From: Prorocentrum cordatum
Taxonomy: Eukaryota; Sar; Dinophyceae; Prorocentrales; Prorocentraceae
Assembly (NCBI GenBank): GCA_963575745.1
Contig: CAUYUJ010015743.1
Location: 1 to 64,000, forward strand
Length of the DNA: 64,000 nucleotides
Direction: 5' to 3'
The translations under genes were made by a program, and so were the position numbers. Below are positions 1-64,000 of this stretch, in pieces (position 1 is the first letter of the stretch; the number at the start of each line of letters is the position of its first letter). Below the pieces are notes generated by a model that searched no databases, was not told where the DNA came from, and worked only from the letters and a program-made list of their open reading frames with translations.

Positions 1-345
1 AAAGGGAGGGCGGGAGGGAGCAGGGACGGAGGGAGCAGGGAGGGAGGAAGCAGGAGGAGAGAAGCAGGGAGGGAGGGAGGGAGAAAGAGAGAGAGAGAGA
101 GAGAGAATGAAAAAGAAGGAAGCAGGGGAGCAGGGAAGGAGGGAGCAGGGAGGAAGGGAGGGAGAGAGGGAGGGAGGGCAGGTTGGGAGCAGGGAGCAAG
201 GAGGGAGGGAAAGAGCAGGGAGGCAGGACGAAAGAAAGCAGTGAGGGAGGGAGAAGGGAGGGAGGGAGGGAGCGGAGGGAGGAGGAACGGAGGGAGAGAA
301 GTGGCTGGGAGGGAGGGAGTAAGCTCCATCCCGGCTTTTCCTCCC
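1..345 (+). repeat. Polypurine GGGA/GGGAG low-complexity tract
   Basis: Almost pure G and A on the + strand, built from irregular GGGAGGGAG, GAGAGAGA and GGGAGCAGGGAG units. It could form G-quadruplex or triplex DNA, but that is inference. The open frames across it (Arg/Glu/Gly-rich) come from base composition, not coding. It ends where a pyrimidine-rich stretch (TTTTCCTCCCTGTTTCCC) begins. Confidence 0.9.
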
Positions 346-1074
346 TGTTTCCCTTCCCTGCTACCTTCCCTCTCTGTCTCCCTCAGACATGTCTATACAG
401 ACGCAGTTTTTCAGTTCTCACTTCCAGCGAAGCTATTCATATGAAGTCTCGCGCTCTCAGTGAGAGCGCGAGACCATTCTGCGTCGACAAAAATGCACCA
501 GAACTCTCTAGGTCACCCATAGATCGATATAAATTAGAAAAAAATCATCCGACACAAAAAATGTAAAATTGTACAAATCGATATTTTTCATTAATTTTGA
601 AAATTCTAATCAATTTGGGCACTCTCGAGGCTCATTCGATGTCACGCATGTCGCTGCTTCGATTGGAATGCACCTGGCATGCATAGCATGCACTCAGCTC
701 GAATTATCATCGAAACACCGTTCGCAACACGCATACATAGAGACGGTATTTCGATCATAACTCCTGACTCAGCCATTTCGAGGAACTCTCGAGCTTCCAG
801 TGTGACGCGTCAGATCATTCTGCATCGACTGGTGTGCGTGAGAGGTCTGTAGATTGCTGACAGCTCGAGTTAAGTAAAGCCAACCACCGTCACCTGCCAA
901 ACTGTACTGCGGGCAAAGTCGGTTCCCGCAAGTCTTTTGATAGTAATATTGCTTCTAGAGCCCTGAAAATTTTACCAGCAGATGCGCCATAGCTTATTGT
1001 AGGTAGGAAAAATCCAACTTATGAAAACGAATTGTCAAATCTTGCACAATGTTCCAAAAACCGACCCCAGGTTA
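346..1074. other. No gene recognised; degenerate repeat sequence
   Basis: I find no convincing coding region or RNA gene. The stretch holds a perfect 29-bp inverted repeat (446-474) and scattered words (aactctcgagcttccag, gagaggtctg) resembling decayed pieces of the satellite monomers found downstream. The 3' part (about 920-1074) resembles J-module sequence (agtaatattgcttctag, gccatagcttattgtaggta). Confidence 0.5.
446..474. repeat. Perfect inverted repeat, 14-bp arms, 1-nt spacer
   Basis: Arms GTCTCGCGCTCTCA and TGAGAGCGCGAGAC are exact reverse complements around a single G. Either strand would form a very stable hairpin. No U-tract follows and no gene is adjacent, so a terminator role is not supported. 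It does not belong to the hairpin family found from 12 kb onward. Confidence 0.85.
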
Positions 1075-1175
1075 CCACATTGTCTCTTTTGGTCGGGTCG
1101 GCCAACTAGCTCCACCCTGCGCCCGAATTCCTCTTAGCTCATCTCGTCGAAGAGCTCTACGAGGTACACGAACAG
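1075..1175 (+). repeat. Module F, forward orientation
   Basis: Reads ..GGTCGGGTCGGCCAACTAG..GAATTCCTC..GAAGAGCTCTACGAGGTAC. The same roughly 70-100-bp module recurs forward at about 1,740-1,885, 2,800-2,870 and 3,260-3,335. It recurs reversed at about 5,160-5,245, 5,420-5,475, 6,805-6,895, 10,336-10,420, 12,105-12,185, 13,425-13,510, 15,358-15,450, 34,872-34,960, 35,560-35,640, 48,606-48,690, 52,103-52,190 and 53,972-54,035. In the reversed copies it begins ACCTCGTAGAGCTCTTCGGCATCGATGAG and ends GGAGCTAGT. No coding capacity. Confidence 0.75.
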
Positions 1176-2560
1176 TTTCGTGATTTTGCGCAGCAGACCG
1201 AGTTCAGCTAGGAAGCCACGCTCCCGGACCCGCTGCAAGCTCCAGCAAGTTTCTGCGAGAATCGTGGACCGGCGGAGGTGGGCGTGTGCTCCTCACCACC
1301 CACCGCCGGCTTCTTATCTGAAACCCTCAGCTCTCCAGGAGCTATCTGGGAAAAACCAGGATAGCGAAGCCAAGCGCGGAACGCCGCACGGGGACCTCTG
1401 CCAGGCTGCCTGAACCGATGCGCGGGACGCTGGAAACCTCGCAGGAGATCTGGGGGCTGCCCTGAAGAGCTCCGCAAGCGCTGCCAGGCGCGCCCCCACG
1501 CGTTCCTGCACGCGCGCAGGCACGCGTGGACGCGCGCCCGAAGCGCTCCTGGACCAGCTGCCGGCACGGGCGAGCCGCTGCGAGGATCGTGGAGCGGCAG
1601 AAATATGAGCTGCTGGCGGGCATCACCACCGTCCAGCTTCTAATCTAAAGCCCTCTAGCTCTCAGAGAGCTCTCCGGGAATGACTTGTCAAATATCTTTC
1701 AAATCTTAGCAAAACCGACTCAAAGTTACCACATTGTCCGTTCTGGTCGGGTCGACCAACTAGCTCCACCCCGCGCCGGAATTCCTGTAGCTCATCAATG
1801 TCGGAGAGCTCTACGAGGTACTAGCTCCACCCCGCGCTGGAATTCTTCAAGGGCATCGATGCCGAAGAGCTCTACGCGGTATGACGACGAGCTCTACAAG
1901 GTACTCTTGAGCTTCCAGCAAGTAGCCAAGGGAAGCTCTACAAGTACTCTCAGAGAGATCTCCGGGAACTGGACAGCTTTCCTGGGGGGCTCTGGGGGGC
2001 TCTCCTGAAACGCTTCTGAAACGCAGCAAGGGACGCTTCCACGCGTGCCTGACCTCGCACGGGTACGCGTGGACAGGTGCCCGAAGCGCTCCCGGACGCG
2101 CTGGGAAGTTTTACAGGTTGCTGCCGGGATTTTGGTGTGGCGAAGATGGGCTGCTGGCAAGCGCCATCACCGTCCGGCTTCTAATCTCGAACCCTATGGC
2201 TCTCAGAGAGCTCTCTGGGAATCCCTAGCTCATCGATAACGAAGCTCTACGCGGTATTACTCTTCTAGCTTCGCCACGCTCTTAGGGAAGCTCTACGAGT
2301 GACTGGAATGCTTTCCTGAAAAGCTTCGGGGGCTCTTCCGAAAAGCTTCTGGGGCGCTGACAGCGACGCTTCCGCGCGTGCCAGCGCGCGTGCGGGCGCG
2401 CGTGAACGCGTTCCCGAAGCGCTCTTGGGGACGCTGCAGCTTCGAGCAGGCCGCTCCGGCGATTTTGGACCGCCGCGCAGGAGCTTCTGGCTGGCAGCCT
2501 CGTAGAGCTTTTGATCGCGCGGCACTGCTTGAAACACATGGAAGAAGCTTTCTCAAGGTG
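1176..2560. repeat. Mosaic of GC-rich B and D family fragments, mostly inverted
   Basis: 1,180-1,345 is a partial D-family copy (gaagccacgctcccggacccgctgcaagct.., inverted relative to the array at 10-12 kb). About 1,345-1,690 and 1,900-2,250 are inverted B-family copies that end in agctctcagagagctctccgggaa. Each carries the CpG-rich pseudo-palindromic core (for example CCTGCACGCGCGCAGG near 1,505). Two F modules lie between. The Ala/Arg-rich open frames seen here on both strands are composition artefacts shared by every B copy. Confidence 0.7.
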
Positions 2561-3430
2561 GTCTGAGAAGCTCGAAAAATCGAGATTTGATCAATTTTTC
2601 CAAAAAGATTCTTGGAGTATTTCTTGAAAAACGTCAAATTCACATTTTTGGGTGTCAACACGAAGTCGGAACTGGCTCTAGAGAGCTGAGGTGCTCTGGA
2701 AATTTATGTATCAATGCTTGGCGCAAAAGTTTGTTTTCTCAAAATGCATTGTCAATATCTTTCAAAGATTAGCAAAACCAACCAAAAGTCACCACATTGT
2801 CTCTTCTGGTCGGATCGACCAACTAGCTCCAGTCCGCGCGGGAATTCCTCTAGCTCATCGATGAAAAACCGCCCTCAAGTTGACGCATTGTCTCTTTTGG
2901 TCGGGTCTGCCAACTAGCTTTACCCTGCGCCCGAATGGGAACCGGCGGTAAGCCGTCAACCTGGTTACCGCCGGGGACCTCGCAGAGCTCGTTTCTCGCA
3001 CGGCGCTCCTCGGAACACATGAAGCAAGCCTCTTCAGGGTGATCGGAAAATTCGAAAAATCACGTTTTTCTGTTTTTATCGAACGTTCGTTCCTCCAAAT
3101 GTTTTGATAGTAATAATACAGCTACGGACCTGAGAACTTTACAGGCGCACGCGTCATAACCAACTACAGGTGCGAAAGATCTGCTTTCTCAATATGAAGT
3201 GTCAAATATCTTTTAAATCCTAGCAAAAACTACCCAAAGTCAGCACATCTTCTTTTCTGGTCGGGTCGACCAACTAGCTCCACCCCGCGCCAGAATTTCT
3301 CAAGCCCATCGATACCGAAGAGATTTACGAGGTATTCCTCTTAGCTCAGCTTGCCGAAGAGGTCTACAAGGCATTACGTTTGCCTACCAGCTTTGTAGGC
3401 TTCCTACAGCTCGAGTTAAGTTTCTGAAGC
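2561..3430. repeat. J-type and F modules with an inverted hairpin
   Basis: AT-richer J modules, marked by phrases such as atcaatttttccaaaa, tttctcaaaatgcattgtc and gatagtaataatacagctacggacctgagaa, alternate with F modules. The orientation is mixed. No gene is supported. Confidence 0.6.
2942..2974 (-). repeat. Hairpin repeat, inverted copy
   Basis: CCGGCGGTAA at 2942-2951 pairs with TTACCGCCGG at 2965-2974. The loop reads GCCGTCAACCTGG, the reverse complement of the CCAGGTTGACGGC loop of downstream copies. It is followed by ACCTCGCAGAGCTC, so this copy points left, unlike those from 12 kb onward. Confidence 0.8.
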
Positions 3431-3955
3431 TCTCTGAGAGCTTTACGATTTTAGGTTAGAGGCCGGACGGTGGTCTTGCATGCCGGCAGCCCATCTTCGC
3501 CGGTCCAGAATCCCCACAGGGAGTTGTAAAACTTCGCTGCGTATCTGGGCGCGCTTCCGGCACGCGTCCGCGCGTGCCTGCGCGCGCGCGGGCATGTGTG
3601 GAAGCGTGCCTAGCAGCGCTTCAGAAGCGCTTCAGGAGAGCTCCACAGAGTTTTTCAGGAAAGCTTTCCAGCGCGAGTGCCTCTTTGCGGTCTGGGTATT
3701 TCCGGGAGAGCTCTCTGAGAGCTATAAGGTTTGAAAAATGAGAAGCTGGACAGTGGTGGTGCCTGCCAGCAGCCCATCTTCTGTAGCGACTTGTGGAACT
3801 TCGCAGCGTGTCCGGGAGCGCTTCTGGCGCGCGTCCACGCGCGCCTGCACGCGTGCAGGCTCGCGTTGAAGCGTCGCTGGCAGTGCTTCAGAAGCGCTTC
3901 AGGAAAGCCCTCCAGAGCTTTTTGGGGATTTCGTCCAGAGTATGCCTCTTACCTC
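3431..3955 (+). repeat. Two B-family copies
   Basis: Both copies share the run gccggacggtggt..agcccatcttc..cacgcgt..gcctgcgcgcg..gaagcg..cagcgcttcagaagcgcttcagg. They are parts of the 5.5-9.9 kb array family and carry the CpG-rich core. The open frames here (84 and 124 aa) are B-family frames without similarity to any protein I recognise. Confidence 0.65.
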
Positions 3956-4265
3956 GTAGAGCTCTTCGCCATCAATGAGCTCGAGGAATTCCGGCGCCGG
4001 GTGCAGCTAGTGCCTTGTAGAGGTCTTCGGCAAGATGAGCTGAGGGGAATTTGGGCGCGGGGTGGAGCTAGTCGACAGACCCGACGTAAAGAGACAATGT
4101 GGTGACTTCAGGTCGTTTTTTGTATCTTTGTGTAAAATTTGCAAGTTCGTTTGAAAGAACAAGTATTTTTCCCAACTGTAGTGGGTTATTGCGCGCGCGG
4201 CTGTGAAATTCTCACGTCCCTAGCTGCAGTATTACTAGCACAAGACTTGAGGGAACCGTCGGCCG
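3956..4265. repeat. Reversed F modules followed by a J module
   Basis: ACCTCGTAGAGCTCTTCG..GAGGAATTCCGGC..GGAGCTAGT marks a reversed F module. An AT-rich J module follows (gtgacttcaggtcgttttttgtatcttt..ctgtagtgggttattgcgcg..tgcagtattactagcac). No gene. Confidence 0.6.
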
Positions 4266-4735
4266 TTTCGAGTCATCTTGACACGCGTTGACGGTTTTCT
4301 GTACTTAACTGGAGATTTAAGACAGCAACAGAGCTGATACTTACAGAAACCGATTCAGAATCATCACGCGCGTTCGTCTGTTGCACCGAGAGGTCTGAGC
4401 GCGGTCTGCTACTCGAGCTAGGTCCGCGAAACTATACGTATTATATGAGTGATCTTGACGGATGCTGTCGGTTTCTATACTTCACTCGGGCTGTAGGAGA
4501 GCTACTGAGCTGGAACGCACACGAATCGATTTAGAATCATAAGGCGCGTTCGTCTGTTGCATCGAAAGTTCTGAAATCGGTCTGCGTCTTGAGCTAGGTC
4601 CACGAAACAGTTCGTCTTCTTCGAGTTATCATGACAGGTGCTGTTGGGTTTCTTTATTTAACTCGAGCTATAGAAGGGCTACAAATCTGTTACGCCCACG
4701 TAATCGATCCAGAATCATCAGGCGCGTGCGTCTCA
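4266..4735 (+). repeat. Short array of the about 177-bp satellite monomer
   Basis: Two full monomers and part of a third. The recurring start TCTTGAC..GACGG..TTTTCTGTACTTAACT occurs at 4276, 4453 and 4629, giving periods of 177 and 176 bp. This is the same monomer that dominates the window from 16.5 kb on, already diverged here. Confidence 0.8.
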
Positions 4736-5252
4736 AGCATCTAGAGGCACGCGTGGAAGCGTGCCTGGTAGCGTGTCAGAACCGCTTCCGGAAATCTTCC
4801 GGGGGCTCGCCAGAACAGCTTTCCGGTCTGAGCTTCTCTTCGCTCTCTGGGTTTTGGACGCTACCAATCGGGCGCAGAGTGGAGCTAGTTGATCGACCCG
4901 AGAGCTCAGGGGGGCCCCCAGAGCTGTTCAAGAAAGCTGTCCAGACCCCCGATCTCTGGGTTTTGGACGCTACCAAGTGTTCCCGGAGAGCTCCCTGAGA
5001 GCTATAGGGTTTTAGATAAGAAGCCCGACGGCGGTGGTGCCTGCCCATCTTCGCCGCGCCAGAATCCCTGCAGTGGGGTGCTCCCGGAGGGCTCTCTGAG
5101 AGCTATAGGTTCCAGATTAGAAGCCAGACAGTGGTGGTGCCTTCCAGCAGCCCATATACTTTGTAGAGCTCTTCGTGATCGATGAGCTAAGAGGAATTCT
5201 GGCGAGGGGTGGAGCTAGCTGGCCGACCCGACCAAAAGAGACAATGTGGCAC
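4736..5252. repeat. Fragments of B, C and F modules
   Basis: Contains B-family pieces (cacgcgtggaagcg, gagctctctgagagctatagg), two copies of the 3' boundary phrase GGGTTTTGGACGCTACCAA, and a reversed F module at about 5,160-5,245. No gene. Confidence 0.6.
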
Positions 5253-5420
5253 ATAACTCGTCGAGCTTCCCTTAGCTAGTTGCTGGAAGCTTACGAGTAA
5301 CTCGTAAAGCTTCCCCTTAGCAAGTTATTGCTGGAAGCTTACGAGTAACTCGTAGAGCTTCCCTTAGCAAGTTCTTGCTGGAAGCTTCAGAGTACCTTGT
5401 AGAGCTTCCCTTAGCAAGTA
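5253..5420 (+). repeat. Tandem array of the about 46-bp E module
   Basis: Three full units (about 5,254-5,298, 5,299-5,345, 5,346-5,393) and a partial one. Each reads ACTCGTA-AGCTTCC .. TTAGCAAGTT.. GCTGG .. GGAAGCTTACGAGT. The two ends are near-perfect inverted repeats, so a unit is a mini-palindrome. Single E modules recur elsewhere between TAA trinucleotides (15,055, 37,030, 39,302, 40,588, 50,163, 54,156). Confidence 0.75.
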
Positions 5421-7424
5421 CCTCGTAGAGCTCTTCGGCATCGATGGGCTAGAGGAATTCGGGCGCGGGGTGGAAGCTTAAGAGTAATTTCCCGGGGAGC
5501 TCGCTGAGAGCTAAAAAGGCTTCAAGATTAGAAGCCGGACGGTGGTGGTGCCCGCCAGGAGCTTCTCTCCGTCGCTCCACGATCCTCGCAGCGGCTCGCC
5601 TGACCCGGCAGCTGGTCCGGGAGAGCTTCTGGCAAACTTCCACGCGTGCCTGCGCGCGTGCAGGCACGCATGGAAGTGTTTCTGCCAGCGTTTCGGCAGC
5701 GCTGTAGGGGAGCTTCCCAGAGCTTTTCCCGGATAGCCTCTTGGGCTACGTAGGGTTGTTAGAGAAGAAGCCGGCGAGTGCGCGTGCGCCGCCGCACCCT
5801 TCCGCCCACCGCTCCACGTTCCCTTCCGTGAGTCCTCGGGTTCCGCAGCGTGTCCCGGAGCGTCTGTTCCAGTACGTTCCCGTAGAACGTGCTCTAGAAG
5901 CTTCGCGAACGTGCCCCAGAGGTCTCGCGGAGCTTCCCGGGCAGCGAGCGCCCGCCCGTGCAGGCACGCGTGGAAGCGTCGCCCTCTGCCCTTCAGGAGC
6001 GCGCCAGGCGAGCTTTCCAGCGCCACCACGCACGTTTGCAAGCAGCTTTTGCAGCGCTTCAGAAGCAGGCACCTCCGCGCACGTCCACGACGTGCACCCA
6101 GCCATGCGCACGCAGCGCGTGGAGCACTCTGAGGCGAGCGCAGGGGCACGCGCGGCGCCAGGGGCACGGCCCAGGTCGCTGGCGCGACGAGACGTGTGCG
6201 CGCGCGTCTCTGGCTTGGCTATCCGGGTTTTTCCCGGGGAGCTCTCTGAGAGCTAGAGGGCTTTAAAGTAAAAGCCGGGCGGTGGTGGCGCCTTCCAGCA
6301 GCCCATCTCCGCCGCTCCACGATCCCCGCAGCGCCTCGCCCGAGCCGGCAGCTGGTTCGGGGGCGCTTCAAGCGCGCGTCCACGTATGCCTGCACGCGTG
6401 CAGGCACGCGTGGAAGCGTTCCTGACAGTGCTTCGGAAGCGCTGCAGGGGAGGCCCCAGAGCTCTCCAGGAAAGATTTCCCTCCCCCAAGGGCGTCTTCG
6501 CTCTCCGGGTTTTTCCCGGGGAGCTCGCTGAGAGCTAAAGGGTTTAAAAGAAAAAGCCGGACGGTGGTGGTGCCCGCCAGGAGCTCCTCCACGGCGGTCC
6601 ACAGGCCTCGCAGAAACTCCGGCGAGCCGGCAGCGGGTTCGGGGGCGCTGTCCACGTGTGCCTGCACGCGTGCAGGCACGTGTGGAAGCGTTTTTGGCAG
6701 CGCTTCGACAGCGCTGCAGGGGAGCTCCCCAGCGCTCTCGAGGGAAGATTTCCCCCTCCCGACGGTCTCTTCGCTCTCCGGGTTTTGGACGCTACCAAGT
6801 ACCTCGTAGAGCTCTTCGGCATCGACTACCAAGTACCTCGCAGAGCTCTTCGGCATCGATGAGCTAGAGGAATTCCAGCGCGGGGCGGAGCTAGTGACTT
6901 GTGGAGCTTCCCTAAGCTAGCAGCTGGAAGCTTAAGAGTAATTCGGACGCGCTGGAGAGCTAGTTGGCAAGAAAAATCTCGACGGAACTTTTGGTGACTT
7001 TTTCCCGGAGAGCTCGCTGAGAGCTAAAGGGTTTAAGATTAGAAGCCGGACGGTGGTGGTGCCCCCCATGAGCTCCTTTCCGTCGCTCCAGAGGCCTCGC
7101 AGCAGCTCCGGCGACCCAGCAACTGGTCCGGGGGAGCTTCCTGCAAGCTTCCACGCGTGCCTGCGCGCGTGCAGGCACGCATGGAAGCGTTTCTTCCAGC
7201 GCTTCGGCAGCGCTGCTGGGGAGCTTCCCAGGGCTCTCCAGGAAAGATCCCGCTCCCAAAGGGTCCCTTCGCTCTCCGGGTTTTTCCCGGAGAGCTCGCT
7301 GAGAGCTAAAGGGTTTAAGATTAGAAACCAGGCGGTGGTGGCGCCCGCCAGCAGCCCATCTCCGCCGCTCCACGATCCTCGCAGCGCCTCGCCTGACCCG
7401 GCAGCTGGTCCGGGAGAGCTTCCG

Positions 7425-7450
7425 GCGTGCCTGCACGCGTGCAGGCACGC
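7425..7450. repeat. Perfect 26-bp CpG-rich palindrome
   Basis: A perfect palindrome centred on ACGCGT within a B unit, made of GCGTGCCTGCACG and its exact reverse complement. Other B units carry the same site with small changes (for example a perfect 20-bp core at 6387-6406), so this is a family feature. Confidence 0.85.
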
Positions 7451-9601
7451 GTGGACGCGTTCCTGGCAGCGCTGCAGAGACGCTGCAGGGGGGCCCCCAG
7501 AGCCCCAGAAGAGCTTCATGAGAGCTTCCGTGGGCTCGCCAGGAAACCCTTCCGGTGTGTGTCCTCTTTGCTCTCCGGGTTTTTCCCGGAGAGCTCTCAG
7601 AGAGCTAGAGGGTTTTAGATCAGAAGCCGGACGGTGGTGGTGCCCGCCAGCAGCCCATCTCCGCCGCTCCACGATCCTCGCAGCGACTCGCCCGGCCCGG
7701 CAGCGCGTCCGCAGCAATGCAGGATCGCTTCAGAAGGGTTCGACAGAGCTCTGCAGGCGCTTCAGGGGTGTGTGGCGTGCCTTCACGCGTGCAGGCACCG
7801 TGGAAGCGTTTCTGGCAGAGCTGCAGCAGCGCTGCAGGGAAGTTTTCCGGGGCGCCAGAACAGCTTTGCGAGAGCGTTGCGGAGCTCGCACGGCTCTCCG
7901 GGTTTGGGACGCTACCAAGTGGACGCTACTAAGTTCCCGGAGAGCTCTCTGAGTTCTAGAGGGTTTTAGATTGGAAGCCGGGCGGTGGTGGTGCCCGCCA
8001 GCAGCCCATCTTCGCCGATCCACGATCCCCGCAGCGGCTCGCCCGGCCCGGCGGCGCGTCCGGGAGAGCTTCCGGCAAGCGTCCACGCGAGCCTGCACGC
8101 GTGCAGGCACGCCTAGACGCTCGCCCGAAGCTCTCCCGGACACGCTGCCGGGTCAGGCGAGCCGCTGCGGGGATCGTGGACCGGCGGAGATGGGCTGCTG
8201 GCGGGCACCACCACCGTCCGGCTTCTTATCTTAAACCTTTTAGCTCTCAGCGAGCTCTCCGGGACTCTTTCCTGGAGAGCCTTGGGGGACCCTCCTGGAG
8301 CGCTGCGGACGCGCTGCCAGAAGCACTTCCATGCGTGCCTGCACGCATGCGGGCACGCGTGGAAGCTTGCCGGCAGCTCCCCCGGACCAGTTGCCGGGCC
8401 GCCGGAGGCGCTGCGGGGAACGTGGACCGCCGTGGAGGAGCTCCTGGGGGCACCACCACCGTCCGGCTTCTAATCTTAAGCCCTTTGGCTCTCGCTAGAG
8501 GAATTCCGGCGCGGGGTGGAGCTAGTTGGCCCAGCCGGCCGAGGCGGACAATGTTCCCGGAGAGCTCGCTGAGAGCTAAAGATTAGAAGCCGGACGGTGG
8601 TGGTGCCCGCCAGGAGCTTTTCCGCGGCGCTCCACGGTTGCCGTAGAAACTCCGGCGACCCGGCAGCGGGTCCGGGAGAGCTTCCGGCAAGCTTCCACAC
8701 GTGTCTACAAGCGTGCAGGCACGCATGGAGACGTGTTTGGCAGCGCTTCGGCAGCGATGCAGGGAGCCCCTCGCAGCTCTCCAGGAAAGGTCTCTTCGCT
8801 TTCCGGGTTTTGGCCCCTACCAAGTGACTTGTAGAGCTTCCCTGAGAGCGCAGCGGCGAAGCTTAAGAGTAACTCGTAGAGCTTCCCTTAGCAAGTTATT
8901 ACTGGAAGCTAAGAGTAATGACTCGTAGAGCTTCCCTACGCTAGTTGCTGGAAGCTTGAGAGTAATTCCGGCACGCTGGAGAGGTAGTTGGCAAGAAAAA
9001 TCTCGACGGAACTTAACTCGTAGAGCTTCCCTGTGCAAGTTATTCCCGGATAGCCCTATTGTTGGGCTACATAGGGTTGTTAGAGGAGAAGCCGGCGGGT
9101 GCGCGTGCATCGCCGCACTCCCACGCTCCCCGCTCCACGATCCCCGCAGCGACTCGCCGGGGCTTGCAGCGTGTCCGGGAGCGTGGCTTCCTAGCGTTTC
9201 CCAATACGCGTGGCTCAAGGGTGCGCGAAGCGCTTCGGCAGAGCTTTGGCAGAGCTTCGCCCGTGCTCGCAGGCTCCTAGGCAGAGGCGTCGTGGTAGGT
9301 TTTACAGAGCTCCGCGGGTTGTAACAGACGCCCCCGCAGGTTTCTCCTCCGAGGTTTCCAGCGCTCCACGCATCGTTCCGGGCGGCCTGGCAGAGGTCGC
9401 CGTGCGGCGCTTTGGATCGCTCTGCGCCTCGCGTCTTGCCTCGCTATTCGGGTTTTGGACGCTTACAAGTTGCTGGAAGCTTAAGAGTAATTCTGGGGCG
9501 CTGGAGAGCTAGCCCGCCAGCAGCCCATCTCCGCCGCTCCACGATCCCCGCAGCGCCTCGCCTGATCCGGCAACTGGTCCGGGAGAGCTTCCGGCAAGAG
9601 T

Positions 9602-9635
9602 CCACGCGTGCCTGCACGCGAGCAGGCACGCGTGG
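9602..9635. repeat. Inverted repeat with 14-bp perfect arms in a B unit
   Basis: Arms CCACGCGTGCCTGC and GCAGGCACGCGTGG flank a 6-nt spacer ACGCGA. This is the B-family core. One base change in the spacer (A to T) would make all 34 bp a perfect palindrome. Confidence 0.85.
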
Positions 9636-9889
9636 AAGCGTTCCTGGCAGCGCTTCAGAGACGCTGCAAGGGAGCCCCCAGAGCCCCAGAAGAGCTTCAC
9701 GAGAGCTTCCGTGGGCTTGCCAGCAGGCTTTCCGGCGCGTGTCTTCTTTGCTCTCCGGGTTTTCGACGCTACCAAGTAACTCGTAGAACTGCCCTACGCT
9801 AGTTGCTGGAAGCTTAAGAGCTATTCCGGCGCGCCGGAGAGCGAGTTGGCCAGAAAAATCTCGACGGAACTTTTGGTGACTTTTGGTCG

Positions 9890-12110
9890 GCTAAGGATAG
9901 CTCCTTGGAGAGCTAAGGGTTTCAGAGAAGAAGCCGGAGGTGGGTGGTGAGGAGGACACGTCCACGCTCGCCGGTCCACGATCCCCGGAGCAACTCGCCG
10001 GAGTTCGCAGCGTGTCCGGGAGTTCCTAGCGTTTCCCAATGCGCGCGGCTCAAGGGTGCGCAAGTTGCCGGAGGTTGCAGCGGGTCCGGGAGCGTGGCTT
10101 CCTAGCGTTTCCCAATTCCCGGATAGCTCCTTGAGAGCAGAGGGTTTCAGCTAAGAAGCCGGCTGTGGGTGGTGAGGAGGACACGCCCACTTCCGCCGGT
10201 CCACGATCGTCGCAGCAGCTTGCCGGAGCTTGCAGCGGGTCCGGGAGCGTGGCTTCCTAGCGTTTCCCAATACGCGTGGCTCCAGGGTGCGCGAAGCGCT
10301 TCGGCAGAGCTTCGGAAGAGCTTCGGCTGTTCTTACCTCGTAGAGCTCTTCGTCATCGATGAGCTAGAGGAATTCCGGCGCGGGGTGGAGCTAGTTGGCC
10401 CACCCGGCCGAGGCGGACAATGTGGCAACTTTTTCCCGGATAGCTCCTTGAGAGCAGAGGGTTTCAGATAAGAAGCCGGCTGTGGGTGGTGAGGAGGACA
10501 CGCCCACTTCCGCCGGTCCACGATCGTCGCAGCAGCTTGCCGGAGCTTGCAGCGGGTCCGGGAGCGTGGCTTCCTATAGCGTTTCCCAATACGCGTGGCT
10601 CCAGGGTGCGCGAAGCGCTTCGGCAGAGCTTCGGAAGAGCTTCGGCTGTTCCCGGATAGCTCCTTGGAGAGCTGAGGGTTTCAGATAAGAAGCCGGCGGT
10701 GGGTGGTGAGGAGCACACGCCCACCTCCGCCGGTCCACGATCCCCGGAGCAGGTTGCCGGAGCTTGCAGCGGGTCCGGGAGCGTGGCTTCCTAGCGTTTC
10801 CCAATACGCGTGGCTCCAGGGTGCGCGAAGCGCTTCGGCAGAGCTTCGGAAGAGCTTCGGCAGTTCCCGGATAGCTCCTTGGAGAGCTGAGGGTTTCAGA
10901 TAAGAAGCCGGCGGTGGGTGGTGAGGAGCACACGCCCACCTCCGCCGGTCCACGATCCCCGCAGCAGGTTGCCGGAGCTTGCAGCGGGTCCGGGAGCGTG
11001 GCTTCCTAGCGTTTCCCAATACGCGTGGCTCCAGGGTGCGCGAAGCGCTTCGGCAGAGCTTCGGAAGAGCTTCGGCAGTTCTTCCAGGCTCCTAGGCAGA
11101 TCTTCCTTGTGCGCTTTGCAGGGCCCCACGCATCGTAAACGGCGCCCCTGCAAGCGTGTCCTGCGAGGTTTCCAGCGTTCCGCGCATCGTTTCAAGCGAC
11201 CTGGCAGAGGTCCCCGTGCGCCGTATTGCTTCGCGCTCCGCGCCTGGCTTCGCTATCCGGGTTTTGGACGCTTACAAGTTCCCGGATAGCTCCTTGGAGA
11301 GCTGAGGGTTTCAGATAAGAAGCCGGCGGTGGGTGGTGAGGAGCACACGCCCACCTCCGCCGGTCCACGATCCCCGGAGCAGGTTGCCGGAGCTTGCAGC
11401 GGGTCCGGGAGCGTGGCTTCCTAGCGTTTCCCAATACGCGTGGCTCCAGGGTGCGCGGAGCGCTTCGGCAGAGCTTCGGAAGAGCTTCGGCAGTTCCCGG
11501 ATAGCTCCTTGAGAGCAGAGGGTTTCAGATAAGAAGCCGGCGGTGGGTGGTGAGGAGCACACGCCCACCTCCGCCGGTCCACGATCCCCGCAGCAGGTTG
11601 CCGGAGCTTGCAGCGGGTCCGGGAGCGTGGCTTCCTAGCGTTTCCCAATACGCGTGGCTCCAGGGTGCGCGAAGCGCTTCGGCAGAGCTTCGGAAGAGCT
11701 TCGGCAGTTCTTCCAGGCTCCTAGGCAGATCTTCCTTGTGCGCTTTGCAGGGCCCCACGCATCGTAAACGGCGCCCCTGCAAGCGTGTCCTGCGAGGTTT
11801 CCAGCGTTCCGCGCATCGTTTCAAGCGACCTGGCAGAGGTCCCCGTGCGCCGTATTGCTTCGCGCTCCGCGCCTGGCTTCGCTATCCGGGTTTTGGACGC
11901 TTGCAAGTTCTTCCAGGCTCCTAGGCAGATCTTCCTTGCGCGCTTTGCAGGGCCCCACGCATCGTAAACAGCGCCCCTGCAAGCGTCTCCTGCGAGGTTT
12001 CCAGCGTCCCGCGCATCGTTTCAGACGGCCTGGCAGAGGTCCCCGTGCGGCGTTCCGTGCTTGGCTTCGCTATCCGGGTTTTGGACGCTTACAAGTTCTT
12101 ACCTCGTAGA
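9890..12110 (+). repeat. D-family (215 bp) and C-family tandem array
   Basis: D units start TTCCCGGATAGCTCC at about 10,434, 10,649, 10,864, 11,279 and 11,494, a 215-bp spacing. The 415-bp gap between 10,864 and 11,279 holds one D plus one C unit. D ends in cgcgaagcgcttcggcagagcttcggaagagcttcggc. C runs from TTCTTCCAGGCTCCTAGGCAG to CTATCCGGGTTTTGGACGC..CAAGT (about 200 bp). Open frames repeat with the units on both strands and are not supported as genes. Confidence 0.8.
10864..11910 (+). repeat. 629-bp higher-order duplication (D + C)
   Basis: The block about 10,864-11,290 recurs almost unchanged at about 11,494-11,915, a shift of 629 bp including C-unit sequence. The near identity points to a recent event. 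Confidence 0.7.
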
Positions 12111-14830
12111 GCTCTTCGTCATCGATGAGCTTGAGGAATTCCGGCGCGGGGTGGAGCTAGTTGGCCCACCCGGCCGAGGCGGACAATGTGGCAACTTTTG
12201 GGTGCTTTTGCGATTTTTTCAAAGATATTTGACAATTCATTTTGAGAAACCAGATTTTTCGCACCTGTAAACGACTATAAGGGCCTCTCTGTCTTAGTAT
12301 GAGCTCTGTAGGCGTACGTTTACTATCAAAAGACTTGGCGCAACCATCTTCATGTCGACACGAAAAAAAATCAATTTTTCTCTTTTTCGAGAAATGCTTC
12401 CAGAAGCTCTCTCTTTCGACTCCGAGCACTCTTTCGCGTGAAATGAGCTCTACGAGGTTCCCGGCGGTGACCAGGTTGACGGTTCACCGCCGGCGCCAGC
12501 CCAGGCTCCTAGACAGATCTTCCTTGCGCGCTTTGCAGGGCCCCACGCATCGTAAACGGCGCCCCTGCAAGCGTCTTCTGCGAGGTTTCCAGCGTCCCGC
12601 GCATCGTTTCAGGCGGCGTGGCAGAGGTCCCCGTGCGGCGTTCCGCGCTTGGCTTCGCTCCGGGTTTTCGACGCTTACAAGTGGTTGCTTTTGCGATTTT
12701 TTGATAGATATTTGACAATTCATTTTGAGAAACCAGATTTTTCGCACCTGTAAACGACTATAAGGGCCTCTCTGTCTTAGTATGAGCTCTGTAGGCGTAC
12801 GTTTACTATCAAAAGACTTGGCGCAACCATCTTCATGTCGACACGAAAAAAAATCAATTTTTCTCTTTTTCGAGAAATGCTTCCAGAAGCTCTCTCTTTC
12901 GACTCCGAGCACTCTTTCGCGTGAAATGAGCTCTACGAGGTTCCCGGCGGTGACCAGGTTGACGGTTCACCGCCGGCGCCAGTCCAGGCTCCTAGACGGA
13001 TCTTCCTTGCGCGCTTTGCAGGGCCCCACGCATCGTAAACGGCGCCCCTGCAAGCGTCTTCTGCGAGGTTTCCAGCGTCCCGCGCATCGTTTCAGGCGGC
13101 GTGGCAGAGGTCCCCGTGCGGCGTTCCGCGCTTGGCTTCGCTATCCGGGTTTTGGACGCTTACAAGTTCCAGGCTCCCAGCTCCAGGGTGCGCGAAGCGC
13201 TTCGGCAGAGCTTCGGAAGAGCTTCGGCAGTTCTTCCAGGCACCTAGGCAGATATTCCTTGCGCGCTTTGCAGGGCCCCACGCATCTTAAACGGCGCCCC
13301 TACAAGCGTCTCCTGCGAGGTTTCCAGCGTCCCGCGCATCGTTTCAGGCTGCCTGGCAGAGGTCCCCGTGCGGCGTTCCGTGCTTGGCTTCGCTATCCGG
13401 GTTTTGGACGCTTACAAGTTCCTACCTCGTAGAGCTCTTCGTCATCGATGAGCTTGAGGAATTCCGGCGCGGGGTGGAGCTAGTTGGCCCACCCGGCCGA
13501 GGCGGACAATGTGGCAACTTTTGGGTGCTTTTGCGATTTTTTCAAAGATATTTGACAATTCATTTTGAGAAACCAGATTTTTCGCACCTGTAAACGACTA
13601 TAAGGGCCTGTCTTAGTATGAGCTCTGTAGGCGTACGTTTACTATCAAAAGACTTGGCGCAACCATCTTCATGTCGACACGAAAAAAAATCAATTTTTCT
13701 TTTTTTTCGAGAAATGCTTCCAGAAGCTCTCTCTTTCGACTCCGAGCACTCTTTCGCGTGAAATGAGCTCTACGAGGTTCCCGGCGGTGACCAGGTTGAC
13801 GGTTCACCGCTGGCGCCAGCCCAGGCTCCTAGACAGATCTTCCTTGCGCGCTTTGCAGGGCCCCACGCATCGTAAACGGCGCCCCTGCAAGCGTCTTCTG
13901 CGAGGTTCCCAGCGTCCCGCGCATCGTTTCAGGCGGCGTGGCAGAGGTCCCCGTGCGGCGTTCCGCGCTTGGCTTCGCTCCGGGTTTTCGACGCTTACAA
14001 GTGGGTGCTTTTGCGATTTTTTGATAGATATTTGACAATTCATTTTGAGAAACCAGATTTTTCGCACCTGTAAACGACTATAAGGGCCTCTCTGTCTTAC
14101 TATGAGCTCTGTAGGCGTACGTTTACTATCAAAAGACTTGGCGCAACCATCTTCATGTCGACACGAAAAAAAATCAATTTTTCTCTTTTTCGAGAAATGC
14201 TTCCAGAAGCTCTCTCTTTCGACTCCGAGCACTCTTTCGCGTGAAATGAGCTCTGCGAGGTTCCCGGCGGTGACCAGGTTGACGGTTCACCGCCGGCGCC
14301 AGTCCAGGCTCCTAGACGGATCTTCCTTGCGCGCTTTGCAGGGCCCCACGCATCGTAAACGGCGCCCCTGCAAGCGTCTTCTGCGAGGTTTCCAGCGTCC
14401 CGCGCATCGTTTCAGGCGGCGTGGCAGAGGTCCCCGTGCGGCGTTCCGCGCTTGGCTTCGCTATCCGGGTTTTGGACGCTTACAAGTTCCAGGCTCCTAG
14501 CTCCAGGGTGCGCGAAGCGCTTCGGCAGAGCTTCGGAAGAGCTTCGGCAGTTCTTCCAGGCACCTAGGCAGATATTCCTTGCGCGCTTTGCAGGGCCCCA
14601 CGCATCTTAAACGGCGCCCCTACAAGCGTCTCCTGCGAGGTTTCCAGCGTTCCGCGCATCGTTTCAGGCTGCCTGGCAGAGGTCCCCGTGCGGCGTTCCG
14701 CGCTTGGCTTCGCTATTCGGGTTTTTCCCGGATAGCTCCTTGGAGAGCTGAGGGTTTCAGATAAGAAGCCGGCGGTGGGTGGTGAGGAGCACACGCCCAC
14801 CTCTGCCGGTCCACGCTCGCCGGAGAAACT
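12111..14830 (+). repeat. 1.32-kb tandem duplication containing J, C and D-part modules
   Basis: About 12,190-13,510 and 13,513-14,830 are near-identical (offset 1,320-1,323 bp). Differences are a few substitutions and small indels, such as loss of CTCT near 13,606 and longer T runs near 13,690. Each copy holds two J modules, each ending in the TGA/TCA hairpin (12461-12493, 12944-12976, 13781-13813, 14264-14296), and two C units. The 60-216-codon frames recurring at this offset are shadows of the duplication. Confidence 0.8.
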
Positions 14831-16496
14831 CGCCGGAGGTTGCAGCGGGTCCGGGAGCGTGGCTTCCTAGCGTTTCCCAATACGCGTGGCTCCAGGGTGC
14901 GCGAAGCGCTTCGGCAGAGCTTCGGAAGAGCTTCGGCAGTAACTCGTAGAGCTTATCTTAGCAAGTTATTGCTGGAAGCTTTAGAGTAATACCTCGTGGA
15001 GCTCTTCGGCATCGATGAGCTAGAGGACTTCGGGCGCGGGATGGAGCTAGTAACTCGTAGAGCTTCCCATAGCTAGTTGTAGCTGGAAGCTAAGAGTAAT
15101 TCCGGCGCGCTGGAGAGCTAGTTCCCGGATAGCTCCTTGAAGAGCTGAAGGTTTCAGATAAGACGCCGGCTGTGGGTGGTGAGGAGGACACGCCCACCTC
15201 CGCCGGTCCACGATCCCCGCAGCGCCCTGCCGGAACCGGCAGCCCGTCCGGGAGCGTGGCTTCCTAGCGTTTCCCAATACGCGAGGCTCCAGGGTGCGCG
15301 AAGCGCTTCGGCAGAGCTTCGGAAGAGCTTCGGCAGTGCTTGCAGGCTCCTAGGCAAATACCTCGTAGAGCTCTTCGGCAAAGATGAGCTAAGAGGAATT
15401 CGGGCACAGGGTGGAGCTAGTTAGGCGACCCGACGAAAAGAGACAATGTGATAACTTTGAGTCGGTTTTCTGAACTTTTTGCAGAGTTTTGAAATTCATT
15501 TTAAGAAAAAAGATTTTTGAGCGGTGAATAACAATATAAATTGAATTCTGAGAGCAGAAGGAGTCTGTAGCCCAGGTATTACTATCGGAAAATTTCCAGG
15601 AACAAACCATGTACCACCACTTTTGCAGATGACGGTGGTTTCGTCAACTTAACTTGAGCTGTAGGCAGGCTATGGATGTCTCTCGCACACGAGGCGATCC
15701 TGAATGATCTGACGCATTCCAGTGGAAGCGCGAGGGTCTTCAAAAATAGTTGCCTCAGGAGATATGGGCGGAACACCGTCTCTACGTGTGTCGAAAAATC
15801 TCAAGTTTTCGATTCTGTGTCGATTCTCTGCACTCTTACCAGTGAGAGGAGCTCTACGAGGTTCCCGGCGGTGACTAGGTTGACGGTTCACCGCCGGCGC
15901 CAGTCTTCCTTGCGCGCTCTGCAGGGCTCCACGCATCGTAAACAGCGCCCCTGCAAGCGTTTCCTGCGAGGTTTCCAGCGTCCCGCGCATCGGTTCCGGC
16001 GGCCTGGCAGAGGTCCCCGTGCGGCGTTCCGTGCTTGGCTTCGCTATCCGGGTTTTGGACGCTTACAAGTAACTCGTAGAGCTTCCCAAGAGTAATACCT
16101 CGTAGAGCTCTTCGGCAAAGATGAGCTAAGAGGAATTCGGGCACAGGGTGGAGCTAGTTAGCCGACCCGACGAAAAGAGACAATGTGATAACTTTGAGTC
16201 GGTTTTCTGAACTTTTTGCAGAGTTTTGAAATTCATTTTAAGAAAAAAGATTTTTGAGCCGAGCATTGGCATATAAACTCCTCTCTGAGAGCAGCTCAGC
16301 TCTCTCGATGCATTTTTGCATGAGCTGACTTCCAGGAACTGAGCGAATATGAATATCCAAAAAATCGAATTTGAAGATTTTCGAAAAATCTCAATTTTTC
16401 GATTCTGTGTCGATGCTCTGCGCTCTCACCAGTGAGAGGAGCTCTACGAGGTTCCCGGCGGTGACTAGGTTGACGGTTCACCGCCGGCGCCAGTTC
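14831..16496 (+). repeat. Mosaic of D, E, F, C and J modules
   Basis: A D unit (about 14,727-14,940) is followed by E modules (about 14,940-14,990 and 15,053-15,105), another D unit and a reversed F module. Two J modules end in hairpins at 15865-15897 and 16455-16487, both with stem CCGGCGGTGA/TCACCGCCGG and loop CTAGGTTGACGGT. No gene. Confidence 0.7.
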
Positions 16497-18019
16497 CGGC
16501 GCGCCCCACAGCTAGTTGGCTCGAAAAATCTCGACGGAACTTTTGATAACTTTTGCTCGTGTGAAAATTATGTTCTCGAAATTTGAACATTCGTTGGAGC
16601 TCTAGTATTTTTTCCCGTGATATTCGATCTTATTCCCGCTCGCCATCTTGATCTCAGCTCGATCGGGCAACTTTAAAGGCCAAAAAGCACTCTGGCGGGA
16701 ACGGCCGTTTCGAGTCATCTTGATACGCGCTGTCGGTTTTTCGAACATAACTCGAGCTCTAGGGCAGCTACAGAGCTGGTAAGCACAGCTAATGCATGCA
16801 GAATGATCAGGCGCGTTCGCCTGTTGAACCCAGAGGTCTGAACTCGGTCTGCTAGCTGAGCTAGGTCCGCAAACCTATTCGTATTATTCGAGTCAACTTG
16901 AACACGTTGTCCGTATTTTCAACTTAACTCGAGCTGTAGGGCAGCTACAGTGCTGGTGGGCACACCCATCGCATGCAGAATCATCAAGCGCGCTCGCCTG
17001 TTGAATCCATAGGTCTGAATTCGGTCTGCAAGCCGAGCTAGGTCCGCAAACCTATTCGTATTATTCGACTCAACTTGATATGCGTTGTCGGTATTTTCCA
17101 CTTAACTCGAGCTGCAGGCCAGCTATTGTGCTGGTAAGCACACCTTTCACACTCAGAATAATCAGGCGCGTTGAATTCGCCTAATGAATCCATATGTCTG
17201 AACTCGGTCTGCTAGCTGAGCTAGGTCCGGAAACCTATTCGTATTATTCGAGTCAACTTGATACGCGTTGTCGGTATTTTCGACTTAACTCGAGCTGCAG
17301 GGCAGCTACAGTGCTGGTAAGCACGCCTATCGCAGGCAGAATGATCAGGCGCGGTCGTCGAATTCATAGGTCTCAACTCGATCTGCTAGCCGAGCTAGGT
17401 TCGCAAACCTATTCGTATTATTTGAGTCAACTTGATACGCGCTGTCGGTATTTTCTACTTAACTCGAGCTGTATGGCAGCTGCAGTGCTGGCACTCAGAA
17501 TATTCAGGCGCGTTCGCCTGTTGAATTCATAGGTCTGAACTCGGTCTGCTAGCCGAGCTAGGCCCGCACACCTATTCGTATTATTTGACTCAACTTGATA
17601 CGCCTTGTCGGTATTTCCTACAAACTCGAGCTGTAGGGCAGTTACAGGTAAGCACGCCTATCGCACCCAGAATAATCAGGCGCGTTCGCCTGTCGAATCC
17701 AGAGCTCTGAAGTCGGTCTGCTGCGCGATCTAGAATCACGAAACTGTTCGTATTCTTCCAGTCATCTTGAGAGCTACTGTCGGCGTTCTGCACTTAGCTC
17801 GGGCTGAAGGGGGGCTGCAGGGCGGGTAATCAGGACTCGATTCGGAGACATCAGACGCCTCTGTCTGCTGCATTCAGAGGTCCGGACTCGGTCTGATACT
17901 CGAATTGGGCTGAAAAACTATTTGTTCTCTGCAATTTTCTCCGACATTATATGTTGTCAGGAAGCTCTACGAGTCCCCCGGCGGTAACAAAGGTTGACCG
18001 TTTACCGCCGGCGCCCAGT
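16497..18019 (+). repeat. Satellite higher-order unit S1
   Basis: The head (gctagttggctcgaaaaatctcgacggaac, then tgatattcgatcttattcccgctcgcc and cgatcggg) is followed by about seven monomers. The recurring CTTGA anchors lie at 16,728, 16,896, 17,073, 17,256, 17,430, 17,593 and 17,765, a period of 163-183 bp. The unit ends GGAAGCTCTACGAGT plus the hairpin 17978-18011 and CGCCCAGT. Confidence 0.85.
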
Positions 18020-18999
18020 TGGCAAGAAAATTGGTGACTTTTGGTGACTTTTGCTCGGTTGAAAATTTCGTTCTCGAAATTTGAACATTCGAGAGAGCTC
18101 TAGTATTTTTTCCCGTGATATTCGATCTTATTCCCGCTTGCATCTTGATCTCAGCTCGATCGGGTAACTTTGAAGGCCAAAAAACACTCTGGCGGAATCG
18201 GCCGTTTCGAGTGATCTTGATACGCGTTGTCGGTATTTTCTACTTAACTCGATCTGTAGAGCAGCTACAGAGCCTGTAAGCACAGCTATCGCATTCAGAA
18301 TGATCAGGCGCGTTCGCCTGTTGAATCCAGAGGTCTGAACTCGGTCTGCTAGCCGAGCTAGATCCGCAAACCTATTCGTATTATTCGAGTCAACCTGATA
18401 CGCGTTGTCGGTATTTTCTTCTTAACTCGATCTGTTGGGCAGCTACAGTGCTGGTAAGCACGCCTATCGCACGCAGAATCAGCAGGCGCGCTCGCCTGTC
18501 CAATCCATAGGTCTGAACTCGGTCTGATAGCCGAGCTAGGTCCGGAAACCTATTCGTATTATTCGAGTCAACTTGATACGCGTTGTCGGTATTTTCTACT
18601 TATCTCGAGCTGTAGGCCAGCTACAGTGCTGGTAAGCACGCCTATTACACTCAGAATAATCAGGCGCATTCGCCTGTTGAATCCAGAGCTCTGAACTCGG
18701 TCTGCTGCGCGAAATCACGACACTGTTCGTATTCTTCCAGTCATCTTGAGAGCTACTGTCGGCGTTCTGCACTCAACTCGGGCTGTAGGGGGGCTGCAGG
18801 GCGATTAATTACAGGAATCGATTCGGAGACATCAGACGCGCTTGTCTGTCGCAGTCAGAGATCCTAACTCTGTCTGATACTCGAGTTGGGCTGAAAAACT
18901 ATTCGTTCTCTGCCCTTTTTTTTCGACATTATATGTTGTTAGGAAGCTCTACGAGTCCCCCGGCGGTAAAAGGTTGACGGTTTACCGCCGGCGCCCAGT
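18020..18999 (+). repeat. Satellite higher-order unit S2
   Basis: Same layout with a shortened head, about four monomers and a terminal hairpin at 18960-18991. The hairpin loop has lost bases compared with S1. Ends CGCCCAGT. Confidence 0.8.
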
Positions 19000-19335
19000 T
19001 GGTCGACCCGACCAGAACGGACAATGTGACAACTTTTGGGGGGTTTTGCGATTTTTTGAAAGATATTTGACCATTCATTTTGAGAAAGCAGATTTTTCGC
19101 ACCTGTAGACGATTATGAGGGCCGCAGCATCTTAATATGAGCTCCCTACATGCACTCTTACTCGAAACACTTGGCGAAACCAACTCTATCTCGACATGAA
19201 AAAAATCATGTTTTTTGATTTCTGAGAAATTCTTCCAGAAGCCCTCTCTTTTGATAGTGAGCGCTCTCACGCGTGTTAGGAGCTCTACGAGCTTCCCGGC
19301 GGTGACCAGGTTGACGGTTCACCGCCGGCGCCAGT
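19000..19335 (+). repeat. J module with TGA/TCA hairpin
   Basis: Starts tggtcgacccgaccagaacggacaatgtgacaacttttggg. It carries the J landmarks (ttcattttgagaaagcagatttttcgcacctgtag, cttaatatgagctc, cgacatgaaaaaaatcat) and ends GGAGCTCTACGAGCTTCCCGG with the hairpin 19296-19328 and CGCCAGT. Confidence 0.8.
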
Positions 19336-20503
19336 TCCGGAGCGCTGGAGAGCTAGTTGGCAAGAAAAATCTCGACGGAAGTTTTGCTGACTTTGGGTCG
19401 GTTGAAAATTTTGTTCTCGAAATTTGACCATTCGTTAGAGCTCTAGTATTTTTTCCCGTGATACTCGATCTTATTCCCGCTCGCCATCTTGATCTCAGCT
19501 CGATCGGGTAACTTTGAAGGCCAAAAAGCACTGTGGCGGGAACGCCCGTTTCGAGTCATCTTGATACGCGCTGTCGGTTTTCTGAACATAACTCGAGCTC
19601 CAGGGCAGCTACAGAGCTGGTAAGCACAGCTAATGCATGCAGAATGATCAGGCGCGTTCGCCTGTTGAACCCAGAGGTCTGAACTCGGTCTGTGAGCCGA
19701 GCTAGGTCCGGAAACCTGTTCGTATTATTCGAGTCATCTTGACAGAAACTCTCGGTTTTCTGGTCTTAACTCGAGCTGTAAGACAGCTACAGAGCTGGCA
19801 AGCACGCCTATCGCAGTCAGAATCATTAGGCGCGTTCGCCTGTTAAATCTAGAGGTCTGAACTCGGTCTGCTAGCCGAGCTAGGTGCGCAAACCTATTCG
19901 TATTATTTGGGTCTTCTTGATAGGCGCCCTCGGTTTTCTGTACTTAACTCGAGCCGTAGGGCAGCTACAGAGCTCGTAGTCAAAGAAATCTATTGGAAAT
20001 CACCAGACGCCTTTGTTCGTTGACTCGAGAGCACTGAACTTGGCCTGCTGCCCGAGCTAGGTTCGCAAAACTATTCGTATTGTTCGAGTCATCCTGAGAA
20101 GTGCTGTCGGTATTTCGTGCTGGGGGGAGGCTACAGTGCTGCTGGGGACATCAATCGATTTAGAGACATCAGGAGGCGCATCCGCCTGAGGAGACCAGAG
20201 CTCGGAACTCGTCTGCTGCCCGAATTAGGTTTGCGAAACTACTGTATTGTTGGAGTGCTCCTGAGAGGTGCTGTCAGTTTTTTGCACTCAACTCGGGCTG
20301 TAGGGGGGCTGCAGGGCTGGTAATGATAGAAGTCGACTCGCAGACATCAGACGCGTCCGCCTGTCGCATTGATAGGACACAAAATATTCACTATGAGTCG
20401 GAATGTTGGTAGGTCCTCGGTGTTCTCAACTTCAGTCGAGCTGGAAGCTCTACGAGTCTCCCGGCGGTAACCAAGGTTGACGGTTTACCGCCGGCGTCCA
20501 GTT
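19336..20503 (+). repeat. Satellite higher-order unit S3
   Basis: Full head (ttccggagcgctggagagctagttggcaag), five to six monomers, and terminal hairpin 20461-20494. The 3' flank is CGTCCAGT instead of CGCCCAGT. Confidence 0.8.
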
Positions 20504-20690
20504 CTTCCAGGCTCCTAGGCAGATCTTCCTTGCGCGCTTTGCAGGGCCCCACGCATCGTAAACGGCGCCCCTGCAAGCGTCTCCTGCGAGGTTTCCAGCG
20601 TCGCGCGCATCGTTTCAGGCAGCCTGGCAGAGGTCCCCGTGCGACTTCGCTATCCGGGTTTTGGACGCTACCAAGTGGACGCTTACAAGT
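20504..20690 (+). repeat. C-family unit
   Basis: Starts TTCTTCCAGGCTCCTAGGCAG directly after CCAG of S3 and ends in the GGGTTTTGGACGCTACCAAGT / GGACGCTTACAAGT boundary. A clean insertion of a whole C module between two satellite units. Confidence 0.75.
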
Positions 20691-23600
20691 TTTGTTCTCG
20701 AATTTCAACCATTGGTTTGAGCTCTAGTATTTTTTCCCGTGATATTCGATCTTATTCTTGCTCGCCATCTTGATCTCAGATCGATCAGGTGAATATTACT
20801 ATCGAAAAGCACGGTGGCGGGATCGGCCGTTTTGAGCCATCTTGATATGCGCTGACGGTTTTTTGGACATAACTCGAGCTTTAGGACAGCTGCAGAGCTG
20901 GTAAGTACAGCTAATCGATGTAGAATGATTAGGCGCGTTTGCCTGTCGAATCCAGAGGTCTGAATTCGAGCTACTAGCCGAGCTAGCTCTGCACATCTCT
21001 TCGTTTATTCGAGTCATCTTGATTGACGCTCTCGCTTTTCTGTACTTATCTCAAGCTGTAGGATAGGCACAGAGCTGATATTTGCAGAAACCGATCCAGA
21101 ATCATCATGTGCGTTGGTCTGTCGATTGCAGAGCTCTGAACTCGGTCTGCTGCCCGTTCTAGAATCGCGAAACTATTCGTATTCGTCGAGCCATCTTGAG
21201 AAATGCTCTCGGTTTTCTTGACTGAACTCACGCTGAAGGGGGCTACAGTGCTAGTGCTCATATGAGTCGATTTGAAGACATGAGGCGCGTCCGCCTATCG
21301 AATCCAGAGCTCGCAACCCGGTCTGCTGATCGAACTAGGTCCGCGAAACTATTCGTATTGTTCGAGTCATCCTGAGAGGTGCTGTTAGTTTTCTGCACTT
21401 AACTCGGGCTGTAGGGGGCTGCAGAGCTGGTAATGACACGAGTCGCAGACATGAAACGCGTCTGTCTGTCGCATTCAGAGGTAAACAAATATTCATTATG
21501 AGTGGGAATGTTGGTAGTGCTGTCGGTTTTCTCAAGATAAGTCGAGCTAGGAAGCTCTACGAGTCTTCCGGCGGTAACCAAGATTGACGGTTTACCGCCG
21601 GCGCCCAGTTGCTGGAAGCTGAAGAGTAATTCTGGGACGCTGGAGAGCTAGTTGGCAAGAAAAATCTCGACGGACCTTTTGATGACTTTAGGTCGGTTGA
21701 AAATTTTATTCTCGAAATTCAACAATTCGTTTGAGCTCTAGTATTTTTCTCCCCGTAATATTTGATCTTATCCCCGCTCGCTATCTTGATCTCAGCTCGA
21801 TCGGGTACCTTTTACTGCGAAAAAGCGTCCTGGCGGGATCGGCCCTTTCGAGTCATCTTGATACACGTTGTCAGTGTTTTGTACTTAACTCGAGCTGTAT
21901 GGCATCTACAGAGCTGGTATGCACACCTATCGCATTTAGAATTATCAGCCGCGTTCGTTCCATGAATCCAGAGGTCTGAACTCGGTCTGCTAGTCGAGCT
22001 AGGTACAGCTCATAGTCACACAAATCGATCGGAAATCATCAGGCGCGTTCGTCTGTTGAATCGAGAGCTCTGTACTCGGCCTGCTGCCCGAGCTAAGATT
22101 GCAAAACTATTCGTATTGTTCGAATCATCTTCAGAAGTTCTCTCAATTTTCTGCACTGAACTGGTGCTGGGGAGGGCTACAGTGCTGCGGGTCAGAGAAA
22201 TTGATTTGCATACATCAGGCGCGTCCGTCGGTCGATTCCAGAGCTCGGAACTCGGTGCTGCTCGAACTAGGTTTGCGAAACTATTCTATTATTCGAGTCA
22301 TCCTCAGAGATGCTATCTTGGGCTGTAGGTGGGCTGCAGGGCTGGTAATCACACGAGCCGATTCGCAGACATCAGCCGCGTCCGTCTGTCGCATTCAGAG
22401 GTCTGGACTCGGTTTGATACTCGAACTCGGTTGCCAAACTTTTTGTTTTTTTGTTAGAGTCATCTTGAGAGGTCTGGACGTTCACTAGAGTGTTTTACCA
22501 CAGTATATACTGTCAGGAAGCTCTACGAGTCCCCCGGCGGTAAGAAAGGTTGACGGCTTACCGCCGGCGCCCAGTTTGCTGACTTTTGGTCGGTTGAAAA
22601 TTTTGTTCTCGAAATTTGACCATTCGTTAGAGCTCTAGTATTTTTCCCCGTGATATTCGATCTTATTCCCGCTCGCCATCTTGATCTCAGCTCGATCGGG
22701 TGGATATTACTATCGAAAAGCACTCTGGCGGGATCGGCCGTTTTCAGTCATCTTGTTACTCGCTGACGGTTTTCTGAACCTAACTCGAGCTTGAGGACAG
22801 CTACAGAGCTGGTAAGCACAGCTAATCGATGTAGAATGATCAGGCGCGTTCGCTTGTTCAATCCAGAAGTCTGAACTCGGTCTGTTAGCCGAGCTAGGTC
22901 CGCACATCTGTTCGTATTATTCGAGTCATCTTGATAAGAACTCTCGGTTTTCTGTTCTTAACTCGAGCTGTAGGACAGCTACAGAGCTAATATTTACAGA
23001 AACCGATTCAGAATCATCGTTTGCGTTTGTCTATCGAATCCAGAGCTCTGAACTCGGTCTGCTACCCGATCTAGAATCGCGAAATATTCGTATTGGTCGA
23101 GTCATCTTGAGAAGTGCTCCCTGTTTTCTTTACTCAACTCGCGCTCAGAGGGGGCTACAGTGCTGGTGGTCACAGTAATCGATCTGACGATCAGGCGCGT
23201 CGGCCTGTCGAATCTAGAGCTCTGTCTGAACTCTGTCTGCTGCCCGAATTAGGTCCGCGAAACTATTCGTATTGTTCGAGTCATCCTGAGAGGTGCTGTC
23301 AGTTTTCTGCACTTAACTCGGGCTGTAGGGGGGCTGCAGGGCTGGTAATGACAGGAGTCGATTTGCAGACATCAGACGCGTCTGCCTGTCGCATTCAGAG
23401 GTCAAAAATATATTCACTATGAGTCGGAATGTTGGTAGGTGCTGTCGGTTTTCTCAACTTACGTCGAGCTAGGAAGCTCTACGAGTTTCCCGGCGGTAAC
23501 CAAGGTTGACGGTTTACCGCCGGCGCCCAGTTTCGGGGCGCTGGAGAGCTAGTTGGCAAGAAAAATCTCGACGGACCTTTTGCTGACTTTTGGTCGGTTG

Positions 23601-25658
23601 AAAATTTTGTTCTCAATATTTGACCATTCGTTAGTGCTCTAGTATTTTTTCCCATGATATTTGATCTTATTCCCGCTCGCCATCTTGATCTCAGCTCGAT
23701 CGGGTAACTTTTACTGCCAAAAAGCAGGCAGGCGGGATCGGCCGTTTCGAGTCTTCTTGATACGCGCTGTCGGTGTTGTCAAGATAACTCGAGCTTCAGG
23801 ACAGCTACAGAGCTGGTAAGCACAGCTAATCCATGCAGAATGATCAGGCGCGTTCGCCTGTTCAACCCAGAGGTCTGAACTCGGTCTGCTAGCCGAGCTA
23901 GGTCCGGAAACCTATTCGTATTATTCGAGTCATCTTGACAGACGCTTTCGGTTTTCTGTACTTAACTCGAGGTGTAGGACAGCTACAGAGCTGATATTTA
24001 CAGACCGATTCAGAATGATCAGTTGCGTTTGTCTGTCGAATCCAGAGCTCTGAACTCGGTCTGCTGCCCGATCCATAATCGTGAAACTGTTCGTATTGTT
24101 CGAGTCACCTTGAGAGGTGCTGTCGGTTTTCTGCACTTAACTTGGGCTGTAGGGAGGCTAGAGTGCTGGTGGTGACAGCAATCGATTTTTGGAGACATCA
24201 GACGCGTCCGCCTGTGGAATCCAGAGCTCGGAACTCGGTCTCCTGCCCGAACTCGGTCCGCGAAACTGTTCGTACTGTTCGAGTCATCCTGAAAGATGCT
24301 GTCGGCTTTCTACACTTAACTCGGGCTGTAGGGGGGCTGCAGGGCTGGTAATTACAGGAATCGATCCGGACACATCAGACGCGTCCGCCTGTCGCATTCA
24401 GAGGTCTGAACGGGGTCTGATACTCGAACTGGATTTGCCAAACTATTCGTTTTGTTCGAGTCATCTTGAGAGATGCTGTCGATTGACGCACGTAACTGGG
24501 GCTGTAGGAGAGCTACAGAGCTCGTACAGAAGACAATCCAGAAGCATCGGGAGGCGTTCGGCTGTTGCATCGAGAGGTCTGACATCGCTTGGGCTGAAAA
24601 ACTATTCGTTCTCTGCAATTTTTTTCGACATTATATATTGTCAGGAAGCTCTACGAGTCCCCCGGCGGTAAGAAAGGTTAACGGTTTACCGCCGGCGCCC
24701 AGTAATTCGAAAACGCTGGCAGGCTAGTTGGCTCGAAAAATCTCGACTGAACTTTTCACAACTTTGGCTCGGTTGAAAATTATGTTCTCGAAATTTGACA
24801 ATTCGTTGGAGGTCTAGTATTTTTTCCCGTGATATTCGATATTATTCCCGCTCGCCATCTCGATCTCAGCTCGATCGGGTGAATATTACTATCGAAAAGC
24901 ACTGTGGCGGGATCGGCCGTTTCGAGTCATCTTGATACGCGCTGACGGTTTTCTGAACATAACTCGAGCTTTAGGACAGCTACAGAGCTGGTAAGCACAG
25001 CTTATCGATGTAGAATGATTAGGCGCGTTCGTCTGTTGAATCCAGAGGTCTGAACTCGGTCTGTTAGCCGAGCTAGATCCGCTAACCTATTCGTATTATT
25101 CGAGTCATCTTGACAGGAACTTTCAGTTTTCTGTACTTAACTTGAGGTGTAGGACAGCTACAGAGCTGATGTTTACAGAAACTGATTCAGAATGATCAGT
25201 TGCGTTTGTCTGTCGAATCCAGAGCTCTGAAATCGGTCTGCTGCCCGATCTAGAATCGCGAAACTATTCGTATTGGTCGAGTCCGAGAAGTGCTCTCGGT
25301 CTTCTTCACTCAACTCGCGCTGAGAGGGGCTACAGTGCTTCTTGTGACAGGAACCGATTTGAAGAGATGAGGCACGTCCGTCTGTCGAATCCAGAGCTCG
25401 AAACCCGGTCTGCTGCCCGAACTCGGTCCGCGAAACAATTGCATGACTCGAGTCATCCTGAGAGGTGCTGTCGGTTTTCTGCATTTAGCTCGGGCTGTAG
25501 GGGGGCTGCAGGGTGATGAGAGGAGTCGATTCGAAGACATCAGACGCGTCCGCCTGTCGCATTCGGAGGTCAAAAAATATTGACTATAAGTTGGAATGTT
25601 GGTAGGTGCTGTCGGTTTTCTCAACTTAAGTCGAGCTAGGAAGCTCTACGAGTCTCCC
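20691..25658 (+). repeat. Satellite higher-order units S4-S8
   Basis: Five consecutive units: S4 to about 21,610 (hairpin 21568-21601), S5 to 22,575 (22534-22567), S6 to 23,531 (23490-23523), S7 to 24,703 (24662-24695), and S8 from 24,704, whose hairpin is split by LINE-1 at 25,659. Most heads read gctggagagctagttggcaagaaaaatctcgacgg. The last monomer leads into GGAAGCTCTACGAGT. Short open frames recur with the monomer and are not genes. Confidence 0.85.
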
Positions 25659-25680
25659 GGCTCAAGTTCCCCGGCTCAAG
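25659..25680 (+). other. Tandem spliced-leader relicts at the LINE-1 5' end
   Basis: GGCTCAAG occurs twice (25659-25666, 25673-25680), separated by TTCCCC. This octamer is the 3' end of the dinoflagellate trans-spliced leader, which ends ..TTTTGGCTCAAG (established knowledge). TTCCCC resembles the target hairpin flank (..ACGAGTTTCCCGG / ACGAGGTTCCCGG). The inner leader may therefore mark an older insertion into the same target, and the outer one a later round of trans-splicing and reinsertion. That history is inference. Confidence 0.75.
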
Positions 25681-25845
25681 GCGGGAGCGCGGGAATCGAA
25701 ATCTGGCGGGGCATTCCTTCACAACTCCGCGCGGCCTCCCTCCTCTGGGCGCTGGTCTCCGCTCCCTCAGGGCGCGTCTCTTCTCCCTCTGGGCGCGCAC
25801 CCCCCCGCGGGCGCCGCCATAGTATTTTGATTCTGGGAACTTCTA

Positions 25846-26358
25846 ACCACGTCTTGGGACGAGCCTGAGGACCAGGCAAGGCTTCTGGATCAGTTGGGTC
25901 TTGGCAATTGGCTTGAGACCAGAGAGCAGTGGCTTCAGAGGCAGACTTCATTAGATCTCGACGACGACAGGCTCATCAGCCCAACTGTCCCCGTTATTCG
26001 TACAGAAGGTTATCACTTCGATACAGTTCTCAGGGCTGCTTCTGCTCAACTACTTAAACGACGCAGAGAGGAACAGGGCTTTATAAAGCGTTGGAGTATC
26101 CCCGAAGATATCCTTAAAGGCGACGTCGGAATCATGTCGAGCTCCGTGGATGCAGCTGCTGCTACTGCGGGTACCAAGAGACAGCGAGGTCCTGATGTCC
26201 AGGCGCGCAGGACCCAGACGCTTGCACAATTCACTGACCCCTTCCAGCGATTGGTGATCGAGGGGATGTTCAAACAGGAAGACGTAGGCGACGACATCCG
26301 TGAGACTGTGGAGGCCACTAAGACAGACATCAAGAGGATGGACGGAGTTTTAGCATAA
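25846..26358 (+). CDS. LINE-1 ORF1, N-terminal part, ends at a premature TAA
   Basis: The similarity to LINE-3 ORF1 begins here (TTSWDEPEDQ versus TTSYDSPEAQ) and continues through NWLETREQWLQRQ versus HWGESTEEWFRRQ, a basic cluster KRQRGP (KRARGP in LINE-3) and TDIKRMD. No ATG lies upstream of 26134 in any frame, so the start is non-AUG or at Met 26134 (IMSSSVDAAAA), which would discard about 95 conserved codons. The TAA at 26356-26358 falls inside the coiled coil. The frame continues directly after it, and LINE-3 has a sense codon at the aligned place, so this is a nonsense mutation. Role by family analogy: RNA-binding ORF1 protein of the RNP. Confidence 0.75.
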   Translation, partial: TTSWDEPEDQARLLDQLGLGNWLETREQWLQRQTSLDLDDDRLISPTVPVIRTEGYHFDTVLRAASAQLLKRRREEQGFIKRWSIPEDILKGDVGIMSSSVDAAAATAGTKRQRGPDVQARRTQTLAQFTDPFQRLVIEGMFKQEDVGDDIRETVEATKTDIKRMDGVLA

Positions 26359-26370
26359 CACACTAAACGT

Positions 26371-27201
26371 ATGGATGAAACGGATAAACGTATGGATGAA
26401 CTCGAGAAAACATTAAAAACGGTTCAGAATGGGAGTGCGGTATCTACCTTCAGTGCTGGGAGTGGCCCCGCTGATGGGGGCGGCGGAGGTGGCGGGGGCA
26501 GGAACCAGTTCTCTCCAACATACATCGAGGTCAAGGGGTGGGTCACGGATTGGGCCAATCATCAGAATCGTTGTGCTCAAATGTTGACTGCCGACGACGC
26601 CATGATACTCATTGACAATATATCCAAAGTTATTGCCTCAGATGACCAGGCCTTTCTTAGCAAGGAGGGGACAGAACGTATCAATGCAGGTCGATACATG
26701 TTCGGCAGTTGTCGCATCAAGTTTCTTCCATTCACGGATCGAGAGGTGTTATATCGCTTTCAGAAGCTCCTCAGGATCATTGTGACTCCCACTGCACAGC
26801 GTGCCCCCTTGTCAGAAGGGGCGACTATTCCAGAACCCAGCGTGCTCATCGCGGGCATGACGCAGGTCATCGACCCGACTCAGCTACGTTTCAATATCGA
26901 ATCAGCTCCTTGGAAGCGCGACCATGTTCGTGCAGTTGGTCGCTTCTGCGGGGCCTGGCGCAACGTGTGCCAGCGTCACGGATTGGTCCTGGAGGTGCGG
27001 GGAGAGGTCGGCCCCCCGAAATCGAACATGTGGGTCAAGGCTCAGGGCGACCGACTCCTCCGCCCGATCTGTATTGCTGAATTCGGAGCAGCCCAGACGT
27101 GGACTATCCTTGAGACGCAGTGGGGCCAGCTTCAGGTGAAGTTCCCAAGTCTGACGATCACAGCGACGGACTTCGAGGTCGAGGTCAATCGCAAGGTGTG
27201 A
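26371..27201 (+). CDS. LINE-1 ORF1, C-terminal part
   Basis: Same frame as the preceding segment, 12 bp after the TAA. It begins with heptad-like coiled-coil sequence (MDETDKRMDELEKTLKTV) and a Gly-rich linker (eight consecutive Gly). A conserved C-terminal region follows: QFSPTYIEVKGWVTDW, GRYMFGS, a segment REVLYRFQKLLRI, and APWKRDHVRAVGRFCGAWR..EVRGEVGPPKS. LINE-3 matches all of these and LINE-2 is only distantly similar. The coiled coil plus a possible RRM-like fold resembles the architecture of L1-type ORF1 proteins; the fold is inference. It ends at TGA 27199-27201, with ORF2 continuing in the same frame. Confidence 0.8.
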   Translation: MDETDKRMDELEKTLKTVQNGSAVSTFSAGSGPADGGGGGGGGRNQFSPTYIEVKGWVTDWANHQNRCAQMLTADDAMILIDNISKVIASDDQAFLSKEGTERINAGRYMFGSCRIKFLPFTDREVLYRFQKLLRIIVTPTAQRAPLSEGATIPEPSVLIAGMTQVIDPTQLRFNIESAPWKRDHVRAVGRFCGAWRNVCQRHGLVLEVRGEVGPPKSNMWVKAQGDRLLRPICIAEFGAAQTWTILETQWGQLQVKFPSLTITATDFEVEVNRKV

Positions 27202-27231
27202 CCGAATCGGCACCGGCTGTCGGGGATCAAG

Positions 27232-30200
27232 TTGGGGTGCTGGAACCTCGACAAGGCTGGTGAGAACAACTTCAGAGGCGTGGAGGCGCTCAACCATATG
27301 CGTGCATGTGGCGGCCTGTTCGCGCTTCAGGAGGCCCAGAATATAATTCATGCAGATGCCGCCCGTCTCGGATGGCAGATCAAGCACAGTGCCTGCAGGA
27401 AGGCGGGGCTCATCTTCGATCGAAGTTGGGCCTCGACGTCCAGGGAATTCATTACTACCTTTTCTAGATTCGCCATTGGTGTGTTCGGTACTTCCATCTC
27501 GCCCTTGGTTGTCTGCTCTCTTTATCTGCCCGATTCTCATCGAGAAGATTGCGAAGCGGAGTATGAACTCACGCTTGAGCGTGTCTCTGCCACTTTCACA
27601 AGCCTCAGACACAGGTATAGCCAGGCCAGCTTTGTTTGTTTGCTTGACGGGAATGTTGAGCTACCGCCACTATGTGAGTTAGAATGTAATGGGGAATTGT
27701 ATCTTGCTACGGGAGAGGGCTTGAGGAAGGAGGTCAGGACCTTGGCATGTGGTACGGAGGAGAGGGAGCGTATCAACAGGAGGAGGAGGATGATGGAGAT
27801 GCTCCTGGGGTTCATGCAGACCCACATGTTTAAGGCGGCCAATACCTTTTCTGCAGATAGGCGTCCTACTTGGGAAGCGTGGGGCGAACAACGTAGCTTC
27901 GGACGAATTCAGAAAGTGCTAGATTACATCTTGGTGCCCAGCCGCTGGGAGTGCTCTGAGTGTGAAGTTTCTTGGTGTTACGCAAGAGGAGGAAGGAGGA
28001 ATAGGAGTCGATTAAGTGATCATGCACTTCTAACTGGGCTGTTTGCATCGCCTGGCCGTGTGATTGTGCGACGTGACCACAGGGAGCGGGCAGAGCCGCC
28101 GGCGCCCTCTTTGGTAGGATATCGATGCGTGACATGGGGTGATGAGTTCAATGCCAGGAGGAGGGTGGATCGGAGCTTGGGAGATGTTGTGTTTCGTGGG
28201 ATTCCCGCACGTTCTCTCGAGATGGAGCCAGCCAGCTTACCTTGCACGCTCATCCAGTCTTTTGTTGCTGCTCCTGACGTGGACTTTACCACGACGCAGA
28301 GCGGCAAGCAGAGGCCACCTGTGAGGCCGATCGAGCTCACTCGTCTTTTGGAGAGATGGCGGGAACTACCGCCAGGCACGACTCCAGAGGAAAAGAAACG
28401 TCTCAGGAGTGAGCTTAATCTACATCGCCGTCGGTATCGCAGAGAGGTTGCAGCCTGGAAGTGTCCCCTCAATCGTCGAAAGATTCGTCATTATATTAAA
28501 CACTTGGTGGTGGAGGGCCAGGAGACGGAGGACAGGGAGGTCTGGAGGAAGGAGCTCGACAGTTTCTGCAGAAATAAGCTTTCATCGGATCAGATGCGGG
28601 AGGAGAACGCTAGTATGATGGAGGAGATCAAGGGGAAGGCGAGGGAGGAGCTCGGTAGCAGCACGTATTCGACCATCACTATGGCATTACTCGGACGTGG
28701 GCGGGCGCGTCTCCGTACACAACGAGCCACAGGGCCAGATCGAGTACCGTGTGAGGTGTTAAAGTGTCTCCCTTGGACGGTATTGCGCAATATCCGACGC
28801 TTGTTCAACGATATACTACACATGCGCACACCGTATCCCTCCTCATGGCGTGATATCCTCATCTCCTTTATGCCCAAGCTTCCTGGCATCACGGATCTTA
28901 GGGACGGTAGGCTTCTATGTATGCAGAACGCTATTGCACGATGGTACAGCACATGTATCGTTATCTTGGTGGAACAACATGTCGAGCGAAACGGTCTCTT
29001 TCGCCCTCTCGGTCTTTACGGCTTCCAATCTAACCGCACCACGAACGAGATCACGGCGAGCTTGAAACACATCGGACAGCATGCCTCTACATGGGGGAAG
29101 GGGGAAACAGCACATCTGGCCAATGCAGATATCCTACAAGCCTTCGACCATTGCACGGTAGCCAATGTTAGACGGGGTTTACAGCACGCACATGTACCTT
29201 ATCATCTTCAATATGCTTTTCTCGATCCACTATGTGACAGTGTGGGGACGGTTTGCCATGAAAGTATCGAGGTGGAGAGTGTGAGATGGGATAGATGTAT
29301 TAGAACGGGCGGTGCCGAGGGACCCCTAGGGTTCAACCTTATTATTGCTGCGATGTGGCAGGAAACCTTCCGACAGTGGGATACACAGAACATAGGTTAT
29401 CAAGTGTGTTTTAAAACTGGGGATTCCATGGAGTCTGGCAAATCGTCCTACACGTCGGTCGTCAATCACTTCGTATGGGCAGACAATTGCTACATCTTGG
29501 CACGAAGCAGGGAAGAATTGGCACGCATGATTCACGACCTTACGGTTAGACTCCATGATTTCGGCATGCGCTGGAAACCCTCTAGCTTGCTCTACATGGT
29601 CTTCGGTGCCGACGCCGCGAGAGATGCCGAGGGGCTGATCCTTTCTTCAGCCGACTTACTTGTACCCTTCCAGAATGATGTTATGCGGTTCAGACGTGTT
29701 ACTGAGATGACGGTTCTAGGCGTCCAGTTGTTCTCTGATTATAAGTATTCCTCGCACCTCGATGTGGACTCGAGGATTGAGGCGGCTCGTCGGACATTTT
29801 ACTCCCAGGCAGGATATTTTCGGAACACAAGCACGTCGTTGAAGGAAAAGTTCCAACGATACCAGCAGAAGGTCCAGAGTATTGCCCTTTTCGGTGCGGG
29901 TGGCTGCACGGCCGACAAGGACAGCCTCCACGCACTGCACGCGTTTGAGGGCAGGTGTCTATGTTTCATGCTTCGATGCCGCCGAGAACCAGACGAATCC
30001 CATGCTACTTGGAACGAGAGAAGATACAGCGATGCCAGATTGAGGTTCGCAGAAGCTGGGTACCACAGTTTGGTCCAGAGATTTCTCCGAGCTCAGTGGC
30101 TGCTGGCAAAGGATGTCTCGGCGTATGCGCAGAGGTTGTATCAGGGAGAGGACATGAGGGAGGAGCATAGAGCATGGAGTGATGCACGCATGTGTTTGAT

Positions 30201-31194
30201 TGCCTTTGGTATAAGTTATGATACGCTGCGCACACTTGAGGGAGAAGCCCTTCGGGCATTCGGAAAGTGGAGGGAATGTGGAGTTATGAAACGCTGGAGG
30301 TCAGGAGGGCAAGCGATCGGACAACGCTGTTGGCAGACACCCTTTCATGAGTTCTTCGGCCCACGGTGGTGGGAAGTATTCCAAGGCGGTCATCATGCCT
30401 TCATGCAGTTTGCAACTCATCATTGTACACCCTCTATGCTTAGACTTTTCCAGAAGAAATGCAAAGGTATCCATGATGGTAACGCCCCCGTTTTTCTGGC
30501 CGAACGTAATGAGGAGTATGTTGCTACAGAGGATGATTCTCCCGCTGCACGCCTGCGATTCAGTAAGAGATTGGCAATCCACAACATGAAGAGCACGTGT
30601 TGGGACGTGACTTCAGGAGGCGTGCCGTTGGAGATCACTGGAGATTCTCTTCTTATCATTTGCTGGCTCTGCGGCCTCTGGAAGGCAGATAATCACTTAT
30701 ACCAGAGACGTGTTGATAATATGATTAATGCTTTGGAAGGAATGTGTTGTATGTATGGTGTGAGACCTGCTGAAGCAGGACGCGATCTTTTCAAACATGA
30801 GTTTCGGGAATGGAATGAGAAAGCCGACCTCCTTACCCACCAGGCCCGCGAGGGCCACCAATACACGAACGAACAGTACCAGTTGCAGCCATACGAACAG
30901 TCATGCTATGAACCTTGCCTCATCAAAGCGGGCTTTGATGGTGGTGTGTGCAGCCTGGGAGCAGGAAGTGGAGCTTGGATTCAGATTGGACTGCGTTCTC
31001 GATTCTCCCATCTCTCGCCTACCTCTTCCTTCAGTGAGTCCCCACAGATTATCTTCAAAGACGTTTACGTTTGCTCCTTCGCTCTCCAAGACGGGTCCAC
31101 AGTGACGGATACGGAACTCTCCGCTGCAGAGTGCGTCATCGCAGCACTCCCACGGGTTTTGCAGGCCTATTTCAGCGATAAGTTGTGTGATTGA
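27232..31194 (+). CDS. LINE-1 ORF2: APE endonuclease, reverse transcriptase, permuted RNase H
   Basis: An uninterrupted frame of 1,320 codons counted from TTG 27232; it is open from 27202, just after the ORF1 TGA. Endonuclease (aa 1-270): CWNLD (Asn5), Gln33-Glu34, Asp139-x-Asn141, Asp231 in LDYILVP, and SDH 262-264. Pre-RT region IKHLVVEGQETEDREVW (about 422-438). Reverse transcriptase (about 485-800): motif A ADILQAFDH (Asp633), motif B RTGGAEGPLGFNL (Glu696 where Gln is usual), motif C WADN (749-752) instead of YADD. C-terminal RNase H motifs come in permuted order: GDSLL (Asp1138), EWNEKAD (Asp1199), FDGG (Asp1236), DTELSAAE (Glu1295). The first Met (codon 23) lies after the catalytic Asn5, so translation from AUG would lose endonuclease motif I. 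Function: target-primed reverse transcription. Confidence 0.93.
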   Translation: MGCWNLDKAGENNFRGVEALNHMRACGGLFALQEAQNIIHADAARLGWQIKHSACRKAGLIFDRSWASTSREFITTFSRFAIGVFGTSISPLVVCSLYLPDSHREDCEAEYELTLERVSATFTSLRHRYSQASFVCLLDGNVELPPLCELECNGELYLATGEGLRKEVRTLACGTEERERINRRRRMMEMLLGFMQTHMFKAANTFSADRRPTWEAWGEQRSFGRIQKVLDYILVPSRWECSECEVSWCYARGGRRNRSRLSDHALLTGLFASPGRVIVRRDHRERAEPPAPSLVGYRCVTWGDEFNARRRVDRSLGDVVFRGIPARSLEMEPASLPCTLIQSFVAAPDVDFTTTQSGKQRPPVRPIELTRLLERWRELPPGTTPEEKKRLRSELNLHRRRYRREVAAWKCPLNRRKIRHYIKHLVVEGQETEDREVWRKELDSFCRNKLSSDQMREENASMMEEIKGKAREELGSSTYSTITMALLGRGRARLRTQRATGPDRVPCEVLKCLPWTVLRNIRRLFNDILHMRTPYPSSWRDILISFMPKLPGITDLRDGRLLCMQNAIARWYSTCIVILVEQHVERNGLFRPLGLYGFQSNRTTNEITASLKHIGQHASTWGKGETAHLANADILQAFDHCTVANVRRGLQHAHVPYHLQYAFLDPLCDSVGTVCHESIEVESVRWDRCIRTGGAEGPLGFNLIIAAMWQETFRQWDTQNIGYQVCFKTGDSMESGKSSYTSVVNHFVWADNCYILARSREELARMIHDLTVRLHDFGMRWKPSSLLYMVFGADAARDAEGLILSSADLLVPFQNDVMRFRRVTEMTVLGVQLFSDYKYSSHLDVDSRIEAARRTFYSQAGYFRNTSTSLKEKFQRYQQKVQSIALFGAGGCTADKDSLHALHAFEGRCLCFMLRCRREPDESHATWNERRYSDARLRFAEAGYHSLVQRFLRAQWLLAKDVSAYAQRLYQGEDMREEHRAWSDARMCLIAFGISYDTLRTLEGEALRAFGKWRECGVMKRWRSGGQAIGQRCWQTPFHEFFGPRWWEVFQGGHHAFMQFATHHCTPSMLRLFQKKCKGIHDGNAPVFLAERNEEYVATEDDSPAARLRFSKRLAIHNMKSTCWDVTSGGVPLEITGDSLLIICWLCGLWKADNHLYQRRVDNMINALEGMCCMYGVRPAEAGRDLFKHEFREWNEKADLLTHQAREGHQYTNEQYQLQPYEQSCYEPCLIKAGFDGGVCSLGAGSGAWIQIGLRSRFSHLSPTSSFSESPQIIFKDVYVCSFALQDGSTVTDTELSAAECVIAALPRVLQAYFSDKLCD

Positions 31195-31404
31195 TGATTC
31201 TCTTTCGTGTGTTGCCTTCATGCGTGCACACATTGTGTTGATGTACACACACCTTATAAGAGCTGCCAGAGGCTACCGCCGAAGCCGCCCCCCACGTGCT
31301 TGGCGTGGTGAGGCTTTCGCCTTAGCCGCTCGGTGGCCCGCGTTTGGCGTGCCCGCCCGCCTCGGACTGGACGGGGCCCTAGGGCCCGTGTGTCCGCGAA
31401 AAAA
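31195..31404 (+). other. LINE-1 3' UTR with terminal stem-loop
   Basis: About 200 nt. It shares TATAAGAGCTG with the LINE-3 3' UTR. Near the end a stem-loop (31369-31395) has outer arms GGAC/GTCC and an inner perfect palindrome GGGCCCTAGGGCCC (31374-31387). The A6 tract and the target follow. Stem-loops in this position are RT recognition elements in some LINE families; that role here is inference. Confidence 0.7.
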
Positions 31405-31742
31405 CCAAGGTTGACGGTTTACCGCCGGCGCCCAGTGATAACTTTTGGGTGGTTTTGCGAAAATTTGAAAGATATTTGACCATTTATTTTGAGAAAGCAG
31501 ATTTTTACGCCGAGCATTGGCGTATGAACTCCTCTCTGACAGCAGCTCAGCTCTCTCGATGCATTTTTGCATGAGTTGACTTCCAGGAACTGAGCGAATA
31601 TGATCATCGAAAAAATTGAATTTCAAGATTTTCGAAAAATCTCTATTTTCCACTCTGTGTCGATTCTCTGCACTCATACCAGTGAGAGGAGCTCTACGAG
31701 GTTCCGGGCGGTGACGAGGTTGACGGTTCACCGCCGGCGCCA
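31405..31742 (+). repeat. Right half of the split S8 hairpin, then a J module
   Basis: Target DNA resumes at CCAAGGTTGACGG with the right stem arm TTACCGCCGG at 31419-31428 and CGCCCAGT. A J module follows (atttttacgccgagcattggcgtatgaactcc) and ends in a TGA/TCA-class hairpin at about 31705-31737, whose left arm is mutated (CGGGCGGTGA). Confidence 0.8.
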
Positions 31743-32761
31743 GTTCCGGGGCGCTGGAGAGCTAGTTGGCAAGAAAAATCTCGACGGACCTTTTGCTGAC
31801 TTTTGGTCGGTTGAAAATTTTGTTCTCGAAATTCAAAAATTCGTTTGAGCTCTAGTATTTTTTCCCGTGATATTCGATCTTATTCCCGCTCGCCATCTTG
31901 ATCTCAGCTCGATCGGGTAACTTTTACTGCCAAAAAGCACTCCGGCGGGATCGGCCGTTTCGAGTCATCTTGATACGCGCTGTCGGTTTTCTCGAGATAA
32001 CTCGAGCTCCAGGACAGCTACGGAGCTGGTAAGCACAGCTCATCGATGTAGAATGATTAGGCGCGTTCGCTTGTTGAATCCAGAGGTCTGAAGTCGGTCT
32101 GCTAGCCGAGCTAGGTCCGCAAATCTATTCGTTTTATTCGACTCATCGTAGCAGACGCTCTAGGTTTTCTGAACTTAACTCGTGCTGTACGGCAGTTAGA
32201 GAGCTCATAGTCCCAGAAATCGATTTGGAATCATCAGGCGCGTTCGTCTGTCCAATCGAGAGCTCTGAACTCGGCCTGCTGCCCGAGCTAGGTTCGCAAA
32301 ACTATGCGTATTGTTCGAGTCATCTTGAGAAGTGCTCTCGGTTTTCTGCTTTTAACTCGTGCTGGGGGATGGCTAGAGTGCTGCTGGTCACAGATCGATT
32401 TCCAGACATCAGGCGCGTCCGTCTGTCGAACCCAGATCTCGGAACTCGGTCTGCTTCTCAGAGCTGCTGTCGGTTTTCTCGCTCGGGCGGTAGGGGGGCT
32501 GCAGGGCTGGTAATTGCAGGAGTCGTTTCGCAGACATCAGACGCGTCCGTCTGTCGCATTCAGAGGTCTGAATTCGGTTTGATACTCGAGCTGGGTTGCC
32601 AAATTGTTCGTTTTCTGTCAGAGTCATCTTAAGAGGTCTGAAATCGCTTGGGCTGAAAAACTAGTTGTTCTCTGGAATTTTTCCCACATCATATACTGTC
32701 AGGAAGCTCTACGAGTCCCCCGGCGGTAAGAAAGGTTGACGGTTTACCGCCGGCGCCCAGT
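31743..32761 (+). repeat. Satellite higher-order unit S9
   Basis: Head ttccggggcgctggagagctagttggcaag, about five monomers including a truncated one near 32,450, and terminal hairpin 32720-32753 with CGCCCAGT. Confidence 0.8.
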
Positions 32762-33956
32762 TTCCCGTTCCCGAGATTCTCTTCGCTCCCCGGATTTTGG
32801 ACGCTACCAATGGTGTGTGTCCTTTTTGCTCTCCGGGTTTTGGACGCGACCAAGTGGACGCTACGACTGGTCGGTTGAAAGCTTTGTTCTCGAAATTAAA
32901 ACATTCGTAACTCGTAGAGCTTCCCTTAGCAAGTTATTGCTGGAAGCTAAGAGTAATTCCGTCGCGCTGGAGAGGTAGTTGGTTCGAAAAATCTCGACGG
33001 AACTTTTGCTGACTTTTGGTCGGTTGAAAATTTTGTTCTCGGATTCCAACAACTCGTTTGAGCTGTAGTATTTTTTCCCGTGATCTTCGATCTTATTTCC
33101 GCTCGCCATCTTGATCTCAGCTCGATCGGGTGAATATTACTATCGAAAAACACTGTGGCGGGATCGGCCGTTTTGAGTCATCTTGATACGCGCTGACGGT
33201 TTTCTAAACATAACTCGAGCTTTAGGACAGCTACAAAGCTGATAAGGACAGCTAATCGATGTGGAATGATCAGGCGCGTTCGCCTGTTCAATCCAGAGGT
33301 CTAAACTCGGTCTGTTAGCCAAGCTAGGTCCCCAATCTTATTCGTATTATTCGAGTCATCTTGACATGAACTCTCGGTTTTCTGTACTTAACTCGAGTTG
33401 TAGGACAGCTACAGCGCTGATGTTTACAGAAACTGATTCAGAATCATCAGTTGCGTTTGTCTGTCGAATCCAGAGCTCTGAACTCGGTCTGCTGCCCGAT
33501 CTAGAATCGCGAAACTATTCGTATTGGTCGAGTCATCTTGAGAAGTGCTCTCGGTTTTCTTCACTCAACTCGCGCTGAGGGGGGCTACAGTGCTGGTGGT
33601 CACAGGAATCGATTTGAAGACATCAGGCGCGTCCGTCTGTCGAATCCAGAGCTCGGAACCCGGTCTGCTGCCCGAACTAGGTTTGCGAAACTACTGTATT
33701 GTTCGAGTCATCCTGAGAGGTGCTGTCGGTTTTCTGCACTTAACTCGGGCTGTAGGGGGGCTGCAGGGCTAGTAATGACAGAAGTCGATTTGCAGACATC
33801 AGACGGGCCTGCCTGTCGCATTCAGAGATAAAAACACATTCACTATGAGTCGGAATGTTGGTAGATGCTGTCGGTTTTCTCAACTTAAGTCGAGCTAGGA
33901 AGCTCTACGAGTCTCATGGCGGTAACCAAGGTTGACGGTTTACCGCCGGCGCCCAG
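32762..33956 (+). repeat. B-family end fragments, E module and satellite unit S10
   Basis: 32,762-32,875 holds three GGATTTTGGACGCTACCAA / GGGTTTTGGACGC boundary fragments of B/C units. An E module starts at 32910. From its first 15 bp (ACTCGTAGAGCTTCC, 32910-32924) to GGAAGCTCTACGAGT (33898-33912) the satellite unit is bounded by a perfect 15-bp inverted repeat. The terminal hairpin near 33,916-33,949 has a damaged left arm (CATGGCGGTAA). Confidence 0.75.
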
Positions 33957-34668
33957 TTTCAGTTCTAGTATTCCTTCCCGTGATATTGGATCTTATTCCC
34001 GCTCGCCATCTTTATCTCAGCTCGATCCGGTGAATACTACTATCGGAAAGCACTGTGGTGGGATCGGCCGTTTGAAGTCATCTTGATACGCGCTGACGGT
34101 TTTCTGAACCTATCTCAAGCTTCAGGGCAGCTACAGAGCTGGTAAGGACAGCTAATTGATGTAGAATGATCGGGCGCGTTCGTCTGTTGAATCCAGAGGT
34201 CTGAAATCGGTCTCTCAGCCGAGCTAGGTCCGCCTATTCGTATTATCCGAGTCGTCTTGACGGAAACTCTCCGTTTTCTGTACTTAACTCGAGCTTTAGG
34301 ACAGCTACAGAGCTGATATCTACAGAAACCGATTCAGAATCATCAGTTGCGTTTGTCTGTCGAAATCATAGCTCTGAACTCGGTCTGCTGCCCGATCTAG
34401 AATCGCGAAACTATTCGTATTGGTCGAGTCATCTTGAGAAGTGCTCTCGGTTTACTGCACTCACGCTGAGGGGGGGGCTAGAGTGCTGGTTGTCACAGGA
34501 ATCGATTCGAAGACATCAGCCGCGTCCGCCTGTCGAATCCCGAGCTCGAAACTCGGTCTGCTGCCCGAATCAGGTCTGCGAAACTACTGTATTGTTCGAG
34601 TCATCCTAAGAGCTGCTGTCGGTTTTCTGCACTCAACTCGGGCTGTAGAGGGCTGCAGGGTTGGTAAT
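33957..34668 (+). repeat. Satellite unit S11, 3'-truncated
   Basis: About four monomers without a terminal hairpin. The last monomer runs at about 34,668 (ggctgcagggttggtaatgg) directly into the middle of a J module (gtctctctgtcttcgtatgcgctctg), a chimeric junction. Confidence 0.7.
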
Positions 34669-35957
34669 GGGTCTCTCTGTCTTCGTATGCGCTCTGTAGG
34701 TGGATTTTTACTATCAAAACACTTGAAGGATCTTCATGTCGACACGAAGAACATATTTTCCCTTTTTTTCGAGAATACTTCGAGAAGCTCTCTCTTTCAA
34801 CTCTTACGCGTGAAGAAGCTCTACGAGGTTCCCGGCGTTGACCAGTTTGACAGTTCACTTCCAGCGCCAGTACCTCGTAGAGCTCTTCGGCATCGATGAG
34901 CTAGAGGAATTCTGGCGCGGGCTGAAGCTAGTTGGTCGACCCGGCCAGAAAGAACGAAGTGACAACTTTTGGGTGGTTTTGCATTTTTTTGACAATTCAT
35001 TTTGAGAAAGCAGATTGTTTGCACCTGTAGTGGTATAAGACGCGTGTGCCAGTGAACTTTCCAGGTCGGTAGCTGGAGTATTACTATCAAAACACTTGGA
35101 AGAACCGACGTTCGACAAAAACAGAAAAATGTGATTTTTCGATTTTTGAGACAGTGGTGACTTTGGGTCGGTTTTGGTAAGATTTGAAAGATATTTGACA
35201 ATTCATTTTAAGAAACCAGATTTTTCTCACGTGTAGTGGTTATGCCGCGTCTGCCAGTAATTTTCAGGTCCGTAGCTGCAATATTACTATCAAAGAACTT
35301 GCAGGAACCGCTTTTGGATGGAACCGAAAAATCGTATTTTTTCGAATTTTTCGGCTCTCGCTTTAGAAGCTCCCTTCATGTTTGCCGAGGAGCGCTGTGC
35401 AAGAAAAGAGCTCTACGAGATGCCCGGCGGCAACCTGGTTGACGGTTTACCGCCGGTTCCCAGTCCGTCCCCAAAGGGTCTCTTCGCTCTTCGGGTTTTG
35501 GACGCTACCAATGATTCGTAGAGCTTCCCTAAGCTAGCAACTGGAAGCTTAAGAGTCTTACCTCGTAGAGCTCTTCGGCATCGATGAGCTAGAGGAATTT
35601 CGGCGCGGGGTGGAGCTAGTTGGCCCACCCGGCTGGAACGAAGAATGTGACAACTTTTCGGTGGTTTTGCAAATATTTGAAAGACATTAGACCATTTAAT
35701 TTGAGAAAGCAGATTTTTCGCATCTGTAGATGACTATGAGGGCCTCTCAGTCTTAATATGAGTTCTCTAGATGCACTTTTACTATCAAAACACTTGGCGA
35801 AACCAACTTCATGTCGACCTGAAAAAAATCATGTTTTCTCTTTTTCGAGAAATGCTTCCAGAAGTCCTCTCTTTTGATGCTGAGCACTTTACGCGTGCAA
35901 GGAGCTCTACGAGGTTTCCGGCGGTGAGCAGGTTGACGGTACACCGCCGGCGCCAGT
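34669..35957 (+). repeat. J, F and class III hairpin modules
   Basis: A J remnant ends in a decayed hairpin near 34,835-34,867. Then come reversed F (34,872-34,960) and J copies, one ending in a class III hairpin at about 35422-35455 (CCCGGCGGCAACCTGGTTGA.. with 3' flank GGTTCCCAGT). After an E/F pair, another J ends in the hairpin 35918-35950. No gene. Confidence 0.65.
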
Positions 35958-38900
35958 TCGGACGCGCTGGCGGGCCAGTCGGCTCGAAAAATCTCGACTG
36001 AACTTTTGCTGACTTTTGCTCAGTTGAAAATTATGTTCTCGAAATTCAACCATTCGTTGGAGCTCTAGTATTTTTTCCCGTCATATTCGATCTTATTCCC
36101 GCTCGCCATCTTGATCTCAGCCCGATCGGGTGAATATTACTATCGAAAAGCACTGTGGCGGGATCGGCCGTTTCGAGTCATCTTGATACGCGCTGACGGT
36201 TTTCTGAATATAACTCGAGCTTTAGGACAGCTACAGAGCTGGTAAGCACAGCTGATCGATCCAGAATGATTACGCGCGTTCGCCTGTTGAATCCAGAGGT
36301 CTGAACTGGTCTGTTAGCCTAGCTAGGTCCGCAAACCTATTCGTATTATTCGAGTCATCTTGACAGGAACTCTCGGTTTTCTGTACTTAACTCGAGCTGT
36401 AGGACAGCTACAGAGCTGATATCTACAGAAACCTATTCAGAATCAGCAGTTGCGTTTGTCTGTCGAATCCAGAGCTCTGAATTCGGTCTGCTGCGCGATC
36501 TAGAATCACGAAACTATTCGTATTGTTCGAGTCATCTTGAGAAGTGCTCTCGGTTTTCTTCACTCAACTCGCGCTGAGGGGGGCTACAGTGCTGGTGGTC
36601 ACAGGAATCGATTTGAAGACATCAGGCGCGTCCGCCTGTCGAATCGAGAGCTCGGAACTGGGTCTGCTGCCCGAATTAGGTCTGCGAAACTATTGTATTG
36701 TTCGAGTCATCCTGAGAGGTGCTGTCGGTTTTCTGCACTTAACTCGAGCTGTAGGGGGGCTCCAGGGCTGGTAATGACAGGAGTCGATTCGCAGACATTA
36801 GACGCGTCCGCCTGCCGCATTCAGAGGTAAAAAAATATTCACTATGAGTCGGAATGTTGGTAGGTGCTGTCGGTTTTCTCAACTTAAGTCGAGCTAGAAG
36901 GCTCTGCAAGTCTCCCGGCGGTAACCAAGGTTGACGGTTTACCGCCGGCGCCCAGATCCAGGGCGCTGGAGAGCTAGTTGGCAAGAAAATTCTCGACGGA
37001 CCTTTTGGTGACTTTTGGTCGGGTGAAAATAACTCGTAGAGCTTCCCTTAGCAAGTTGTTGCTGGAAGCTTGAGAGTAATTCCGGGGCGCTGGAGAGCTA
37101 GTTGGCAAGAAAAATCTCGACGGACCTTTTGGTGACTTTTGGTCGGTTGAACATTTTGTTCTCGAATTTCAACCATTCGTTAGGGCTCTTTTTTTTTTCC
37201 CGTGATATTCAATATTATTCCCGCTCGCCATCTTGATCTCAGCTCGATCGGGTACCTTTTACTGCCAAAAAGCACTCCGGCGGGATCGGCCGTTTCGAGT
37301 CATCTTGTCACGCGGTGACGGTTTTCTTAAGATAACCCGAGCTTTGGGACAGCTACAGAGCTGGTAAGCACACCTAATCGATTCAGAATGATCAGGCACG
37401 TTTGCCTGTTGAACCCAGATGTCTGAACTCGATCTGCTAGCCGAGCTAGGTCCGCAAACCTATTCGTATTATTCGAGTCATCTTGATAGACGCTCTCGGT
37501 TTTCTGTACTTAACTCGAGCTACAGGGCAGCTACAGAGCTGATACGTACAGAATCTGTTTCGGAATCATCAGTGGCCGTTGTCTCTGGAATCCAGAGCTC
37601 TGAACTCGGTCTGCTGCCCGATCTAGAATCGCGAAACTATTCGTATTGTTCGAGTCATCTTGAGAGATGCTGTCGGTTCTCTGCACTTAACTCGGGCTGT
37701 AGGGGGGCTGCATGGCTGGAATCATGGAATCGGTTCGGAGGCATCAGGCGCGTCCGCCTTTCGAATCGAGAGCTCCGAACTCTGTCTGCTGCCCGAACTA
37801 GGTCCGCGAAACTATTCGTATTCTTCGAGTCATCCTGAGAGGTGCTGTCGGTTTCCTGCACTTAACTCGGGCTGTAGGGAGGGCTGCAGGGCTGGTAATC
37901 ACAGGAATCGATTCAGAGACATCAGACGCGTCCGCCTGTCGCATGCAGAGGTCCGAACTCGGTCTGATACTCGAGCTAGGTTTGCCAAACTATGCGTATT
38001 GTTCGAGTCATCTTGAGAGGTGCTGTCGATTTACGCACGTAACTCGGGCTGTAGGAGAGCTACAGAGCTCGTGCAGAAGACAATCCAGAAGCATCGGGGG
38101 CGTTCGGCTGTTGCATCCGAGAGATCTGAATTTGCTTGGGCTGAAAAACTATTCGTTCTCTGCAATTTTTCTCGACGTTATATGTTGTCAGGAAGCTCTA
38201 CGAGTCCCCCGGCGGTAAGAAAGGTTGACGGTTTACCGCCGGTGCCCAGTTTTGTTCTCGAAATTCAACAATTCGTTTGAGCTCTAGTATTTTTTCCTAT
38301 GATGCTCGATCTTATTCCCGCTCACCATTTTGATCTCAGCTCGATCGGGTACCTTTTACTGCCAAAAAGCAGGTCGGTTTTCTCAAGATAACTCGAGCTT
38401 TAGGACAGCTACAGAGCTGGTAAGCACAGCTAATCGATTCAGAAGGATCAGGCGCGTTCGCCTGTACAATCCAGAGTCTGAATTCGGTCTGCTAGCTAGG
38501 TCCGCAAACCTATTCGTATTATTCGAGTCATCTTGACAGACGCTTTCGGTTTTTTGTACTTAACTCGAGCTACAGGACAGCTACAGAGCTGATACGTACA
38601 GAATCTGTTTCGGAATCATAAGTGTCCGTTGTCTTCCGAATCCAGAGCTCTGAACTCGGTCTGCTGCCCGATCTAGAACCGCGAAACTATTTGTATTGTT
38701 CGAGTAATCTTGAGAGATGCTGTCGGTTCTCTGCACTTAACTCGGGCTGTAGGGAGGCTGCATGGCTGGTAATCACTGGAATCGATTCGGAGACATCAGG
38801 CGCGTCCGCCTTTCGGATCCAGAGCTCCGAACTCTGTCTGCTGCTCGAACTAGGTCCGCGAAACTATTCGTATTGTTCGAGTCATCCTGAGAGGTGCTGT

Positions 38901-40510
38901 CGGTTTCCTGCACTTAACTCGGGCTGTAGGGGGGGCTGCAGGGCTGGTAATCACAGGAATCGATTCAGAGACATCAGACGCGTCCGCCTGTCGCATGCAG
39001 AGGTCTGAACTCGGTCTGATACTCGAGCTAGGTTTGCCAAGCTATTCGTATTGTTCGAGTCATCTTGAGAGATGCTGTCGATTTACGCACGTAACTCGGG
39101 CTGTAGGAGAGCTACAGAGCTCGTGCAGAAGACAATCCAGAAGCATCGGGGGCGTTCGGCTGTTGCATCCGAGAGATCTGAAATTGCTTGGGCTGAAAAA
39201 GTATTTTTTCGGTGTATTTTTTTTCGACATTATATGTTGTCAGGAAGCTCTACGAGTCCCCCGGCGGTAACAAAGGTTGACGGTTTACCGCGGGCGCCCA
39301 GTAACTCGTAGAGCTTCCCTTAGCAAGTTATTGCTGGAAGCTTAAGAGTAATTCCGGGGCGCTGGAGAGCTAGTTGGCAAGAAAAATCTCGACGGACCTT
39401 TTGGTGACTTTTGGTCGGTTGAAAATTTTGTTCTCGAAATTTGTTTGAGCTCTAGTATTTTTTCCCATGATATTCGATCTTATTCCCGCTCGCCATCTTG
39501 ATCTCAGCTTGATTGGGTACCTTTTACTGCCAAAAAGCAGGCAGGCGGGATCGGCCGTTTCAAGTCATCTTGAGACGCGATGACGGTTTTCTGAAGATAA
39601 CTCGAGCTTCAGGACAGCTACAGAGCTGGCAAGCACAGCTAATCGATTCGGAATGATCAGGCGCGTTCGCCTGTTGAATCTAGAGGTCTGAACTCGGTCT
39701 GCTAGCCGAGCTAGGTCCGGAAACCTATTCGTATTATTCGGGTCATCTTGACAGACGCTCTCGGTTTTCTGTACTTAACTCGAGCTATAGGACAGCTACA
39801 GAGCTGATACTTACAGAAACCGATTCAGAATCATCAGTCGCGTTTGTCTGTTGAATCCAGAACTCTGAACTCGGTCTGCTGCTCGATCTAGAATCGCGAA
39901 ACTATCCGTATTGTTCGAGTCATCTTGAGAAGTGCTCTCGGTTTTCTGCACTCAACTCGGACTGGGGTGGGGCTAGAGTGCTGGTGGTCACATGAATCGA
40001 TTTGAAGACATGAGGCGCGTTCGCCTGTCGAATCTAGAGCTCGGAACTCGGTCTGCTGGCCGAACTAGTCTACGAAACTATTGTATTGTTCGAGTCATCC
40101 TGAGAGGTGCTGTCGATTTACGCACGTAACTCGGGCTGTAGGGGGGGCTGCAGGGCTGGTAATCACAGGAATCGATTCGGAGACATCAGGCGCGTCCGCC
40201 TGTCGAATCCAGAGCTCTGAACTCGGTCTGATACTCGAGCTAGGTTAACCAAACTGTTCGTTTTCTTAGAGTCATCTTGAGAGGTGCTGTCGATATACGC
40301 ACGTAACTCGGGCTGTAAGAGAGCTACAGAGCTCGTGAAGAAGACAATCCAGAAGCATCGGGGGCGTTCGGCTGTTGCATCGAGAGGTCTGGAATCGCTT
40401 GGGCTGAAAACTATTCGTTCTCTGCATTTTTTCCACATTATATATTGTCAGGAAGCTCTACGAGTCCTCCGGCGGTAAGAAAGGTTGACGGTTTACCGCC
40501 GGCGCCCAGT
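35958..40510 (+). repeat. Satellite higher-order units S12-S15
   Basis: S12 ends at hairpin 36915-36948, S13 at 38209-38242, S14 at 39261-39294 (right arm mutated to TTACCGCGGG) and S15 at 40469-40502. S13 and S15 contain E modules at their heads. From ACTCGTAGAGCTTCC (37032-37046; 39304-39318) to GGAAGCTCTACGAGT (38191-38205; 40451-40465) each is about 1.16-1.17 kb flanked by perfect 15-bp inverted repeats. Parts of S13 and S14 are near-identical (about 37,600-38,240 versus 38,650-39,290), suggesting unequal exchange. Confidence 0.85.
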
Positions 40511-41410
40511 TGGCCGACCCGGCCCCGACGGACAATGTGCGAACTTTGGGTCGGTTGGACGAACTTTGTGGGAGATTTGAACATTCGTAACTCGTAGAGC
40601 TTCCCTTAGCAAGTTATTGCTGGAAGCTTAAGAGTAATTCCGGGGCGCTGGAGAGCTAGTTGGCAAGGAAAATCTCGACGGACCTTTTGCTGACTTTTGG
40701 TCGGACTATTCGTATTGTTCGAGTCATCTTGAGAGGTGCTGTCGGTTTTCTGTACTTAACTCGAGTTGTGGGGGACTACAGTGCTGGTAGTCAGAGGTTC
40801 GTATTGTTCGAGTCATCTTGAGAGATGCTGTCGGTTCTCTGTACTTAACTCGAGTTGTGGGGGGCCTACAGTGCTGGTGGTCACAAGAATCCATTTGGAG
40901 ACATCAGGCACGTCCGTCTGTCGAATCCAGAGCTCAGAATTCGGTCCGCTGCCCGAACTAGGTCCGCGAAACTATTCCTATTTCGAGTCATCCTGAGATG
41001 CTGTCTGTTTTCTGCACTCAACTCGGGCTGCAGGGGGGCTGCAGCGCTGGTAATCAGAGGAATCGACAAAGATATCAGACGTGCCGCCTGTCGCATTCAG
41101 AAGCCTGAACTTGGTCTGATACTCGAGCTAGGTTTCCCAAACTATTCGTATTGTTCGAGTCATCTTCAGGGTTGCTGTCGATCCACGCACGTAACTCGGG
41201 CTGTAGGAGAGCTACAGATCTTGTATAAAAGACAATCCAGAAGCATCGGGCGCGTGGGGGCGCTCGGCTGTTGTATCGAGAGGTCTGAAATCGCTTGGGC
41301 TGAAAAAAATATTCGTTCTCTAGAATTTTTTTCGAGATTATATATTGTCAGGAAGCTCTACGAGTCCCCCGGCGGTAAGAAAGGTTGACGGTTTACCGCT
41401 GGCGCCCAGT
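40511..41410 (+). repeat. Satellite higher-order unit S16
   Basis: A short J-like lead-in (gccgacccggccccgacggacaatgtgcgaac) is followed by an E module. Inverted repeats ACTCGTAGAGCTTCC 40590-40604 and GGAAGCTCTACGAGT 41351-41365 bound a reduced set of monomers. Two nearly identical partial monomers lie at about 40,700-40,880. The terminal hairpin 41369-41402 has a mutated right arm (TTACCGCTGG). Confidence 0.8.
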
Positions 41411-41725
41411 TGGTCGACCCGACCAGAAAGGACAAAGTGGTGACTTTGGGTCGGCTTTGCTCAGATTTGAAAGATATTTGACCATTTATTTTGAGTAAGC
41501 AGATTTTTACGCCGAGCATTGGCATATAAATTTTGTTCCCTGAGCAGCTCAGCTCTCCCGAGCCAGTTTTAGTATTAGTTGACTTCCCGGAACCGACTTC
41601 ATCTTCATTCCGAAAATTTTAATTTGACGAATTTCCAGAAAAACTCCCAGAAGCTCTCCCTTTCGATCCTGAGCTTTATTACGGGTGCAAGGAGCTTTAC
41701 GAGGTTCCCGGCGGTGACCAGGTTG
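41411..41725 (+). repeat. J module with hairpin split by LINE-2
   Basis: The J module starts tggtcgacccgaccagaaaggacaaagtgg and runs to GAGCTTTACGAGGTTCCCGG. The left stem arm CCGGCGGTGA is at 41708-41717, and the loop is cut after GACCAGGTTG (41716-41725), the left copy of the LINE-2 target-site duplication. Confidence 0.8.
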
Positions 41726-41814
41726 CTGCTGTCCCTCCTCGGGGATCTCAGCGGTGGCCTGGCCCGTCGGGGGCCTCCTCAAGCCTGTCTCCTCAGGCTG
41801 CCCCCTGGGCGGCC

Positions 41815-43350
41815 GTGGGCGCGCGTGGGTGCGCGCTGGCCCATAAGTTCGTGTACTTCGTCGGCTGCAACCTCCTGGACGTGCTGCGCATAGGTCGCTG
41901 CATTTGTTCTCTGCTTGTGTTAGTGGGTGAGCCCACGCGTGCCGCTGGAGGCGCAAGGCCGCTACTTGTTGCACTTGTATCTTTGCTGTTTGCTTGTGAT
42001 ACTCTTGGGAGCCCAGCACTTACCAGTTTTGCTCTGGCAGTTGAGAAGGACACTTTGACCGTTTTTGTTGCAGCAGATCTCATCACGTACCGACATTCAC
42101 CTTCACGGGGTTGGGATAAGTTTCTTGAAGAACTCGAGGACGAACACTATCGAGATCTGGAGGCTAGTAGGTGCCCTACTTGTCGAGCTTATCGGTATTC
42201 TACTTCCAGTTGTTGGCAGTGTGATCTTAAGAGAAAGATGGTTCCGACTTCTGATGATGATATGGGAACCGAGGGCAACGGAGAGAAGCGACAGAGGAAG
42301 CTCTTGGAAGATAGACATCTTCTTGGTGATGCCGAGGGTGGTGGAGGAGGGGCAGGTAGTGGGAATGGAAGTGGTAGTAGTGGAGGAGGAGGAGGTGAAG
42401 CAGGAGATCTGGCCACTATGCTCCGTACACAGTTCGATGCCATGCGTGAAGATATGCAGAGGATGCTTATGCAGAACTCTGTTGACATCAAAGAGCAGAT
42501 TCAAACGAGGGTATCAGAGCAGGTTGCCCCTATTGCTTCGTCGGTGCAGGAGATTAGTTCAGCTCAGGAGGCCCAGGCGAAAGAGATCAAAGCACTTCAG
42601 GCTCAGATGAACTCTAGGGTTCCCTGGGCAGATTCATCATCTCTGGGAGGTGCGTCTACTCGTGAATCTCGTACTGCTGACTTCCAGAGGCCCTTTGTAC
42701 CACATGTCCCGACTTGGATCCAGGTGAGCGGCTTCGCGCAAGAGGACCCCCGAAAGGTAGAAACTCGAGATAAGGCCAAGATCCAGGTCGCCACGGTTAG
42801 GAACATGATAGGTAAGTTGTACACACTATCGCAAGCACGGGGGAGTGACGTTATTAAGATCTTCGACAGGGGTAGGACGGACGGGGATATCGCTTCCAAT
42901 CGATTTGGTGTGACCAAGTTTCGCATATACTTCATGTCAGGGACTTCGAAAGAGACGGTCTGGGAAGTACGCAACGAGTGGGCCTCAGCCTGGTCCAGTT
43001 CTTGCCCTGATCTGGTCGGTTGCCAGAACAGTTTTGGACCATGCAAAGATCGACACCTCGGTTGGTTTGCCCAACCTGCACCACAGGACCGACGTCGAGT
43101 TGGGGAGACTCGCAAGGCGACTGCGATCTTTCATAAGCTCAAGACTGTTGCCACCGCTCTCATCACTTTTGAGCCTGAAGGGCCTGCGAAGGCTTGGGCA
43201 TACCTGCAGAAGGATAGTCAGAGTGATAAAGTGTGTGTAGGTACGTGGACGGATACCGTGGGATGGAAGTTCGTGGCCGAGCGGGTCCAGCACATCGATT
43301 CAGGTCTGGACTGCAAGACTTGGGAGAGGCAGGTGAACAGCAGCTCGTGA
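41815..43350 (+). CDS. LINE-2 ORF1
   Basis: Open for 511 codons, but no ATG occurs in any frame from the element's 5' end to 42238. Upstream of that Met the frame already encodes a zinc-ribbon-like CPTC-x9-CWQC (cysteine codons at 42172, 42181, 42211, 42220), suggesting that translation begins earlier at a non-AUG codon. A pyrimidine-rich TTTTTGTTGCAG (about 42062-42073) could instead be a trans-splice acceptor. Downstream are a basic cluster EKRQRK, a Gly/Ser-rich linker (42,340-42,405), coiled-coil-like sequence (MREDMQRMLMQ.. to LQAQM, about 42,440-42,610) and a C-terminal region (TWIQVSGF, KFRIYFM, KETVWEVRNEW) of possible RRM type. It ends TGA (43348-43350), followed in frame by ORF2. 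Role by analogy: RNA-binding RNP protein. Confidence 0.78.
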   Translation: MGARGCALAHKFVYFVGCNLLDVLRIGRCICSLLVLVGEPTRAAGGARPLLVALVSLLFACDTLGSPALTSFALAVEKDTLTVFVAADLITYRHSPSRGWDKFLEELEDEHYRDLEASRCPTCRAYRYSTSSCWQCDLKRKMVPTSDDDMGTEGNGEKRQRKLLEDRHLLGDAEGGGGGAGSGNGSGSSGGGGGEAGDLATMLRTQFDAMREDMQRMLMQNSVDIKEQIQTRVSEQVAPIASSVQEISSAQEAQAKEIKALQAQMNSRVPWADSSSLGGASTRESRTADFQRPFVPHVPTWIQVSGFAQEDPRKVETRDKAKIQVATVRNMIGKLYTLSQARGSDVIKIFDRGRTDGDIASNRFGVTKFRIYFMSGTSKETVWEVRNEWASAWSSSCPDLVGCQNSFGPCKDRHLGWFAQPAPQDRRRVGETRKATAIFHKLKTVATALITFEPEGPAKAWAYLQKDSQSDKVCVGTWTDTVGWKFVAERVQHIDSGLDCKTWERQVNSSS

Positions 43351-43389
43351 CGGTGCCCAGCTTCTGTTGGAGGTTGGAACGTTCGGAGG

Positions 43390-45054
43390 TTGGGAAGATA
43401 CACCTCCGAGTGCATGAATCACATTGCCGAATTAAAGATTTCCATCGTCGGGGTCCAAGAGAGCCAGTTCTTACACGACTTGGATCTTGCAGATGTGGGT
43501 TGGGACATACATCGCTCGGCAGATGAGGGGGAGAACGTGGGGAGACGGGCTGCCATCTTGTGCCGAGGTGTATGGAGACATCTGCTTATCGATGTGGTGT
43601 GTGGTCGTCGCTGGGTCATTGCGATCTTTCGCAAGCTCATCTTCGTTTCTGTCTATCTCCCTCATAAGGAGTCTGAGCGGGGTGCACAGGGTGAAGCACG
43701 CCGTTCTCCTGAAGGGTTTCTCGCTAGTTTCAAGCTCTATACGGACGTGTTATCGGATCTTGTTGCACATGTCTCTGCGGCCAACAAGCGATTTCACATT
43801 GAGGAGGTTGTCATTTCGGCTGACGCCAACGTGGAGGTTTTCCCGCACCACATGATCAATGGGGTGGAGGTTACGGGGGAGGCGGTGAATGGGCCTATAC
43901 GTAAGAGGGGGAGGTCTAGTGGAGGTGACGAAAGTAGAGCCAACAGGATGCGGGAGATGTACTCGGGGGCCTTTCTGAAGACCATGGGGGCCCTCAAGTT
44001 GCAGCTAGCTAACACTTTTGGGAATCGTCAGCCTACTTGGAGACACAATTCAAGCACATACGAGCACGTTTATGATTATCTTGCGGTCCCAGCTTCTTGG
44101 ATGACTCCAGAGGTGACTTGTTCTTGGGTTGTGCCGTCCCAGGTCCCACGGTCCGAGGCGACGGAAAGGACGTTTAGCGATCACAAGCTCTTGTGTGCCG
44201 AGATGCCCGCCCAGCATGCTCAGTTGAGGTATCGACGTCGGCCTCAGCTCAAGACTTGGAAGCTTCAGCCAGGGTTCGAGCTCCAGCAGACAGCCGGCTT
44301 GGAGAGAGCGATCTGCCAGCCCGAGCTCGTGAATCAGATCCACACGGACGTAGGTTTTGAGGTCATGACACAGAGTATACTTGAAGGTGCCAGCGAGACT
44401 TTGGATATCTCCCGTTCTCATGGTCAGCCTGTTTCAGATTATCCCAGATATTCGGAGGAGGATTTACTGATTAAGGAGGAGTTCTTTAAGGTCAGGAAGA
44501 GGTGGAGGGTGGCACGATATGGCGGGGCTAACGTGGGACAGGAGGAGTACGAGAGAGTCCAGGAGGAGTATAAGGGGACAGCTAAGCGGTGGCGTCGAGT
44601 TCGTAAGCGTCATGATCGTGCATGTGAGCTTTATCGTATTCGTGACGGTGTCCGTCGTAGGCCTGTTATTACGCACATGTATGTGGACGGGGTCCTCACG
44701 CGTGACCAGGAGAAGTGGATTGAGGGCCTTCGGCGTCATGGGCTCCTGAGGTACTCTAGCGATCCCCACCGACAGGACACCAACGCGTGCTTGGATGAGC
44801 TTAAGAACCAGTGTAAGGCCCTGCGAGACTCTGGAGAGCCCCACCGCAACCCGATCAACATGGGTCTCTTGCTGGAGGCACGGTCTAGACTCAGGGAAGG
44901 ACGGGCAACAGGTGCAGACGGGGTGTCGTCATCGGTGCTCAAAGCATTGCCATGGGAAGCCCTCCGACACATACTTACCTTATTCCGTTTGCTGTATGAT
45001 CAGAAACATGTTTCACCGAAGTCCTGGAGAGATCTTGGTATGCTTGATGCCTAA
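43390..45054 (+). pseudogene. LINE-2 ORF2, 5' part: endonuclease and start of the reverse transcriptase
   Basis: In frame with ORF1 across the TGA; the frame is open from 43351 and the first endonuclease motif GGWNVRR (about 43,369-43,389) lies before the first ATG at 43420. Endonuclease motifs: GVQESQ, ADANVEVFP, YDYLAVP and FSDHKLL. Then come a basic linker and RT motif GRATGADGVSSSVLKALPW. The frame is lost at about 45,031-45,040, where SWRD should continue as in LINE-1 SWRDILISFMPK but reads to TAA. The continuing sequence EILVCLMPKNPKARDFEETRALSL is one frame over. Confidence 0.85.
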
Positions 45055-45149
45055 GAATCCCAAAGCTCGTGATTTTGAAGAAACGCGGGCCCTTTCACTT
45101 CTTTCTCATTTTGGTAAATGGTATAGCAGTTGTCTATGTATACTTCTAG

Positions 45150-47621
45150 CTAGAACACCGCGTTCGGCAGGCTGCACCGCCAGGTTGCAACTTATATGGC
45201 TTTATCGCGGGTCACAAATGTTATGAGGTCACGGCCCCCCTCAAACGTCTTGCTCAACACGGCGTTGTGTGGGGGAAGGAGGAGAGTCTTTACCTTGCAA
45301 GTGCTGATATTGAAAAGGCGTTTGATAATTTCACGGTTAGATGTGCAGCAGAGGCGCTTTTATTCCATCATGTCCATCCTGCCCTTGTGTATGCTGTCTT
45401 TGAGAGTGATGCTTGTAACACGGCAGAGATCAGCTGCCAACAGTGTTCTACGACCATCTCGTGGGATACTTGCATTCGTACAGGTTCCTGGGAGGCGCCT
45501 TTGCTATTTGTTGCCCAGACCCTTCGTATGCTTGCACCAGTGACGGCAGGTTGGAGACAGTCTGGATACGGCGTCAGGCTCACTGATGAGGCATCCAATC
45601 TCTTGGTCAACCACTGGTTTTGGGCAGACAATATTTTGCTGGCGGCAGCTTCCAGGCGAGAATTGACCCATATGCTCGAGGACTTGACTGGGGTCCTCCA
45701 CCGCTTCGGTTTCAACTGGAAAGCATCTTCGATGGAGTTCTTGGCTTGTGGCGTCCAAGGTACATTGCAGGATATCCGCCTGCCTGTGCCGGGGCTCCTG
45801 CCTGCTGAGGTGGGTAGGAAGCGTTCTCGTGGGGCTTCTCAGAGCGCCGCAGGTCCTTCGGAGGAGATGATAGTGAGGCAGGTGGAGAGGATGGAGGTTC
45901 TTGGCACGCTATTGGACGTACGATTTGAGGATCATGAAGACATTAAGCACCGACTGGAGAAGGCACGACGGGTCTTTATTTGTGAGATTTCTTTTTACTC
46001 GTCGCCCGTGGTTCCGCTTCGTTGTAAGTTTCAGCGTTATGATAGCAGGGTCAGAAGTTGCTTTCTGTACGGTTTGGAGGGTGCGACTTTGGATTCGGGT
46101 AGTCTCCAACAGATACATGCAGCTGAAGGCAACTTCTTGTCCACCATGAGACGTCTCAAAAAGAAGATCACGGAGTCCTGGGGAGAGTACTGGGGCAGGA
46201 GGATTAAAGGTGGTCGTCGCTTATTGAAGTGGGCCCGTAAGCCTTCGATGGTCCAGCTCGCTCTTCATCGCCAGTGGCTCTTCGCCAAACATGTTGTGAG
46301 CACGATCCATGAGGAGCATAGTCGGGTGGATGAGGACGCACTCAGTCAGGGCATTCTTTATCATGAGCCACGAGATCCTGATATTCTTGGTGGTTCGCAG
46401 CGTTCCTTGGAGTTATCGGTTCCCTCGCCTACCCCGAATGCCAGACAGCGTAACAGTTCGTGTAGGAGAAAGGCACAGAGCGCATCTGCCTTGGAGAATA
46501 GGTCAGTTCGCAGACGTATATCGGAGAACACGGCACATGAGCATCATGATTCACAACATGTACATGAGCCTGTTCGTAAGCGGGTACGCCATACCTATGC
46601 ACGGGAGAAGGAAGGAGGATTGCCCACTGCCAGTATGAAGAGCGCCTTGACGATGATGCACGCGTCGGGGGAGTGGACTGAGCAGCGTGACGTACATGTT
46701 AGAGCTCTCCCTGGGGGCCGACGGTTTACTAGAGCTTGTCGTCATCGAGTCTTGACGGGACTTAGGCCTTGGTTCGAGATCTTCGAGCACACGCACGGGG
46801 TTCATTGGGATCGCACGATGGTCTGGAATGAAACTGGCTGGCGTTCCTTCCTGGTGGGTACCCTGGCCGCCCTGGACTTGGATGATCTTCTCGATTTCTG
46901 CCTTCTTCGGGATCCTTTCACGGGTGAGTTCAAGCAGGAGGAGGAGGGGGAGGAGAAGTCAGAGGAGCAGCAACGACGGGAAAATGAACGGGTGGCGAAA
47001 CGACTGGCCGCGATAAATGATGATGAAACCACTTGGCGTGGGGAAGGGGGTGGATATGGCTTGGAGCTCCGTGGGGATAGCCAGTGTGTTGTGCGCTGGC
47101 TTAATGGACGATATCGCTGTCACAATGAAGTATATCGCCGCACGATCAAGGGTATGCAGAACCGCCTTCACAGAATGAGTGAGGACCATCATCTTGTCAC
47201 GGCAGAAGTGGGAAGGGATATGTGGAAATGGGTGTATAGGGAGGGCAACGATGAGGCGGACCATGAGACACATCTTGCACGTGAGGGTAAAGTAACTTCT
47301 GATGTTCGTTGGAATCATAACACTCTTTATCATATTAGATCGGGTCATTATATTGTTCGTGCACTTAGAGGAGCTTTCGATGGTGGGCGGTGTGAACGTG
47401 GCACTTCGTGTGGCTGGGTTATGGATGCTTATCTTGTTCCCCCTCTTCCTCCTCACCAGCTTCCCCCTGGACTTGTGCAGGGCGGATGGCACCCTGGAGT
47501 TGGCCGCAGAGGTTTCATGATCCCTAGCCACTGCACGATCACGCAGGCTGAGTTGGCAGCTGCACATTCGCTTCTCAATGGCATTGCCGAGATGTGTATA
47601 CACGTACAGCTTGGTCGGTGA
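45150..47621 (+). pseudogene. LINE-2 ORF2, 3' part: reverse transcriptase core, permuted RNase H
   Basis: After a roughly 110-nt segment in a second frame (about 45,040-45,148), the reading resumes in a third frame with LYGFIAGHKCYEVTAPLKRLAQ. RT motif A is ADIEKAFDNF, motif B RTGSWEAPLLF, motif C WADN (45621-45632). A thumb/linker with a basic stretch follows. The RNase H motifs are permuted: GDSQCVVRWL (Asp codon 47076-47078), REGNDEADHE (47259-47261), FDGGRCERGTSCGWV (47379-47381), TQAELAAAH (Glu codon 47550-47552). GNDEAD and FDGG..CGW are close to canonical RNase HI motifs. It ends TGA at 47621. Broken by two frameshifts, so this copy is presumably dead. Confidence 0.88.
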
Positions 47622-47853
47622 TTGTTTGTGTACTATATCTGCACAGCTCCGCTGTTGTAAGATACATGCTTAGCCCCGCTGTTTCTTCGATGTGTGTATA
47701 TTCCTGTGCAGCTACGCTGCTGTATCATATCTGCACAGCTACGCTGACTTGTATATTCGCACAGCTCCGCTGTTAGTGCTTAGGTTGCCTGTAGGTAATC
47801 CTACCGCTGGCCCTGCCCCCTAAGGGGGCTCGAATCGGGCCCCGCAGACCGCA
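47622..47853 (+). other. LINE-2 3' UTR: mini-hairpin repeats and terminal stem-loop
   Basis: CAGCTCCGCTG or CAGCTACGCTG occurs four times (47644-47654, 47709-47719, 47736-47746, 47762-47772), the last three 26-27 bp apart. Each can pair CAGC with GCTG. Two further stem-loops follow: GTAGG-TAAT-CCTAC (47791-47804) and a terminal one (47809-47841) with outer GGCCC/GGGCC and inner CCCCC-TAA-GGGGG. No poly(A); the element ends GCAGACCGCA before the duplicated target. Confidence 0.7.
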
Positions 47854-48221
47854 GACCAGGTTGACGGTTCACCGCCGGCGCCAGTTGGCGCACCCGGCCA
47901 GAAAGGACAAAGTGGTGACTTTTGGTCGGTTTTGCGAAAATTTGACAGATATTTAACCATTTATTTTGAGAAAGCAGATTCTTGCGAGTCGCATTGGCAT
48001 ATGAACTCCTCTCTGACAGCAGCTCAGCTCTCGCGATGCATTTTTTCATTAGTTGACTTCCAGGAACTGAGCGAATATGAATATCGAAAAAAAACGAAAA
48101 TGACGATTTTCGAAAAATCTTTATTTTATAACTCTACTTCGATCCTCAGCAATCTCACCAGTGTAAGGAGCTCTACGAGCTCCCCGGCGCTGATCAGGTT
48201 CACGGTTCACGGCCGGCGCCA
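47854..48221 (+). repeat. Right half of the LINE-2 target hairpin, then a J module
   Basis: Target copy GACCAGGTTG at 47854-47863, right stem arm TCACCGCCGG at 47869-47878, then a J module (gcgcacccggccagaaaggac..) ending in a decayed hairpin at about 48184-48216 (CCGGCGCTGA / TCACGGCCGG). Confidence 0.75.
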
Positions 48222-48520
48222 GTTTCCGGAGAGCTCGCTGAGGGCTAAAGGGTTTTAGATTAGAAGCCGATCGGTGGTGGTGCCCGCCAGCAGCCCATCT
48301 TCGCCGGTCCACGATCCTCGCAGCAGCTCGCCCGTCCCGGCAGTGGGTCCGGGAGAGCTTCCGGCATGCGTTCACGCGTGCCGACGCTCGGGCAGGCACG
48401 CGTGGAAGCGTTCCTCACAAGCGCTTCTGGGAAGCCCCCGGGGGCTCTCCAGGAGAGATCTTTCGTCCCCGAGGGTCTCTTTCGCTCTCTGGGTTTTGGG
48501 CGCTATCAAGTAACTCGTAG
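48222..48520 (+). repeat. Isolated B-family copy
   Basis: A whole B unit, from TTTCCGGAGAGCTCGCTGAG to CTCTGGGTTTTGGGCGCTATCAAGT, inserted between J and E/F modules. It has the agcccatcttcgccggtccacgatcc block and a CACGCGTGCC..GGCAGGCACGCGTGG core. This dates B-family mobility after formation of this mosaic. Confidence 0.75.
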
Positions 48521-49020
48521 AGCTTCCCTTAGCTAGTTGCTGGAAGCTTAAGAGTAATTCCGGCGCGCTGGAGAGCTTGTTGGCAAGAAAAATCGACGGA
48601 CCTTTCTGCCTCGTAGAGCTCTTCGGCATCGATGAGCTAGAGGAATTCCGGCGCGGAGTGGAGCTAGTTGGTCGACCCGGCCAGAAAGGACAAGGTGGTA
48701 ACTTTTGGGTGGTTTTGCGAATATTTGAAAGTAATTTGACAATTCATTTTGAGAAAGCAGATTTTTCGCACCTGCAGTGGGTTATGGCGCGTCCGCGAGT
48801 AAAATTTTCAGGTCCGTAGGTGCAGTATTACTATCAAAACACTTGGCAGAACCGAGGTTGGATAAAAACAGAAAAACGTGATTTTCCGAGTTTTTCGTTT
48901 TTCGCTCGAGAAGGTTTCTTGATGTGTTCTGACGATCGCCGTGCAAGAAAAGAGCTCTACGAGGCTTCCGGCGAGTCCAAACAAACAAACCAGGTTGACG
49001 GTTCACCGCCGGTTCCGTGC
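48521..49020 (+). repeat. E, F and J modules with a class III hairpin
   Basis: E module at about 48,512-48,558, reversed F at 48,606-48,690, then a J variant (cctgcagtgggttatggcgcgtccgc, gtgcagtattactatcaaaacacttgg). It ends in a rearranged hairpin near 48,970-49,017 with an extra AAACAAACAAACC in the left half. Confidence 0.65.
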
Positions 49021-51370
49021 TAACTTTGGGTCGGTTGAAAATTTTTTCTCGAGATTCAACAATTCGTTTGAGCTCTAGATATTACTGCAAAAAAGCATCG
49101 CGGCGGGAGGTTGTTTCGAGTCATCTTGGTACGTGTTGTCGGTATTTTATACTTAACTCGAGCTGTAGGGCAGCTACAGAGCTCATTCTCACAGAAATCG
49201 ATTGCGAATCATCAGGCGCGTTCGTCTGTCCCATCTAGAGGTCTGAACTCGGTCTGCTGCCCGAGCTAGGTTTGCGAAACTATTCGTGTTGTTGGAGTCA
49301 TCTTGAGAGATGCTGACAGTTTTCTGCACTAAACTCGGGCTGTAGGGAGGCTACAGTGCTGGTAATCACAGGAATCGATTCTGAGAGATCAGGCGCGTCC
49401 GCCTGTCGAATCTAGAGCTCGGAACTCGGTCTGCTGCCCGAACTAGGTCAGTGAAACTATTCGTATTGTTCGAGTCATCCTGAGGGGTGCTGTCGGTTTT
49501 CTGCACTTAACTCGAGCTGTAAGGGGGCTGCAGGGCTGGTAATCACTGGAATCGATTCTGAGACATCAGTCTTGTCCACCTGTCGCATTCAGAGCCCTGA
49601 ACTCGGCCTGCTGCCCGAGCTAGATCCGCGAAGCTGTTCGTATTTTTCGAGTCATCTTGAGAGGTGCTGTCGGTTTTCTACACTTAACTCGGGCTGTAAG
49701 GGGGGCTGCAGGGCTGGTAATCACAGGAATCGATTCGGGAGACATCAGGCGCGTCCGGCTGTTGCATTCAGATGTCTGAACTCGGTCTGATACTCGAGCT
49801 AGATTCGCGAACCCATTTGTATTGTTCGAGTGATCTTCAGAGGTGCTGTCGATTTTCGCGCGTAACTCGCGCTTTAGGAGAGCTACGGAGCTCGTGCGCA
49901 CAGAAAACGATCCAGAAGCATGAGGGGCGTTTGGCTGTTGCATCGAGAGGTGTGAAATCGTTTAGGCTGAAAAAGTATTCGTTCTCTGCAATTTTTTTCG
50001 ACATTATATATGCTCAGGAAGCTCTACGAGTCCCTCGGCGGTAAGTAAGGTTGACGGTTTACCGCCGGCGCCCAGTTCCGGGGCGCTGGAGAGCTAGTAA
50101 CTCGTAGAGCTTCCCTTAGCAAGTATCTCGTAGAGCTCTTCGGCATCGATGAGCTAGAGGAATAACTCGTAGAGCTTCCCTTAGCTAGTTGCTGGAAGCA
50201 AGAGTAATTCCGGCGCGCTGGAGAGCTAGTTGGCAAGAAAAATATCGACGGATCTTTGGGTGACTTTTGGTCGGTTGAAAATTTTATTCTCAAAATTCAA
50301 CAATTCGTTTGAGCTCTAGTATTTTGTCTGACCATATTTGATCTTATTCCCGCTCGCCTTCTTAATCTCAGCTTGATCGGGTGAATATTTCTGCAAAAAA
50401 GCATCGCGGCGGGATCGGCTGTTTCGAGTCATCTTGATACGCGTTGTCGGTATTTTGTACTTAACTCGAGCTGTAGGGCAGCTACAGAGCTCATTCTCAC
50501 AGAAATCGATTGCGAATCATCAGGCGCGTTCGTCTGTCCCATCTAGAGGTCTGAACTCGGTCCGCTGCCCGAGCTAGGTTTGCGAAACTATTCGTGTTGT
50601 TGGAGTCATCTTGAGAGGTGCTGACAGTTTTCTGCACTTAACTCGGGCTCTAGGGGGGCTACAGGGCTCGTACTCACAGAAATAAATTCGGAGACATCCG
50701 GCGCGTCCGCCTGCCCAATTCAGAGCTCGGAACTCGGTGTGCTGCCCGAGCTAAGTCCGCAAAACCATTCGTATTCGTCGAGTCATCTTGAGAGGTGCTG
50801 TCCGTTTTCTGGACTTAACTCGAGCTGTGAGGGGGTTGCAGGGCTGGTAATCACTGGAATCGATTCGGAGACATCAGTCGCGTCCAGCTGTCGCTGAACT
50901 CGGCCTGCTGCCCGAGCTAGATTCGCGAACCTATTTGTATTGTTCGAGTCATCTTCAGAGGTGCTGTCGATTTTCTGCACTTAACTCGGGCTGTAAGGGG
51001 GCTGCAGGGCTGGTAATCACAGGAATCGATTCGGAGACATCAGGCGCGTCCGCCTGTTGCATTCAGATGTCTAGACTCGGTCTGATACTCGAGCTAGATT
51101 CGCGAAACTATTTGTATTGTTCGAGTGATCTTGAGAGGTGCTGCCGATTTTCGCACGTAACTCGGGCTGTAGGAGAGCTACGGAGCTCGTGCGCACAGCA
51201 AACGATCCAGAAGCATGAGGGGCGTTTGGCTGTTGCATCGAGAGGTCTGAAATCGTTTAGGCTGAAAAAGTATTCGTTCTCTGCATTTTTTTCGACATTA
51301 TATATGCTCAGGAAGCTCTACGAGTCCCCCGGCGGTAAGGAAGGTTGACGGTTTACCGCCGGCGCCCAGT
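49021..51370 (+). repeat. Satellite higher-order units S17-S18
   Basis: S17 (head reduced) ends at hairpin 50035-50068. S18 starts with E, F and E modules (50,099-50,215), and its satellite body is flanked by ACTCGTAGAGCTTCC (50165-50179) and GGAAGCTCTACGAGT (51311-51325), with terminal hairpin 51329-51362. S17 and S18 share long near-identical stretches. Confidence 0.8.
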
Positions 51371-52734
51371 TCGGGCGCGGGGTGGAGCTAGTTGGCCGAC
51401 CCGGCCCGGACGGACAATGTGCGAACTTTGGGTCGGTTGGACGAACTTTGTGAGAGATTTGAACATTCGTTTTAAGAACCGGTATTTTTCGCACCTCTAG
51501 TGGGTTGTGTCGCGTCCGCCAATGAATTCTGAGGTCCGTAGCTGTAGTATTACTATTCAAACACTTGGCGGAACCGTCGTTGGTGAGACCTAAAAAAACT
51601 TACTTTTTTGAGTTTTCAGCTCGCGTATCAGAAAAGCTCCTGTCACGTGTTCTAAGCAGCGCCGTGCGATAAAAGAGCTCGACGAGGCTTGCGGCGGTAA
51701 CCTGGTTGACGGTTTACCGCCGGCTCCCAGTTGGCCGACCCGACCAGAATGGACAATGTGATGACTTTCGGTAGGTTTTGCCAAGTTTCTAAAGATATTT
51801 CACAATTTATTTTGGGAAAGCAGATTTTTCGCATCTGTAGTTGGTTATGACGCGTCTGCCAGTAAAACTTTCAGGCCCATAGGTGCATTATTACTATTGA
51901 AACACTTGGAGGAACCCACTCTATTTCGAGTCATCTTGAGGCATGCGTGATTTTCTGTACCTAATTCGAGATTTTCTAGAGTTTCAGAGCTGATACTTAC
52001 AAAAACCGATTGGGATTATCAGGCGCGTTCGTCTTTCTGTCCAGAGGTCTGAACTCGGTCTGCTACTTGAGCTAGGTCCGTAAAGCTTTTTTGTATTCTT
52101 ACCTCGTAGAGCTCTTCGGCATCGATGAGCTAGAGGAATTCCGGCGCGGGGTGGAGCTAGTTGGCCGAACCGGCCAGAAAGGACAAAGTGATGACTTTTG
52201 GGTGGTTTTGCGAAAAATTGAAGGATATTTGACAATTCATTTTGAGAAAGCAGATTTTTCGCACCTGTAGTGGATTATGGCGCGTCCGCCAGTAAAAATT
52301 TCAGGTCCATAGGTGCAGTATTACTATTGGAACATTTGGAGGAACCGATCTTGGATAGAAACAGAAAAACGTGATTTTTCGAGTTTCTCAGGTCTTACTC
52401 TAGACGCTTTCTTCATGCTTACCGAGGATCGCCGTGTAAGAAAAGAGCTCTACGAGGGCCCCAGCGGTAACCTGGTTGACGGTTCCCAGTTTTAAAAACC
52501 GGTATTTTTCGCACCTGTAGTGGGTTTGTCGCGTCTGCTAATGAATTCTCAGGTCCGTAGCTGCAGTTTTTCTTTCAAAACACTTGGCGGAACCGTCGTT
52601 CGGTGATAACTAAAATAATTCCTTTTTCGAGTTTTCGCCTCGCGTATCAAAAAAAGAGCTGTGCGAGAAAAGAGCTCTACGAGGCTCGCGGCGTTAAGCT
52701 GGTTGACGGTTTACCGCCGGCTTCCAGTTATTGC
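51371..52734 (+). repeat. Cluster of class III J modules
   Basis: Four J-type modules with the landmark ..ggtccgtagctgcagt-tta/tctttcaaaacacttggcggaaccg. They end in hairpins with loop AACCTGGTTGACGG and 3' flank GGCTCCCAG or GGCTTCCAG (near 51,690-51,724 and 52,690-52,722). The one at 52,460-52,490 has lost its right arm. A truncated satellite monomer lies at about 51,915-52,095. No gene. Confidence 0.65.
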
Positions 52735-55700
52735 TGGAAGCTTAAGAGTAATTCCGGGGCGCTGGAGAGCTAGTTGGCAAGAAAAACCTCGACGGACCTT
52801 TTGATGACTTTTGGTCGGTTGCAAATTTTGTTCTCGAAATTCAACAATTCGTTTGAGCTCTAGTATTATTTCCCATGATATTCGATCTTATTCCCGCTCG
52901 CCATCTTGATCTCAGCTCGATCGGGTACCTTTTACTGCCAAAAAGCAGGCAGGCGGGATCGGCCGTTTCAAGTCATCTTGACACGCGATGACGGTTTTCT
53001 GAACATAACTCGAGCTTTAGGACAGCTACAGAGCTGGTAAGCACAGCTAATGGATGCAGAATGATCAGGCGCGTTCGCCTGTTGAATCTAGAGGTCTGAA
53101 CTCCGTCTGCTAGTCGAGCTAGGTCCGCAAACCTATTCGTATTATTCGAGTAATCTTGACAGACGCTCTCGGTTTTCTGTACTTAACTCGAGCTATAGGA
53201 CAGCTACGTAGCTGATACTTACAGAAAGCGATTCAGAATGATCAGTCTCATTTGTCTGTTGAATCGAGAGCTCTGAACTCCGTCCGCTGCCCGATCTAGA
53301 ATCGCGAAACTCTTCGTATTCTTCGAGTCATCTTCACAAGTGCTCTCCGTTTTCTGCACTCAACTCGAGCTGGGGGGGAGGCTACAGTTCTGGTGGTCAG
53401 AGGAATCGATTTAAAGACATCAGGCGTGTCCGCCTGTCGAATCCAGAGCTCGGAATTCGGTCTGCTGCCCGAACTAGGTTCACGAAACTATTGTATTGTT
53501 CGCGTCATTCTGAGAGGTGCGCTCGGTTTTCTGCACTTAACTCGGGGGGGGGGGGGGGGCTGCAGGGCTGGTCATCACTGGAGTCGTTTCGCAGATATCA
53601 GTCGCGTCCACCTGTCGCATTCAGAGGTCTGAACTCGGTTTGATACTCGAGCTGGGTTGCCAAACTATTTGTTTTGTTGAGTCATCTTGAGAGGTGTAAT
53701 CGATTTACGCACGTAACTTGGGCTGTAGGAGAGCCACAGAGCTCGTGAAGAAGACACTCCAGAAGCATTGGGGGCGTTCGGCTGTTGCATCGAGAGGTCT
53801 GAAATCGCTTGGGCTGAAAAACTATGCGTTCTCTGCATTTGTTCCCACTTTATATATTGTCAGGAAGCTCTACGAGTCCCCCGGCGGTAAGAAAGGTTGA
53901 CGGTTTACCGCCGGCGCCCAGTAATAACTCGTAGAGCTTCCCTTAGCAAGTTATTGCTGGAAGCTTAAGAGTACCTCGTAGAGCTCTTCGGCATCGATGA
54001 GCTAGAGGAATTCCGGCGCGGGGTGGAGCTAGTAACTCGTAGAGCTTCCCTTAGCAAGTTATTGCTGGAAGCTTAAGAGTAATTCCGGGCGCTGGAGAGC
54101 TAGTTGGCAAGAAAAATCTCGACGGACCTTTTGCTGACTTTTGGTCGGTTGAAAATAACTCGTAGAGCTTCCCTTAGCAAGTTATTGCTGGAAGCTTAAG
54201 AGTAATTCCGGGGCGCTGGAGAGCTAGTTGGCAAGAAAAACCTCGACGGACCTTTTGCTGATTTTTGGTCGGTTGAAAATTTTGTTCTCGAAATTCAACA
54301 AGTCGTTAGAGCTCTAGTATTTTTTCCCATGATATTCGATCTTATTCCCGCTCGCCATCTTGATCTCAGCTCGATCGGGTACCTTTTACTGCCAAAAAGC
54401 AGGCAGGCGGGATCGGCCGTTTCAAGTCATCTTGACACGCGATGACGGTTTTCTGAACATAACTCGAGCTTTAGGCTAGCTACAGAGCTGGTAAGCACAG
54501 GTAATCGATTCAGAATCATCAGGCGCGTTCGTCTATTAAACCCAGAGGTCTGAACTCGGTCTGCTAGCCGAGCTAGGTTCGCAAACCTATTCGTATTATT
54601 CGAGTCATCTTGACAGTCGCTCTTGGTTTTCTGTACTTACCTCGAGCTATAGGACAGCTACAGCGCTGATGTTTACAGAAACCGATGCAGAATCATCAGT
54701 CGATTTTGTTTCTTGAATCAAGTGCTCTGAACTCGATCTGCTGCCCGATGTAGAATTGCGAAACTATTCGTATTATTCGAGTCATCTTGAGAGGTGCTGT
54801 CGGTTTTCTGCACTGGACTCGGACAGTAGGCTGGCTACAGTGCTGGTGCTCACAGACATGGTTTTCATCAGGCGCGTCTGCCTGTCGAATCCAGAGCTCG
54901 GAACTCGGTCTGCTGCCCGAACTAGGTCTGCAAAACTGTTCGTATTGTTCGAGTCATCCTGAGAGGTGCTGTCGGTTTTCAGCACTTAACTCGGGCTCTA
55001 GGGGGGCTTCAGGGCTGGTAATCACAGGAATCGATTCGGAGACATCAGACGCATCCGCCTGTCGCTTTCAGAGGTCTGAACTCGGTTTGATACTCGAGCT
55101 GGGTTGCCAAACTATTCGTTTTGTTAGAGTCATCTTGAGAGGTGCTGTCACGTAACTCGGGCTGTAGGAGAGCTGCAGAGCTCGTGAAGAAGAGACTCGA
55201 GAGCATCGGGGGCGTTCGGCCGTTGCATCGAGAGGTCTGAAATCGCTTGGGCTGAAAAACTATTGATTCTCTGTAATTTTTTACCACATTATATATTGTC
55301 AGGAAGCTCTACGAGTCTCCCGGCGGTAAGAAAGGTTGACGGTTTACCGCCGGCGCCCAGTTTTGTTCTCGACATTCAACAATTCGTTTGAGCTCTTTTT
55401 TTTTTCCATGATATTCGATCTTATTCCCGCTCGCCATCTTGATCTCAGCTCGATCGGGTACCTTTTACTGCCAAAAAGCAGGCAGGCGGGATCGGCCGTT
55501 TCAAGTCATCTTGACACGCAATGACGGTTTTCTGAACATAACTCGAGCTTTAGGACAGCTACAGAGCTGGTAAGCACAGCTAATCGATCCAGAATGGTCA
55601 GCCGCGGTCGCCTATTGAATACAGAGGTCTGAACTCGGTCTGCTAGCCGAGCTAGGTCCTCAAACCTATTCGTATTATTCGGGTCATCTTGACAGACGCT

Positions 55701-56411
55701 CTGGGTTTTCTGTACTTAACTCGAGCTATAGGACAGCTACATAGCTGATAGTTACAGAAACGGATTCAGAATCATCAGTCGCATTTGACTATTGAATCCA
55801 GAGCTCTGAACTCGGTCTGCTGCTCGATCCAGAATCGCAGAACTATTCGTATTGTTCGAGTCATCTTGAGGAGTCTCTCGGTTTTCTGCACTCAGCTCGG
55901 GCTGAGGGGGGCTACAGAGCTGGTGGTCAGAGGAATCGATTTGAAGACATCAGGCGCGTCCGCCTGTCGAATTCAGAGCTCAGAACTCGGTCTGCTGCCC
56001 GAACTGGGTTCGCGAAACTATTGTATTGTTCGAGTGATCCTGAGAGGTGCTGTCGGTTTTCTGCACATAACTCGGGCTGTAGGGAGGCTGCAGGACTGGT
56101 AATCGCAGGAGTCGATTCGCAGACATCAGACGCGTCCGCCTGTCGCATTCAGAGGTCTGAACTCGGTTTCATACTCGAGCTGGGTTGCCAAACTATTCGT
56201 TCTGTTAGAGTCATCTTCAGAGGTGCTGTCGATTTACGCACTTAACTCGGGCTGTAGGAGAGCCACAGAGCTCGTAAAGAAGAAAATCGAGAAGCATCGG
56301 GGGCGTTCGGGTGTTGCATCAAGAGGTCCGAAATCGCTGGGCTGAAAAACTATTCGTTCTCTGTAATGTTTTTCCATATTATATATTGTCAGGAAGCTCT
56401 ACGAGTCCCCC
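52735..56411 (+). repeat. Satellite higher-order units S19-S21 with E/F cluster
   Basis: S19 ends at hairpin 53881-53914; it has a run of about 16 G at 53,544-53,559. An E-F-E-E cluster spans 53,925-54,205. S20 is bounded by ACTCGTAGAGCTTCC 54158-54172 and GGAAGCTCTACGAGT 55302-55316, with hairpin 55320-55353. S21 follows at once and its terminal hairpin is split by LINE-3 after CCCCC at 56,411. Confidence 0.8.
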
Positions 56412-56443
56412 GGCTCAAGAACGTCTCGGCTCAAGAACGTCTC
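56412..56443 (+). other. Tandem spliced-leader relicts at the LINE-3 5' end
   Basis: Two exact 16-bp copies of GGCTCAAGAACGTCTC. The first 8 bases equal the 3' end of the dinoflagellate spliced leader. The GGC is shared with the target (CCCCCGGC), so the junction lies in a 3-bp microhomology, as in LINE-1. Because AACGTCTC is also duplicated, a plain tandem duplication of one relict is an alternative to two trans-splicing events. Confidence 0.75.
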
Positions 56444-56594
56444 TGCCTAGGTAACCTCCAGACGTTCTAGCGAGCCTTCGCCTCGGGGTGTGAGCCTGGC
56501 TAGCCTGGGTTCCCTCGAGGTTTTTATCTGCTTACACTGCATCTCGTGTATTGTGCGCTGAATTCTTCTTCGTGGTATTGAGATACTTTCTGGT

Positions 56595-57330
56595 GTGCTG
56601 CACTGCTGTCTATTGTCTGTCTGCATATATTATCTCTTATTGAACGAGTGGAAGTTTCTTGTGTGCTGGATCGTTGTTGACACAACGTCGTACGACAGTC
56701 CTGAGGCTCAGCAGGCCTTGAGGAGAGAGATCGGACTCGAGCATTGGGGTGAAAGTACTGAGGAGTGGTTTCGTCGTCAAAAGAATCTGGACATACCCAC
56801 AGAGGATTACCAGGACGATAGGGTCAACTTCGATTACCTTGAGGAATACCAACCGTGGGATCAGAAAGACTTGCAGGCACTGGAGGCAGCATCTAACAAA
56901 CGTCAACGTGAGGACGATAAGAGCTGGCTGGATAAATACGGATTGAACGGTCACATTCTTGAGAATATGACTCATGTTGCTGCAGCGGCGGATGCCGCGA
57001 TGACGGGAGACGGGGAGATTCGATCTAAACGTGCACGTGGCCCAGAGATTGAGGAGGAGAGGAAAGTGATGTTAGCGCAGGAGAAGGATCCATTCAAACA
57101 GATGATGATGAAGCATGTTTGGAAAACGGAGGATGCCCATGAGGATCTCCTCCATGTTGTTCAATCGACGAAGACTGACATCAAAAGAGTTGATGACGCA
57201 CTCAAGTTGCAGACGGAGCGCATGGACAAATCAGATGCACGGACAGATATTCTGGAGAAACAGGTTAAGCAAATTTTGGCTGGATCTCCTGCAGCTTCGG
57301 TTTCGACTAGTGTGGGCCCTGGTGGCTCCT
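56595..57330 (+). pseudogene. LINE-3 ORF1, N-terminal and coiled-coil part
   Basis: No ATG in any frame from 56412 to 56967. Similarity to LINE-1 starts at TTSYDSPEAQ (56,682) and includes HWGESTEEWFRRQKNLD, the basic KRARGP cluster and a coiled coil STKTDIKRVDDALKLQTERMDKSDARTD.. (written here in part). The upstream hydrophobic stretch (56,595-56,680) has no counterpart in LINE-1 and may be untranslated. The frame is lost at about 57,325-57,345 in the Gly-rich linker. Confidence 0.75.
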
Positions 57331-57555
57331 GGTGGAGGTGTAGGTTCGGTCCCTCACGTGCAACAAGGGCGACCGAGCCAGTTCACACCAACTTATCTCG
57401 AACTTAAAGGGTGGGTTACAGATTGGTCGAATCAAGTAAATCGGGGAAATCAAATGATACCCTGGGCGGATGCGTCACAGCTAATATCGAATATGATTGG
57501 AACACTTCAGGGGGAGGAAAGGAATGCTTACGACAAAGATAAACTGAACGATTAA
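57331..57555 (+). pseudogene. LINE-3 ORF1, middle segment in a shifted frame
   Basis: GGGVGSVPHVQQGRPSQF, then TPTYLELKGWVTDWSNQVN, corresponding to LINE-1 QFSPTYIEVKGWVTDWANHQN. It is in a different frame from the segments on either side. The frame ends in TAA 57553-57555 where LINE-1 continues RINAGRYMFG, so a second indel lies at about 57,550. Confidence 0.8.
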
Positions 57556-57569
57556 ACGGAGGAAGATAT

Positions 57570-58067
57570 ATGTACGGAAGTGTGAAGGTCGGTTTCAAAG
57601 AAGGGACACCACGGGACACTCTTTGGATAATAAAGAAATGGATGGATATGGTCTGTAAGGAACCAGCCGATCGTATTGCCCCGCCCCCAGGTTATACATA
57701 TCCAAATGCCGATGTTCTCATTCAAGATATGGACACGCCGATCGATCCCAGAAAGATTCGTACGTTAGTGGAGTGTGCACCCTGGAAGCGTGATCATGTG
57801 AAAGCGGTTGCTCGTTTCTGTGGGACTTGGCGAGGTATGACGTCGGCTCATGTCCAAATCGAGATCCGTGGGGAGGTGGGGCCACCGAGGAGTCAAATTT
57901 GGACTCAAGCTGTTCAGAATCTCCGACCCGTCTGTTTTGCGACGTATACGAACACCACAGGGGCTTGGGTTCTTCATGCTGATGCATGGGCTCGTATTGT
58001 TGCTATGTATCCTGCGCTGACAGTCCCCATGAATGATGTACTTCAGGAAGTGAATCGTAGGCAGTGA
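57570..58067 (+). pseudogene. LINE-3 ORF1, C-terminal part
   Basis: Back in the original frame: GRYMYGSVKVGF, TPRDTLWIIKKWMDMV, CAPWKRDHVKAVARFCGTWR and EIRGEVGPPRSQ match LINE-1 closely. It ends TGA 58065-58067. ORF2 follows in the same frame with TGA CGT context. Confidence 0.85.
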
Positions 58068-58070
58068 CGT

Positions 58071-60908
58071 TTGCGGCGCCTCGTCCGAGGCATACGTTTG
58101 GCGAGCTGGAACCTGAACAAAGCAGGTGGGGCTCATTTTAAATGTGCTGAGATTCTCCATCATATGAGGGCATGTGGTGGGCTCTTTGCATGTCAGGAAA
58201 CTCAATACCTTGTGCATGGTGAATTTGAACGCTTGGGGTGGCGCATCAAAACTAGTTCGTGTTGCAAGGCAGCTCTCATCTTCGACAGATCTTGGGCGGC
58301 TGCCGTCCGCATGTTCTTTACTTGTTTCACGAGGTTCGTTATCGGCGTCTTTGGGTCAGAGAAGTCACCACTTATTATTGTGTCAGCGTATTTGCCAGAC
58401 CCTCATGTGGAGGATTGTGTAGAGATAGCTGCGGAGGTGTATGAGCAGATCAGTCGTGCTGCTCGTAATGTTCTCCGCACCAAGTTTCCTCAGGCCAGCT
58501 TTTGTGTTCTGCTCGATGCAAATGTGGAGATTCCGCCTGGATGCAAGTTTACGTATAATGGGGAGGAGTATGAGGCTACTGGAGAGGAGGGTACTCGTAC
58601 GGACAGAAGGTGGGAGAGAGGAGGAGACGGTACACAGCAGATTGAGAGGAGGAGTCGGAGGAGGAGGTTGAAGGAGCTGCTCTTAGAGTTCATGGAATCA
58701 CATGGACTGAAGGCCGCCAACACTTTCAGTACTAGGAGGCATACCTGGGAGTCGTGGGGGGAGAACAAGTTTCTGACTTCGAAGAGGGTCCTGGATTACC
58801 TACTGGTCCCTCATCGTTGGGAGTTCTCGGATCTGGAGGTGAAGTGGTGTTTCAAGAGGGGTGGGAAGAAGCAGTTCAGTAGATTATCCGATCACGCAAT
58901 CATCACGGCGAGTTTCACTGACCCTGGGAATGTGATTGTTCGTCGCCCTGACCCCCAGCCTGGTCAGAAGTCTAGGCCGTCCCTGGTCGGATACAAGTGT
59001 TCGACTTGGGCTGATGAGCATCAGGCTCGACAGCATGTGGATTTGAATCTAGGCGGTGCTGCCTTCGCTCGTTCAAGGTGTCCGTCTGTGACCTGTCCAC
59101 AGTGTCTGCAGAGTACTATGCTGGAGGCGTACTTATCACCGACGGTGGACTACTCCACCACGGGTGCGAGAAGACCGAGAGAGCCGTCCAGGCCGGTGCA
59201 GCTCACAAGAGCCGAGGAGGAGGTTAATATGTGTCCGAAGGAGGATGTGGAGAGGTTGAGGAGGTTAAAGAATGAGGCCAATCGTCTACGCAGAAGTTAT
59301 CCACGTGATATGATTATGTGCAGATGCCCCCCAACAAAGCGTAAGGTCAGATATACTATCAAACATTTAGTGGTGGATGGGAGGGAGACGGAGGACCGTG
59401 AGGAGTGGAAGGAGGAGCTCGACAAGTTCGTTCGTTTCAAGGTGTCGTCCGAGGAGGTACGCAATTCCACCAACAGTATGATGGAGGAGATCAGGATGAG
59501 GGCTGTACATGAAGTACGATCCACATCAGTTGTGGGAATTAGTATGGCGCTGCTTCTCAGAGCACGTGCTCGGCTAAAGACCCAGAGGGCTACTGGGCCA
59601 GACGGGATGCCGTGCGAGATTCTAAGGAGCTTGCCGTGGTGTGCTCTCAGAGCGATCCAGAAGTTGTTCGATAAAGTCATCAAGCTCACGATTCCGTATC
59701 CTCAGTCGTGGCGTGAGATTCTCGTCTCTTTTATGCCAAAAACTCCAGGGATTACTAAGTTAAAAGACGGGCGTTTGCTGTGTATGCAGAATGCTGTTTC
59801 GAGATGGTTCAGTTCCTGTATTGTTCTCCTGCTTGAGGGCCATATTGAAAGAAACGGAGTGTTTCGTCATATTGGGTTGTATGGTTTCCAGGAACATCGT
59901 CGTACACACGAAATCACGGCTAGCATCAAACACATAGGTCAACATGCTGCACAATGGGGAAAAGGGGAAACGGCACACTTGGCGAACGCTGATGTCCTCC
60001 AGGCGTTCGATCACTGCACGGTGGCCAATGTCAGGCGCGGGTTGGGTCATGCGAGTGTGCCCCTATACCTACAGTATGCTCTACTTAACCCCTTGTGCGA
60101 ATGTGTAGGCACTGTCTATTATGATGGGATTGAGGTGGTGGAGGTAAGGTGGGACAAATGTATTCGAACGGGGGGGCCTGAGGGCCCGTCGGCTTTCAAC
60201 CTTATTGTTGCTGCTATGTGGGGCTCCACGATTCGAGAATGGGACGTACTAGGACTAGGTTATCGTATTGAGTTTGCGACTGGCTCGGCTAGCTGTGTTT
60301 CGATTATTAATCACTTCCTCTGGGCGGACAGCTGTTATGTACTGGCTCGGAATCGGGAGGAACTCACGCGCATGTTATACGGTCTAACTACACAGTTACA
60401 TGACTATGGCATGAAATGGAAAGAGTCCAGTCTACTGTACATGGTGTTTGGGGTTGATCCTCCGCGAGATGCGGAAGGGGAAATACTACGCACTGCTGAT
60501 CTTGTTCTCTCGATGGGGTCGGAGGAGTCGGGGGTGTATCGATTTAGAAGGGCGACGGAGATGGAGGTGCTTGGGGCTCATATTTGTTCTGAACTACATG
60601 TGAATGAGCATCCAGATTTGGACGCTAGTATTGACTCTGCTCGCAGGGCTTTCTGGGGGCAGGCGACCTTCTTCCGCTCCACGGCCATCCCGTTGAAAGA
60701 TAAATATGAGAGGTATGCACAGAGGGTTCAGAGTATTGTACTTTACGCGGCGGAAGGATGTACGGTCGACTCTAGTTCATTGAGTGCCCTTCATATCTTT
60801 GAGGGTAAGTGCCTGGCTGTAATGTCTCGTTGTATACGGAGGGAAGGGGAAAGTTATCAGGAATGGAATACGAGGAGGTATGAACGTGCGAGACAACAAA
60901 AATCATGA
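58071..60908 (+). pseudogene. LINE-3 ORF2, 5' part: endonuclease and reverse transcriptase
   Basis: Open from 58068. Endonuclease: ASWNLNKAG (motif I Asn before any Met), ACQETQ, LLDANVEIPP, LDYLLVP, LSDHAII. Pre-RT IKHLVVDGRETEDREEW. RT motif A ADVLQAFDH, motif B RTGGPEGPSAFNL (Glu for Gln), motif C WADS (60321-60332) instead of WADN or YADD. The frame is lost near 60,890-60,908 after WNTRRYERAR, where LINE-1 has WNERRYSDAR. Confidence 0.88.
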
Positions 60909-61395
60909 TGCACACTATGCGGGTATTGTACAGAAGTTTCTCAGAGTGCACTGGGTGTGGGCAATCGGCATTCATGATTTTGCCCATCGCATGATCACAG
61001 AGCGGGAGGCGCTGGAGGCAAACTCGACAAGAGCTTGGAGAGATGCTCGTTTCTCGTGCCTGGCGTTTGGCCGACTGTGGGATAGAATGAGGACAGATTC
61101 AAGCGAGGCTCTCAGATGTTGGGGGAATTGGAAGGAGGCCAGCTCAATGAAACGACATCGGGGGGGACAGGAGAGTGTAGGACTTCGTCCGTGGTACTAT
61201 TCATTGGAATCGTTTTATGGTTTATCCTGGTGGGAGTTCTTTGCTGGAAGTTTTGAACATTTCATGGATTTCGCTGCAAATGTTTGTTCTAGTACTATGT
61301 TGAAGTATTTCCCAAAGAAGTGCAAAGGTTTGGCGTCCTCAGGGGTGCCTGTGTTCTTGAACTTGGATGAGGATGGAGGGGTTCATATATTGGTC
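60904..61395 (+). pseudogene. LINE-3 ORF2, linker segment in a shifted frame
   Basis: DAHYAGIVQKFLRVHWVWA and SWWEFFAGSFEHFMDFA match the region of LINE-1 between RT and RNase H (YHSLVQRFLRAQWLLA; RWWEVFQGGHHAFMQFA). A second frameshift at about 61,370-61,400 returns to the first frame. Confidence 0.8.
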
Positions 61396-62033
61396 AGGAT
61401 CGGGAGGATACACCAGCATATAGAGATCGTCTCAGCAAACGTATTGCGTTACATAACATGCGTTGTACACAGTGGGACCTCGATGCGGATGGGATACCAC
61501 TGGATATCCAGGGGGACTCACTGCTTGTGATTAACTGGCTCTGCGGGAAACGGAAAGTATTAGCTCAGGTTTATCAGAAAAGGGTGGATACTCTGATTAA
61601 TAAATTGGAAGAGATGCAGGAAACATACTCGGTGAGGCCTCCAGAGGCTGGCCGTGACTTCTTCTCTCATTCTTTTCGGGAATGGAACCAGAGAGCTGAC
61701 TTACTGACCCATCAGGCCCGTCAGGGCCACGTGTACGCCGATTTCGTTTACCTCAGCGATTTTGAATCTCAGTGTTATACTCCTTGCCTTATCAAAGCCG
61801 GCTTTGATGGGGGCGTTTGTAACCGCGGAAGTGCCTGTGGTGTGTGGATACAGATTGGTCTGCGAAACAAATATATCTTCTCGCGGACCGACATCATTTT
61901 CAAGGATGTGTATCTTGCGGCTTGGTGTCTGCCACCAAGCGCCACTGTTACAGATACGGAACTATCAGCGGCGGAGTGCATATGCGATGTGCTCCCACAG
62001 GTAGTGCAGACCTTCTTTGATCTTTCGCAGTGA
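61396..62033 (+). pseudogene. LINE-3 ORF2, permuted RNase H domain
   Basis: RLSKRIALHNMRC is followed by the four RNase H motifs in permuted order: QGDSLLVINWL (Asp 61515-61517), REWNQRADLL (Asp 61698-61700), AGFDGGVCNRGSACGVW (Asp 61806-61808), TDTELSAAEC (Glu 61959-61961). The order and spacing match LINE-1 and LINE-2. Ends TGA at 62033. Confidence 0.88.
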
Positions 62034-62291
62034 TAAGTCACACATTGTTTCTTCTCTTTCTGTGTTCTTGTTTTTTTCCAACAGCTTCGCTGTTCACTGA
62101 CTCATTCGTTTGTCTTTGTGTGCTTTGCGTTTGATTGTGTCATTGCGGCATGTGATTCTCTTTATTCCTTCAGCTTCGCTGTGTGGTATAAGAGCTGACT
62201 GCTTGCGTGATAAATAAGAGGCTCTGTTTCGCCTGATACTTTGTTGGACCTGGCCTTAGTGGCCAAGACGGTCCCAGCAAAGACGCAAAAA
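62034..62291 (+). other. LINE-3 3' UTR with mini-hairpins and terminal stem-loop
   Basis: CAGCTTCGCTG occurs twice (62092-62102, 62171-62181), matching the CAGCTNCGCTG motifs of LINE-2. TATAAGAGCTG is shared with LINE-1. A terminal stem-loop (62246-62274) pairs GGACC..GGCC with GGCC..GGTCC. The A5 tract follows 12 nt later. Confidence 0.7.
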
Positions 62292-63244
62292 GAAAGGTTG
62301 ACGGTTTACCGCCGGCGCCCAGTTTGCCGACCCGACCAAAAGAGACAATGTGACAACTTTTGGGTGGTTTTGCAATTGTTTCAAAGATATTTGACAATCT
62401 GTTGAACCCAGAGGTCTGAACTCGGTCTGCTAGCCGAGCTAGGTCCGCAAACCTACTCGTATTATTCGAGTCATCTTGACAGACGCTCTCGGTTTTCTGT
62501 ACTTAACTCGAGCTACAGGACAGCTACAGAGCTGATGCGTACAGAATCTGATTCAGAATCACCAGTGGCCATGTCCATTGAATCCAGAGCTCTGAACTCG
62601 GTCTGCTGCCCGATCTAGAATCGCGAAACTATTAGTATTGTTCGAGTCATCTTGAGAGATGCTGTCGGTTCTCTGCACTTAACTAGGGATGTAGGGGGGC
62701 TGCAGGGCTAGTAATCACTGGAATCGATTCGGAGACATCAGGCGCGTCCACCTTTCGAATCCAGAGCTCCGAACTCTGTCTGCTGCCCGAACTAGGTCTG
62801 CGAAACTATTCGTATTGTTCGAGTCATCCTGAGAGGTGCTGTCGGTTTTCTGCACTTAACTCGGGCTGTAGGGGGGGGGCTGCAGGGCTGGTAATCACAG
62901 GAATCGAATCAGAGATATCAGACGCGTCCGCCTGTCGCATGCAGATGTCTGAACTCGGTCTGATACTTGAGCTAGGTTTGCCAAACTATTCGTATGTTTC
63001 GAGTCATCTTGAGAGGTGCTGTCGATTTACGCACGTAGCTCGGGCTGTAGGAGAGCTACAGAGCTCGTGCAGAAGACAATCCAGAAGCATCGGGGGCGTT
63101 CGGCTGTTGCATCCGAGAGGTCTGAAATTGCTTGGGCTGAAAAACTATTTTTCGGTGTAATTTTTTCCGACATTATATGTTGTCAGGAAGCTCTACGAGT
63201 CCCCCGGCGGTAACAAAGGTTGACGGTTTACCGCCGGCGCCCAG
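62292..63244 (+). repeat. Right half of the LINE-3 target hairpin, J fragment, satellite unit S22
   Basis: The right stem arm TTACCGCCGG is at 62306-62315. A J fragment (tttgccgacccgaccaaaagagac..) breaks off at about 62,397 into the middle of a satellite monomer (ctgttgaacccagaggtctg), a chimeric junction. The unit ends with GGAAGCTCTACGAGT and hairpin 63204-63237. Confidence 0.8.
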
Positions 63245-63517
63245 TTTGACAATTCATTTTTAGAAAGCAGATTTTTCGCACCTGTAAACGACTATGAGGG
63301 CCTCTCTGTCTTAGTATGAACTCTGTAGGCGCACTTTTACTATCAAAACACTTGGCGGTACCAACTTCATGTCGACACGAAAAAAATCAATGTTTCCCTT
63401 TTTCGAGAAATGCTTCCAGAAGCTCTCTCTTTCGACTCTGAGCACTCTTACGCGTGAAAGGAGCTCTACGAGGTTCCCGGCGGTGACCAGGTTGACGGTT
63501 CACCGCCGGCGCCAGTA
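63245..63517 (+). repeat. J module with TGA/TCA hairpin
   Basis: Near-identical in layout to the J modules at 12.2-14.3 kb (ttttcgcacctgtaaacgactatgagggcctctctgtcttagtatg). Ends at hairpin 63477-63509 and CGCCAGT. Confidence 0.8.
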
Positions 63518-64000
63518 ATTCCGGGGCGCTGGAGAGCTAGTTGGCAAGAAAAATCTCGACGGACCTTTTGGTGACTTTTGGTCGGTTGAAAATTTTGTTC
63601 TCGAAATTCAAGAATTCGTTTGAGCTCTAGTATTTTTTCTCGTGATATTCGATCTTTTTCCCGCTCGCCATCTTGATATCAGCTCGATCGGGTACCTTTT
63701 ACTGCCAAAAAGCAGACAGGCGGGATCGGCCGCTTCGAGTCATCTTGATACGCGCTCTTGGTATATTGGACTTAACTCGAGATACAGGACAGCTACAGAG
63801 CTGATAAGCACACCTTATCGATTCAGAATGATCAGGCGCGTTCGCCTGTTGCATCCAGAGGTCTGAAATCGGTCTGCTGGCCGAGCTAGGTCCGCAAACC
63901 TATTGGTATTATTCGAGTCATCTTGACAGATGCTCTCTGATTTCTGTCATTAACTCGAGCCAGATGACAGCTACAGAGCTGATACTCACAGAAGCCGATT
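63518..64000 (+). repeat. Satellite higher-order unit S23, runs off the window
   Basis: Head aattccggggcgctggagagctagttggcaag, the conserved cgatcttt-ttcccgctcgcc block, and two monomers up to the window end. Confidence 0.8.

Follow-up and report, generated by a model that had tools for sequence, protein, structure and literature searches.

A probable naturally circularly permuted Archaea-like RNase H at the C-terminus of dinoflagellate LINE ORF2

The window, i.e., the whole 64-kb stretch of dinoflagellate DNA that was analysed, holds three LINE elements, LINE-1, LINE-2 and LINE-3, amid tandem repeats (Table 1). In LINE-1, an upstream ORF is followed by ORF2, the TTG start of which is that of a mechanical ORF call; LINE-2 and LINE-3 have similar, but interrupted, ORFs. 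ORF2 of LINE-3 (element 56415-62295) is damaged, and P0026, a protein from the dinoflagellate Prorocentrum cordatum that is 86.6% identical to LINE-3 over 202 residues, aligns with it in three pieces and two frames at 77-87% identity, so that the window probably stems from a dinoflagellate near Prorocentrum. Despite this damage, the 3' piece of LINE-3 reads openly. A reverse transcriptase (RT) is the sole Pfam match in LINE-1 ORF2 (RVT_1, residues 595-784, E 4.1e-6, 27.1 bits with a Pfam cut-off of 29.6), and RVT_1 is present in 4/4 long ORF2s at E values up to 0.1 (best 5.4e-8). Pfam gave no match to an N-terminal APE-type endonuclease in the long ORF2s scanned, LINE-1 included; the ORF2 motifs ALQE, LDGNVE and LSDHALL are taken by us to resemble APE.

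Table 1 Features of the three LINE elements and of the C-terminal domain of LINE-1 ORF2
Feature	Position	Strand	Length or basis
LINE-1 upstream ORF	26371-27201		276 aa
LINE-1 ORF2, RT and predicted C-terminal permuted RNase H	27232..31194	+	1320 aa
Helix before strand 4 (model residues 18-33)	30541..30588	+	predicted structure
Strand 4 of RNase H, followed by D1138	30622..30642	+	predicted structure
D1138 codon	30643-30645	+	aligned to GDS of archaeal-type RNase HI
Putative second RNase H half, after strand 4 to helix E	30643..30849	+	profile alignments, predicted structure, structural matches
R1192	30805-30807	+	
D1199	30826-30828	+	
Linker, old C-terminus (helix E) to old N-terminus (strand 1)	30850..30906	+	predicted structure
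Putative first RNase H half, strands 1-3 and helix A, to ORF2 end	30907..31191	+	alignment, structure
D1236	30937-30939	+	
E1295	31114-31116	+	
LINE-2 predicted permuted RNase H	46935..47621	+	C-terminus of ORF 45267-47621
LINE-3 predicted permuted RNase H	61371..62018	+	readable 3' piece of damaged ORF2
LINE 5' junctions (LINE-1, LINE-2, LINE-3)	about 25661, 41725, 56414		
LINE 3' junctions (LINE-1, LINE-2, LINE-3)	31409, 47859, 62296		

The three LINEs share their orientation and the exact base at which they interrupt a short hairpin-like motif, GGCGGTAACCAA^GGTTGACGGTTTACCGCC, that recurs at irregular spacing in the window, which suggests that they are target-specific. On its + strand, the window contains 32 GGTTGACGGTT sites, of which 29 lie away from any LINE 3' end; the - strand lacks such sites. 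LINE-2 is flanked by a 10-bp target duplication, GACCAGGTTG, at 41716-41725 and 47854-47863; at LINE-1 and LINE-3, a few target bases have seemingly been lost instead of duplicated. Much of the window, from 10433 to 63051 and in pieces, consists of ~177-bp tandem repeats together with 215-bp and 483-bp units, among which the LINEs are inserted. Rfam and tRNA scans of the window gave nothing at threshold, and the DinoSL pattern is absent from it.

The C-terminus of LINE-1 ORF2 carries four RNase H motifs in the order GDSLLIICWL (D1138), EWNEKAD (D1199), FDGG (D1236) and TDTELSAAE (E1295), and the residue numbers given in the original prediction are exact in the frame 27232-31194. That prediction also held that the second half of the domain precedes the first in all three LINEs. 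A six-frame motif scan agrees, finding the LINE-1 order on the + strand in both LINE-2 (47073, 47244, 47376 and 47541) and LINE-3 (61512, 61683, 61803 and 61950). The GNxxAD motif assigned to the last helix is seen in LINE-2 (GNDEAD), but reads WNEKAD in LINE-1, and the domain, placed at 30640..31194, does lie there, but its predicted start is further upstream, with a helix at ~30541 and strand 4 at ~30622. Over the domain region, LINE-1 is 32% identical to LINE-2 and 57% identical to LINE-3, so that the permuted order is common to two diverged families, as had been claimed; between LINE-1 and LINE-3, dN is 0.38 and dS is 2.8, which is near saturation.

Homologs total 73 distinct proteins, mostly metagenomic, with two named eukaryotes among the sources. 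A profile of the three window copies retrieved 22 proteins, in a search that scored only the 8000 candidates with most words in common, and a second profile retrieved 61, some of them overlapping. Residues 560-1320 of LINE-1 ORF2, used as query, identified three long ORF2 homologs, P0023 (1184 aa), P0024 (1286 aa) and P0025 (1303 aa), which are 92%, 49% and 39% identical to LINE-1 ORF2, respectively; in 3/3, the RT is followed by the same C-terminal domain. Pyramimonas sp. (prasinophyte; EukProt) is listed for P0007, P0043, P0044, P0046 and P0053, which represent several LINE families and are in some cases partial; these records may reflect contamination or spread beyond dinoflagellates. Viral contigs scanned with the permuted profile yielded 47 stretches that matched the pattern, none of which was confirmed.

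All four motifs are present in 31 of 76 sequences (the 73 homologs and three window copies), and in 31/31 of these the order is strand 4, helix E, strand 1, helix A. This uniformity is partly built in, because the motif expressions were designed on the permuted LINE family, the script used the last strand-1 match, the scan accepted helix E only with strand 4 ahead of it and strand 1 only with helix A behind it, and permuted queries had been used to retrieve the homologs. The other 45 sequences have fewer motifs in a consistent order, P0064 being the sole sequence without any. A separate flag for a strand-1-like motif upstream of helix E fired once, for P0003, where an FDGG lies well upstream of the domain. 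In a distant branch (e.g., P0045, P0048, P0049 and P0051), EC replaces EL in helix A (TQAEC, TKAEC, TQTEC, IQDEC) and the order is kept. This branch also includes P0060, P0066 and their relatives, with similar matches on contigs up to 28 kb, and P0051 has upstream sequence that, judged by eye, is LINE-thumb-like.

The order was further evaluated by aligning the 31 four-motif domains, opening the alignment at every eighth column, and comparing each version by hhalign with 57 canonical archaeal-type RNases HI, i.e., the subset of 80 loci that was retained by a motif filter for canonical order. In native order, 62 columns (68-129 of 146, the second half) are aligned with a score of 81.4. When the alignment is cut at columns 88 to 112, which fall in the linker between helix E and strand 1 (30850..30906, with short elements within), 120 columns (4-129) are aligned with a score of up to 92.0 and an E-value of 9.6e-15; the remaining cut points give fewer aligned columns and lower scores. 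The re-ordered profile is thus favored over the native one (120 versus 62 columns, score 92 versus 81, archaeal-type set), as the original prediction implied. In the rotated alignment, FDGG pairs with the FDG of strand 1, TELSA with the AEY of helix A, GDS with GDS, and REWNEKAD with REMNKEAD, with the catalytic residues in register and the four carboxylates D-E-D-D aligned one to one with those of archaeal-type RNase HI. Homology and structure prediction support the N-terminal part of the domain as the second half of RNase HI and the C-terminal part as the first, the homology being strong for the second half and weaker for the first.

Several controls bear on this gain. When the columns of the C-terminal half are shuffled, 0/80 shuffles reach the observed score, and the best (87.9 over 80 columns) has lost most of the gain. 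In a column-shuffle control of the C-terminal half, 149/150 values are at most 16.3, compared with 22.1 observed; the odd one, 138.6 for an 11-column match, was taken as a numerical artefact. A canonical control behaves in the opposite way: bacterial RNase HI is aligned over 130 columns natively and over 60 when cut at the same place, before residue 63. Against the bacterial set, the 31 rows show a small rotation gain, from 30.3 to at most 35.2, and a first rotation scan, in which 18 rows were compared with a set of 63 bacterial and phage RNases H, gave none; the best scores are 92 for the archaeal-type profile and 35 for the bacterial type.

A profile of 25 native-order sequences searched against the PDB likewise had archaeal-type RNases HI as best matches, but only the N-terminal part of the domain was aligned, on their C-terminal half (profile 40-111 to chain 73-132 of 3aly, E 0.0057). 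PDB profile searches in either order placed only the second half on RNases H, and a single-sequence PDB search with ORF2 gave no match. Pfam RVT_3 was matched in 8/25 rows (best E 0.0036), the best value in a detailed table of 10 proteins being 15.5 bits, below the cut-off of 21.6, and a precomputed PF13456 label is carried by P0054 and by the distant relatives P0045 and P0051. Pfam failed to discriminate between native and rotated order, as RVT_3 was matched in 4/10 native and 5/10 rotated sequences and only over the second half; the C-terminal half alone gave an RNase H match in 0/6.

The AlphaFold2 model consists of one confident domain (pLDDT 89.8, pTM 0.84), in which the RNase H elements are present in rotated order and each of the four acids is located in or adjoining the expected secondary-structure element; D1138 would correspond to D70 of E. 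coli RNase HI. For the full-length model, neither Foldseek nor VIA returned a full-length match. The best Foldseek match was PelC (E 1.5e-3, TM 0.26), with no RNase H among the best 50 matches listed, and RNase H entries make up 4/50 of the VIA matches listed. Since sequential aligners are expected to fail on a permuted chain, this is not evidence of absence. Each half, taken separately, matches the part of RNase H that is expected for it, in structures common to both halves and with modest Z. For the C-terminal half, 21/50 of the VIA matches listed are RNase H or RT-RNase H entries, together with unrelated folds of equal or higher Z; Foldseek gave no match at E 0.001 or better, and E. coli RNase HI (1wsj) accounts for 2 of the best 50 matches listed (E 0.56-0.67). 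The rotated profiles, the canonical control, the model and the half-by-half matches agree with the proposed cut between helix A and strand 4 and the joining of the old termini. We conclude that the C-terminal domain of the dinoflagellate LINE ORF2 is very probably a naturally circularly permuted Archaea-like RNase H (aRNH), as judged from sequence profiles and the model.

With respect to catalysis, all of 15 rows selected by length (of 16, P0015 being dropped as a near-copy of P0017) share D1236, E1295, D1138 and R1192, and D1199 is nearly invariant; the 14 rows other than LINE-1 are 30-68% identical to it. R1192 aligns with the Arg of the archaeal-type PRExN, i.e., the residue between strand 5 and helix E by which aRNH replaces the active-site His. 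In the 31 aligned rows, which were preselected for all four motifs, D1199 is replaced by N or V in two. Those two rows would fit a permuted fold that has lost its nuclease function and is kept only for structure or hybrid binding, a reading that has a parallel in the degenerate tether RNase H of retroviruses and Tat elements, and the available sections of PMC5348765 describe other retroelements having RNase H domains without conserved catalytic residues. However, the invariance of three acids and the Arg across these 15 rows argues against this reading, and we regard an inactive module as unlikely.

A different reading of the swapped halves is that they are leftovers of two tandem canonical RNases H and act only in trans, through domain swapping between ORF2 molecules. 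Circular permutations usually arise through tandem duplication, and the helix modeled before strand 4 could, speculatively, be a remnant of helix A. Against this, a single chain is predicted to form one confident domain. Furthermore, ORF2 residues 1-560, 560-860 and 860-1130 score at noise level (10-16, four rows) against both RNase H sets, a test that is weak for a lone first half, which could escape detection; the same four-row alignment finds the second half in residues 1130-1320 (score 47.9, archaeal-type). In line with the original prediction, no canonical RNase H was thus detected elsewhere in ORF2 (residues 1-1130), and action in trans only appears very improbable. It is hardly credible that the motifs match by chance, or that an assembly error or a frameshift in this repeat-rich locus produced the arrangement: the window is satellite-rich and LINE-3 is damaged, but three copies from two families in the window, an E-value of 9.6e-15 in rotated order, and 73 homologs elsewhere, including three long ORF2s, speak against it, and the homologs already contradict it.

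In a phylogeny of 91 sequences, rotated or canonical (31 permuted, with 35 of the 57 archaeal-type and 25 of the 63 bacterial and phage sequences drawn at random), the 31 permuted rows form one clade with support of 100/100, recovered in 100% of 200 bootstrap trees. The clade sits on a long branch (1.83), and midpoint rooting does not nest it within aRNH. The permuted domain is common to deeply diverged LINE families and constitutes a single clade relative to the canonical sets used; the simplest reading is a single permutation that preceded the divergence of the sampled families. A catalytically competent permuted fold was likely fixed once in the ancestor of a deep dinoflagellate LINE radiation, and has been kept since.

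Canonical RNases HI, such as LC11 RNase H1 (3u3g) and Sulfolobus tokodaii RNase HI (3aly), match both halves of the LINE domain in sequence and, with modest Z, in predicted structure, but the LINE domain is permuted between helix A and strand 4, with a linker of ~20 residues. The canonical chain order (strands 1-2-3, helix A, strand 4, helices B-D, strand 5, helix E) is not found here, and since the chain order differs, we file the domain as a permuted derivative and not as a canonical RNase HI. The LINEs of the I group that encode an RNase H have it C-terminally, after the RT, and in canonical order. Like the dinoflagellate LINEs, they have it in the RT-bearing ORF; those with RNase H are, in the available text of PMC4640811, Ingi, I, Nimb, Loa, R1, Tad1, Loner and Outcast. 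Known aRNH hosts are plant Ta11 L1, oomycete L1 and oomycete Utopia LINEs, with the catalytic order D-E-D-R/H-D (available sections of PMC5348765 and PMC4640811). These plant and oomycete elements share with the dinoflagellate LINEs an RNase H in the LINE polyprotein, a D-E-D-R-D site and Arg replacing His; however, the order in the dinoflagellate domain is D-R-D and then D-E, and in Utopia the RNase H is located upstream of the RT (PMC4640811, in part), whereas it is downstream here. The Repbase screen in PMC5348765 found, in the sections available, aRNH elements only in higher plants and oomycetes, and in a term search the word dinoflagellate is absent from PMC5348765 and PMC4640811. SymbioLINE-Dnmt elements of Symbiodinium are likewise dinoflagellate LINEs with two ORFs; they are defined by a DNA methyltransferase in ORF1, and the available part of PMC5890265 describes no RNase H in ORF2.

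The original prediction knew of no precedent in LINEs; among the papers listed, the literature searched likewise contained no account of a retrotransposon with a permuted RNase H, nor is connectivity broken between helix A and strand 4 described there for any natural protein. A term search for the stem 'permut' gave nothing in PMC5348765, PMC4640811, PMC3985635 (a classification of the RNase H-like superfamily) or PMC5603734 (an RNase H review), and the three papers in which both subjects came up, PMC5408684, PMC7824862 and PMC4686048, deal, in the portions available, with other matters. Since most subscription journals and preprints lay outside this literature, an earlier description may exist.

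In the proposed mechanism, the chain would run from strand 4 through helices B to D, strand 5 and helix E to the linker, strands 1 to 3 and helix A, with the new start at strand 4 hanging from the RT side and the old helix A forming the C-terminus of the protein. The two halves would close into one RNase H fold, bringing together D1236, E1295, D1138 and D1199, along with R1192. Once target-primed reverse transcription has made the RNA/cDNA hybrid, these residues would cleave its RNA by two-metal catalysis, and removal of the RNA would then let the second DNA strand be made. The arrangement may have arisen once, before the sampled LINE families diverged, if the domain was duplicated in tandem and the outer halves were then lost.

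Swapped halves with kept catalytic residues point to a natural rearrangement of the RNase H fold, a textbook fold for studies of folding, reverse transcription and transposition. If true, a natural permutant would mean that its connectivity can be re-cut with the active-site residues kept, provide engineers with a ready-made alternative topology, and explain why Pfam RNase H models stay below their cut-offs on the LINE domains scanned in detail. For the LINEs themselves, whose repeated capture of Archaea-like RNases H is a puzzle, it would bring in a new lineage, as well as a new linkage of the RT and RNase H modules, the effect of which on second-strand synthesis would be directly testable.
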